Below, piece after piece: positions 1-40,428 of a stretch of DNA of 40,428 nucleotides. The stretch is taken from the NCBI GenBank assembly GCA_947502835.1, contig CANNBJ010000005.1:1-40428 (forward strand). The letters run 5' to 3'. Positions within the stretch are counted from its first letter, which is position 1. Every line of letters begins with the position of its first letter. The position numbers were made by a program, and so were the translations under genes. The stretch comes from Bdellovibrionales bacterium. GTDB lineage: Bacteria > Bdellovibrionota > UBA1018 > CAIMNF01. Below the pieces are notes generated by a model that saw only the letters and a list, made by a program, of their open reading frames with translations, made no database searches and was not told where the DNA came from.

Positions 1-384
1 TATGGATTCGATCGATCTTTGGGGAATGCGAGCAATGAGTCTTGATTGAGACAGGCTCGCCTGTCCCGCCAAAAACATAAACCTTCTTGCGATCGTGGAG
101 GGGCTCACTCCCAGCAGCAAAGCAGCTCGGTTTTGTGACACTCCCGAAACGAGGAGCTTGTAGAGGGGGGCATTGATCCTCCTTGCTTTTTGATAGTAGC
201 GGGGATTGAGAGTACTCCTTGAGAAGAGCAATCCACAGGTCTTGCACTGGAATCGCTGAATTCTTCGGCTGTCGGATTTGCGACTGAAGTAGCCTTTCCG
301 GACTACATTATGATGCTCGGCAGGGGTCGTAACGCTTGGGGAAGTTGATAAATTTAACTTGAGACTCGGGCAGCTCACACGCAT
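1..384 (-). CDS. Transposase-like protein, N-terminal part (runs off the left edge)
   Basis: An open frame of 128 codons without a stop runs from an ATG at 384 to the window edge. It begins MRVSCPSL; a basic stretch (VRKGYFSRKSDSRRIQRFQC) leads to CKTCG at about residues 60-64, and SGVSQNRAALLLGVSPSTI at about 85-105 looks like a helix-turn-helix. An N-terminal zinc ribbon plus HTH is the usual front end of IS1-like and related DDE transposases or their InsA-type partner. The first cysteine pair is incomplete: CPS is followed by Leu where CPxC is expected, so the ribbon may be degenerate. No inverted repeat or target duplication is visible, and the catalytic part lies outside. The family call rests on this short N-terminus only. 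Confidence 0.55.
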   Translation of the reverse strand, partial: MRVSCPSLKLNLSTSPSVTTPAEHHNVVRKGYFSRKSDSRRIQRFQCKTCGLLFSRSTLNPRYYQKARRINAPLYKLLVSGVSQNRAALLLGVSPSTIARRFMFLAGQASLSQSRLIARIPQRSIESI

Positions 385-476
385 GCCGCGGAATTTTCAG
401 GAATCAGGCCAATCCGCCTTATTTTCGGAATGCGCCGAGAAGCCGAGGTGCAATCTTCGAGGGCAGTTAGGGATGA

Positions 477-899
477 TTACTCTTCGGCGATACAGCTCGC
501 GGAACGTCCCGCACCCTTCAAGAGGCAGTGAAGGGATTTTGCGGCAACCGTATAGGACTCTGGTGAGATCCGGGTTCGTTCAATTCCGGCCTCACCAAGA
601 TTGAATCCGATGTCCCAAGCGTCCTGTCCGTAAATCCTCAAGGTTTGCAACTTGTCTTCGCTCCTGTGAATCTCAAGAGTGCATGAGGGTCCAAGGTTGA
701 TCTCGCACGTTATGTTTTGCGCCCGAACGGACTCCTGAAGAGCGTACTCGCGATCATGGTGGTGGGAGAGGGGAGTCACCTTGGCTCCGGAACGGACCAG
801 TACAGAAAAAATTTTTCTTGAGGCATGCTCATCGATGCGAACGGGATCCGCATTTGCAGTGGAGGAGAATAACAGTGCAAGGATCAAGGATTTCATCAT
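477..899 (-). CDS. Small secreted four-cysteine protein, paralogue of the upstream gene
   Basis: Function unknown. The start at MMKSLIL (899, or 896 for the second Met) is chosen because GAAAGG lies just upstream and a signal peptide follows at once (about 17 residues, cleavage after Ala-Asn-Ala). The mature protein is about 120 residues with two cysteine pairs, NITCEINLGPSC in the middle and LHCLLKGAGRSASC at the end, which could form disulfides in the periplasm. It shares a scaffold with the gene just upstream: IFxxLxxSGAxV, then xxITC/xLVC...C, and a C-terminal KSLxC...C. The genes are 7 bp apart on the same strand and probably form an operon after a tandem duplication. Confidence 0.7.
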   Translation of the reverse strand: MMKSLILALLFSSTANADPVRIDEHASRKIFSVLVRSGAKVTPLSHHHDREYALQESVRAQNITCEINLGPSCTLEIHRSEDKLQTLRIYGQDAWDIGFNLGEAGIERTRISPESYTVAAKSLHCLLKGAGRSASCIAEE

Positions 900-906
900 G
901 GGCCTT

Positions 907-1335
907 TCAGTCTTGCATGAAAGTGCAAGTGGATTGGGACTTGGCGTTGAGTGTGTTGCAAACAAGGGACTTCACACGGACCTCGGAAACTGTCTCTGAA
1001 ACCTGTGTTTTTCGCGCACCAGCCGAGATCAAAGAGAACCCGATCATCCACGAGTTCTCGCTGCTCGCAACGCCGCGAACCACCCGCTCCTTTTCGCCCT
1101 TGGTGAAAAACGTGCAAAGTGCATCGAACTCCGGGGCGGACTGGATGGTACACACCAGGTTTGTGGCTCTGATGAGTTCAAAGGAATCCTTTCCGCCTGG
1201 AGAAGTTCTCACCTCTGCGCCGGAATCGAGCAGGGCGTCGAAGATCCTGACCGCGTTTCCAAGGGTTCCCACCGGAGTTTCCATGGCGAAAGAGGTCGAG
1301 GAAATGAAAAACAAGGCAAGCAGACGAAAAAACAT
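907..1335 (-). CDS. Small secreted four-cysteine protein, first of a tandem pair
   Basis: Function unknown. It has 142 residues, with a signal peptide MFFRLLALFFISSTSFA and four cysteines in the mature part in two pairs (NLVC...DALC, SLVC...STC). The same pattern occurs in the next gene downstream, so the two are paralogues. There is no Shine-Dalgarno before the ATG. Instead a promoter-like TGGACT - 17 bp - GATAAC ends six bases before the start codon, which suggests a leaderless message (separate entry). The pattern resembles no secreted family I can name. Confidence 0.7.
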   Translation of the reverse strand: MFFRLLALFFISSTSFAMETPVGTLGNAVRIFDALLDSGAEVRTSPGGKDSFELIRATNLVCTIQSAPEFDALCTFFTKGEKERVVRGVASSENSWMIGFSLISAGARKTQVSETVSEVRVKSLVCNTLNAKSQSTCTFMQD

Positions 1336-1370
1336 GTGCGGGTTATCTTATAGTTGTCGTAAAAAGTCCA
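1336..1370 (-). promoter_or_regulatory. Promoter predicted to give a leaderless mRNA
   Basis: Read on the minus strand: TGGACT (1370-1365), 17 bp, GATAAC (1347-1342), six bases, then the ATG at 1335. Transcription would begin at or next to the start codon. No Shine-Dalgarno is present. Both hexamers match the sigma-70 consensus at 4 of 6 positions; the call leans on the same geometry at four other genes here. Confidence 0.4.
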
Positions 1371-1419
1371 CTATAAAAGAAGGCGTTTCGGTTCCGTCCT
1401 GAGTCGGCAACTCCACCAC

Positions 1420-1905
1420 TCAATCGAAGTCGTTGGAGAGAACATCGGCGGGGATGCCCTCGCCCGACCATACCGAGGTTTGATAGGCCTCGTTGCGAAC
1501 CTTCTTTGAGGTGACTTCAACCTCAATGACGGAGTTGTACCCTTTTGAGGCAGCAAGATAGGCAAGTCGAAGGATGGTTTCATCGCGATCAGGGCATGAG
1601 TCCACGTATTCGGGCAGACGCTCGCGTTTTTGAATCCGAAGTCCTTTTTTCTGGGTTTTGAAAAACACGAGAACTTGTTTTGCCCGATCGAGTGTCTCCT
1701 CGTAAACTGCAAGTTCCGGTTCAACGGTCTCCGAATAGCAGCCCCCGCAGGTTTTCGGGTGGGAAAGTTCGTCGGGAATCATCGGCATGAGACGAAATGC
1801 CCCAATAGGTGGACTTTGAACGCACTTCTTGCAGACTGCGCCTGAGCAGATTCCGCACTGAAATGGGGCTTTGTTGGACCGACAATCGACGCATTCCGCT
1901 TCCAT
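1420..1905 (-). CDS. FYVE/RING-like zinc-finger protein with a C-terminal YbjQ-like region
   Basis: A cytoplasmic protein of 161 residues with no signal peptide. Eight cysteines form four CxxC pairs (C5/C8, C17/C20, C25/C28, C53/C56), the spacing of a two-zinc cross-brace finger such as FYVE or RING. A charged helix follows (about 65-105), then a region of about 50 residues (ILRLAYLAASKGYNSVIEV to the end) that vaguely resembles the YbjQ/UPF0145 fold. The role is unknown; cross-brace fingers usually bind proteins or lipids. The gene ends 84 bp before the secreted pair and could be co-transcribed with it. The finger is directly visible; the C-terminal comparison is weak. Confidence 0.65.
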   Translation of the reverse strand: MEAECVDCRSNKAPFQCGICSGAVCKKCVQSPPIGAFRLMPMIPDELSHPKTCGGCYSETVEPELAVYEETLDRAKQVLVFFKTQKKGLRIQKRERLPEYVDSCPDRDETILRLAYLAASKGYNSVIEVEVTSKKVRNEAYQTSVWSGEGIPADVLSNDFD

Positions 1906-2001
1906 AAGTTACTTTTTAATACCACGGGCAAACTCGATTGCGAACCTGAAACTCTTTGCAGCCCGTGCCGGACTTGTCTACACTGTGGCGGGTACAAAAT
2001 T

Positions 2002-2844
2002 ATGAAACACCTCATTTCACTTGTCGCGCTCGTTGCAATTCTTATTCAGTCTTCCCTCGAGGCGCGTGCGGCGCCCGAATCGCACGAAAAAATCCTCGAG
2101 GAATCGCAACAGCTGTTCCATCGAAACGATCACGATGGGGCGCTGGCGGCACTGAAGAAGTATTTCTCGAAGGTGGTTACCGAGCCAAAAAGGAAAGTGA
2201 AGACCAAGCTCCGATTCCTGGCGATTGCAGCCATGGGACGCATTTACCTTCAGTTCAAGAAGGATCCGGGCGGAGCCATTGAGTGGTTTGAGAAGATCAA
2301 AAAAACCGAAGCGCTTTCCGATGCGGAAGAAGATATTCTGAGCGGCTGGATCGCCGCAGCCCAGGACTGGATCAAGCTTGGAAAATTCCCTGATGCAAAG
2401 ATGGGCGAAGCCGAGCTCTTTGAGATCGGAAAGAAGTATTACGAAAGTGGCCTAAAGAAGCAGAAGTTTACGGTCGATCAGGCGGGGGCCGCCGATTTCA
2501 GCATTGCATCGACCTATCTTGTCCCTTTCACCGTTCAGTTCGACAAGAGTCCGAAAATCGGCGATGCGCTTTTCATGATGGGCGACATGCGGAGACGCCT
2601 TTGGACGAGCAATCGGTTCTGGAGCGAAAATTATTATTTGTCGGAGGCGATCCGGCGATTTCCTGCGACCCCTCTTGCAGTGAAATCCTATGAGGCACTC
2701 CGCGAAGACGTTGAGTTCGCTTACACGGGATCGAGCGGCAATCATACCCCTCAGTCCTGGATCGAAATGCTCGATGTATTGAAACGAATGGCAAACGGAT
2801 CCGATCAGAAGCTTCCTGAGTCCGCACCGATCAAGAAGCCTTGA
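2002..2844 (+). CDS. Secreted TPR-like protein
   Basis: 280 residues. A signal peptide (MKHLISLVALVAILIQSSLEARA) precedes a helical mature protein. The segment HEKILEESQQLFHRNDHDGA and the later KKDPGGAIEWFEKIK look like TPR helices with the usual small residues. The C-terminal half (about 125-280) is also helical. Such proteins are usually periplasmic or lipid-free outer-membrane-associated scaffolds. The partner is unknown. The gene diverges from the zinc-finger gene (97 bp apart) and its 3' end overlaps the convergent YceI-family gene by 14 bp. No Shine-Dalgarno is visible before the ATG. Confidence 0.7.
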   Translation: MKHLISLVALVAILIQSSLEARAAPESHEKILEESQQLFHRNDHDGALAALKKYFSKVVTEPKRKVKTKLRFLAIAAMGRIYLQFKKDPGGAIEWFEKIKKTEALSDAEEDILSGWIAAAQDWIKLGKFPDAKMGEAELFEIGKKYYESGLKKQKFTVDQAGAADFSIASTYLVPFTVQFDKSPKIGDALFMMGDMRRRLWTSNRFWSENYYLSEAIRRFPATPLAVKSYEALREDVEFAYTGSSGNHTPQSWIEMLDVLKRMANGSDQKLPESAPIKKP

Positions 2845-3391
2845 TTGGTTTGCCGTCCTCGATGAACTCCAACTCAAGTTTGATTTCGATCTCATTGCCG
2901 ACCAAAACACCCCCGGCTTCAATCGCCGGGCTCCACTCGAGTCCGAAAGCTTTTCGATGGATTTTGGTCTTTGCGCGAAATCTCAATGCTTCAGAAGAGG
3001 ATTCGGAACCTTCTGTGTGTGTAGGGCCCTCGCACTGCAGGACAACTGCCTGAGAGGCTCCGTGCATGGTGAGATTGCCCTCCATCGTGAAAGCCCGGGA
3101 ATTCTCCTTGGTGAGTTTTGTGGACATAAAAGTGATCTCGGGGTACCGGGCGGCATCGAAAAAGTCCGGACCGACAAGATGCCGGTCACGAGAGACGTCG
3201 CCCGTGCTCACGCTTTCCACTCGAATCCTGGCTGTGGCGCTGGAATTGACCGGGTCTTTTTGGTCCCAGGAGAGCTTTCCCTCAAATGAGCGAAAATTTC
3301 CGGTCACGAGGGAGATCATCAAGTGTCGTACTTTGAACTGGATCAGGGAGCTTTCGGACTTGAGTGTCCATACTTTAAGGGATGGGTTCAT
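2831..3391 (-). CDS. YceI-family protein (lipocalin-like polyisoprenoid-binding fold)
   Basis: 186 residues from the ATG at 3391, chosen because GGAGG lies six bases upstream and the family N-terminus begins here (VWTLKSESSLIQFKVRHLM). YceI hallmarks: FKVRHLMISLVTGNFRSFEG near the start, SVSTGDVSRDRHLVGPDFFD in the middle (the family's D..RD.HL...FFD..+YP motif) and YPEITFMSTK after it. Members bind isoprenoid or amphiphilic lipids in a beta-barrel. Many are periplasmic, but this one has no signal peptide, as in cytoplasmic members. It is transcribed convergently with the TPR-like gene, sharing 14 bp at the ends. Confidence 0.9.
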   Translation of the reverse strand: MNPSLKVWTLKSESSLIQFKVRHLMISLVTGNFRSFEGKLSWDQKDPVNSSATARIRVESVSTGDVSRDRHLVGPDFFDAARYPEITFMSTKLTKENSRAFTMEGNLTMHGASQAVVLQCEGPTHTEGSESSSEALRFRAKTKIHRKAFGLEWSPAIEAGGVLVGNEIEIKLELEFIEDGKPIKAS

Positions 3392-3513
3392 AGGTTCCTC
3401 CACGAGCCTAGCATGACTTCCGTGACTTGCAGTTTTGATACCAATGGCAGAAATATTTTGAAGATGCGATAGTTCTGGACTGGTTCTCCCAAGATCGATC
3501 ATCATCGGTGAAA

Positions 3514-4119
3514 ATGGACACCTGGAACCTGCTTGAAGAACCCTCCGAGGCGTGGCTGATTCCCGACTTTCTGTCGCCGGATCATGCGAGCTCCCTTTTT
3601 AAGAGAGTCCAATCCGAGGTCAAATGGCAGGAGCGGGAGATTGTTTTGTTTGGCAAGAGGATGCTCCAGCCAAGACTTGTGGCGTGGCAAGGAGATCCTG
3701 GCAAGAGCTATCGGTATTCGGGATCGACTTGGGAGCCTGATCCATGGAGTCCGTCGGTTCTTGAGATTCGGAACCGAATCGAGGAATGGTTTCGCGAAAA
3801 GATGGACCAACGAGGGGGCGCATCCTTCAATGGAGTGCTGTTGAATCTTTATCGCTCTGGGAGCGATAGCATGGGTTGGCATCGAGACAATGAGCCAGAG
3901 CTCGGACCGGAACCGCTGATCGCCTCGGTTTCCTTGGGAGCGATTCGACGCTTTGTGCTTCGGAATCGTGAACATCCGGAAAGTAAGCACGTTCTTGAGC
4001 TGCCTCACGGGAGTTTGCTCGTGATGGGAGGGGCAACCCAAAGGGACTGGGAACATTCATTGCCCAAAAGCGCGCGAGTTCAGGGGGCGAGGATCAATCT
4101 TACGTTCAGGAGGCTCTGA
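3514..4119 (+). CDS. AlkB-type Fe(II)/2-oxoglutarate dioxygenase
   Basis: About 201 residues. AlkB-family enzymes oxidatively remove alkyl lesions such as 1-methyladenine and 3-methylcytosine from nucleic acids. The double-stranded beta-helix core is clear: NLYRSGSDSMGWHRDNEPELG contains the HxD iron ligands, HSLPKS supplies the distal histidine, and ARINLTFR the arginine that binds 2-oxoglutarate. SVSLGAIRRFVLR is the nucleotide-recognition-lid/core strand typical of the ALKBH2/3-like subgroup. Start: ATG at 3514, with an in-frame GTG six bases earlier as the alternative; neither has a strong Shine-Dalgarno. Neighbouring genes do not point to a repair operon. Confidence 0.92.
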   Translation: MDTWNLLEEPSEAWLIPDFLSPDHASSLFKRVQSEVKWQEREIVLFGKRMLQPRLVAWQGDPGKSYRYSGSTWEPDPWSPSVLEIRNRIEEWFREKMDQRGGASFNGVLLNLYRSGSDSMGWHRDNEPELGPEPLIASVSLGAIRRFVLRNREHPESKHVLELPHGSLLVMGGATQRDWEHSLPKSARVQGARINLTFRRL

Positions 4120-4164
4120 TTCACCTCACATGACCGGTCGGAGTGGACTGAATTTCGTATTCAT

Positions 4165-6144
4165 CTAGAGCAGTCCCCCGAGCTCCTCCCATCGGAGCAT
4201 TTTTGAATCCAGCTCGATCTGGAGTCTTGACTGCTCTTCAATCCATCCCCGGGTCTTTTCCGGCTCCTTTTCAAAGTCGCCGGACGCAATCAGGTCATTG
4301 AGTTCGTGAATTCGACCCTCAAGGTCCGCAATGGCTGCCTCAACTTCCTTGAATTCGCGTTCCCAGGCCTTGCGCTGATTGTTTGAAATTTTCCGTTCGC
4401 CTCCCTGAAGAATGCCTTCTTCAGGACCGAGTGTGCGAGTGGCGGATGCCAGGGTTGTGCCATCCACCTTGCCCCCGCGGGCGGATTGTTTGATTCTCTC
4501 ACGGGTCTCGCGGGTTTTCTTTTCGAGATACTCCTCGTAGGGGATCACAAGGGGAATCACTCTTTGGCTCTCAATCTCAAGCAATTGATCGGCAAGAGGG
4601 CCGACAAAATCGCGATCGTGAGAGACCACGCAGAGAGTTCCGTCGTAGTCCTGAAGCGCATTGAGCAAGACCTCCCGGGAGTCGGCGTCGAGGTGGTTGG
4701 TCGGCTCGTCGAGAAGAAGAAAATTGTTCGGGGTCAGGAGAAGTTTTGCGAGAGCCACCCGGGCTTTCTCGCCACCCGAGAGAACCTTGATTTTTTTTTC
4801 GACATCATCGCCGCGAAACAGGAATGCTCCGGCGACTCCGCGGATCCTGGAGATCTCAAGGGTGGGCGCAGTGGATTCGAGTTCTTCGAGGATGGTGCTC
4901 TCGAGATCGAGTGTCTCGGCCTGCATTTGGGAGTAGTACCCGATACGAACCTCGTGACCCAAGCGAAACTCTCCTGCCGAAGGACGAATGCTCCCCCCCA
5001 GACCTTGCGCAAGAGTCCGAAGGAGAGTGGTCTTGCCGGCGCCGTTCACTCCCACGATTGCAGTGCGTGTTCCTCGCTTCAGGATCCAGTCAAAGCCTGA
5101 AAACAGGAGTTTCTCGTCGGATGTACTGGTTCCAACCCGCACCTCGAGATCTTTCAGGGTGGCCACAACTGATCCGCTTTTCGGGCACGGAGGGAATCGG
5201 AATCCGATGCCGGAGATCGACTCAGGTAACTCAATTTTTTCCTCAGCCTCGAGCTTTGCGAGCTGTTTCATTCGGCTTTGTGCTTGGCGCGCCTTGCTTG
5301 CTTTTGCTCCGAAGCGCTCGATGAAGGCACGGAGCTGGGCCGCTTTCGCCTCTTGCCCTTGGGCTTTGGCTTCGAGAACCTTGAGGCGCTCTTCCTTTTG
5401 AACCACAAAGGCATCGAGATCTCCGGTGTAGCTTTCGATGCGCTTTTGATCGATTTCCCACACATTGTTCACGAGCTTGTTCAGGAAGACGCGGTCGTGG
5501 CTTACCATCAGGATCGCCCCCGGGTAGCCTTTCAGGAATTCCTCAAGCCAAAGAAGGGACTCCAGGTCCAGGTGGTTGGTCGGCTCATCGAGAATCAAAA
5601 GATCAGGATTCAACAGGAGAACCCGGGCGAGTGCCACCCGCATGAGCCAGCCGCCGCTGAACTCCGAGAGCCTTCGATGAAAATCCCGGCTCCGAAATCC
5701 GACCCCTTCAAGAATTCGTTCGGCCCGCGAGGGTAGCCGGAACTCATCAAAGGCATCAAGTTCCTCAAGGACCTTCGAATAATCCGAGAGGATCGAGTCG
5801 TGCTCTGAGCCCGGGACGAGTGATTGCATCTGTTTTTCGAGATATTCTTTTCGGGCAAGGATTTCCCCCCGCCGGCCGCCAAGACTCATGACCTCGTCCA
5901 GGATGCTGCGGTCCTCGAATTTCGGAAGCTCCTGGGCCAGGTGACCCACCCGAACGTGGGGATGCAGGACGATCGAGCCATGGTCAGGGAGTTCGTCTCC
6001 CAGGATCATTTTGATCAGGGTCGACTTGCCAGAACCGTTCGGGCCCACGAGTGCTATCCGCGAACGAGCATCAAGATTGGCGCGTACCCCCTCAAAGAGG
6101 ATCTTTGATCCGAAACTTTTCGAGACACCTTGGATTTGAAGCAT
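4165..6144 (-). CDS. ABC-F family ATPase (translation factor type)
   Basis: 659 residues with two ABC ATPase domains and no membrane segment. Walker A GPNGSGKST at 34-42, signature FSGGW at 162-166 and Walker B with LDEPTNHLD at 185-193; second set GVNGAGKTT at 365-373, LSGGE at 455-459, LDEPTNHLD at 478-486. The stretch between them (about 240-310) is the charged helical linker that contacts P-site tRNA in ABC-F proteins. The C-terminus from about 590 is coiled coil, as in Uup and ABCF3-like members. ABC-F proteins act on stalled ribosomes; some give antibiotic resistance. The length and FSGGW signature fit the YheS/Uup branch rather than EttA. It is convergent with the AlkB gene. Confidence 0.92.
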   Translation of the reverse strand: MLQIQGVSKSFGSKILFEGVRANLDARSRIALVGPNGSGKSTLIKMILGDELPDHGSIVLHPHVRVGHLAQELPKFEDRSILDEVMSLGGRRGEILARKEYLEKQMQSLVPGSEHDSILSDYSKVLEELDAFDEFRLPSRAERILEGVGFRSRDFHRRLSEFSGGWLMRVALARVLLLNPDLLILDEPTNHLDLESLLWLEEFLKGYPGAILMVSHDRVFLNKLVNNVWEIDQKRIESYTGDLDAFVVQKEERLKVLEAKAQGQEAKAAQLRAFIERFGAKASKARQAQSRMKQLAKLEAEEKIELPESISGIGFRFPPCPKSGSVVATLKDLEVRVGTSTSDEKLLFSGFDWILKRGTRTAIVGVNGAGKTTLLRTLAQGLGGSIRPSAGEFRLGHEVRIGYYSQMQAETLDLESTILEELESTAPTLEISRIRGVAGAFLFRGDDVEKKIKVLSGGEKARVALAKLLLTPNNFLLLDEPTNHLDADSREVLLNALQDYDGTLCVVSHDRDFVGPLADQLLEIESQRVIPLVIPYEEYLEKKTRETRERIKQSARGGKVDGTTLASATRTLGPEEGILQGGERKISNNQRKAWEREFKEVEAAIADLEGRIHELNDLIASGDFEKEPEKTRGWIEEQSRLQIELDSKMLRWEELGGLL

Positions 6145-6214
6145 TCGCCAAGGAGTCTAGCACAAATCAGAACTAAACCGCTTGTGCTTTTGTGAGACGG
6201 GGGGTGCGCGTGAT

Positions 6215-6237
6215 TCTCACGGCTCGAAGCCGTGAGA
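6215..6237. repeat. Perfect 10-bp hairpin between the ABC-F gene and the next gene
   Basis: TCTCACGGCT at 6215-6224 and AGCCGTGAGA at 6228-6237, loop of three bases. No T run follows on either strand, so a simple terminator is unlikely. The 199-bp gap also holds ACTCCTT...AAGGAGT near 6308-6327. Function unknown. Confidence 0.5.
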
Positions 6238-6343
6238 GACTGCACGAGCTTGAGCGGGAGTTGAACTCAGGAGAGCTTTTTTGAGCTTCTGTCCTCTGGA
6301 TCGGCACACTCCTTCAATTCAAGGAGTTCAGGTCGGCAGAGAA

Positions 6344-6964
6344 TCAGTTCCTCCTTTGCTTCTTCGAGATCACCTGTTTTTTGATTGATTTCCACTTCGA
6401 TGGAGCCAGGCAAAGCCTTACTTCGGAGGAGCGATCCTCAAAGCAAAGGCAGCCCCCTTTGATCAATGGCTTGCAGGTGTTCATCGGAAGATCGGTGGGG
6501 TCGCGTTTGAATGTTTTTCGATAAAGGTCGTCAAAACCGATCCCTTTGATTTTGTCGGCAGATTCAGTGAAAACATCCACAAGTGTATCCGTCATGGCCG
6601 ATCCACCGCATCGGTTCACGAGGATGTATTCAGGGGTGCTGTCACCGGTCAGGTCGTCACGGTAAAGCGTGTAGAAGTCGAAGTCCTCTTCTTCCGGCAA
6701 GGATCCGGTTTCTGCTCCGAAGAGACCCTGCATGTTTTTCAGTTGTTCTTTTGATGGAGGACTATCCTTTCTTGAAACACGAAACCCGCAATTCTGATCG
6801 TAAGTGCCGATTTTTCCGGGCGAGATCATCAAGGTGGATTTATCTTCCGGCGTGAGTCTGGAAAAAAACCTGTCCAGATCGGCAGCAGATTTCACCTCCG
6901 CTCCTGTTGCTGCAGTGGTGATCAAAAGAAATGCAAAAAAGGGTAGTACTTTCAAGATACGCAT
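6344..6964 (-). CDS. Secreted protein of unknown function
   Basis: 206 residues. The signal peptide is MRILKVLPFFAFLLITTAATGA (cleavage about residue 22). The mature part has scattered cysteines (NCGF, NRCGG, NTCKPLIKGGCLCF, RLCLA) that may form disulfides, and ends in a basic tail (KKQVISKKQRRN). The stretch DFYTLYRDDLTGDSTPEYILVNRCGG resembles the FG-GAP-like or DUF motif 'D.tgDG..EyI.v..' seen in surface proteins, but I cannot name a family. The start lies 4 bp after the stop of the SDR gene, so it is the last gene of a four-gene operon. Confidence 0.7.
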   Translation of the reverse strand: MRILKVLPFFAFLLITTAATGAEVKSAADLDRFFSRLTPEDKSTLMISPGKIGTYDQNCGFRVSRKDSPPSKEQLKNMQGLFGAETGSLPEEEDFDFYTLYRDDLTGDSTPEYILVNRCGGSAMTDTLVDVFTESADKIKGIGFDDLYRKTFKRDPTDLPMNTCKPLIKGGCLCFEDRSSEVRLCLAPSKWKSIKKQVISKKQRRN

Positions 6965-6968
6965 AAAA

Positions 6969-7931
6969 TCAGGATGTCATCTCCAAGCCGACAAGTTTCC
7001 GGCTGACCGAATCGAGACGTTCAGCCGAACCTTCATCCAGAGCATTTGGATTTGGAGATTGAAGCGGCCACCCGCCACTTCCCGCTTTTTTCGTGCGGTA
7101 GATTCCGATCTGGCTGAAATAAGCGCCACTCTGGGCTGGAACCTCAGGCGAGAGCAAAGCAAAGAAAGTGGACTGGGCGCCTTCCCAGGGTTCAATCATG
7201 CCCGCAAGTTTCAGAATCGGGCGAAGAACCGTGTTTTGCATCCACAGAGGCATCGAGAATTTGATGAGATTCGAGCGGACCCAGCCCGGATGAACGCTTG
7301 CGGTCGTAATGCCCGTTCCCTGAAGCCGTTTTGCAAGATGTTTGGCATGAAGGAGATTTGCGAGTTTTGACTGGGCGTAGGCTTCCCACCCGTCGTATTT
7401 TTTGCGCTCGAAATTCAGATCCTGAAAATCAATTCGACCTTCCCGGCCCAAGGCTTTGTCATGAAAGCAGCTTGATACATTCACGATTCGCGAAGGGGCG
7501 CCGTTTTTGAGAGCCGGAATCAAGAGTTCGGTCAGTAAAAAATGGCCAAGATGGTTTGTTCCGAACTGCAGCTCGAATCCATCCCGGGTTTTGCCTTCTG
7601 GGGTGTTCATGATGCCTGCGTTGTTGATGAGTCCATGAATGATCTTGTCAGCTTCGAGAATCTTCTTGGCAAACCCTCGCACGGATTCAAGCCTTGCAAG
7701 ATCGAGTTCACTAACCTCGATGGTTCCAAGTACGCGACCTGCAAGAATAGAAGCCTTGGCTTTTTCTCCTTCAGTGACTCGTCTGCAGGCAAGGATCACG
7801 CGGGCGCCCTGGCGGGCGAGTTGCTGAACGGTCTCAAACCCGATGCCGGAATTCCCTCCGGTGACCACATAGGTGCGGCCGGAGAGGTCTTGAGAAAGAA
7901 GTTCTGGAGGACACATCAGTACTTTTGCCAT
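6969..7931 (-). CDS. Short-chain dehydrogenase/reductase, retinol-dehydrogenase-like
   Basis: 320 residues, classical SDR. The Rossmann glycine motif TGGNSGIG is at 24-31, NNAG at 103-106, the catalytic Asn in FGTNHLGH near 126, Ser in NVSS at 151-154, and the Tyr/Lys pair in YAQSK at 185-189. The C-terminal section (WVRSNLIKFSMPLWMQ onward) matches the RDH/WWOX-like subgroup, usually NADP-dependent oxidoreductases of lipophilic alcohols or ketones. The substrate cannot be told. AAAGGAAATC lies before the ATG. It sits 24 bp after the DUF4442 gene and 4 bp before the secreted protein in one operon. Confidence 0.9.
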   Translation of the reverse strand: MAKVLMCPPELLSQDLSGRTYVVTGGNSGIGFETVQQLARQGARVILACRRVTEGEKAKASILAGRVLGTIEVSELDLARLESVRGFAKKILEADKIIHGLINNAGIMNTPEGKTRDGFELQFGTNHLGHFLLTELLIPALKNGAPSRIVNVSSCFHDKALGREGRIDFQDLNFERKKYDGWEAYAQSKLANLLHAKHLAKRLQGTGITTASVHPGWVRSNLIKFSMPLWMQNTVLRPILKLAGMIEPWEGAQSTFFALLSPEVPAQSGAYFSQIGIYRTKKAGSGGWPLQSPNPNALDEGSAERLDSVSRKLVGLEMTS

Positions 7932-7955
7932 GGTGGGATTTCCTTTGGGCCAACT

Positions 7956-8420
7956 CTAGCGATCGGGCGCGGGGTTTTCAACCTTTCTGCGGACATGGAG
8001 AATCTTTTGCGCCTCTGCCACCAAATCGCCTGCCTCATCGACGATCTGAAGGGTGAATTCAGGCTCTGTTTTCGGATTCTGATCGGCAGCCATCCGAATT
8101 TCATCGATACGCTCTTGGTTGATCCGGATCTGTGCCCGCACGGTTCCTCTTCCCGGTTTCTTGAATCGAATGGATGCATGTTTGTCCCAAACAATATAAT
8201 TCTTTCCGAGATGATTGAGCAGGATCAGCATCAGGAATGGATCGATCATGGAGTAGAGGGACCCTCCAAAGTGGGTCCCGACATAGTTCCGATTCCAAAA
8301 CCTGAGTTTCATCTCGACTTCAATGGAGGTCAAATCGGAACTTGCCCGCACGACACGGACTCCGGCCCCGAGATAGGGCGGCCAAAGATGCATGAATTTT
8401 AAAAGTGTGGATGCTTTCAT
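7956..8420 (-). CDS. DUF4442-family hot-dog fold protein (thioesterase-like)
   Basis: 154 residues. The segment NYVGTHFGGSLYSMIDPFLMLILLNHLGKNYIVWDKHASIRFKKPG is the DUF4442 core, a hot-dog fold related to acyl-CoA thioesterases. The conserved THFGG...DP corresponds to the long central helix and the active-site region. Acyl-thioester hydrolysis is likely but not proven for the family. The gene lies 21 bp after the thioredoxin-fold gene and 24 bp before the SDR, so these may act together in a lipid or acyl-CoA pathway. AAAGG is found about 12 bases before the ATG. Confidence 0.85.
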   Translation of the reverse strand: MKASTLLKFMHLWPPYLGAGVRVVRASSDLTSIEVEMKLRFWNRNYVGTHFGGSLYSMIDPFLMLILLNHLGKNYIVWDKHASIRFKKPGRGTVRAQIRINQERIDEIRMAADQNPKTEPEFTLQIVDEAGDLVAEAQKILHVRRKVENPAPDR

Positions 8421-8441
8421 GGGAAGGTTGCCTTTGCAGTT

Positions 8442-8993
8442 TTAGGGGTGATTCAACATTTCTGTTATTGTTTTTGCCTTTTCTTGATCGAATTCGCCGG
8501 AAACATATCCAATCGGATGTCCAGAGGGTTTGAGTACCAGGGCATAGGCTCCCTTGGGATCAAAGGGAATTCCAAGGGATTTTGAGAAATTTTCCTGATT
8601 GGTGTAGAGCGTGACAACCCGGTCCCTGATCCTCGGATCAGGAATGCCATTACGCATCCCGCGATCAATGATAAAGCTACCTAGTTTGAGTGGAGTCGAA
8701 ACAACGGGGGTTTCAAACCAGGCAATTTCCGAATTCAAAAGATCAAGACCTTTAACCCAAGATCGCAATTGTTCAGCTTGATCTTCTTCGTATGCAAAAA
8801 GAATCAGAACATTGCGAGATCCGAAATCCGCAGGGAAGGTGTATTTCTGTCCGTTGAGACTCTCTCCGCTCACGGTGGGAAAATGAGCGACGGTGGGGGC
8901 CTCGATTTGCACGGTTTTCATTTTCAGGTAAATACCGGTTGCTGCAAGGAACGCAATCAAAAACAGAAGAAGTATCAAAAGACTCTTATTCAT
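8442..8993 (-). CDS. Membrane-anchored thioredoxin-fold protein without a CxxC motif
   Basis: 183 residues from the ATG at 8993 (a GTG 21 bases upstream is the alternative). Residues 3-25 form an uncleaved signal anchor (SLLILLLFLIAFLAATGIYL). The rest has the layout of a periplasmic redoxin-like domain: a strand with NVLILFAYEEDQAEQL where CxxC would sit, then FSKSLGIPFDPKGAYALVLKPSGHPIGYVSG, the usual cis-Pro side strand and C-terminal helix. No cysteines are in the redox position, so this would be a structural or binding relative and not a thiol oxidoreductase. It is the first gene of the operon that runs to 6344. Confidence 0.65.
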   Translation of the reverse strand: MNKSLLILLLFLIAFLAATGIYLKMKTVQIEAPTVAHFPTVSGESLNGQKYTFPADFGSRNVLILFAYEEDQAEQLRSWVKGLDLLNSEIAWFETPVVSTPLKLGSFIIDRGMRNGIPDPRIRDRVVTLYTNQENFSKSLGIPFDPKGAYALVLKPSGHPIGYVSGEFDQEKAKTITEMLNHP

Positions 8994-9065
8994 TTTAACA
9001 CCCAATTCAAACACAGATTGAATGATTCGGGGAGGCTCAAAGAAGGACGGGTGGGCGAATACCCG

Positions 9066-9094
9066 CTGACATTGCGCACGACATCGATCATACT
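9066..9094 (+). promoter_or_regulatory. Promoter predicted to give a leaderless mRNA
   Basis: CTGACA (9066-9071), 17 bp, CATACT (9089-9094), six bases, then ATG at 9101. Five of six and four of six consensus positions match. No Shine-Dalgarno precedes the ATG. This is the only well-placed start signal for the downstream SDR. Confidence 0.55.
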
Positions 9095-9100
9095 CCCAGT

Positions 9101-9952
9101 ATGAAATCCTCTTTTCAAGATCAAGTCGTCTGGATCACGGGTGCAAGCAGTGGAATTGGTGAGGCAATGGCCAGGGACTTTGTAAAGAGGGGCGCTCAGG
9201 TGATTCTCACAGCCCGAAGGGCGGACCGGCTGAAGCGACTTGAGGATGAGTTGAATGCGGGCAAGGCAAGTCCGGTGGCAAGGGTGCTGGTTGCGGATCT
9301 GGCAGACTTAAGTGCGCTTTCCGGGCTCGCGTCCCGTGCAATCGCTCTCTTTGGTCACATCGATGTTTTGTTCAACAATGCGGGGGCCAGCCAGCGGGGA
9401 TTTGCGATCGAGACTCCGTTTCAGGTCGAGGAACATTTGATTCGCCTTGATCTTCTCAGCCCGATCGCGCTTACCAAGGCCATACTTCCGCATATGGTAA
9501 CCCGACGGAGTGGCCGGATCATTGTGACGAGCAGCTTGATGGGGGACCTTGAGCTGCCGGGAAATGCCACTTATGCATGCGTTAAACACGGACTCAATGG
9601 TTATTTCTATTCGCTCGCTTTTGAATTGAAGAGTCTTGGAATTCAAGTGCAGGTGCTGCAGCCCGGGTTTGTGAAAACCGAGGTTTCAGTCAGTGCGATC
9701 ACCCCGAGTGGAGAGCGTCACGGAAAAATGGATTCCACCCATGAGTCTGCCATGACAGCAGAGGAGTTCTCCCTGCGGGTGTTTCCAAAAATCGAACAGG
9801 GAAAAGTTTCGATCTACGTGGCGGGCAAGGAGTATTTCGCAGTCATTCTTCGGCATTTCTTCCCGGGACTCTACCGCGTTGCGGTTGGGAAATTCGCCAA
9901 ATCCTATCTGAAGGACAGGATGGTGCATGCCAACCCGGACCCCAAGCTTTAG
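9101..9952 (+). CDS. Short-chain dehydrogenase/reductase, DHRS7-like
   Basis: 283 residues. Classical SDR motifs: TGASSGIG at 13-20, NNAG at 92-95, Ser in VTSS at 142-145, and YACVK at 158-162 for the catalytic Tyr and Lys; LQPGFVKTE follows the active site as usual. The C-terminal tail (FPKIEQGKVSIYVAGKEYFAVILRHFFPGLYRV) is hydrophobic and matches membrane-associated DHRS7-type members. Substrate unknown. It is transcribed away from the four-gene operon that contains another SDR. Translation probably starts leaderless. Its 3' end overlaps the convergent SRPBCC gene by four bases. Confidence 0.92.
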   Translation: MKSSFQDQVVWITGASSGIGEAMARDFVKRGAQVILTARRADRLKRLEDELNAGKASPVARVLVADLADLSALSGLASRAIALFGHIDVLFNNAGASQRGFAIETPFQVEEHLIRLDLLSPIALTKAILPHMVTRRSGRIIVTSSLMGDLELPGNATYACVKHGLNGYFYSLAFELKSLGIQVQVLQPGFVKTEVSVSAITPSGERHGKMDSTHESAMTAEEFSLRVFPKIEQGKVSIYVAGKEYFAVILRHFFPGLYRVAVGKFAKSYLKDRMVHANPDPKL

Positions 9953-10509
9953 GGAGAGGACGCCTGCTTCTCGATCAGATCTTTCAGTGTTTTAATGCCA
10001 ACTTCAAAATCACCCGCAACCATCTTCTCGCAATCGATGAACACACCAATCAGTTTTCCCATAAATCCTCCATCGCCCGACATCGCCCACGAAAATCGGG
10101 TCTGATCCCCCTCAGGCGTCAGGGTGTAGATAATCGTGTTTGAAGCGGAGATCGGACGGGTCATCACAAGTTTGATTTCCACTTGCTGGTTCGGAATGAT
10201 CTTCAGGACTTCGAGCGAGCCCGCGCCCGAATCACTATTGCCGTCGAATTCCATGATCGATCCCACCTCGCCCTCTATTCCTTTGAAAGTTCTTTTCATG
10301 TTCGGGTCCCGACGATCATAAGGGCTCCATTCGTTGCCCTTCTTGAAGTTGGCAAGGTACGGGAAGATCTGCGCGGGCGGAGCTTGGATCAGGCCGCTAC
10401 GCTCGTAGCGAAATTCGCTGTTTCGTGTGGATACATAACCAAGGAAGAGGCCCAAGCCTGCGAGCGCGATGAGAAGGTATTTCACGGAGGAAGGGTATAA
10501 CAAAAACAT
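9949..10509 (-). CDS. SRPBCC-family (START-like) protein with an N-terminal membrane segment
   Basis: 186 residues from the ATG at 10509 (a TTG two codons earlier is the alternative). A membrane segment KYLLIALAGLGLFLGYV precedes an SRPBCC ligand-binding domain: IQAPPAQIFPYLANFKKGNEWSPYD is the classic 'i.Ap.e.Vf..l.d...w..W.P...' opening, followed by GSIMEF, VEIKLVMTRP, NTIIYTLTPEGDQTRFSWAM and a C-terminal helix. Members bind hydrophobic ligands or act as polyketide cyclase relatives. Ligand unknown. It is convergent with the SDR and divergent from the HutD-family gene. Confidence 0.85.
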   Translation of the reverse strand: MFLLYPSSVKYLLIALAGLGLFLGYVSTRNSEFRYERSGLIQAPPAQIFPYLANFKKGNEWSPYDRRDPNMKRTFKGIEGEVGSIMEFDGNSDSGAGSLEVLKIIPNQQVEIKLVMTRPISASNTIIYTLTPEGDQTRFSWAMSGDGGFMGKLIGVFIDCEKMVAGDFEVGIKTLKDLIEKQASSP

Positions 10510-10571
10510 GCGCAAACGGTAGAAAAATCCCTTTGATTCCAGACTCAGTGCCTGACATGCTGGACCTCGAA

Positions 10572-11171
10572 ATGAATAGTTTAATGATCATTCGAAAATC
10601 CGAATACAAACGCGCGACCTGGAAGAACGGACTTGGATTCACCGACGAAATTGCCATTTATCCGGAGGGCGCATCACTTGCTAAAGGGGATTTTCTGTGG
10701 CGCCTCAGTTCCGCTCGCATCGAGAGCGCGTCCCCCTTTTCCAAGTTTCCTGCACATGATCGGGTGCTCGTGATTTTGCGTGGCAATGGAATCCGGATGG
10801 CGCACAGGTATGAAGAGGGGGATCCGGAAGAGATCAACGAGGTGGGGCCGCTTGAGCCTTATGAATTTCCGGGGGACATTCAGAGTCGCTGCGAGCTTAT
10901 GAAGGGGGCGATCACGGATTTCAGTGTCTTCACTGAAACCGGAAGAATTGGAGCTCAGGTGGCGGTGCAGGAGCTTTCGCCCGATGAGGACTTTATTTGG
11001 AACTCGGAGGGACGCTGGAATTTCGCGTTCGCCATTGACCGGTCCATTGAGACCGATGCTGGTGCCTTGCCCGAGGGCGATACGCTTTCATGCGGGCCGG
11101 GCGAGGTGAGACTCACAGCGGGCGGAGAGGGCGCGAAGCTGCTACTCGTGTCGTTGGAGGCTTTGGGGTAG
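10572..11171 (+). CDS. HutD-family (Ves-like) cupin protein
   Basis: About 200 residues; the exact start is uncertain (ATG at 10557, 10572 or 10584 in frame, none with a Shine-Dalgarno). The family opening YKRATWKNGLGFTDEIAIYP and FLWRLSSARIESASPFSKFPAHDRVLVILRGNGI are clear matches to HutD/Ves: the 'W+nG.G.T.eia' and 'f.WRlS.A.v...g.Fs.fpg.dR.l.lL.G' motifs. HutD is often coded with histidine utilisation genes and thought to limit flux by binding an intermediate; no hut genes are seen here. A stand-alone copy resembles E. coli Ves. Confidence 0.88.
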   Translation: MNSLMIIRKSEYKRATWKNGLGFTDEIAIYPEGASLAKGDFLWRLSSARIESASPFSKFPAHDRVLVILRGNGIRMAHRYEEGDPEEINEVGPLEPYEFPGDIQSRCELMKGAITDFSVFTETGRIGAQVAVQELSPDEDFIWNSEGRWNFAFAIDRSIETDAGALPEGDTLSCGPGEVRLTAGGEGAKLLLVSLEALG

Positions 11172-11223
11172 AAGAAGACGGTGGAAATCGATCCGGCAAA
11201 TGGAGCGCCAGCTGCCCATTGAA

Positions 11224-11252
11224 TTGATTTCCATTTTTCCTTTGAGTAGCAT
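11224..11252 (+). promoter_or_regulatory. Promoter predicted to give a leaderless mRNA
   Basis: TTGATT (11224-11229), 17 bp, TAGCAT (11247-11252), six bases, then ATG at 11259. Each hexamer matches the consensus at four of six positions. No Shine-Dalgarno is present. Confidence 0.5.
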
Positions 11253-11258
11253 CACCCC

Positions 11259-12320
11259 ATGATTCGGTGGCTTGTTCTGTTCCTGTGTTTTTGTGAGATC
11301 GCTTTCGGTTCAGAGGGTGCCTCGTCCGCACCCTCCCCCGCGCCGACACCTTCGGGCTGGGCTCAAGAGTTCGAGGAATCCCGAATGGACCCTGTAGGGA
11401 CTGCCCTTCGTATATCTAGAATTGCGAGTGGAGACTCCGTTCAAACAAGAATCAACAAGCTTCTGTTTCTCCTCAATCATAACCACTATCTTCATGCGTT
11501 TGCTTTGGATGAGGAAGGAAAGGGGTATCCGCCTTTTCAGGAATTGAAGGAAGAGGATCAGACCAAGATTCGGAAGATGGTTGGAGACGGAAAGTATGAG
11601 ATGGATTCGCTGCGAACCACAGAAGAGATCCTTGGATATCGATGTGGCGGGTATTGCAGCTCTCATGCACGGAGCTTTGCACGATTGCTGGAGGAGTCCG
11701 GTGTCAGCGGGAAGCAGATTCGAATTGTCTCTGCAGTGAATGATGAGGATCTTAAGAAAATCTGTCCCGGAAAGAAAGGCCACGCTCGAGATGCAAAATA
11801 TAACGGAGGCGCCTCCGGTCATGTATTTGTGATGGTTCAGTTAAAGCCCGGGGATGAAAAGAGCTGGACGCTGATCAATACCACGCATGATCCCATTCGG
11901 CCTGATCAGAGCGGGAAATACCGCGGAGTCCATGGCGAGGAGCTTTCTGAGCTGTTGAAAAAGCCAAACAACGAATCGCACAAGTTTCCGCTGGCAAAAG
12001 ATTTGCTTGAAAAGCTCGATGCCTCGGATGTGGAGATGAGTTCTTGGCCGGAGTTTTCGTTTGATCCAACGAAACTGAAGAATAGGCTTAAGGAAAAGCC
12101 GGTTTCGATCCCCGAGGCCATCATTCAGAGTGGCCCCTTTAAGCCGATGACGATTTTCTCGGTTGAGTCCCCAAGGACTTACCTGAGGCACACATTTAAA
12201 GAACGTCTGAACTTGATCGCAAGTGGTAAGGTGAATCATCAGAGTTGTCGTTATGATTGCGAAAAGGTTCCGGGCGACTCGAGTGCTTGCCGCATCGGAG
12301 ATGGTGCGGATGTGCGGTAA
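11259..12320 (+). CDS. Secreted transglutaminase-like protein
   Basis: 353 residues. A signal peptide (about 17 residues, ending IAFG) is followed by a Ser/Pro/Ala-rich linker. The central part has the layout of a transglutaminase/protease-like fold: CGGYCSSHARSFARLLEESG gives the nucleophile (C133 best placed, C129 nearby), SGHVFVMVQL the histidine (H188), and NTTHDPI the acid (D211). The C-terminal third is unassigned and ends in a cysteine-containing tail (SCRYDCEK...SACR). Bacterial relatives are proteases, amidases or peptide cross-linkers in the periplasm. Triad identity is inference from spacing. Translation is predicted to be leaderless. Confidence 0.75.
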   Translation: MIRWLVLFLCFCEIAFGSEGASSAPSPAPTPSGWAQEFEESRMDPVGTALRISRIASGDSVQTRINKLLFLLNHNHYLHAFALDEEGKGYPPFQELKEEDQTKIRKMVGDGKYEMDSLRTTEEILGYRCGGYCSSHARSFARLLEESGVSGKQIRIVSAVNDEDLKKICPGKKGHARDAKYNGGASGHVFVMVQLKPGDEKSWTLINTTHDPIRPDQSGKYRGVHGEELSELLKKPNNESHKFPLAKDLLEKLDASDVEMSSWPEFSFDPTKLKNRLKEKPVSIPEAIIQSGPFKPMTIFSVESPRTYLRHTFKERLNLIASGKVNHQSCRYDCEKVPGDSSACRIGDGADVR

Positions 12321-12490
12321 TCCCAAAGTATTTCTCATGCCTTGGTTTCCTGAAGCTGGACTGAATTCTATGGAAATATCTCGTGGAATCGCTTGCCTGA
12401 GACACGGTGTACCCCCTCAGGCCACTCGGAAAGCCACGCTAGAAGATTTGTTCACAGGCAAAAGCGACCCAGTCCCTAATGGACAGAGAT

Positions 12491-12850
12491 TCATGCTTCC
12501 AGAAATGTTTTAAAACCGCCGTAGATCATACGCATTCCATCAAACTGCACCGAGTCCCAAGCTTTTCCGAGCGCCTCGTCCTTCATCACGAGGTCCATTA
12601 CTTTTTTGCAATGCGCTTTGGATTTACAGGTAACCATTCCGAGCAGGATCGTCTCTCCGGCTTTAAGCTTCACGCTCATAGGGAACGATGTGACTTTCCC
12701 TTTGGGAATGAAGTCAGCCTCATACTCGGCATAAGCGAGGGCGCCGGATTTCATCCAAGTTCGAGCAGCGACTTTGGCCATCGAGCGATACTGCTTGAGC
12801 TTCGACTTGGGGACGGGAATTAAATAGGTATGAATATAGTTCTTCGTCAT
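12491..12850 (-). CDS. DUF1428 (YbaA-like) protein
   Basis: 119 residues. It matches the small DUF1428 family across its length: YIHTYLIPVPKSKLKQYRSMAKVAARTWMKSGAL at the start, DFIPKGKVTSFPMSVKLKAGE in the middle and MRMIYGGFKTF at the end. The fold is a ferredoxin-like dimeric alpha-beta barrel, and the function is unknown. It lies alone, 170 bp from the convergent transglutaminase-like gene. A -35/17/-10 element ends six bases before its ATG. Confidence 0.9.
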   Translation of the reverse strand: MTKNYIHTYLIPVPKSKLKQYRSMAKVAARTWMKSGALAYAEYEADFIPKGKVTSFPMSVKLKAGETILLGMVTCKSKAHCKKVMDLVMKDEALGKAWDSVQFDGMRMIYGGFKTFLEA

Positions 12851-12885
12851 GCCCAGAGCTTAATTGATACGCATGACTCTGTCGA
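12851..12885 (-). promoter_or_regulatory. Promoter predicted to give a leaderless mRNA (weak -10)
   Basis: On the minus strand: TCGACA (12885-12880), 17 bp, TAAGCT (12862-12857), six bases, ATG at 12850. The -35 matches at five of six positions but the -10 at only three. It is listed because the geometry equals that of the other predicted leaderless genes. Confidence 0.35.
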
Positions 12886-12966
12886 TCTTCGTATTTTGCT
12901 AACTCGCACCGATTTGCTTGCTCCGGCGTACTTCGCGCCACATGTATCGGCTCCTGCCTTGTCGCC

Positions 12967-12986
12967 TCACCCTTTCGGGTCCGCCA
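12967..12986 (+). repeat. Fragment copying the 3' end of the nearby tRNA-Arg, inverted
   Basis: CCCTTTCGGGTCCGCCA at 12970-12986 is identical over 17 bases, CCA included, to the 3' end of the tRNA-Arg gene at 13489-13566, but lies on the opposite strand. A second, diverged copy (18 of 20 bases over TCACCC...CA) is at 13328-13347 in the same orientation as this one. Confidence 0.75.
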
Positions 12987-13057
12987 CCGCTCGTTCGTTT
13001 CACTCACTCGCTTTTTTCTCCCCCAAAGCATCCGCGAACGTTGAAGTAGGGAAGAGT

Positions 13058-13149
13058 CAATCGAAAAGACTCCCTTCGACTTCTCGGCCTCAGGAAGAGG
13101 CCAGCCGAGAGGACAGGAAGTCCGCAGGAGAAGGGAGCCTTTTCGATTG
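13058..13149. repeat. Strongly folded inverted-repeat element
   Basis: The arm at 13058-13077 (CAATCGAAAAGACTCCCTTC) is complementary at 19 of 20 positions to 13130-13149. Inside, GACTTC pairs with GAAGTC, TCTCGG with CCGAGA and GGCCTC with GAGGCC, so the whole 92 bases fold into a long hairpin with bulges. It could be a non-autonomous mobile element or a structured RNA. No promoter or T run is obvious. Confidence 0.65.
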
Positions 13150-13188
13150 GCCCTGTCCTGCTTAAAATTTTGGGTGGATGTTCCGGGG

Positions 13189-13205
13189 GATAAAAATGGC
13201 GGACC
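13189..13205 (+). repeat. Direct repeat of the tRNA-Arg 3' junction (17 bp, copy 1)
   Basis: GATAAAAATGGCGGACC at 13189-13205 is identical to 13481-13497, which is the last nine bases of the tRNA gene plus eight flanking bases. Same orientation, 292 bp apart. This is what an att-type duplication at a tRNA 3' end looks like, although the enclosed segment is far too short to code an integrase. Confidence 0.7.
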
Positions 13206-13360
13206 TTGGGTTCGGCCAAGCGCTCGGGCTCACTTCACGTTCGCCCTCCGCCTGGCCACTCGCAAAAACTTTCCCTCGCATCACGCTCGGGAACAGGCCA
13301 TTTAGGCCTGACGTTTTTGCTCTCTTCTCACCCTTTCGGATCCGGCATTTCCCAAGGCCA

Positions 13361-13471
13361 TCATAAATATACAGACCCCTTTTTTCTGGCAGTCACTGCA
13401 GCCATGGATGGCGAAAGCAGTGCAAGGCCAGGATGGCCGATGCTACAAAAAGGGGGTCTGTATTTTTATGA
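13361..13471. repeat. Long hairpin element with ACAGACCCC ends (MITE- or REP-like)
   Basis: Arms at 13361-13385 and 13447-13471 are inverted copies, reading TCATAAATATACAGACCCC then T's on one side and G's with TCTGTATTTTTATGA on the other, with one mismatch over the outer 15 bases. The 61-base centre pairs further (CACTGC with GCAGTG, CTGGC with GCCAG). The length and nesting resemble REP elements mobilised by Y1/RAYT transposases. No transposase is in the window. It lies between the two direct repeats of the tRNA junction. Confidence 0.65.
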
Positions 13472-13480
13472 ATGGGTTTT

Positions 13481-13497
13481 GATAAAAATGGCGGACC
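13481..13497 (+). repeat. Direct repeat of the tRNA-Arg 3' junction (17 bp, copy 2)
   Basis: Partner of the repeat at 13189-13205. It spans the 3' end of tRNA-Arg and its downstream flank. Confidence 0.7.
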
Positions 13498-13566
13498 CGA
13501 AAGGGCTCGAACCTATGACCTCCACATCCGTAGTGTGGCGCTCTAATCCAACTGAGCTACGGGTCC
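13489..13566 (-). tRNA. tRNA-Arg (anticodon ACG)
   Basis: The minus strand folds as a full cloverleaf of 78 bases with encoded CCA. Acceptor GGACCCG/CGGGTCC, D stem GCTC/GAGC with a ten-base loop, anticodon stem CCACA/TGTGG with loop CTACGGA giving ACG (read as ICG for CGU, CGC, CGA), and T arm with TTCGAGC. One mismatch lies in the T stem (T:T). It is isolated, with repeats derived from its 3' end immediately downstream and no other tRNA nearby. Confidence 0.95.
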
Positions 13567-13641
13567 GCATTTCAATGAGGTGGAACTATACCTGAGTTTT
13601 GTGATCTAATCAATTTGATTTTCGGGGTCGCTCTTGAGAGA

Positions 13642-14100
13642 ATGGGAGGCATGCGCGGTGCCTCGGGAATTCAATCAAATTTAGCTGTTTTGGGCCTGAT
13701 ATTTGGGCTAATGCAGCTCTCTGGCTGCGGCGCAATCACCCTTGGAGGCAGGCCAAGTGCGACCTGTCTTCCCAATACGGCTCAAATCGAGGTTTATGAC
13801 ACCGGAATGAGGCGAGGTTGCGGATGTGCCGAGGGTGCCTCAACCCAGCTTTTTTCCGGGCCCAATGCTTTTGATTGTACGGTTTCGATCAATACCACTG
13901 TTTATTTCACCTATGTCGGTACTGTGAATGTCCATTGGGTTCAGGCAAATCCTGCGAACTCTTGCAACTTTCCCTACCGGGATCCGGAGGTGAGTCCGGT
14001 GGCGGGGCAGGTGGATGCCTGTGTCCTCAGCAGTTCAACAACTTTCTCTTTTACGGACGTACAGACTTCAAACGGGATGAGAATTATTGTAAACCCGTAG
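13642..14100 (+). CDS. Putative lipoprotein of unknown function
   Basis: About 152 residues from the ATG at 13642; a TTG at 13615 and an ATG at 13651 are alternatives, and a GGGAGG just before 13651 is too close to act there. A hydrophobic segment ends in a lipobox (LMQLSGC), so lipidation at this cysteine is likely. The mature part is small and cysteine-rich (ATC, GCGCAEG, DCTV, NSCNF, ACVL), probably disulfide-bonded and beta-rich. A candidate promoter TGGAAC - 18 bp - TCTAAT lies at 13581-13610. It precedes a DUF2892 membrane protein by 13 bp and likely shares its message. Confidence 0.65.
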   Translation: MGGMRGASGIQSNLAVLGLIFGLMQLSGCGAITLGGRPSATCLPNTAQIEVYDTGMRRGCGCAEGASTQLFSGPNAFDCTVSINTTVYFTYVGTVNVHWVQANPANSCNFPYRDPEVSPVAGQVDACVLSSSTTFSFTDVQTSNGMRIIVNP

Positions 14101-14113
14101 TACAGGAGTTCCT

Positions 14114-14317
14114 ATGAAACTGAATGTAGGTGGTATCGAGAGCTTTATCCGTATTTTCTCAGGGGTGTGTCTTCTTTACGGCGCCCTGTACGGGATCATC
14201 GGCGCTTGGGGCTTTGCGGGTGTCATCTTGATTTTAACGGGTCTTGCGCGCTTTTGCCCGCTTACCACCCTGCTTGGAATCAACACAAATAGTTGTAAAA
14301 CCGAATCCAGCCATTAA
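14114..14317 (+). CDS. DUF2892 / YgaP-type membrane protein
   Basis: 67 residues with two hydrophobic segments (FIRIFSGVCLLYGALYGI and GFAGVILILTGLARF). The C-terminal CPLTTLLGINT matches the 'CPly..lG.nT' end of DUF2892 proteins, small inner-membrane proteins also found fused to rhodanese domains. AGGAG lies six bases before the ATG. It follows the putative lipoprotein by 13 bp. Function is unknown. Confidence 0.85.
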   Translation: MKLNVGGIESFIRIFSGVCLLYGALYGIIGAWGFAGVILILTGLARFCPLTTLLGINTNSCKTESSH

Positions 14318-14381
14318 TTGCTGGACTCGAAATTTACAGAATCTTAATTTTTTGTAAAAAATTTAGGGTTAAAATTGGGGA

Positions 14382-14894
14382 ATGTCGCATCCTCGGTTTT
14401 TGTTTCAGCAGTCGGTTCTTTTTATCGATGACCAATCCCAATTCGAGAATTTGATCCGCAAGGGGCTTTTCTCGTGTGCTGCGGAATACGAGTTCTGCCC
14501 GAGCAGGGTTTCGAAGGCGTACGAGAGGCTCCAGGGGGATACACCGGACCTGATCGTATCCACGCTCGACTTCAAAGAGGGGAGTGTTCTCGACCTTTTC
14601 CGGAAAACGAACGGTTACCTTCAAAAGATTCCTGCACTTTACCTCTCTGAGCCCCATTTGGCGGATGTTGAGGCCGAGATGTCCTTGATGGGAAAATTCA
14701 ATATTCTGGACCGAAAAGCGGGGCCCTTGGAGATCATCCGAAAAATGGCACAACTGGTCGCTGAAAATCTGAACCATGAAAAACCTGAGCGATTCAGGCC
14801 TGCGTCCGGAAAAGCGCAGCTGGAATCTCTTGTTGTTTCAGAGCCGGCACTCGATTCCCCCTGGGCCGAGGCAATTCTGAAGAAGAATAAATAA
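14382..14894 (+). CDS. Degenerate response-regulator receiver protein
   Basis: 170 residues. The first 125 have the receiver fold: VLFIDDQSQFENLIRKGL keeps the acidic pair, and the beta-3 strand PDLIVSTLDF aligns with 'DLvllDl', putting Thr where the phosphorylated Asp should be. The Lys near the end of the domain (DRKAGPLEII) is present. Loss of the acceptor Asp means it is unlikely to be phosphorylated in the usual way. The remaining 45 residues are polar with no DNA-binding or output domain. A TAAAAT hexamer ends six bases before the ATG; the -35 is poor. A terminator follows at 14926. Confidence 0.7.
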   Translation: MSHPRFLFQQSVLFIDDQSQFENLIRKGLFSCAAEYEFCPSRVSKAYERLQGDTPDLIVSTLDFKEGSVLDLFRKTNGYLQKIPALYLSEPHLADVEAEMSLMGKFNILDRKAGPLEIIRKMAQLVAENLNHEKPERFRPASGKAQLESLVVSEPALDSPWAEAILKKNK

Positions 14895-14925
14895 TCGCTC
14901 CGTTTTTCACGGATATTGCCTGAGA

Positions 14926-14959
14926 GACATCCTCAAATCCCGGTGAGGTGTCAATTTTT
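14926..14959 (+). terminator. Rho-independent terminator
   Basis: GACATCCTCA (14926-14935) pairs with TGAGGTGTC (14944-14952) with one bulged base, then AATTTTT. It ends transcription of the degenerate receiver gene. Confidence 0.7.
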
Positions 14960-15035
14960 GCTCTTCATTTTAAACCAAACGCGAGTACACTTGTCCCCCT
15001 GAGGGTTAGGAATATTTATCCATAAGGGGGAAACC

Positions 15036-15803
15036 ATGAGAATCGTATCGATTCTATTGTCCGTTGTTCTTTTTGCATCCACATCCAATGCGCAGTTTGT
15101 GGATGATTCACCGGCCATTCAGGCCGCGATCGATCTCCGCAATGAATTCGTGAAAGCACTCGAAAAAAAGGATTTTGTCCCATTCGCACAACGCGGAATG
15201 GATGGCGCGATCCGCATGCTGGCTGATCAGATGAGGGATGTCTATGCCGATCCGGAGATGGCGGAACGCCTGATTCGCAACTGGGAATCGTCCTCGGTGC
15301 GCTTCGAAGCGATCCTCTCATCCAAGGTTCTGGACCTCGGAGACCATGAACCCTTGTTTCCTTGGATCAATGAGACCTTGGGAGAGATGGCGGCAAAATA
15401 CGGCACGATCATCTACACACTTCCCATCGTGAAAGACGTTCAAATGATCAACTACGCCTTGCCGGTGGTATTTCAGCCAAAGGGAACCTGGCAAACGGAT
15501 ACGGCATCACAGGGGCTCGACCTCAGGGTTGAATACCGGAAGCATTTCATTCCATTTGCGAATTTCGTCACCTACTATGTGACCCTGATCGGATGTCAGA
15601 TTGTAGCGGATCGACAGGGACAACCCGAGCTCAAGAAAGTGTGCAAACCCGCTGCTGAAAAGCTTCAATTCGCAATGGGGCGGTATGTGGCTCCGGTGGT
15701 TTCGGATTGGATCTTCAATGCCTCGAACCAGTCGATCCAAATCGGGCCGAACCGCTTGAAGTACAATACGGTGGATGACCTCCGCCGCGCAATCAGAAAT
15801 TAA
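15036..15803 (+). CDS. Secreted protein of unknown function coded just before a subtilase
   Basis: 255 residues. Signal peptide MRIVSILLSVVLFASTSNA, then a mostly helical mature protein with two cysteines (IGCQIV, KKVCKP). No family recognised. GGGGGAAA precedes the ATG. The gene is 15 bp upstream of a secreted serine protease that lacks a pro-domain, and both have signal peptides of the same type, so this protein may act as a separate chaperone or inhibitor of the protease. That is inference from position only. Confidence 0.7.
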   Translation: MRIVSILLSVVLFASTSNAQFVDDSPAIQAAIDLRNEFVKALEKKDFVPFAQRGMDGAIRMLADQMRDVYADPEMAERLIRNWESSSVRFEAILSSKVLDLGDHEPLFPWINETLGEMAAKYGTIIYTLPIVKDVQMINYALPVVFQPKGTWQTDTASQGLDLRVEYRKHFIPFANFVTYYVTLIGCQIVADRQGQPELKKVCKPAAEKLQFAMGRYVAPVVSDWIFNASNQSIQIGPNRLKYNTVDDLRRAIRN

Positions 15804-15818
15804 GGAAAGGGAATCAAA

Positions 15819-17177
15819 ATGAAACTCTGGAACTTGCTCGCAATCGCAGCTCTTCTTGGAACGACCGTTTCCGCTCAGGCATCGATCGTCGCCATCATCG
15901 ACTCCGGCACCGATCTCAATCACCAGGAGCTCAAGAACAAAAAGTGGTTCAATGCAAAGGATGTGGATGATGCCGTCGACAACGACGACAACGGTTTCAT
16001 CGATGACATCAATGGATGGAACTTCGCAGAGAACAACAACAAGCTTTTCGATAAAACCCTGCTCGGGACTTTTTCTCCTGATGTATACAAGTTTTTCGAG
16101 ATCCAGACCCGCATCATGAAGGGGGAAGCAACCCCGGAAGATGTCACCTGGATCCGGCAGAAACAGGGCGATTCAAAGTTCCTCTCCGAACTCTCGGTGT
16201 TCGGGAATTTCATTCACGGAACCCATGTCGCCGGAATCGCTGCCAGGGGTGCCGAAGCCGCAAAGATCATGGGTCTCAAGATCATTCCAACAAAGGTTCC
16301 TACTGTTGGCGGAGGCCGCTTCGCAAAGATGGTCGGAGCAATCCAGGAAAGTGCTGATCCCGATGCGCTCATCAAGACGGGACTCAAGTTCCTTGCTTCC
16401 CAGCAGGGGAAACAACTGGCACCGATCGGAAAATACGTGGGCGCTCAAAAAGCACGGATTGCAAATTGTTCGTTTGGAACCAGCACCGGGGCTGCAAAGC
16501 GGATACTCGCGCCTTTGCTCGAAAAGATCCTGAAGCGCAAGCCTACCGAAGAGGAGCTCGTCTCCTACTCCATCTTCTTCGTGAACGAGGTGGTAAAGGC
16601 TGCTGACGCTCTGGTTTCACCCGCGAAGAACACGCTTTTTGTCATCGCAGCGGGAAATGATGGAATGGACAATGATCGCTTTCCAACCTCTCCGGCGAAT
16701 CTGAAGCGGGACAACACCATCACTGTTGCCGCGACTTTCGATTACAAGAAGTTGGCTGGCTTCTCGAACTACGGCGCGAAGATGGTCGAAGTTGCCGCTC
16801 CGGGTGTGGGAATCATGTCTGCGATTCCCGGCAACGAGTTTCTTACTGTGAACGGAACTTCACAGGCGGCCCCGTTTGTTGCGGGTGTGGCAGGAATGAT
16901 TCTGGACCAGAATCCGACTCTTTCGAATTCGGATGTGAAAACCATTCTCATGTCGACCTCGGACCTGAAGGGTTTCTTGGCTGACAAGGTCGCCTCGGGC
17001 GGAATTGTGAACCCGAGCCGTGCGGTCATGGCGGCGCGCTTGTCCAATACCATGCAGCTTGGAGATGCGATCCAGGCCGCCCGGGTGCAAGTCACCGATG
17101 TGTCCAATGGTTTGTTTGAGAAGAATGCCTCGGGTTTTGAAGGCTACGTGTTGCCTCTTCCCGGCTTGTTCCACTGA
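15819..17177 (+). CDS. Secreted subtilisin-like serine protease (S8)
   Basis: 452 residues, signal peptide of about 21 residues ending SAQA. The catalytic triad is clear: D28 in AIIDSGTD, H133 in HGTHVAG, S348 in NGTSQAAPFVAG; the oxyanion Asn is N280 in AAGND. D-rich DVDDAVDNDDNGFIDD (49-63) probably binds calcium. The catalytic Asp lies only about seven residues after the predicted cleavage site, so the usual N-terminal pro-domain that assists folding is absent. An insertion of about 60 residues lies between the Asp and His regions. GGAAAGGG precedes the start. It is 15 bp after the secreted protein gene and ends at a strong terminator. Confidence 0.93.
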   Translation: MKLWNLLAIAALLGTTVSAQASIVAIIDSGTDLNHQELKNKKWFNAKDVDDAVDNDDNGFIDDINGWNFAENNNKLFDKTLLGTFSPDVYKFFEIQTRIMKGEATPEDVTWIRQKQGDSKFLSELSVFGNFIHGTHVAGIAARGAEAAKIMGLKIIPTKVPTVGGGRFAKMVGAIQESADPDALIKTGLKFLASQQGKQLAPIGKYVGAQKARIANCSFGTSTGAAKRILAPLLEKILKRKPTEEELVSYSIFFVNEVVKAADALVSPAKNTLFVIAAGNDGMDNDRFPTSPANLKRDNTITVAATFDYKKLAGFSNYGAKMVEVAAPGVGIMSAIPGNEFLTVNGTSQAAPFVAGVAGMILDQNPTLSNSDVKTILMSTSDLKGFLADKVASGGIVNPSRAVMAARLSNTMQLGDAIQAARVQVTDVSNGLFEKNASGFEGYVLPLPGLFH

Positions 17178-17193
17178 TTTTTTTCAAGAGAAT

Positions 17194-17239
17194 GCAAGAA
17201 GGCCCGTGAGGAGATTCCTCCCGGGCCTTCTTGCGTTTT
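17194..17239 (+). terminator. Strong rho-independent terminator after the subtilase
   Basis: GCAAGAAGGCCCG (17194-17206) and CGGGCCTTCTTGC (17222-17234) form a perfect 13-bp stem, then GTTTTA. It lies between convergent genes; the minus-strand side has no T run, so it serves mainly the protease operon. Confidence 0.9.
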
Positions 17240-17250
17240 AGGATCACTGG

Positions 17251-19041
17251 TTATTTCTGGAGATTCTCAAATCGTCCGTCGATCCCGGACTCGAGAACAG
17301 GGAGGGTTCCGGCGAGCGATTCTGCCACCAGCTCCCTGACAATGCCGAGGGTGCTGTCGACTCGAGCCCCGGAAAACATGGAAAAACCGCTTCCACCAGA
17401 GGCGATGAAGTCGAGGGTTGCCACGCGAAAGGGAGTGGCTGCCGGAATCTCAAATCCTGCCGTGCTGTCGAGAAGGGTCTTTCCGTCGAGGGTCTTCACA
17501 CTCAGCAGCTTCGCATTCAGATCGATTTCTCCGTTCGCACCGGAGCAGTCCCGTGAATATCGGATCCGAAGACCGCTTTGGGCAAGGGTACCGTAGCGGC
17601 CGCAGGTCTGGATTGCGCTGATGAGGGCGGCACGAAGGGTTTCCCACGGCAAGTCCTTGAGAAGAACCGCCTGATTCTGAAACGGGAGCACCTCAAAGAG
17701 GTTTTCGTAGAGTACTTCTCCCGCCTGAAGCGGGGCCCGGATTCCTCCGGTATTCATGAGTGCGATTTCGGCACCTGAAACACGTCGAAGAGAGTCGGTC
17801 AGGAGGTTGGCAAGGGCGCTTTCCTCGATCCTGTGGGATCGGATGGTGACAGGTGCGGTCGCAAGTTTCTTTTTGGCGAGTGGTGCGATGGCAAGACTTG
17901 CGCCTTCAATGATCCTGTCGATCGCGGCATGGCTTGCGAGCGGAAGCTTCAGTTGTTTGCATGCAAACCATGCCTTGGTCTCATCACAGGTGTGCTCATC
18001 AATCTGGATTCCGGCAGCCGAATCCGTTTGGTTCGTCTTGACGGTTCTTGTGATCGGATCGAAGTAGAGATCGACTCGGCCATAGCTCTTTCCGTTCGCT
18101 CCATCCTGAATCACGCGCACTCCATCCACATTTGCATTGTGAACGTGGTGGGTGTGCCCTGCAGCGACCAAGTGAACTCCATTTGCGATGACAGTGTTGA
18201 TCTTCCGGGTGATTTCAGATGCCTCGAAGTTCTTTTCCGTATCGCCGCTGTGAAGGAGAATCACAAAAACGTCGGCCTTCCCTTCGAGGTCACGACGGAG
18301 TTCGAGATACTCGGTCACTTCATCGCGGAAGCAAAGGTCGCTTACGTTTTCCCTTGTTGTGGAGCTGGGGGTGTTCCGGTTGTCGAGTCCGACAAGCGCC
18401 ACCCGAACTCCGGCGCGGTTGATGATTTCATAGGGTTTCAGGAACTCGGGGCGCCTCGCCTTTTTGAAATCCAGCGGAGCTGAAGGGGTTTCATTCGAGG
18501 GCTTGCACTGATCGTCCACAACGATTTTTCTTCCGCCCGCGAGGATGGAGTTGCGATGATATGTATTTGCCGAAAGGAGTGGAAAGCGGGCCATGCTGGC
18601 CAGCTCTTTGATGACTTCGCGTGGATCAGTCGAGGTCTCGCCCAGGGTCACCCGGTCATAGAGCCATCCGAGGGGACCAAAATCATAGTCATGGTTGCCT
18701 GGAACGATCGCATCATAGCCGATCTCATTGAAGGTGTTGAAAAGGCTTGCGCCTTCGTCATAGTTGCTGAGCAGGGTTCCCTGGAACTGGTCTCCTGAAT
18801 CGAGAATGATCACGCCGGCTTTTCCGGATCGAACTTCGGGGGCCCGCCGGAGTTGATCGGCGATGGTGCCCAAATAGGTGAGCTTCGGGGAAATGTGGCC
18901 ATGTATGTCGTTGGTCAGGAGAAAGGAGAGTTTGACGGGTTCCGAGCCGGAGTGGCCCGCGCGTTTCGGAGCCATTGCCATGGCGGTTGATCCAGAAATG
19001 AAGGAAAAAAGAGAAATTACCGTCGTAATGCGTTGCAACAT
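17251..19041 (-). CDS. Periplasmic 5'-nucleotidase / metallophosphoesterase (UshA-type)
   Basis: 596 residues with an N-terminal signal segment. Dimetal phosphoesterase motifs in order: TNDIHGH at 43-49, DSGDQFQG at 81-88, GNHDYDFG at 115-122, then the GHTHHVHN histidine motif. The C-terminal 5'-nucleotidase domain has ALMNTGGIR, NLFEVLPFQN and FIASGGSGF, which bind the base. It releases phosphate from extracellular nucleotides or UDP-sugars; predatory or scavenging bacteria use such enzymes to take up host nucleotides. There is no Shine-Dalgarno; a TTGACT/TATGTT promoter ends six bases before the ATG. Confidence 0.93.
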   Translation of the reverse strand: MLQRITTVISLFSFISGSTAMAMAPKRAGHSGSEPVKLSFLLTNDIHGHISPKLTYLGTIADQLRRAPEVRSGKAGVIILDSGDQFQGTLLSNYDEGASLFNTFNEIGYDAIVPGNHDYDFGPLGWLYDRVTLGETSTDPREVIKELASMARFPLLSANTYHRNSILAGGRKIVVDDQCKPSNETPSAPLDFKKARRPEFLKPYEIINRAGVRVALVGLDNRNTPSSTTRENVSDLCFRDEVTEYLELRRDLEGKADVFVILLHSGDTEKNFEASEITRKINTVIANGVHLVAAGHTHHVHNANVDGVRVIQDGANGKSYGRVDLYFDPITRTVKTNQTDSAAGIQIDEHTCDETKAWFACKQLKLPLASHAAIDRIIEGASLAIAPLAKKKLATAPVTIRSHRIEESALANLLTDSLRRVSGAEIALMNTGGIRAPLQAGEVLYENLFEVLPFQNQAVLLKDLPWETLRAALISAIQTCGRYGTLAQSGLRIRYSRDCSGANGEIDLNAKLLSVKTLDGKTLLDSTAGFEIPAATPFRVATLDFIASGGSGFSMFSGARVDSTLGIVRELVAESLAGTLPVLESGIDGRFENLQK

Positions 19042-19076
19042 GCGCGGAACATACCAATGTGGACCAAAGCAGTCAA
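19042..19076 (-). promoter_or_regulatory. Promoter predicted to give a leaderless mRNA (strongest case)
   Basis: On the minus strand: TTGACT (19076-19071), 17 bp, TATGTT (19053-19048), six bases, ATG at 19041. -35 matches five of six, -10 four of six. No Shine-Dalgarno lies in the six bases between. Confidence 0.6.
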
Positions 19077-19152
19077 GTTAAATCGGGGCCATTGATCCCC
19101 AAATTCCCTACAGTTCAAGTGTTCGGAATCCGATGAGTTTCAAGAGACGGAT

Positions 19153-20922
19153 ATGGATAAAAAGAACCCGAGCCCAAAAGTGCTTGAAATCACGACCCCC
19201 GGAATGACGGATGGCTTTGAGAGCCAGGGGGATCTGATTCGAAGTCTCAAGCGCGAAATCAAGACCATGAAAAGCAAGGTGATTGCGCAAGACATTCGAA
19301 TCTTCGAAATGCAGGCGCTCCTTCAGTCCGGCAAGGGTCTCAGCAACATTCTCAATCTGCCACAGCTCCTGGATACGTTCATGGCGGTCGTTCGGGAACG
19401 ATACGATGTTGTGAATTCAAGCGTTCTTTTGAAAGAGGATTTCGAGAACGGTGAGAAAGAGTTTTTCCAGGTCAAACGGTATTACGGAATTGATGATCAT
19501 TATGTGGACCACCTGGGACGGAAAGAACCGCTCTTTCTGTTCCGGATTGAAAAGAACAACGGGCTGCTCTGGCAGTTGATTCAACAGGGGAATGTCTTCT
19601 CCGTGCGGGACCTGCAAAAGGAACCCCGTTTCATCACCGCTTGGGAAAAGTTCAATCTTGATGTGCTTCGATCCGACTTCTGGTGTCCGCTCATCAAGAG
19701 CGGTGAGATCATCGGAGTTCTTACCCTGGGGGAGAGGCGCGATGGAACGCAAATCGCAGAGAATGAGTACTCATTTGTGCAGGAGCTCGCCTCAATCGCC
19801 ACCACCATCATTGATTCGACCCTCAAGTACGAAAAGAACCAACGCATTCTGAACAACATCCAGATCCTGTACGAATTTCACCAGGAGCTTGCAAACATCA
19901 ACGACATCAAGGAGCTCTGCAAGCAGACCATCCGGAACGCGGTGAAGGCGGTGAAGGCGCAAAAGGGAAACCTGATGCTTCTCAATCGCACCACCGGGCG
20001 CCTTGAGCTCACCGTTGCCTGGGGATACCTTGACGAAAGTGTGCTTGATGGCTTGAACTCCGGCCGGATTGGAACAAAATCTTTTGAGATCGGGGAAGGG
20101 GTCGCAGGGCAGGCTGCCTTGCAGCGGAAGCCCATGGTGATCAACAATCGGGACGACATTCCACAAATGGGCGCGTATGAGACTCATTGCATTTGTTCCG
20201 TGCCCGTTCTGAACGGTGGTCAGCTCGAAGGTGTGATGAATTTCACCAACAAGGTGCACATTGAAAACGATGGTTCCGCCGTGCTCGATGCCTTGGGGCG
20301 TTTCACCCGCGAAGACGTGAGTCTTCTGCAGGGGATTGCCGATCAATCGGCTGTGAGTCTTCACAAGTCGAGGCTTTATTCCGCCTCGATCACGGATCGT
20401 CTGACCGGTCTGAACAATGCCCGTTATTTCGAGGATTCCTACTACGAGTATGTGGCAAAAGCAGTGGTGGAGAGCAAGCCGCTCACCCTGGCGCTGATGG
20501 ACATTGATCACTTCAAGAAATTCAATGATACCTACGGGCACAAGGCCGGCGACTATATTCTTCGCACGGTGGCGGTCCTCTTTTCGGAGTGTCGCAGGCA
20601 GGAAGGCCAGGACATCGCCTATCGATACGGGGGCGAAGAGTTCTGTATGGTGCTTCAGAATACCACGGCTCAGGAATCGCTTCCCATTTTCGAACAGTTC
20701 CGAAGGAGCATTGAGGAGCGTGATTTCGAATACGAAGGGAAGAAACTGAAGGTCACGGTTTCGATCGGTCTTGCACAGACGGGAATCCATTCGAATGATC
20801 CAAGGGTACTTTTCAATCACTCGGATGACGCACTCTATGATTGCAAGCGGAATGGACGGAACCAAGTCCGGATTTCAAAAGCAGAGCAGGAACCGGATCA
20901 ATCCGGAGACAAGGCAGGCTGA
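19153..20922 (+). CDS. GAF-GAF-GGDEF diguanylate cyclase
   Basis: 589 residues, no membrane segment. A short coiled region (about 25-60) leads to two GAF domains (about 65-225 and 245-405) and a GGDEF domain (410-575). The cyclase is intact: MDIDHFKKFND carries the metal Asp and the signature is GGEEF (493-497). The canonical inhibitory RxxD site is absent: the four residues in that place are EGQD, so product feedback at this site is unlikely. Two GAF domains suggest control by small ligands or redox. Cyclic di-GMP usually tunes motility and surface behaviour. GAGACGG precedes the ATG; the MarC gene follows by 3 bp. Confidence 0.93.
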   Translation: MDKKNPSPKVLEITTPGMTDGFESQGDLIRSLKREIKTMKSKVIAQDIRIFEMQALLQSGKGLSNILNLPQLLDTFMAVVRERYDVVNSSVLLKEDFENGEKEFFQVKRYYGIDDHYVDHLGRKEPLFLFRIEKNNGLLWQLIQQGNVFSVRDLQKEPRFITAWEKFNLDVLRSDFWCPLIKSGEIIGVLTLGERRDGTQIAENEYSFVQELASIATTIIDSTLKYEKNQRILNNIQILYEFHQELANINDIKELCKQTIRNAVKAVKAQKGNLMLLNRTTGRLELTVAWGYLDESVLDGLNSGRIGTKSFEIGEGVAGQAALQRKPMVINNRDDIPQMGAYETHCICSVPVLNGGQLEGVMNFTNKVHIENDGSAVLDALGRFTREDVSLLQGIADQSAVSLHKSRLYSASITDRLTGLNNARYFEDSYYEYVAKAVVESKPLTLALMDIDHFKKFNDTYGHKAGDYILRTVAVLFSECRRQEGQDIAYRYGGEEFCMVLQNTTAQESLPIFEQFRRSIEERDFEYEGKKLKVTVSIGLAQTGIHSNDPRVLFNHSDDALYDCKRNGRNQVRISKAEQEPDQSGDKAG

Positions 20923-20925
20923 GCT

Positions 20926-21522
20926 TTGTTGGGCCCATTTTTCATGTGCTTTACTTCCTTGTTTGTAGCACTTGATATCATCGGAGCGATCCCCGTTTAT
21001 CTTTCACTCACCCGTGACATTCCTTCCGAGGATCGGAACTCGGTCGTGAATACCTCCATGGCGGTGGCCTTTGTGGTTGCGATTGTTTTTGTGTTCGTGG
21101 GAAAGACCGTGTTTCACCACTTGGGAATCACGCTGTATGATTTCCGGATTGCCGGAGGATTGATTCTCCTCCTGATTGCGCTGTCTGATCTGCACGGTGG
21201 GCCGGATACGGTGAAAAAGACTTCGGCCTCCACCGGGATTGTTCCCCTCGCGGTTCCTTTGATCACGGGGCCTGCCATGCTGACTGCGCTGATTTTGCAG
21301 GTGGGGCAAAACGGGTACTGGATTACGACCGGAGCCTTGATATTGAACTATCTCATCGCGTGGGTATTGCTGAAGAATTGTGATTCGGTTCAGCGTGTGA
21401 TGGGCAAGGAGGGCACTGTGATTGCCTCGAAAATCGCGGCTTTGCTATTGGCTGCGATTGCGGTGTCCATGATTCGCGGCGGATTTTTTGAGGCCGTGAG
21501 TGCGTACCGGGTGGGGAGCTGA
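20926..21522 (+). CDS. MarC-family inner-membrane protein
   Basis: 198 residues with about six membrane segments. Family features: FVALDIIGAIPVYLSLT at the start, LYDFRIAGGLILLLIAL in the middle and PLAVPLITGPAMLTALIL later. MarC proteins are transporters or channels of unknown substrate. The start is a TTG at 20926, 3 bp after the diguanylate cyclase stop, or an ATG at 20944; the former keeps the N-terminal segment intact. It is probably the second gene of a two-gene operon. Confidence 0.88.
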   Translation: MLGPFFMCFTSLFVALDIIGAIPVYLSLTRDIPSEDRNSVVNTSMAVAFVVAIVFVFVGKTVFHHLGITLYDFRIAGGLILLLIALSDLHGGPDTVKKTSASTGIVPLAVPLITGPAMLTALILQVGQNGYWITTGALILNYLIAWVLLKNCDSVQRVMGKEGTVIASKIAALLLAAIAVSMIRGGFFEAVSAYRVGS

Positions 21523-21659
21523 TCGGATTCCTGATCGTTCGTTTCAGATGCCTGAATTAAATTCACACCTGTCCAAGTTCTGTACAAATATTCATCTTTT
21601 GTTTAATTCGCTTACCTCCCAAGACATTGAAATTGTTTTTAAATTCTGATTTATTCAAA

Positions 21660-21676
21660 TTGGCATGAGGATTGCT
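21660..21676 (+). promoter_or_regulatory. Sigma-54-like (-24/-12) promoter
   Basis: TTGGCATGAGGATTGCT at 21660-21676 matches the sigma-54 consensus TGGCAYGrNNNTTGCW, with T instead of C at one position of the -24 box. GG and GC are correctly spaced. A start near 21687 would give the C-rich transcript below. No activator gene or enhancer site was identified. Confidence 0.5.
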
Positions 21677-21686
21677 ATTAAGAGCG

Positions 21687-21776
21687 GTAGAAGTAGTGCC
21701 GATCCCCAACCCCCTCACAAGGCACTCTTTTTAGGGCCCAGTCTCAACCCCCCTTGGACTGGGCCCACTTATTTTT
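21687..21776 (+). ncRNA. Candidate C-rich small RNA or leader
   Basis: A transcript from the sigma-54-like site would run about 90 bases to a strong terminator. It would carry CCCCAACCCCC (21704-21714) unpaired and CAACCCCCC again in the terminator loop. C-rich loops are the usual targeting regions of small RNAs that pair with Shine-Dalgarno G-runs. It may also be a leader ending before the histone gene at 21837. Not supported by homology; prediction from promoter, C-rich motifs and terminator only. The rest of 21523-21659 holds nothing I can assign. Confidence 0.4.
21734..21776 (+). terminator. Rho-independent terminator of the C-rich transcript
   Basis: GGGCCCAGTC (21734-21743) and GACTGGGCCC (21757-21766) form a perfect 10-bp stem with a C-rich loop, then ACTTATTTTTA. 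It stands about 60 bp before the histone gene. Confidence 0.85.
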
Positions 21777-21836
21777 ATCCCCCCATGACGAATAGCAGTT
21801 GAAAGATTCACTCTCATCCTTGAAAGTGAGCTACCT

Positions 21837-22385
21837 GTGGAGCAATCAAGCGTATGGAGACCGTGTTCCTCCTGTAAAAAGGCAATAGGCTTGAATTCGG
21901 TCTATTGGGCTTGTAATGTTTCAACCTGCAATCGGAAGCGGACCGGCCTCGTGTTCTGCTCAGTGGAGTGTTGGGATGCACATGTGCCCCTGTATAACCA
22001 CAGGGAGGCCTGGGCGGTTGAAACGAGGTCTCCCAAGACAAGGGAGGTTGAGTTGGCCCCCCCGGTTCGTCCGACAGTCACTGCACCAAGTGCGGGGCGC
22101 TCGGGGAAAAGTTTATCGGAACGTGAAAAATTCATTCTGGGTCTGGATGATCAGGCTGCAGAAGATGATGAAAGGGAAGAAGTCATGACAGAAGGTAATA
22201 CAGAAAAAGAAGTGTTGGTGGTTGCATCCAAGCTCAAGAACTACATCCGTGGCAAATCCGGAATGAACACGTCCGCTGCGGTGATCGATGTGCTCTCAGA
22301 CAAGGTTCGTGAGCTTTGTGACCAGGCGGTTGAAGCTGCAAAGCGTGATGGTCGCAAGACTGTTATGGATCGCGATTTCGGCTGA
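21837..22385 (+). CDS. Zinc-finger protein with a C-terminal bacterial histone fold
   Basis: 182 residues. N-terminal treble-clef/MYND-like finger: C10, C13, C26, C31, C41, C45, H49 and H55 are eight ligands in cross-brace order (CSSC, CNVSTC, FCSVEC, WDAH...H). A charged, Pro- and acid-rich linker runs 63-120. The end (123-182) is a histone fold: alpha-1 VLVVASKLKNYIRGK, alpha-2 NTSAAVIDVLSDKVRELCDQAVEAAKRDG, then RKTV, the loop-2 motif typical of archaeal and bacterial histones. Helix 3 is very short, as in the small Bdellovibrio histones. I recall a zinc-finger 'ZZ' histone class from surveys of prokaryotic histones; this would fit. It may bind DNA and help compact the chromosome. Start is GTG at 21837; the Shine-Dalgarno is weak (AGTGAG). 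Confidence 0.85.
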   Translation: MEQSSVWRPCSSCKKAIGLNSVYWACNVSTCNRKRTGLVFCSVECWDAHVPLYNHREAWAVETRSPKTREVELAPPVRPTVTAPSAGRSGKSLSEREKFILGLDDQAAEDDEREEVMTEGNTEKEVLVVASKLKNYIRGKSGMNTSAAVIDVLSDKVRELCDQAVEAAKRDGRKTVMDRDFG

Positions 22386-22412
22386 TCAGAGTTCAAGATT
22401 GAATTGTGCATG

Positions 22413-22448
22413 GGCGCTCCGGTTGTTTCCGGGGTGCCTTTGTTTTTT
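22413..22448 (+). terminator. Rho-independent terminator of the histone gene
   Basis: GGCGCTCCGG (22413-22422) pairs with CCGGGGTGCC (22429-22438) using two G:U pairs, followed by TTTGTTTTTT. Confidence 0.8.
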
Positions 22449-22467
22449 CGGAGTCTTGATCGATTGC

Positions 22468-22875
22468 TCACCAGAGAATCGTCTTCTTTACGTCCGGATG
22501 CAGGGAGAGTGCTACCGGGCATCCAAGGGCGGATCGCTTCAGGGATTCCAGTTGCTCCGGGGTGATTTTCTCAAGCACACCTTTCCAGTCGAACGTGAGT
22601 ACGATTTCCGCCACTCTTCTCGGCGGTTCTTTGCTCATGATTTTCTGAATTCCGATTTCAACCCCGTCCATGTTCACTCCGAGGGAACGGGCCTTGATTC
22701 CCATGATGGTGAGTGTGCACGTGGCAAGGCTCGTGCACAAAAGATCGGTTGGGGAAAAACGTTCCCCGTTTCCTTGATTGTCCTTCGGTGCATCACTCTG
22801 GATTCCTGTTCCGGAATCCACGTGGACTGCCTCACATCTGAGGTTGCCTTCGTATTTTACTCGCATCAATGACAT
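22468..22875 (-). CDS. OsmC-family peroxiredoxin-like protein
   Basis: 135 residues. OsmC/Ohr fold with the redox cysteines in LLCTSLATC (about 47) and LGCPVALSL (about 119); these remove organic hydroperoxides. FSPTDLL and the MSKEPPRRVAEIVLTF segment are family features. The sequence matches the OsmC-like YhfA/YeaE subgroup better than OsmC or Ohr. AAGGAG precedes the ATG. It is convergent with the histone gene and upstream of nothing else on its strand. Confidence 0.9.
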   Translation of the reverse strand: MSLMRVKYEGNLRCEAVHVDSGTGIQSDAPKDNQGNGERFSPTDLLCTSLATCTLTIMGIKARSLGVNMDGVEIGIQKIMSKEPPRRVAEIVLTFDWKGVLEKITPEQLESLKRSALGCPVALSLHPDVKKTILW

Positions 22876-22893
22876 GGGGGCTCCTTTTTGAAT

Positions 22894-24564
22894 TCAGTTT
22901 CGGGGGTTTGACTCGCAAAGGATGAGGTGACCCCGTCGGCTCAGTTCCGTGAATCCTGCGGCGAGACACTCATCGGACTTCCACTCCGGGGTGACAAGAA
23001 ATTTCGTTTCGGCAGGATCGCACCGGTTATGGATCAGTTTCGGACCAAGAGCAAGGCTGAAGGTCGCTGAGAGCGGGCCTGTGTATCGGATGCAGTCACC
23101 TGGTGCCGGATTACGGACTCTCAGGTCTTCTGCAATCAACTGAAAGGGACGAACCATGGCGGAATCCAGGGTCGGCCCGAGCCCGAATACGATCGAGCCG
23201 AGTGCGATCATGGAAAGGAGAGCTGAAACCCGGAGATTTCGGGAAAGGGCGCGTGCGCGAATCACGAACACAAAACACGAGAGGGAACCTATCCAAAAGG
23301 CGGTTTTCTGGAATCCGGTGAAGGGAAGGATGGAGGAAAGAAGAGCGCTTCCCTGTGAGGTACCGGAAAAACGGGAAAAGACGAGATCAGATGCGGATCC
23401 CAGGGTGAACAAGAGGAGGCCAAGGAGAAAAACCGGCAGGCAAGAGAGCATGTCCGTAACTCGGGAAGTCCACGTTTGATTTTTGGATTGAATCTCGACG
23501 TTTTCCCTAAGCGAATGGAGGATGCCTGCAAACAGGGCGAGGGCTGGCCATACGGGCCATGTGTAGTGCGGAAGCTTGGTTGCGGAGAGTGTGAATGCGA
23601 GCACAAATGCCAGCGAGAAGGTCAGGGGAAATCCGAAGCGGATGAGGTCCGGACGGCGATCTTTCCAGGCTCGCATCAGTACGGGAGTGAGAAAAGCTCC
23701 ACCGAAGAGGATGAAAAGGGGATGGTAGAGGACTCCACCCGAGTGGGCTTCCATCGGGGAGCGGGATCTGCCGAAATGCTGGACCAGAAAAAACTCCTCG
23801 GTGAAGCCAGGACCGATCTTCCGGTGCAAAAGAAAAAAGAAAGCGGCAGAGAGAAGCGCAGCTGGAAGAAAAGCGAGACCAAAAAACCGGAGTCCCAGCT
23901 GAAACGATTTCAAGAATCCTCGATTCTTCATGGAAAACAGCAAGTGCATTCCAAACGCGAGGGAGGGGATCAGGATTCCGTTCAGACCCTTGATCATGGT
24001 GGCAAGAGCAAGGCTTCCTCCGAAAAAAAGCCAGGTCTGGATCGAAGGCATTTCGTCCCGAAGGAAGATTCGTGTCGGAATCAGAAGTGCCGGCATTAGG
24101 GCGAGACTCTGCAGCGGGTCGAAAATCACAGCGCCTGAAGTCAGCACGGCAAAGCCAGCACAGAGAAAGGCCATGACGGGGATGGATTCCGCACCGCGGG
24201 AGAGGGGCGGTGGCATGATGTAATTCATGCCAAAGCGAAGGGAGAACAGGATTCCGATTGAGCTCAAGATGCTCGGCACCCGGGAGGACAGCGAGCTCAC
24301 GGTTTCCGCACCGTAGTCCAAAAGCGCACTGGTCGCGACGATCAGCCAATACAGAAGGGGGGGCTTGTGGAAGAGCGGAGAGGAGTCCCATTCCATGAGC
24401 CAAGGATCGCCCCTCAGCTTCATGGCTTGGCTTATGCTTCGGTAGAGTGATTCATCGAAATCGAGGGTGGGGATGCGGGACATCATGTAAATCCAAGCCC
24501 CTGTCAGGATGGCGATCGCCAGGGTTCCGCTCCATTTGGAGACTCCCGTGTGGTTTGAGTTCAT
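22894..24564 (-). CDS. ArnT/PMT-type membrane glycosyltransferase (GT-C fold)
   Basis: 556 residues with about 11 membrane segments. The N-terminus matches the ArnT/PMT pattern: IPTLDFDESLYRSISQAMKLRGDPWLMEWDSSPLFHKPPLLYWLI, where the acidic pair in DFDE and HKPPL bind the lipid-linked sugar donor and metal. Such enzymes transfer a sugar from an undecaprenyl-phosphate donor to lipid A, glycans or proteins outside the membrane. The start overlaps the stop of the upstream GT2 gene as ATGA, so the two form a unit: GT2 makes the lipid-linked sugar and this enzyme uses it. Acceptor unknown. Confidence 0.88.
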   Translation of the reverse strand: MNSNHTGVSKWSGTLAIAILTGAWIYMMSRIPTLDFDESLYRSISQAMKLRGDPWLMEWDSSPLFHKPPLLYWLIVATSALLDYGAETVSSLSSRVPSILSSIGILFSLRFGMNYIMPPPLSRGAESIPVMAFLCAGFAVLTSGAVIFDPLQSLALMPALLIPTRIFLRDEMPSIQTWLFFGGSLALATMIKGLNGILIPSLAFGMHLLFSMKNRGFLKSFQLGLRFFGLAFLPAALLSAAFFFLLHRKIGPGFTEEFFLVQHFGRSRSPMEAHSGGVLYHPLFILFGGAFLTPVLMRAWKDRRPDLIRFGFPLTFSLAFVLAFTLSATKLPHYTWPVWPALALFAGILHSLRENVEIQSKNQTWTSRVTDMLSCLPVFLLGLLLFTLGSASDLVFSRFSGTSQGSALLSSILPFTGFQKTAFWIGSLSCFVFVIRARALSRNLRVSALLSMIALGSIVFGLGPTLDSAMVRPFQLIAEDLRVRNPAPGDCIRYTGPLSATFSLALGPKLIHNRCDPAETKFLVTPEWKSDECLAAGFTELSRRGHLILCESNPRN

Positions 24565-25310
24565 GAACTCACCGGAAGGAATGCAATCCGGATGCGCATT
24601 TGAACCACCCGGAGAACCATTTCAATTCCATCTTTCAGGGGGTTGATGCGGCTTCCCTCTTGATGTTCCCAAATGACAGGGACCTCCACCATGGTCAGGC
24701 CTGCGCGTTTTGCGAAGAGAAGCAGTTCGACATCCCACGCGAAGCGCTTGACTCGAAGAAGCCGGAGAAAGGGGCGAACGGATTGCATGTGGATCAATTT
24801 GAAACCGCATTGGGTGTCTTTGAAGGGGAGCCCTGTGATCCACCGAACCGCATGGTTGAAGAGGCGACCCAGGTTTTCACGAATCCAGGATTGGCGTTCC
24901 TTTCGCACGCTCCCCTCGATGTCGCGTGAGCCCATGGCGATCGCCGCCCCCGGGGAGCTTCGATCAAAACAGGCCTTCGAGAGCGGGAGGAATTGATCCC
25001 AAGGGGTTGCGGAATCCGCATCCGCAATCAGGCACCACTCGCTTTGGGCAAGGTGAAGCCCTGCATGGATCGCGTTTCCCTTCCCCTGGTTTGGGACAAC
25101 GGAATGGACTCTGAGCTCAGGCAGGGAGGGGGTAAACTTCTTTGCGATTTGGGCGGTCTTGTCCCGGGATCCATCATCGATGATCCAGACCTCCCTGAGT
25201 TCTACTGAGTTAAAAATCCCCTTATCTTTCGCGGCCTTGACGAGCTCCAAGGTGGCCGGCAAACGCGCCTCTTCATTGTAGGCTGGAACGATGATGGAGA
25301 GCGAATGCAT
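24561..25310 (-). CDS. GT2-family polyprenyl-phosphate glycosyltransferase (ALG5/DPM1-like)
   Basis: 249 residues. LSIIVPAYNEEARLPATLE at the start, WIIDDGSRDKTA, the DXD-type DADSATP and GSRD...ENLGRLFNHAVRWITGLPFKDTQCGFKLI fit dolichyl/undecaprenyl-phosphate glucose or mannose synthases. No C-terminal membrane segment, which fits the soluble ALG5/DPM1 group. It makes the activated lipid-linked sugar in the cytoplasmic leaflet. The gene is divergent from the RNA-like region upstream of smc and overlaps the ArnT-type gene by 4 bp. Confidence 0.88.
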   Translation of the reverse strand: MHSLSIIVPAYNEEARLPATLELVKAAKDKGIFNSVELREVWIIDDGSRDKTAQIAKKFTPSLPELRVHSVVPNQGKGNAIHAGLHLAQSEWCLIADADSATPWDQFLPLSKACFDRSSPGAAIAMGSRDIEGSVRKERQSWIRENLGRLFNHAVRWITGLPFKDTQCGFKLIHMQSVRPFLRLLRVKRFAWDVELLLFAKRAGLTMVEVPVIWEHQEGSRINPLKDGIEMVLRVVQMRIRIAFLPVSS

Positions 25311-25367
25311 GGCAAAATACTGTAATTCCAGAGGAAAAAAAGAAAGATTTTTCTCTGAAAAAAGTAG

Positions 25368-25396
25368 TTGACCAAAAAAATCAGCAATGGGATCCT
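25368..25396 (+). promoter_or_regulatory. Candidate promoter of the transcript upstream of smc
   Basis: TTGACC (25368-25373), 17 bp, GATCCT (25391-25396). The -35 is strong; the -10 matches three of six, including the key A and final T. GGAGG (25405-25409) and an ATG (25416) follow shortly after. Confidence 0.45.
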
Positions 25397-25415
25397 AGTC
25401 TTACGGAGGACGGAT

Positions 25416-25499
25416 ATGAGAAAAAACGTAGCACGTATGCTCTCTCATGACGCAAAAGATGAAAAGCACAAGGTCCACCTCGTGGGGCCTCCACGCTAG
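25416..25499 (+). CDS. Small ORF, 27 codons, with Shine-Dalgarno
   Basis: ATG at 25416 with GGAGG seven bases upstream and a promoter-like site just before. The peptide begins MRKNVARMLSHDAKD and ends HLVGPPR; it is basic and polar, with no membrane segment. It overlaps the 5' part of the folding region. Not recognised. Its good start signals make it the better of two small ORFs; conservation would decide. Confidence 0.4.
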   Translation: MRKNVARMLSHDAKDEKHKVHLVGPPR

Positions 25500-25520
25500 T
25501 TTAGGCATGAGTGAGACGCC

Positions 25521-25601
25521 ATGACGTCGGCGGACCTCATGAACCGTTGTCCCGGACCCGGCCAGGTTGGGGAGCTACGGCTCGATCAAAAAACTGAATA
25601 A
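25521..25601 (+). CDS. Small ORF, 26 codons, weak support
   Basis: ATG at 25521 to TAA at 25601; peptide begins MTSADLMNRCPGPG and ends LDQKTE. No clear Shine-Dalgarno. It lies within the RNA-like fold and might be chance; its GC-rich third positions fit the neighbouring genes. Listed because it follows the better-supported small ORF. Confidence 0.18.
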   Translation: MTSADLMNRCPGPGQVGELRLDQKTE

Positions 25602-25700
25602 AAACAATAAGGGGAGCGAGAGGGAAGGGAGCCTAAGAAATATACTACCTGGCGACGATCTTCACCCCAACCCCCCAAATAAGAAGTCTTCAGGACTCCA

Positions 25701-25731
25701 GGGCCCAGGCGCAAGCTTGGGCCCTTTTTTT
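25701..25731 (+). terminator. Very strong rho-independent terminator before smc
   Basis: GGGCCCAGGC and GCTTGGGCCC form a 10-bp stem (one G:U) around a GCAA tetraloop at 25701-25724, followed by seven T's. It should block most transcription from upstream into smc, so smc needs its own promoter in 25732-25808, where I see none clearly. Confidence 0.92.
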
Positions 25732-25808
25732 GTTTCCTTTTCCTTGTATTTAAGCGAAAACTTTCCCTTAGCGTCATTCTTTTTACGCCTTTTGGGGGAT
25801 ACCGACTT

Positions 25809-28800
25809 ATGCGGATTAAACGCTTGGAGATTCAAGGATTTAAGTCGTTCAAGGACAAAACGGTCATTTATTTTGATCGTCCGATCACGGGGATTGTTGG
25901 CCCAAACGGTTCCGGAAAGTCCAATATCGTGGATGCCTTCTTCTGGGTGATGGGAGAACAATCCTACAAGCACATCCGCTCGAGCGGGTCGGATGACATC
26001 ATTTTCAAAGGAAGCTCGAAGTATCAACCGCTTGGCATGGCTGAGGCGACCCTGGTGCTTGAGCAGGATGTGGTCGACACAGAGAACTCGCCCATGGGGG
26101 CCTCCTCGACGGAAGAAGGGTCTGTGTCCGTAAAGAAACGGGAGATATCGGTCACCCGAAGAGTCTATCGTTCGGGGGAGGGTGAATACTTCATCAACGG
26201 GGTTCAGGCCCGCTTGAAGGATATTCATGAATTGTTCCTCGATACCGGAGCCGGAGCCAAAGGGTACTCGGTCATCGAGCAAGGCCAGATCGACAAGGTG
26301 GTAAACTCCAAGCCCGAGGATCGACGTTTGATCATCGAGGATGCTGCCGGTATTGCAAAGTACAAGGCTCGAAAAAAAGAGTCGCTGAAGAAACTCGAGG
26401 GAGCGAATCAGAATCTCGCGCGCATCAATGATGTGCTTGCAGAGATTGACCGCTCGCTTTCAAGTCTTGAGCGGCAGGCGCAAAAGGCGCGCCGCTACAA
26501 GGAGTATCGTTCCGAACTTCTTGAAAAAGAAACGGCTTGGGGTCGTCGCAAGTTTCAGGTGTTGAACCGACAGTTCGGGAAGATCGAGAACGACCGCGCG
26601 GGGCTCGACCACCTTCTTGTGGGCCTCAGGGCCGAGCTTTCCCAGTGTGAGCTCGATCTTGAAACCCGCAGGGTGGAGCAGTTGAATGACTCCAAATTGG
26701 TGGAGCAGTTGCAAGCGGCGGTGGAGAATTACTCCACGGATCTGACGCATCATCAGAGTGCGCTGGAATTGTCGCGCAAGCGTCAGGAAGATTTGAACCG
26801 TCAGCTCGTTCAGCTTGGTTCCGAAAAGGAGCAGATTGAGGAAACCCTGGCCCAGTATCGTGAGTCTGTTGCGGCCAAGAACGAAGATTTTTCAGGTCTT
26901 GACGGAAAGGTTGAGGCTCTCAACGCACAAGCCGGAGAATTGGCATCGAAAGTGACAGCCCTTCGGGATGCTCACGACACCAACAAGCGCGAAGCAGAGG
27001 CAAACCGCCGGGAATTCGTTGAGCTTACGGAGAAGACCTCGCAGAGTTATTCGAAAATTGCGACATTCGAGGAACGAATTCAGGGAGCCGAGGCGCGCCT
27101 TCAGGCTCTTCAGGCTCAAGAGCAGGAGGTGCTCGCCGAACTCGAGATTCAGCGACAGGAGCTCGTTTCGATTGCGGAAAAACTCGAAGAGCGCACTCGG
27201 GCCCGTGATTTGGCAAGAAATGCCCTTGAAGAGAAAAAGGCCGAACTGTCCGCAACCGAATCCGGAACAAAGACGCTTCGATCTGATCGTGACCGTGCCT
27301 TGAAAGAGCTGACATCGCTCAGCTCGCGTCTCAAGAGTCTTGAGGAATTGGAGAAAGCCCGTGAAGGAATGGCGAACGGGCCGAAGAAAATCCTCGAGTG
27401 GTCCTCGGAGAATGGCAGTCCGTTTGCCGTGCTTTCCGATTTTATCGAGGTGGAAACCGGATACGAGTCCGCGGTTGAGGCGGTTCTTGGTCATGCATTT
27501 GAGCGGCTGTACGCGCAAGATGCCTCTGCCGCTTTTTCGGCACTTCAGTTTTTGCGTGAGAACGATGCGGGAAGTGCCGCGATCCAGATTGCGATTCCTT
27601 CGGCCGAATTCAAGGAAAAGGCGAATTACAATCCACTTCACAAGTTTGTCAGATTGGTTTCACCGGAAGGCTATTCCGCAGAAAGTTCACGGGCGGTTCA
27701 CCGCTTGATCGAGGTGCTGGTCTCTTCGGTAGAGGTGCTGGAAGACGTGCCTGCGGTTTCGGACATTCGCACCTATCAGGCGGAAGGCATCAGTTTTGTT
27801 ACCCGGAACGGAATCTGGTTTGATTCAAACCAAGGCGTTCTTTTTGGCGGGAACGCCGAAAGTGATCAGGCGGGATCCCTTCTTGCGAGAAAGCGGGTCA
27901 TTCAGGAACTCAAGGGCGAGGTGGCCGCTGCCGAAACCAAGCACCTTGAATTGGAAAATCTCTTGAGTGCGGCAGGTGCAAAGCTGGAATCTCTTCAGGG
28001 TGATGTTCAGGTGCTCTCTCAGGGGCGAAGCGATCTCGAAGTCGAAGTGAACACGCTTGAGCGTGAAAAATCGCAAATTGAACGCAAGGTTGCCGAAGTG
28101 GAACGATCCTCCCAGCGGTTCTCCGGAGATCGGGATCAGATTGAGGAGCAGATTCGGGCCTCCCGTGGAAATATCGAGGAGCTTCAGTCCGCCCTTGCGG
28201 AAATGGCCGAGCGCAAATCCGGGATCGAAGTTTGGATCAAGGATCATGAAGAGGCGCTGTCAATGAAGGATGAGGAGCTTCGCCAGTCCGAGACGACTCT
28301 TCAGGATGTCCGGATCCAGGAGGCTTCCGAGAGAGAGCGGAAAAACTCGCTCAAAAAGGAGCTCGAAACCGAGCAGCGGTTCCTGCAGGATCGGGATCGC
28401 CGTTTGAGCGAAGTCGACCGGTTGCTTGAAACCTTCGGACAGGACAGGTCGCAATATTCCGATGGCGACCAGGAGCATGAGTCCGAGATCCATCGATTGT
28501 CACGCCTTCTCTCTGAAAAAAGGGAAGAGCTTTCCCTCTTGAAAGAGCGGTTTGAACAATCCAACTCCCAGGTCACCTCCGGCATGGAGCGGATCAAGGA
28601 ACTCCACAAGCTCGGGGATGAAAAGACCCAAGCGCTCACCCAGCTTTCCATTGATATCGAGCGCGTGGTCTCGGAACTCGGTCACCTGAAAGCCAACATG
28701 GAAGAGAAGTACGGAGTGGGTTGTCTAGAGGAAGCTCAGGGGCTCGACATTCAGGAAGAAATGAATGATCCGGTGGTCACGATTGAAATGTCGGAAGAGG

Positions 28801-29456
28801 AAGAAAAAGTTCTTCATGCCGATGTCGAAGAGCTTCGTGAAAAAATCCGTCGCCTCGGTGAAGTGAACACCATGGCGGTCGAGGAATACGAGACCATGCA
28901 GAAGCGTCACGAGCATCTCTTCAAAGAGAAGGCGGATCTTGAGACTTCGATGCAGAATCTGAATGAAGCAATCGAGCACATCAATAAAACCTCTGAAGAA
29001 CGTTTCCAAAAGGCGTTCGAGGCGATTGCATCCCGCTTTGAAAAGCTGTTTCCGATCATCTTTGGTGGCGGTCAGGCTCAGCTGTCTCTTGTGTATCCGG
29101 AAGGGTCTGCTGATATTCTGGATGCGGGAGTGGATATTCTGGCCCAGCCTCCTGGAAAAAAGATTTCAAACATGACCCTTCTTTCGGGTGGGGAAAAGGC
29201 GTTGACAGCTCTTTCCCTGATCTTTGCCATCTTCATGGTGAAGCCATCACCTTTCTGTATTCTGGATGAGGTCGATGCACCGCTTGATGATTCAAACATC
29301 GGAAAGTTCAATGCCCTTGTTCGTGAAATGTCGGTGAAGTCACAGTTCATCCTGGTCACCCACAACAAAAAGACCATGGAACTGAATGACGCACTCTACG
29401 GGGTGACAATGGAGGAGCCGGGTGTTTCAAGAATGGTATCGATCCAGCTTCAATAG
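25809..29456 (+). CDS. smc: SMC chromosome-partition protein
   Basis: 1215 residues, normal for bacterial SMC. Walker A GPNGSGKSN at 31-39, a hinge of about 150 residues from about 510 (AVLSDFIEVETGYESAVEAVLG), coiled coil on both sides, signature LSGGEKALTALS at 1125-1136 and Walker B ILDEVDAPLDD at 1151-1161. With ScpA and ScpB, SMC loads at parS sites and extrudes DNA loops to separate sister chromosomes. GGGGGAT precedes the ATG. The lolA start lies inside its last codons. The ATPase is intact and no frameshift is seen. Confidence 0.97.
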   Translation: MRIKRLEIQGFKSFKDKTVIYFDRPITGIVGPNGSGKSNIVDAFFWVMGEQSYKHIRSSGSDDIIFKGSSKYQPLGMAEATLVLEQDVVDTENSPMGASSTEEGSVSVKKREISVTRRVYRSGEGEYFINGVQARLKDIHELFLDTGAGAKGYSVIEQGQIDKVVNSKPEDRRLIIEDAAGIAKYKARKKESLKKLEGANQNLARINDVLAEIDRSLSSLERQAQKARRYKEYRSELLEKETAWGRRKFQVLNRQFGKIENDRAGLDHLLVGLRAELSQCELDLETRRVEQLNDSKLVEQLQAAVENYSTDLTHHQSALELSRKRQEDLNRQLVQLGSEKEQIEETLAQYRESVAAKNEDFSGLDGKVEALNAQAGELASKVTALRDAHDTNKREAEANRREFVELTEKTSQSYSKIATFEERIQGAEARLQALQAQEQEVLAELEIQRQELVSIAEKLEERTRARDLARNALEEKKAELSATESGTKTLRSDRDRALKELTSLSSRLKSLEELEKAREGMANGPKKILEWSSENGSPFAVLSDFIEVETGYESAVEAVLGHAFERLYAQDASAAFSALQFLRENDAGSAAIQIAIPSAEFKEKANYNPLHKFVRLVSPEGYSAESSRAVHRLIEVLVSSVEVLEDVPAVSDIRTYQAEGISFVTRNGIWFDSNQGVLFGGNAESDQAGSLLARKRVIQELKGEVAAAETKHLELENLLSAAGAKLESLQGDVQVLSQGRSDLEVEVNTLEREKSQIERKVAEVERSSQRFSGDRDQIEEQIRASRGNIEELQSALAEMAERKSGIEVWIKDHEEALSMKDEELRQSETTLQDVRIQEASERERKNSLKKELETEQRFLQDRDRRLSEVDRLLETFGQDRSQYSDGDQEHESEIHRLSRLLSEKREELSLLKERFEQSNSQVTSGMERIKELHKLGDEKTQALTQLSIDIERVVSELGHLKANMEEKYGVGCLEEAQGLDIQEEMNDPVVTIEMSEEEEKVLHADVEELREKIRRLGEVNTMAVEEYETMQKRHEHLFKEKADLETSMQNLNEAIEHINKTSEERFQKAFEAIASRFEKLFPIIFGGGQAQLSLVYPEGSADILDAGVDILAQPPGKKISNMTLLSGGEKALTALSLIFAIFMVKPSPFCILDEVDAPLDDSNIGKFNALVREMSVKSQFILVTHNKKTMELNDALYGVTMEEPGVSRMVSIQLQ

Positions 29457-30096
29457 GGTTGGGCTTCTTCTTGTGATGTCGTGGGTGTGTGGCAGATCTG
29501 CGGTGTCTGCGGAACCGTCCTTGCCCCCGCTTTTGCAGGAGGTTCAGGCGCAGTATCAGAAGTCCGCCGGAATCCAGGCTCAATTCACCCAAAGTACCGA
29601 GATCAGGGCCACTCGCCAAACCAAGAAAGCCCAAGGCAGGATCTGGATCAAGCGTCCGGGCAAGCTCAGATGGGAAACTCTCGAACCCGATCCGAACATC
29701 CTGGTGAGTGATGGCAAGGTGTATTGGTTTTACACTCCTCCTTTTGATGCGGGTGAGAGGGGGCAGGTGATTATCCGGAAGAAGAGCCAGGTTCAGACCC
29801 AGTTCTTGAACGGACTTTTGAGCGGAACTTTTGAGTTCGGAAAGGGAGCGGTCGCTGTCACCGAGAAAGGCAAGAACACCTTCGTCCTGAAGCCAAAAGC
29901 AGGATCGGCTGGAGATGTATCGGCTGCGGAAGTCGAAATTGAATCCGCGAAAAAAACCATTTCAAGAGTGACTCTCACCCATACGAGTGGCAATACCACC
30001 CGAATTGAACTCCAGGAAATATCCCTGGTGTCGAAGCTCGAGGACTCCCTCTTTCGATTCACTGTCGACAAGAACACCGACAAGATCGTGGAGTGA
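29422..30096 (+). CDS. lolA: LolA outer-membrane lipoprotein carrier
   Basis: 224 residues. LolA takes lipoproteins from LolCDE and hands them to the outer membrane. The signal peptide is followed by a single beta-sheet domain: IQAQFTQSTEI, GRIWIKRPGKLRWE (typical 'G.i.++RPg+.RWe...P'), LVSDGKVYWFYTPPFDAG, then LNGLLSG. The start is GTG at 29422, picked for GGAGGA five bases upstream; it lies 35 bases inside smc, so lolA is probably translated by coupling. It shares a long inverted repeat at 30100-30133 with the convergent flagellin. Confidence 0.93.
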   Translation: MFQEWYRSSFNRVGLLLVMSWVCGRSAVSAEPSLPPLLQEVQAQYQKSAGIQAQFTQSTEIRATRQTKKAQGRIWIKRPGKLRWETLEPDPNILVSDGKVYWFYTPPFDAGERGQVIIRKKSQVQTQFLNGLLSGTFEFGKGAVAVTEKGKNTFVLKPKAGSAGDVSAAEVEIESAKKTISRVTLTHTSGNTTRIELQEISLVSKLEDSLFRFTVDKNTDKIVE

Positions 30097-30099
30097 GGC

Positions 30100-30133
30100 C
30101 GCCCGGGCACAGCTCAGAACTGATACCCGGGCG
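30100..30133. terminator. Shared hairpin between lolA and the convergent flagellin
   Basis: CGCCCGGG (30100-30107) and CCCGGGCG (30126-30133) form an 8-bp G:C-rich stem. No T run follows on either side, so termination efficiency is uncertain; position between converging stop codons supports the role. Confidence 0.5.
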
Positions 30134-30183
30134 ATCCCCCAGGGCTTCGGCGTGAGAACACTTTCAGATCAGATTGAATCGGA

Positions 30184-31017
30184 TCAGAGCAATTTGAGTG
30201 CAAGCTGTGGCGATGAATTCGCTTGGGCGAGCACCGAGATCCCCGCATGATTGAGGATCTGTTTCTGTGCCATGGCGGTTGCCTCTTCGGCGATGTCCGC
30301 GTCCATCACTCGTGACCTTGCATTGGCGAGGTTTTCCTTCGCGATTTGCAGGTTGTTCACGGTCGATTGGAGTTTGTTTTGCATGGCTCCGAGACCTGCG
30401 CGGGCCCCCGTGACTCTCGAGATCGCTTCATCGAGTCTGTCGATGGAGTCTCGTGCTGAATCAATGGTCTCCGAGGAGATTCCGTTGATTCCGAGTTTGT
30501 CGGTCCGGACGTCATACTCGCTGACTGCAAATTGAATGCGGTCCGCATTGTTGTTCCGAGCCCCGACCTGGAACTCAAGCTCGTCTTTTTGAGCCATTCC
30601 GTTCAAGAGGGGTGTGCCGTTGAAATTGGTCACATTCGCGATGCGATCAATCTCCTGCTTCAAGCTTTGATACTCTTTGTCGATGAAACCGCGTTCCCGG
30701 TCTCCCACGGTGTCGGAGGCGGCCTGGATCGAGAGTTCTCTCATCCTGACCAGGATGTTTCCAACCTCTGAGAGTCCGCCTTCGGCAACTTGCACAAACG
30801 AGATTCCGTCGTTGGCATTTCGTTCAGCTTGTTTCATGGATCTGATTTGTGCGTGCAAATTCTCAGAGATCGAGAGACCTGCGGCGTCGTCCCCTGCGGA
30901 AACGATTCGATTCCCGGAGGCCAGTCTCCCGAAGATTTTCTGCTCCTCCAGACTTGTCTTGCTCAAGTTTCGTTGAGCCGCCATGGAGGCGATATTTGTT
31001 CCTATTCTGAGTCCCAT
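30184..31017 (-). CDS. fliC: Flagellin
   Basis: 277 residues. Start at the ATG at 31017 (MGLRIGTNIASMAAQRNL), preceded by AAAGGGCAAAG; an upstream extension of 30 codons is not credible because flagellins begin at this motif. Conserved N-terminal D0/D1 helices (ASGNRIVSAGDDAAGLSISE, VGDRERGFIDKEYQSLKQEIDRIA) and C-terminal D1/D0 (MQNKLQSTVNNLQIAKENLANARSRVMDADIAEE, LAQANSSPQLALKLL). The variable outer domains are missing, giving a thin filament. It is a paralogue of the next flagellin; a GGGCCAC-type hairpin lies in its leader near 31062-31087. Confidence 0.96.
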   Translation of the reverse strand: MGLRIGTNIASMAAQRNLSKTSLEEQKIFGRLASGNRIVSAGDDAAGLSISENLHAQIRSMKQAERNANDGISFVQVAEGGLSEVGNILVRMRELSIQAASDTVGDRERGFIDKEYQSLKQEIDRIANVTNFNGTPLLNGMAQKDELEFQVGARNNNADRIQFAVSEYDVRTDKLGINGISSETIDSARDSIDRLDEAISRVTGARAGLGAMQNKLQSTVNNLQIAKENLANARSRVMDADIAEEATAMAQKQILNHAGISVLAQANSSPQLALKLL

Positions 31018-31245
31018 ACTACTTTGCCCTTTCGTCTCACGCTGTAACCCGTTTATGCGTGCCTGGGTCCCTTGTGGCCCAGGGCTTTTCGACGCCCTCA
31101 AGAACAAGTGTACGAAACACGATGGCTTGATGCATCAAAAAAGTTTAGCAAAATAGTATGTTATTTTATTAAATCAATAATTACGAATGGTTGTGATTGA
31201 ACTGATCTTAACAATTCAACGAAGCCGACCTGAAAGGTTGAGGAA
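31018..31245. other. AT-rich gap between the two flagellin genes
   Basis: About 260 bp. Contains the leader hairpin GCCTGGG...CCCAGGGC (31058-31084), a run of A/T-rich bases around 31140-31190 and the sequence TAAACTTT (minus strand, about 31142-31149) that resembles a sigma-28 -35 element, but no -10 GCCGATAA at the right distance. No gene is seen. Confidence 0.5.
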
Positions 31246-31267
31246 GGGGGGAGGCGAACCTCCCCCC
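31246..31267 (-). terminator. UUCG-loop hairpin after the second flagellin
   Basis: On the minus strand GGGGGGAGG - TTCG - CCTCCCCCC, a 9-bp perfect stem with a UUCG tetraloop, 14 bp after the stop codon of the flagellin at 31281. Few T's follow, so it may protect the 3' end more than terminate. Confidence 0.6.
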
Positions 31268-31280
31268 ATTCCACCCCTAC

Positions 31281-32114
31281 TTATCCAAGGAGCTTAAGAG
31301 CGCCCATGGAATTTGTGTTGGCTTGACTGAGGACCGCAGTACCGGCTTGAGCGAGGATGTTGGTTTTGGTGAGTTCTGATGATTCAGAAGCAACATCAAC
31401 ATCGTAGATCCGGCTTTTTGCGGCAGAGAGGTTTTCTTCATAGATCTGCAAGTTGCTGACAGATGAAGAAAGACGGTTCTGAAGCGCGCCTACTTCGGAG
31501 CGGTTTTCAGAGAGCATCTTGATCGCGCCATCGATCTTTGCCAGGTTCTCTTGAGCATCTTCCTTGCTTTCGGTGTTTACATCATGAACTCCGAGGGCTT
31601 TTGAGCCCACGTTGAGCTTCTGAGCGTCATACACGAAGCGGTCCTTCTCAGGAGAGTTGTTGAGACCCACCTGGATTTCAAGCTTGTCTCCTTCGCCAAC
31701 GAGAAGTTTTCTTCCGTTGAACTCGGTAGTGGCTGCAATCCGGTCGATTTCACCGCGAAGCTGAACCATTTCCTTGTTGATGAAGCCGCGTTCCTTGTCA
31801 CCGATGGTGTCGGAAGCTGCCTGGATCGACAGTTCGCGGAAACGGGTCAGGATGTTTCCGATCTCGTTCATTCCGCCTTCTGCGACTTGTACCATGGAGA
31901 TCCCGTCGTTTGCGTTTCGGTTGTCCTGGCGCAACGAGCGGATGTCCGCAGTCATTTTTGCAGAGATCGCAAGCCCCGCGGAATCATCTGCGGCTCTTGC
32001 GATGCGGGTTCCTGAAGAGATCTTCTCCAGGCTCGCAGCTTGATTTTTGCTCGAAATCCCGAGATTGCGCTGGGCAATCAGGGACTGTACGTTCGTATTG
32101 ATTCTTAAACCCAT
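31281..32114 (-). CDS. fliC: Flagellin
   Basis: 277 residues, D0/D1 only. MGLRINTNVQSLIAQRNLGIS at the start and LAQANTNSMGALKLLG at the end frame the usual core (SSGTRIARAADDSAGLAISAKM; IYDVDVASESSELTKTNILAQAG). GAGGAGG lies seven bases before the ATG. A sigma-28-like promoter lies about 105-135 bp upstream. The protein differs clearly from the neighbour (different middle, same ends), so the two are separate subunits of the same or alternate filaments. Multiple flagellins are common in Bdellovibrio-type bacteria. Confidence 0.97.
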   Translation of the reverse strand: MGLRINTNVQSLIAQRNLGISSKNQAASLEKISSGTRIARAADDSAGLAISAKMTADIRSLRQDNRNANDGISMVQVAEGGMNEIGNILTRFRELSIQAASDTIGDKERGFINKEMVQLRGEIDRIAATTEFNGRKLLVGEGDKLEIQVGLNNSPEKDRFVYDAQKLNVGSKALGVHDVNTESKEDAQENLAKIDGAIKMLSENRSEVGALQNRLSSSVSNLQIYEENLSAAKSRIYDVDVASESSELTKTNILAQAGTAVLSQANTNSMGALKLLG

Positions 32115-32219
32115 AAATTCCTCCTCTATAGGTCCTCATGTTTATAGTTGCTGACAGATTGCTGTACCGTCAGAAGGGATACTTGATGGTTTTAGTCCGT
32201 CAAATAGCTCTCAGGGGCT

Positions 32220-32247
32220 GTATCGGTTGGATTTTGGCGGAACTTTA
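32220..32247 (-). promoter_or_regulatory. Sigma-28-like flagellin promoter
   Basis: Minus strand: TAAAGTTC (32247-32240), 12 bp, ACCGATAC (32227-32220), against TAAAGTTT - 11 bp - GCCGATAA. Seven of eight and six of eight bases match, with one extra spacer base. The 5' leader would be about 95 bases. Confidence 0.6.
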
Positions 32248-32301
32248 GACTTTTTTAGTCAGGAATTGTGGTTTCCTAGGGCTTGGCCGCTCAACCCGAT
32301 C

Positions 32302-32483
32302 TTTTGGGTGGGCATGCGTTTCGAAGCCTTGGAGTTCATCCCCTTGGATTCATGAAGGTTTAGCCGACTCTCGCGAGTTTGGACTGACGAAAGCGAGGCC
32401 GCAGGACACGGCTCGGAGGCTAAGCCTTTATGGATCCAAGGGAAATGCCAGGCAGGGGGCTCGAAGCTCATGCCCACTCAAAA
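32302..32483. repeat. 182-bp imperfect palindrome (long hairpin)
   Basis: The ends TTTTGGGTGGGCATG (32302-32316) and CATGCCCACTCAAAA (32469-32483) pair at 14 of 15 positions; inward, CGTTTCGA/TCGAAGC-type segments pair, then CCCTTGGATTCATGAAGG...TTAGCC pairs with GGCTAAGCC...ATGGATCCAAGGG with three or four mismatches. The middle 50 bases are the loop. It runs into the trmL stop codon (32478-32480). It could be a mobile hairpin element or a stable 3' end for trmL. No coding frame in it is credible. Confidence 0.7.
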
Positions 32484-32963
32484 TGACCGGCTTGAGGAAA
32501 ACTGCACCTGCCGTAACGCTTCATACACGCTGATGCTGACCGCATTGGAGAGGTTCAAGGAGCGTACCCCCGCATGGAGCATGGGGATCCGGGCAAGTTG
32601 AGTGGGGTATTGGTTCAAGATCCAGTCGGCGAGCCCCGTGGTTTCTTTTCCAAAAATCAGGTAGCCGCCCTTTTTGAACTCGAAATCATAGATGGTTCGG
32701 CCTGCGCGGGTCTCAATCAGTGCGAGCTCCGCGTCCACCGGAAGGGAGTCGAAGAATTCATCCGTCGATTCATGGATTCTCACATCGAGTTGTTCCCAAT
32801 AATCAAGCCCCGCGCGTTTCAAGGCCTGGGCGTCGATGCTGAATCCAAGCGGCTTTACCAAATGAAGAGTGCACCCGGTGGCAAGACAGAGCCTGCCGAT
32901 GGTGCCGGTGTTCTGCGGGATCTCGGGCTCGATCAGAACTATGTGAAAATTCGGCTCATCCAC
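32478..32963 (-). CDS. trmL: tRNA (cytidine/uridine-34-2'-O)-methyltransferase, SPOUT family
   Basis: 161 residues. SPOUT knot features: IVLIEPEIPQNTGTIGRLCLATGCTLHLV at the start, LIFGKETTGL in the middle and IPMLHAGVRSLNLSNAVSISVYEALRQ at the end, which form the trefoil knot and SAM pocket. TrmL methylates the ribose of the wobble base of tRNA-Leu isoacceptors. It is the third gene of pepA-asnS-trmL, 4 bp after asnS. Confidence 0.93.
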   Translation of the reverse strand: MDEPNFHIVLIEPEIPQNTGTIGRLCLATGCTLHLVKPLGFSIDAQALKRAGLDYWEQLDVRIHESTDEFFDSLPVDAELALIETRAGRTIYDFEFKKGGYLIFGKETTGLADWILNQYPTQLARIPMLHAGVRSLNLSNAVSISVYEALRQVQFSSSRSF

Positions 32964-32967
32964 GGGG

Positions 32968-34293
32968 TCAGGGCCGAATGGTGTTGATCATTCGAGGGAA
33001 CGGGATCGTCTCGCGAACATGCTCAACGCCGGTCACCCAAGCAACAGTTCTCTCGACTCCGAGACCGAATCCCGCATGGGGTGCGCTTCCGAAGCGACGA
33101 AGATCAAGATACCATTGGTAGTCCTTCACGTTCAGTCCGTGTTCCTTGATGCGTCTTTCGAGGACATCGACTTTGTCCTCGCGTTGTCCGCCACCGATGA
33201 TCTCGCCGTATCCGAAGGGTGCAATCAGATCCGCACCAAGGGCGTATTTCCCGTCGTGATCGACTCCTTCTCCATTCGGATCATCCGCATTCTTGAAATA
33301 GAAGGCTTTGATGCTGGACGGGAAGTGATGAATGAATACCGGTTTTCCGAATTCCTCACCCAATGCGGTTTCGTGAGGAGCCCCGAAATCTTCTCCCCAT
33401 GGGATTGTGTGTCCGCGCCTCTCGAGGATCTTGAGAGCCTCGTCGTAGGTGATCCGAGGGAATGGCGCGACAATCGTTTCGAGTTCTTTTTGATTCCGCT
33501 CCAGAATGACCAGCTCTTTTTGACAGTGATCAAGACAGTGCTTCACAATGTGACACACGAAGGCCTCGCCGAGATCCATCACATCGTTCAGTTTCGCAAA
33601 AGCCATCTCAGGTTCAACCATCCAGAACTCGGTGAGGTGCTTGCGGGTCTTGGATTTTTCAGCACGGAAGGTTGGGCCGAACGTATAGATGTTCCCAAAC
33701 GCAAATGCGCCCGCTTCGCCGTAGAGCTGTCCTGACTGGGTGAGAAATGCTTTCTCGTCAAAGTAAGGAGTTTGAAACAGGGTTGAGGTGCCCTCGCAGG
33801 AAGTTGCGCTGAGAATCGGAGGATCAAAGCGGATGAAGCCGCGAGTCCGGAAGAAATCCTGGATTGCGAAAAAGATCTCGCTGCGGATTCTGAGCGCCGC
33901 CCACTGGCGCTGGCTCCGGATCCAGAGGTGACGGTTCTCCATCAGGAACTCCACACCGTGGTCCTTCGGGCTGATCGGGTAGGCATCTGCAATCTGTACG
34001 GGCTTCACATCAAGCACGGTGAGCTCAAATCCAATTTTTGAACGGGGCTCTGCGCGCACCTTGCCCGTCACAATGACCGAACTTTCTTGAGTGAGGGCGT
34101 CGAAGCCCTCAAAAGCAGAGTCACTGCATTCTCCCTTTACGAGGACGCCCTGGATGATGCCGCTTCCATCCCGGAGCATCAGGAATTTGATCTTGCCTGA
34201 GGAGCGCTTGTTGAACACCCAGCCGTTCAGAGTGATGGTTTGTCCGTCATACTGGGAGATCGTGCCGATTCGCGGAGAGGATGGTGTTGCCAT
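32968..34293 (-). CDS. asnS: Asparaginyl-tRNA synthetase
   Basis: 441 residues, class IIb. The N-terminal OB-fold (LNGWVFNKRSSGKIKFLMLRDGSG) binds the anticodon. Motif 2 FGPTFRAEKSKTRKHLTEFW and motif 3 GFGLGVERTVAWV are clear, with the AsnRS-type LTQSGQLYGE and CEGTSTLFQ. That separates it from AspRS and from AspS2/AsnS-like pseudo-synthetases. It charges tRNA-Asn directly, so the cell need not depend on transamidation for Asn-tRNA. Start is 4 bp after the pepA stop. Confidence 0.95.
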   Translation of the reverse strand: MATPSSPRIGTISQYDGQTITLNGWVFNKRSSGKIKFLMLRDGSGIIQGVLVKGECSDSAFEGFDALTQESSVIVTGKVRAEPRSKIGFELTVLDVKPVQIADAYPISPKDHGVEFLMENRHLWIRSQRQWAALRIRSEIFFAIQDFFRTRGFIRFDPPILSATSCEGTSTLFQTPYFDEKAFLTQSGQLYGEAGAFAFGNIYTFGPTFRAEKSKTRKHLTEFWMVEPEMAFAKLNDVMDLGEAFVCHIVKHCLDHCQKELVILERNQKELETIVAPFPRITYDEALKILERRGHTIPWGEDFGAPHETALGEEFGKPVFIHHFPSSIKAFYFKNADDPNGEGVDHDGKYALGADLIAPFGYGEIIGGGQREDKVDVLERRIKEHGLNVKDYQWYLDLRRFGSAPHAGFGLGVERTVAWVTGVEHVRETIPFPRMINTIRP

Positions 34294-34297
34294 AAGT

Positions 34298-35812
34298 CTA
34301 GTAGTTCATTGCGAAGTGGGCAAAGGTCCTGACGTATACGCCGCTGGATCCCTTGCGCGGATTGTAAGGAAGATAACCCTGATCATAAGCGCGATTTGCC
34401 AGATCGATGTGCGCCCATTTCATGCCGGGCTTGATGAATTGCTTCAGGAAAATCGCACCGCGAATGGTGCCTCCGTTGCTGTCGTTTGCGCTGTTCATCA
34501 TGTCGGCATAGTTTGACTTGATGTCCTCGAAGTATTCATCCCAAAGCGGGAGCTGCCAAAGAGCTTCTTCGGTGGCTTCGGTCGACTTCATCAGGGCTTT
34601 TGAAACCTTGTCGTCGTTTGTGAAAAGCGCGCTCGCAAGCTTACCGAGTGCAACGGAGCAGGCTCCGGTGAGGGTCGCAGTGTCCACGATCACATCCGGT
34701 TCGTAGTCATGCGCCAGATCGAGGGCATCGCCCAAAACCAGGCGTCCTTCAGCATCGGTGTTGATGATTTCGACGGTTTTTCCGTTCCTGGCCTTGATGA
34801 TGTTCCCGGGTTGGGTTGCCTTGCCGCTCGGCATGTTTTCGGCAAACACCAGAATGGTTGTGATCTTGTTTTTGGAACCAAGACGCGCGGCCATGAGTGT
34901 TGCGCCCACCATGGTGGCCGATCCGGTCATGTCGTGCTTCATGTCTTCCATGCGCATGCCGGGTTTGAGCGAAATTCCCCCTGAGTCAAATGTAACTCCC
35001 TTTCCGACCAGCGAGACATGGTTTGCCGATTTGGCCCCGGTCTTCGGGGTGTATTCCATGATCACCACTTTGGACTCGCGATCCGATCCGGCACCGACGC
35101 ACAGGAAGAGTTCCATTTTCTCTTTGCGGGCTTCGGCCTCGCCCATGACCTTGCATTTCAGACCGTAGGTCTTGCAAAGCTTGGAGATTTCATTCGCATA
35201 GAACTCGGGGGTGCCGTGGTTTGAGGGTTCATTGGAAAAGTCACGGGTCAGAAAGATGCAATCGATGGTGATCAGGGAATCATGAATGATCTTCTTGAGC
35301 CATGCCTCGTTTCGGCGGTCCTCACTCACGAGATGGATGGACTCGAGCTTTTGGTTTCCATTCTTTTGGGATTTGTATTTGTCGAAGGTGTATTGCGATA
35401 GATAGAACCCTTCCAAAAACGCAGGCAGGATCGATTCCGCCATTGCCTTGGAGGAGCCTTTCAGAAGTCCATCGATGTTGATGCCGAGGGACTTCACTTT
35501 TTCCAGGCTCACCCGATTCGCCACCATGGCTCCGGTGAGGCGCGCTTTCTCCGGAGTGAAATCCTTTTTCGTGCCCAGCCCGGCAATGATCAGGTTGATC
35601 TGGTCGATGTAGGAGCCTCGGACGAAGAATACCGACTTTGCAGCACCCGTGAATGTTCCGTTTTTTGCAAGATCCTGGATCTCGGTCGGGGTTTCCCCGT
35701 GGAGCGCAGCGGTTTTCTTGTCGTTTTGGAAATAGAAATGGGCCAGGGTGTCGCCTTCAAATGATTTGCCGAAGTGAAGGGGGGTCAGGGAGTGAATGGT
35801 GTCAGACTTCAT
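34298..35812 (-). CDS. pepA: Cytosol aminopeptidase (M17, leucyl aminopeptidase)
   Basis: 504 residues from the ATG at 35812, preceded by GAGGA at nine bases; a GTG five codons upstream is the alternative. M17 motifs: GKGVTFDSGGISLKPG (metal-binding Lys and Asp), MKHDMTGSATM, NTDAEGRLVLGDAL (the active-site signature) and the C-terminal GGTIRGAIFLKQF. It releases N-terminal residues from peptides, with two metals per active site. It heads the pepA-asnS-trmL operon and diverges from the exopolysaccharide operon. Confidence 0.95.
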   Translation of the reverse strand: MKSDTIHSLTPLHFGKSFEGDTLAHFYFQNDKKTAALHGETPTEIQDLAKNGTFTGAAKSVFFVRGSYIDQINLIIAGLGTKKDFTPEKARLTGAMVANRVSLEKVKSLGINIDGLLKGSSKAMAESILPAFLEGFYLSQYTFDKYKSQKNGNQKLESIHLVSEDRRNEAWLKKIIHDSLITIDCIFLTRDFSNEPSNHGTPEFYANEISKLCKTYGLKCKVMGEAEARKEKMELFLCVGAGSDRESKVVIMEYTPKTGAKSANHVSLVGKGVTFDSGGISLKPGMRMEDMKHDMTGSATMVGATLMAARLGSKNKITTILVFAENMPSGKATQPGNIIKARNGKTVEIINTDAEGRLVLGDALDLAHDYEPDVIVDTATLTGACSVALGKLASALFTNDDKVSKALMKSTEATEEALWQLPLWDEYFEDIKSNYADMMNSANDSNGGTIRGAIFLKQFIKPGMKWAHIDLANRAYDQGYLPYNPRKGSSGVYVRTFAHFAMNY

Positions 35813-35901
35813 GGTCGTGTTCCTCACAGGTTCAAAATGATTTGTCGCACATCATACCACTGTTTTTTGCTCCTTGAATCAGTTAAGTTTCGGGGAAGAA
35901 C

Positions 35902-37272
35902 ATGATGAAGCGTTATCAGAATTCCGCAGGGGCGCTGACCCGGGTTGCCGATGTAATGATTGTCGTTGCAGCCTGGCTTTTGGCCTATCCCATTCGATTC
36001 GGTCTCCTCAACGGAGTCGCAGGCCTGCCTTTTTATTCCACGGCCCCGGAGGAGTCGAAGTACTTGGGCCTTTTGCCCTTCATGATGGTCCTTTGGTCGG
36101 GATGTTTTCATTTTTTCGGGGTGTACCGTTTTGACCGGGTCATTCGACGATCCACCGAGATTTACACCCTGATCCGAGCCCATGCAGCCACCCTGATTCT
36201 CTTCACCGCGCTCACCTTTTTCGTGACCGAGTACCGGTTTTCGCGCGGGGTGATCCTGATCTATGGTGCGCTCGTGCTGCTGTTTTGCTGGATGTTCAGG
36301 GTGGGAAGCCGGAAGGTCCTCCGGGAATTGAAGAAAAAGGGGATCTTCTCAACGAGGATCATTGCGGTCGGGGAAGGGCCCGACCTTGAGTACATGCTCT
36401 CGCAGTTGGGCCGGTATCCGGAGTTGGGACTGGATGTGGTCCGGGTCATCGGACCCGCGGATTACCCCCGTGCATTGGAATGGATTCGTTCGGAAGCCCC
36501 GAAGTCCGTGCTTCTCAGCATTCCGGTCACTCATCGCGAAGTGCTGGACGCTCTCGTGCTCGGGTTGAAAGACGAATCCATGGATGTTCAGATCATTCCG
36601 GATTACTCGAGCTATCTTGCCCTTGGGGCTGCTTCCGAATCCTTCGGGGGAGTGCCGCTGATCGTTCTCAATTCCTCACCCCTGTTCGGATACCAGGCGT
36701 GGCTCAAGCGGAGCATGGATTTGGTTCTTTCCGGGATCGGACTTTTGATCTTGTCGCCGGTCCTTCTCGTTCTTGCAATCCTGGTGAAGTTCACCTCGCG
36801 CGGTCCGGTGTTGTACCGTCAGGAGCGAATGGGGCTGGATGGAGCCACCTTCCTGATGCTGAAGTTCCGATCGATGAGGCAGGATGCGGAGGATGCGACC
36901 GGCGCAGTGTGGGCCAAGGAAAACGACAACCGGCGCACGGCCTTCGGCACCTTTCTCAGGTCGACGTCTCTCGATGAGCTTCCGCAACTGTGGAACGTGT
37001 TTGCAGGCGATATGAGTCTGGTCGGGCCGAGGCCCGAGAGACCTGTTTTTGTGAACAAGTTTCGCCATGAGATTCCCAACTACATGCTCCGGCACAGGGT
37101 CAAGACAGGAATCACGGGATGGGCACAGATCAACGGCTGGCGCGGGGACACCTCCCTTGTGAAGCGGATCGAGTGTGACATTTTCTACATCCGGAACTGG
37201 TCGCTGTGGTTGGATGTGAAGATTCTCTTTTGGACTTTTTTCAGGGGCTTTGTGAACCGGAATGCGTATTAG
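35902..37272 (+). CDS. Polyisoprenyl-phosphate hexose-1-phosphate transferase (WbaP/WcaJ-like)
   Basis: 456 residues. Five N-terminal membrane helices (about 12-160), a CoA-binding-like middle region and a C-terminal transferase domain: KRSMDLVLSGIGLLILSPVLLVLA, GPVLYRQERMGLDGATFLMLKFRSM, STSLDELPQLWNVFAGDMSLVGPRPERP and RHRVKTGITGWAQINGWRG. It puts the first sugar phosphate on undecaprenyl phosphate for exopolysaccharide, capsule or O-antigen synthesis. GGGGAAGA precedes the start; a second Met follows at once. No other glycosyltransferases of a cluster follow here; the next gene overlaps its end by 11 bp. Confidence 0.93.
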   Translation: MMKRYQNSAGALTRVADVMIVVAAWLLAYPIRFGLLNGVAGLPFYSTAPEESKYLGLLPFMMVLWSGCFHFFGVYRFDRVIRRSTEIYTLIRAHAATLILFTALTFFVTEYRFSRGVILIYGALVLLFCWMFRVGSRKVLRELKKKGIFSTRIIAVGEGPDLEYMLSQLGRYPELGLDVVRVIGPADYPRALEWIRSEAPKSVLLSIPVTHREVLDALVLGLKDESMDVQIIPDYSSYLALGAASESFGGVPLIVLNSSPLFGYQAWLKRSMDLVLSGIGLLILSPVLLVLAILVKFTSRGPVLYRQERMGLDGATFLMLKFRSMRQDAEDATGAVWAKENDNRRTAFGTFLRSTSLDELPQLWNVFAGDMSLVGPRPERPVFVNKFRHEIPNYMLRHRVKTGITGWAQINGWRGDTSLVKRIECDIFYIRNWSLWLDVKILFWTFFRGFVNRNAY

Positions 37273-38368
37273 GAAAATCGACCTCTACGTTTTCAGGGAG
37301 GTTCTCACTCCGTTTCTCGGGGGGGTGATCTTTTTCTCTTTCGTGTTTCTCCTGTTCCAGATGTTGCGGCTGGCGGAAGAGCTGATCGTGAACAACGCGC
37401 CCTTTGGTCTGGTGATGAAGTTGCTCTGGGCGCTCGTGGTGAATTTTCTTCCACTCGGGCTGCCTGTTGCATTCTTGGTGGGTGTTCTCATGGCTTTCTC
37501 AAGGTTTTCCGGTGACAGCGAAATTGTCGCCATGAAGTCGGGAGGCATGGGGCTGTTCAGGATTGCCGCACCGGTGATCGCACTTTCCCTTGGAGTTGCG
37601 GTTCTTTCGCTCTTTTTGAATCTCAATTGGGCCCCTTGGTCGGAGGTCAGCATGCGGAATACGCTGATCAAGATTGGAAACCGGAAGTTCGCCTCGTCCA
37701 TCCATGAGGGCACGTTCACCTCGGGCTTTTTCAAGCTTCTGCTGTATACCGAAAAGTCGAACAATCGTGCGGGCAAAATGGAGAAGGTGTTTCTCTATGA
37801 TGATCGCGATCCGGCCCACCCCATGACTGTTGTCGCCAAAACAGGCGAATTGATCCGGGTGCAAAGCGGGGAGGATGACCTTGGAGGATTGGTGCTTCAG
37901 CTTCAGGACGGGAGTCTGCACCAAGCCAGTCAATTGAGTTCCGATTATCAGAAAATGGATTTTTCAACCTATCAGGTTTTTTTCGACATCCCCGATAAAA
38001 CGGGGAAGTTTTCCTTCAAGCCCAGGATGTACGGGATGGCGGATCTTGTGCAACAGATCAGGGACACCGGTTCAACTCCGGATCGCACCCGGGAACTGAA
38101 GACCGAGTTCTGGAGAAGAATCGCCGTAGCCCTCACTCCGGTTCTCTTTGTATTTCTCGGAATCGGATTTGGAACTTCAAGGACCCGTGGCGCCCGTGCG
38201 GGCGTGATGTTGGTCGCCTTCGTGACCATGGCGGTATACTGGCAAGTTCAGGTCAGCTCGATCTGGATCGGAGAGAAGGGGCAGCTTCCGGCCTGGTTGG
38301 CAGTCCAGATTCCGAATCTTCTTGTGGCCGTGGCAGGTGCATTCACCTTTCGCAGGGCTTCCTGGTAA
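37262..38368 (+). CDS. LptF/LptG-family permease (YjgP/YjgQ)
   Basis: 368 residues, three membrane helices at each end and a periplasmic beta-jellyroll between. The N-terminal IDLYVFREVLTPFLGGVIFFSFVFLLFQM and NFLPLGLPVAFLVGVLMAFSRFSGDSEIVAMKSGGM are typical of LptF and LptG (coupling helix). The pair with LptB drives LPS from the inner membrane to the periplasmic bridge. Only one permease is present here and I cannot tell F from G. It overlaps the transferase gene by 11 bp and the methyltransferase gene by 1 bp, so it is translated in one coupled operon. Confidence 0.9.
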   Translation: MRIRKIDLYVFREVLTPFLGGVIFFSFVFLLFQMLRLAEELIVNNAPFGLVMKLLWALVVNFLPLGLPVAFLVGVLMAFSRFSGDSEIVAMKSGGMGLFRIAAPVIALSLGVAVLSLFLNLNWAPWSEVSMRNTLIKIGNRKFASSIHEGTFTSGFFKLLLYTEKSNNRAGKMEKVFLYDDRDPAHPMTVVAKTGELIRVQSGEDDLGGLVLQLQDGSLHQASQLSSDYQKMDFSTYQVFFDIPDKTGKFSFKPRMYGMADLVQQIRDTGSTPDRTRELKTEFWRRIAVALTPVLFVFLGIGFGTSRTRGARAGVMLVAFVTMAVYWQVQVSSIWIGEKGQLPAWLAVQIPNLLVAVAGAFTFRRASW

Positions 38369-39165
38369 TGTCACGCTTTGATCCGGAGTCCTACCTTCGG
38401 TACCGGGTTGAGTATCCACGCGCACTTTTCGCTCCTCTGGCGTCCTTTGTGGGTGGTCGTGCCGATTCCTTGCATCTTCTCGATCTTGGTGCAGGCACAG
38501 GTCTTTCCACGCGCTCCTTCCTTAAGTTTTTCGGAGGCGTCGCGCGGGCAACTCTCATGGATCCCGATCCCGCAATGCTTGCGGGAGTTGAGTCGTGGAA
38601 ACAGGAGGCCGCAGCGGAAATTCACACCTGCAGAGGTTCGGGCGAGGCATTCGTGATGGATGAGTCTGTGGATTTGGTTCTCGTGGGCTCGGCATGGCAC
38701 TGGATGAACCTTCAAGCGACTCTTCGGAACATTCAAAATGTGTTGAAGCCGGGAGGGGCGCTCTTCATTTTTGAGTATCAGTTTCCCAAGGCGCAGGAGC
38801 AGGGCGCAGGAAGGGCGATCAATGAATTCATCCGGCGGTCTTTCAATTCCCTCTGGAAGGAGCCCGATCAAAGACCCCGTGGATCCCTTGAGGAGTTGGT
38901 GCAGGGAGTTCGGGAGCACCCGCAGTTTTCCTTCCGGGGTGAGTCACGAATCGAGAGTGAGCTCCCGCTTGGCATTGAGGAATTTTTCGGTTTGATTCTC
39001 TCGCAGAGTCGCTATCTCGCCTTCGAGCGTGGGATTCATCCCGAGGGAATTCAGGAAGCCCGTGCCGGATTGCTTCATGAACTGCGCCAAGTCTGGGGAG
39101 AGGCGGCCTCGCACTTCTTTACCTATCGATTTCACGGAGTCCGATTTCAAAACAGGAGTGTGTAA
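38368..39165 (+). CDS. Class I SAM-dependent methyltransferase
   Basis: 265 residues. SAM-binding motif LDLGAGTGLST at 38-48, acidic strand end DPDPAML, and VDLVLVGSAWHWMN for motif IV; this fits the 'methyltransferase type 11' group (Tam/Trm9-like). The substrate is not evident; the first 25 residues (FDPESYLRYRVEYP) are the usual N-terminal cap of trans-aconitate methyltransferase relatives. It starts with an ATG that shares one base with the lptF-type stop (TAATG). Confidence 0.88.
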   Translation: MSRFDPESYLRYRVEYPRALFAPLASFVGGRADSLHLLDLGAGTGLSTRSFLKFFGGVARATLMDPDPAMLAGVESWKQEAAAEIHTCRGSGEAFVMDESVDLVLVGSAWHWMNLQATLRNIQNVLKPGGALFIFEYQFPKAQEQGAGRAINEFIRRSFNSLWKEPDQRPRGSLEELVQGVREHPQFSFRGESRIESELPLGIEEFFGLILSQSRYLAFERGIHPEGIQEARAGLLHELRQVWGEAASHFFTYRFHGVRFQNRSV

Positions 39166-39434
39166 AATCGCCTCATTTGATCCCTGTGAAATTGTTCGAG
39201 TCAAAAAAACAGCGCAAAATGCTTATGATGTGGATGGTTTTTGGAATCCAGGAAAAAAGCCCGAATCACAGGGTTAAAATGCATTTAAAAACAATAGTTT
39301 AACCTTGGTGGATAACTTTGAAAAGTGTGGGGATAACTTTTCAGCCCATGATTCAAAACTCTAAGGATATCTAAGATTTAACTAAGACCCTTGATAATAT
39401 TTGATAAACCCTCAAAGAAGTCAAAACAATGGGC
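39166..39434. other. Convergent AT-rich intergenic region with DnaA-box-like 9-mers
   Basis: 269 bp between two converging stop codons. GGTGGATAA (39307-39315) and TGGGGATAA (39328-39336) each match the DnaA box TGTGGATAA at eight of nine positions, in the same orientation with starts 21 bp apart (two helical turns). A weaker TGTGGATGG is at 39229-39237. An AT-rich stretch (39350-39412) follows. No gene is seen. This is not oriC by gene context (no dnaA, dnaN, gyrB). Confidence 0.4.
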
Positions 39435-40428
39435 CTATTGGACCCGTGGCGGGGGAATTGTGTCGGAGAGGGGAAACTTGCCCATTTCGTTGCCTGAATA
39501 GGGGGTGACTTCCCCCTCCGTCTGCATTTCGAACTTTGTCGAAGAGAGATCCACCAAGGGTGTTTTTCGGGTTTTGAATTGGAGCTTTGCAGACGGATTG
39601 GTCTCAAAGAGGATCCGGGATTTTGCTTTCACCACCAAGGTCTTGCCCGCGCGCAGGATCAGCATTCCGGCAGGTTTTTCATCCGACTTGTAACGGGTCC
39701 AGGCATCCTCGGTCGCAATGATCACCAGTTTGATCTTTGCTTCGGTGGCGGCAAGGTCATCACCCTTGTTCAGCTTGTCGAGAGTCGGGCTCGGTGAGGG
39801 GCTTGCCTCAGGGAGAGACGCAAGGGGGGCGGGCGAGGATGCGGTCACAGGTGAGGAAGTCGCGGCAGGTGTCGATGCAGCCACAGGCGTGGGAGTCGTC
39901 ACAGGCATCGAGGTTGCCGCCGCTGCCACAGGCGAAGGTGAAGCGCTTGGCACAGGATTCAGTGCTGCAATCGCGGGGGAGAGTTCGGAGGGACTTGGAG
40001 ACGATTCCTCGACCGCATATTCCTTGTGCTTTTCTCCGCTCTTGTGGTTTCCGGGCTTGAAGACCAAAACCACCGCAAGAGTGAAGACTCCGGCGAATGC
40101 AAGCGCAATCCAGGTCCAGCGCCGGTTCTGCTCGAGTTCCTTGCCTTCAAAAGCGTAGCCGTGGTGTCCTTGGTCGCGTGCTTGGCGGTCGTTGAACCGG
40201 GCCTCGAGGAATGCCTGGTGCTCAAACAACAATGCATCCGGATCGAGTTTGAGAGCCTTTGCGTAATTCACAATAAACCCGCGTGTGAATGTTTTTGCCG
40301 GAAGTTCGCTGTAGCGGTCTTCCTCGATGGAGTTCAGGATTTTCACGTGAATCTTGGTCAACGCGGAGATCTGCTCCAGGCTCTTCCCGCTTTCGATTCG
40401 TTTTTGCTTGAGTTTCTGTCCGATCGTC
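39435..40428 (-). CDS. RodZ-like protein (HTH, membrane segment, DUF4115), 5' end outside
   Basis: The frame continues past the right edge; the TTG at 40361 is not the start, because the frame is open upstream and codes the rest of the HTH (IGQKLKQKRIESGKSLEQIS). The N-terminal helix-turn-helix runs on through TKIHVKILNSIEEDRYSELPAKTF...NYAKAL, the HTH_25 motif of RodZ. Then a membrane helix (WTWIALAFAGVFTLAVVLVF), a long Pro/Ser/Thr/Ala linker (about 100 residues), and a DUF4115-like periplasmic domain (IKLVIIATEDAWTRY, GMLILRAGKTLVVKAKS). RodZ links MreB to the wall machinery and sets rod shape. Confidence 0.85.
   Translation of the reverse strand, partial: TIGQKLKQKRIESGKSLEQISALTKIHVKILNSIEEDRYSELPAKTFTRGFIVNYAKALKLDPDALLFEHQAFLEARFNDRQARDQGHHGYAFEGKELEQNRRWTWIALAFAGVFTLAVVLVFKPGNHKSGEKHKEYAVEESSPSPSELSPAIAALNPVPSASPSPVAAAATSMPVTTPTPVAASTPAATSSPVTASSPAPLASLPEASPSPSPTLDKLNKGDDLAATEAKIKLVIIATEDAWTRYKSDEKPAGMLILRAGKTLVVKAKSRILFETNPSAKLQFKTRKTPLVDLSSTKFEMQTEGEVTPYSGNEMGKFPLSDTIPPPRVQ

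What the first reader, a model, noticed from the sequence alone, without database searches (positions are those of the whole stretch)
21837..22385. Bacterial histone fused to a cross-brace zinc finger
The last 60 residues form a histone fold: a helix with VVASKLKNYIRGK, a long helix with NTSAAVIDVL...AAKRDG and the RKTV loop. The N-terminus has eight Cys/His ligands (C10, C13, C26, C31, C41, C45, H49, H55) in treble-clef order. Bacterial histones are rare, and most are single domains of about 60-70 residues. A zinc-finger-histone protein suggests a histone brought to a partner or DNA feature, or a chromatin-linked regulator. The gene lies within 4 kb of smc, another chromosome organiser. Basis: ligands and fold elements are read directly; the class assignment (ZZ-type prokaryotic histone, Bdellovibrio-like) is recalled family knowledge.
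Basis: partly seen in the sequence, partly recalled or inferred. Interest (0 to 1): 0.85.

Follow-up and report, generated by a model that had tools for sequence, protein, structure and literature searches.

The report
Zinc-finger histone gene hiding second histone
The gene encodes a known but little-studied type of bacterial histone with a zinc finger attached, and comparison with its relatives suggests that the same gene also makes a plain histone from a second start signal inside it, so one gene may supply both forms of this DNA-packaging protein.

Summary
Confirmed. The 182-aa ORF (21837-22385, +) is a ZZ histone: an N-terminal ZZ-type zinc finger with eight ligands, a disordered linker, and a C-terminal α3 histone fold matching Bdellovibrio HBb (E=3.5e-14). 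The ligand positions are those published for "ZZ histones" (PMC11390915), so the protein is a new member of a known kind. What looks new is the gene. Residue 117 is an ATG (22185) with a Shine-Dalgarno sequence, exactly where stand-alone histones of the same genus begin. In 12 genomes of the genus the histone locus is syntenic where it could be compared: eight carry the fusion, four only the plain histone, none both. A tree of neighbouring genes requires at least three changes, most simply one ZZ gain and two independent ZZ losses, each leaving a histone that starts at the former internal ATG with its SD. In divergent fused genes the linker is randomised (26% nt identity) but SD (71%) and ATG (81%) are kept. 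All 12 class members with an internal start lack a separate histone; six of eight without it have one. Outside the class only 2 of 40 ZZ histones have such a start. Best reading: one gene, two products. No expression data exist. A covarying C-rich RNA lies upstream.

The parts
21837..22385 (+). ZZ-histone gene, 182 aa, GTG start with weak SD, TGA stop
21855..22034 (+). ZZ-type zinc finger, residues 7-66; ligands C10 C13 C41 C45 and C26 C31 H49 H55
   Evidence: invariant ligands; AF2; structural neighbours include ZZ domains
22035..22184 (+). disordered, fast-changing linker (residues 67-116)
   Evidence: low pLDDT over most of it; nt identity 0.26 at -60..-40 of the internal ATG
22171..22176 (+). 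Shine-Dalgarno-like AAAGGG of the internal start
   Evidence: duplex energy -5.5 kcal/mol
22185..22385 (+). proposed nested gene: 66-aa stand-alone HBb-like histone from internal ATG (M117)
   Evidence: position matches the start of stand-alone histones in sister genomes
22206..22379 (+). alpha3 histone fold, residues 124-181
21660..21676 (+). sigma54-like promoter TTGGCATGAGGATTGCT
   Evidence: conserved upstream of the RNA in fused and stand-alone genomes and at histone-independent copies of the RNA; sequence match only
21696..21778 (+). conserved RNA: two hairpins with C-rich loops, the second followed by a T run (terminator-like)
   Evidence: fold z -5.2; covariation; genome search
21799..21827 (+). 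possible sigma70-type promoter TTGAAA-N17-GAAAGT, 9 nt before the GTG (would give a near-leaderless mRNA)
   Evidence: spacing conserved in most genus members; pattern is not specific in the genome; inference
22412..22439 (+). terminator-like hairpin after the gene

Best explanation
The ORF is a ZZ histone. Shown by sequence and predicted fold: an N-terminal ZZ zinc finger, a flexible linker and an HBb-type alpha3 histone fold. Inferred from comparison: the gene makes two in-frame products. The GTG at 21837 (weak SD) gives the 182-aa ZZ-histone, and the SD-led ATG at 22185 gives a 66-aa plain histone that takes the place of the separate HBb gene missing from this genome. The plain histone would be the bulk DNA-bending dimer. 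Full-length chains would dimerise through the same fold, so a minority of dimers carry one or two ZZ fingers and bring a peptide-binding module onto the chromosome. The partner of the ZZ finger is unknown.
For: Class: HBb match E=3.5e-14, Foldseek TMt 0.80-0.85 to HBb, ZZ domains among the neighbours of the finger model, ligand positions as published. Two products: internal ATG+SD in all 8 fused genes of the genus, at the position where stand-alone histones start; same syntenic locus with or without ZZ; independent gene tree requires at least 3 changes, most simply 1 gain and 2 losses, leaving SD+ATG as the start; linker at chance identity but SD 0.71 and ATG 0.81; internal SD stronger than GTG SD, mean -6.4 vs -2.5, p=0.02; 12/12 class genomes with internal start lack a separate histone, 6/8 without it have one, p=0.0007, or 0.028 with the genus and one two-genome genus collapsed; outside the class only 2/40 ZZ histones have such a start; only one clear histone-fold locus per genome in the genus.
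Against: No ribosome profiling, proteomics or reporter data. Synonymous-codon randomisation shows no excess SD strength (combined p=0.18): an E/K/R-rich linker makes SD-like DNA anyway. The window's SD is moderate (-5.5). G019 and five genomes outside the class have a ZZ histone, no other histone found and no internal ATG with a good SD, so a fused histone can suffice. Several genomes are incomplete MAGs. The ZZ could alternatively have been gained several times.
Confidence: 0.68

Rival explanations
1. Ordinary ZZ histone with a single product: the internal ATG and SD are leftovers of a ZZ + histone fusion and are not used.
For: Synonymous-codon test not significant; ZZ histones outside the class mostly lack an internal start, and some of those genomes have no other histone.
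Against: Genus members are so diverged that dS is saturated in many pairs and the linker is at chance identity, yet SD and ATG are kept, with GGAG present where the encoded residues changed. Two ZZ losses left intact histone genes starting there.
Confidence: 0.24
2. The plain histone is the only important product; the ZZ part is a degenerating add-on.
For: ZZ lost, most simply twice, in the genus with no other ZZ found; weak GTG starts.
Against: ZZ dN/dS 0.03-0.05 in the two pairs that could be measured and all ligands invariant.
Confidence: 0.06
3. Not a histone in function: a histone-fold protein with a non-chromatin role, as for TAF-like proteins.
For: Schwab et al. warn that histone-fold proteins need not organise genomes.
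Against: The histone half is HBb-like in sequence, including the RKTxxxD motif, and HBb bends DNA.
Confidence: 0.02

Closest known systems
ZZ histones (Schwab et al. 2024, PMC11390915)
   Same: N-terminal ZZ finger with C4 and C2H2 sites at the published positions, C-terminal bacterial-dimer-like alpha3 histone
   Different: Here an in-frame internal start sits before the histone fold, the histone half groups (weakly) with stand-alone HBb-type histones rather than with the internal-start-less ZZ histones of the class, and no separate histone was found in the genome; the passages of the paper that were read do not mention such a start
HBb / Bd0055, bacterial dimer histone (PMC10627809, PMC11317129)
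   Same: Residues 117-182 resemble a complete HBb: helix 1, RKTVMDRDF loop, truncated helix 3
   Different: Here it is the C-terminal part of a larger ORF, expressed alone only if the internal start works
Bd3044, second histone of B. bacteriovorus (PMC10627809); presumed to be its ZZ histone
   Same: Longer, less abundant histone, probably of the same architecture
   Different: B. bacteriovorus also has a separate HBb gene; the Bd3044 sequence was not examined here
6C RNA (RF01066), for the upstream RNA
   Same: Two adjacent hairpins with C-rich loops
   Different: Score 21.2 against a gathering score of 47; sigma54-like promoter; found in Bdellovibrionota, whereas 6C is known from actinobacteria (recalled)

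Membership tests
ZZ histones (PMC11390915) | N-terminal ZZ finger, C4 site plus C2H2 site at 10/13/41/(43 as printed) and 26/31/49/55 | tested here: met
   All eight ligands present and invariant in 29 domains. The last C4 ligand is C45 here with V43 invariant; the printed C43 is probably a misprint, not checked on D0LYE7
ZZ histones (PMC11390915) | ZZ fold like HERC2, p300, ZZZ3 | tested here: inconclusive
   VIA-align neighbours include ZZ domains of p62, HERC2 and BIG, the p300 core and a SAGA HAT-module chain, but Z is only 3.6-5.1; top row is an RSC chain, Z 5.5, rmsd 1.6 over 49 residues; ribosomal zinc proteins score 3-4
ZZ histones (PMC11390915) | C-terminal bacterial-dimer-like histone | tested here: met
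   HBb E=3.5e-14, TMt 0.80-0.85
alpha3 histones | Truncated alpha3 of 3-4 residues and RKTxxxD motif | tested here: met
   Helix 178-181; RKTVMDRD in the sequence
alpha3 histones | Dimerisation and DNA binding | not testable with these tools
   No multimer prediction or assay available
FtF (face-to-face) histones | Torus tetramer via conserved R48/N52 | not tested
   Closest by sequence to HBb, not to HLp
6C RNA RF01066 (upstream RNA) | Gathering score of the family model | tested here: not met
   21.2 bits vs 47, E=3.3

The most novel reading that the evidence does not exclude
A nested histone gene: one ORF, read from two in-frame starts, yields a ZZ-finger histone and a plain HBb-type histone whose ratio is set by the two start sites, so that finger-bearing and plain histone dimers are made in linked amounts; ZZ finger and histone also occur as separate proteins in other members of the order.
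Probability: 0.68. Interest if true: 0.7.

Novelty: new variant of a known kind. Interest (0 to 1): 0.58.

Why it matters
ZZ histones are a published family whose finger has no known role. If the same locus makes both forms from a nested start, histone variants in bacteria can be produced without a second gene, and the finger-bearing form is best seen as a tagged minority subunit of ordinary histone dimers. The natural presence and absence of ZZ at one locus within a genus, and the split of ZZ and histone into separate genes elsewhere in the order, make the function of the finger testable by comparison and by simple two-start reporters.

Tried and rejected
Synonymous-codon randomisation of the SD gave no support (combined p=0.18). 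The rule 'no separate histone means internal start' fails outside the class. Met enrichment in class-A linkers is circular, because that class is defined by the Met, and is not used. Profile search of the ZZ alignment against PDB sequences found nothing credible; Pfam gives only weak zinc-finger hits. No relatives in viral contigs. Neighbouring genes of other ZZ loci, read by eye only, show no shared context. The TTGAAA-N17-GAnnCT promoter pattern is unspecific, 43 hits vs 15 control in the genome.

Full report
Observation. The ORF 21837-22385 on the + strand is open, 182 codons, with a GTG start. The eight Cys/His ligands sit at residues 10, 13, 26, 31, 41, 45, 49 and 55 and are invariant across 29 aligned ZZ domains. 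Residues 124-181 match the solved histone HBb of Bdellovibrio bacteriovorus with E=3.5e-14 and the Leptospira histone HLp with E=2.7e-7. Pfam and NCBIfam see the histone only below their curated cut-offs. AlphaFold2 predicts the finger with high confidence (block means 84-96), a linker below pLDDT 50 over much of 79-117, and helices at 119-141, 147-170 and 178-181, the last being the truncated helix of alpha3 histones. Foldseek places the histone half on HBb with TMt 0.80-0.85, and VIA-align agrees (Z 6.3-6.5). The finger modelled alone has ZZ-domain chains among its nearest neighbours, but at modest Z, with ribosomal zinc proteins close behind.

Class. Schwab et al. 2024 define ZZ histones with exactly this architecture and give HMM positions C10, C13, C41, C43 and C26, C31, H49, H55. 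The window protein matches, apart from C45 in place of the printed C43. The protein is therefore a new member of a published family. Hocher et al. report that B. bacteriovorus has HBb (Bd0055), which could not be deleted, and the longer, less abundant Bd3044.

The internal start. Codon 117 is ATG (22185-22187), preceded by GAAAGGGAAG. In the 12 genomes of the genus, eight have the fused gene and four (G001, G006, G007, G009) have only a stand-alone histone; none has both. A Pfam histone search finds one locus per genome at E below 0.1, apart from one 14.9-bit hit in G008. The stand-alone proteins begin at the position of M117 and carry similar SD sequences, near-identical between G002 and G009 and between G004 and G007. 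The locus is the same in fused and stand-alone genomes: nucleotidase, GGDEF protein, histone, PMT-like protein, glycosyltransferase, SMC, as far as each contig reaches; a stand-alone histone also lies between GGDEF and PMT-like genes in the sister genus G012. A tree of five neighbouring proteins pairs fused G004 with stand-alone G007 (100/100) and fused G003 with stand-alone G001, G006 and G009 (98/98), which requires at least three changes; with ZZ forming one clade in the genus (99/92), one gain and two losses is the simplest history.

Selection. Among six divergent fused genes the nucleotides at -60 to -40 of the internal ATG are 26% identical, i.e. chance, those at -20 to -12 are 71% and the first 12 of the short ORF 81%. 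GGAG is present in G004 and G005 although the encoded residues differ. The upstream start is GTG in all eight, with weaker SD on average (mean -2.45 vs -6.41 kcal/mol); G008 is an exception. However, randomising codons at fixed protein sequence gives SDs as strong often enough that the SD is not significant by that test.

Wider comparison. In the class, 12 ZZ-histone genes have an internal ATG with SD and none of these genomes has a separate histone; of eight genes without it, six are in genomes with one (p=0.0007; 0.028 with the genus and one two-genome genus collapsed). Three of the 12 genomes are only 71-76% complete. Outside the class, 2 of 40 ZZ histones have such a start, and five genomes have neither that start nor another histone. 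Among more distant genomes found, several with a single histone have the start (L010-L012, L021) and several do not. ZZ domains of the class's internal-start-less genes form one clade (98/93), while internal-start genes group with ZZ-only proteins in the ZZ tree (89/81) and with stand-alone histones in the histone tree (80/83, weak). ZZ-only proteins occur in genomes of the order that have a separate histone. So finger and histone are found fused, nested or separate.

Upstream RNA. Between the MarC gene and the ORF lies a conserved RNA of about 80 nt (21696-21778): two hairpins with C-rich loops, the second followed by a T run. Fold z-score of the region is -5.2. On 15 sequences 96% of cells pair and the covariation score is 0.543 against 0.216 in shuffles and at most 0.126 in slid controls; the alignment was fitted to the model, which favours the structure. 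A sigma54-like TGGCA-N7-TTGC motif precedes it, also at copies on other contigs in G051 and G035 and at a distant locus in G029, not next to the histone. It is therefore probably an independent sRNA that sits before the histone gene in this genus. It resembles 6C RNA but does not reach that family's threshold.

Mechanism. Shown: architecture, conservation, synteny and distribution. Inferred: use of M117, the plain histone as main product, mixed dimers through the shared fold, and recruitment of a partner by the finger. I put 0.68 on the two-product reading and about 0.97 on the ZZ-histone identity.

Noticed in passing
window 21660-21778; L157, L160, L162: Covarying two-hairpin RNA with C-rich loops and a sigma54-like promoter, next to the histone gene in the genus but at independent loci in other genera; below the Rfam 6C threshold.
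   Followed up: partly
L053, L056, L057, L061, L062, L064: ZZ-only proteins without histone fold, ending in a conserved ILRR-type tail, in genomes that have a separate HBb-like histone.
   Followed up: partly
L167-L206 linkers: Many ZZ histones outside the class carry an RRIIV-like motif in the linker; most genus members instead share a SERxKFIxGL-like motif.
   Followed up: no
G156:C7:63494-63868 and G146:C48:98722-99096: Two consecutive histone-fold matches, each pair apparently within one open frame, suggesting histone doublets in Bdellovibrionota.
   Followed up: no
L086 (G021): Fused gene has a TAA inside the histone fold; assembly error or broken gene.
   Followed up: no
L028, L012: MAG titles (Nitrosovibrio, Klebsiella) do not seem to fit the content; L028 has the genus's own synteny.
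   Followed up: partly
window 21799-21836: TTGAAA-N17-GAnnnT spacing ending 8-9 nt before the GTG in several fused genes; a near-leaderless mRNA is possible.
   Followed up: partly
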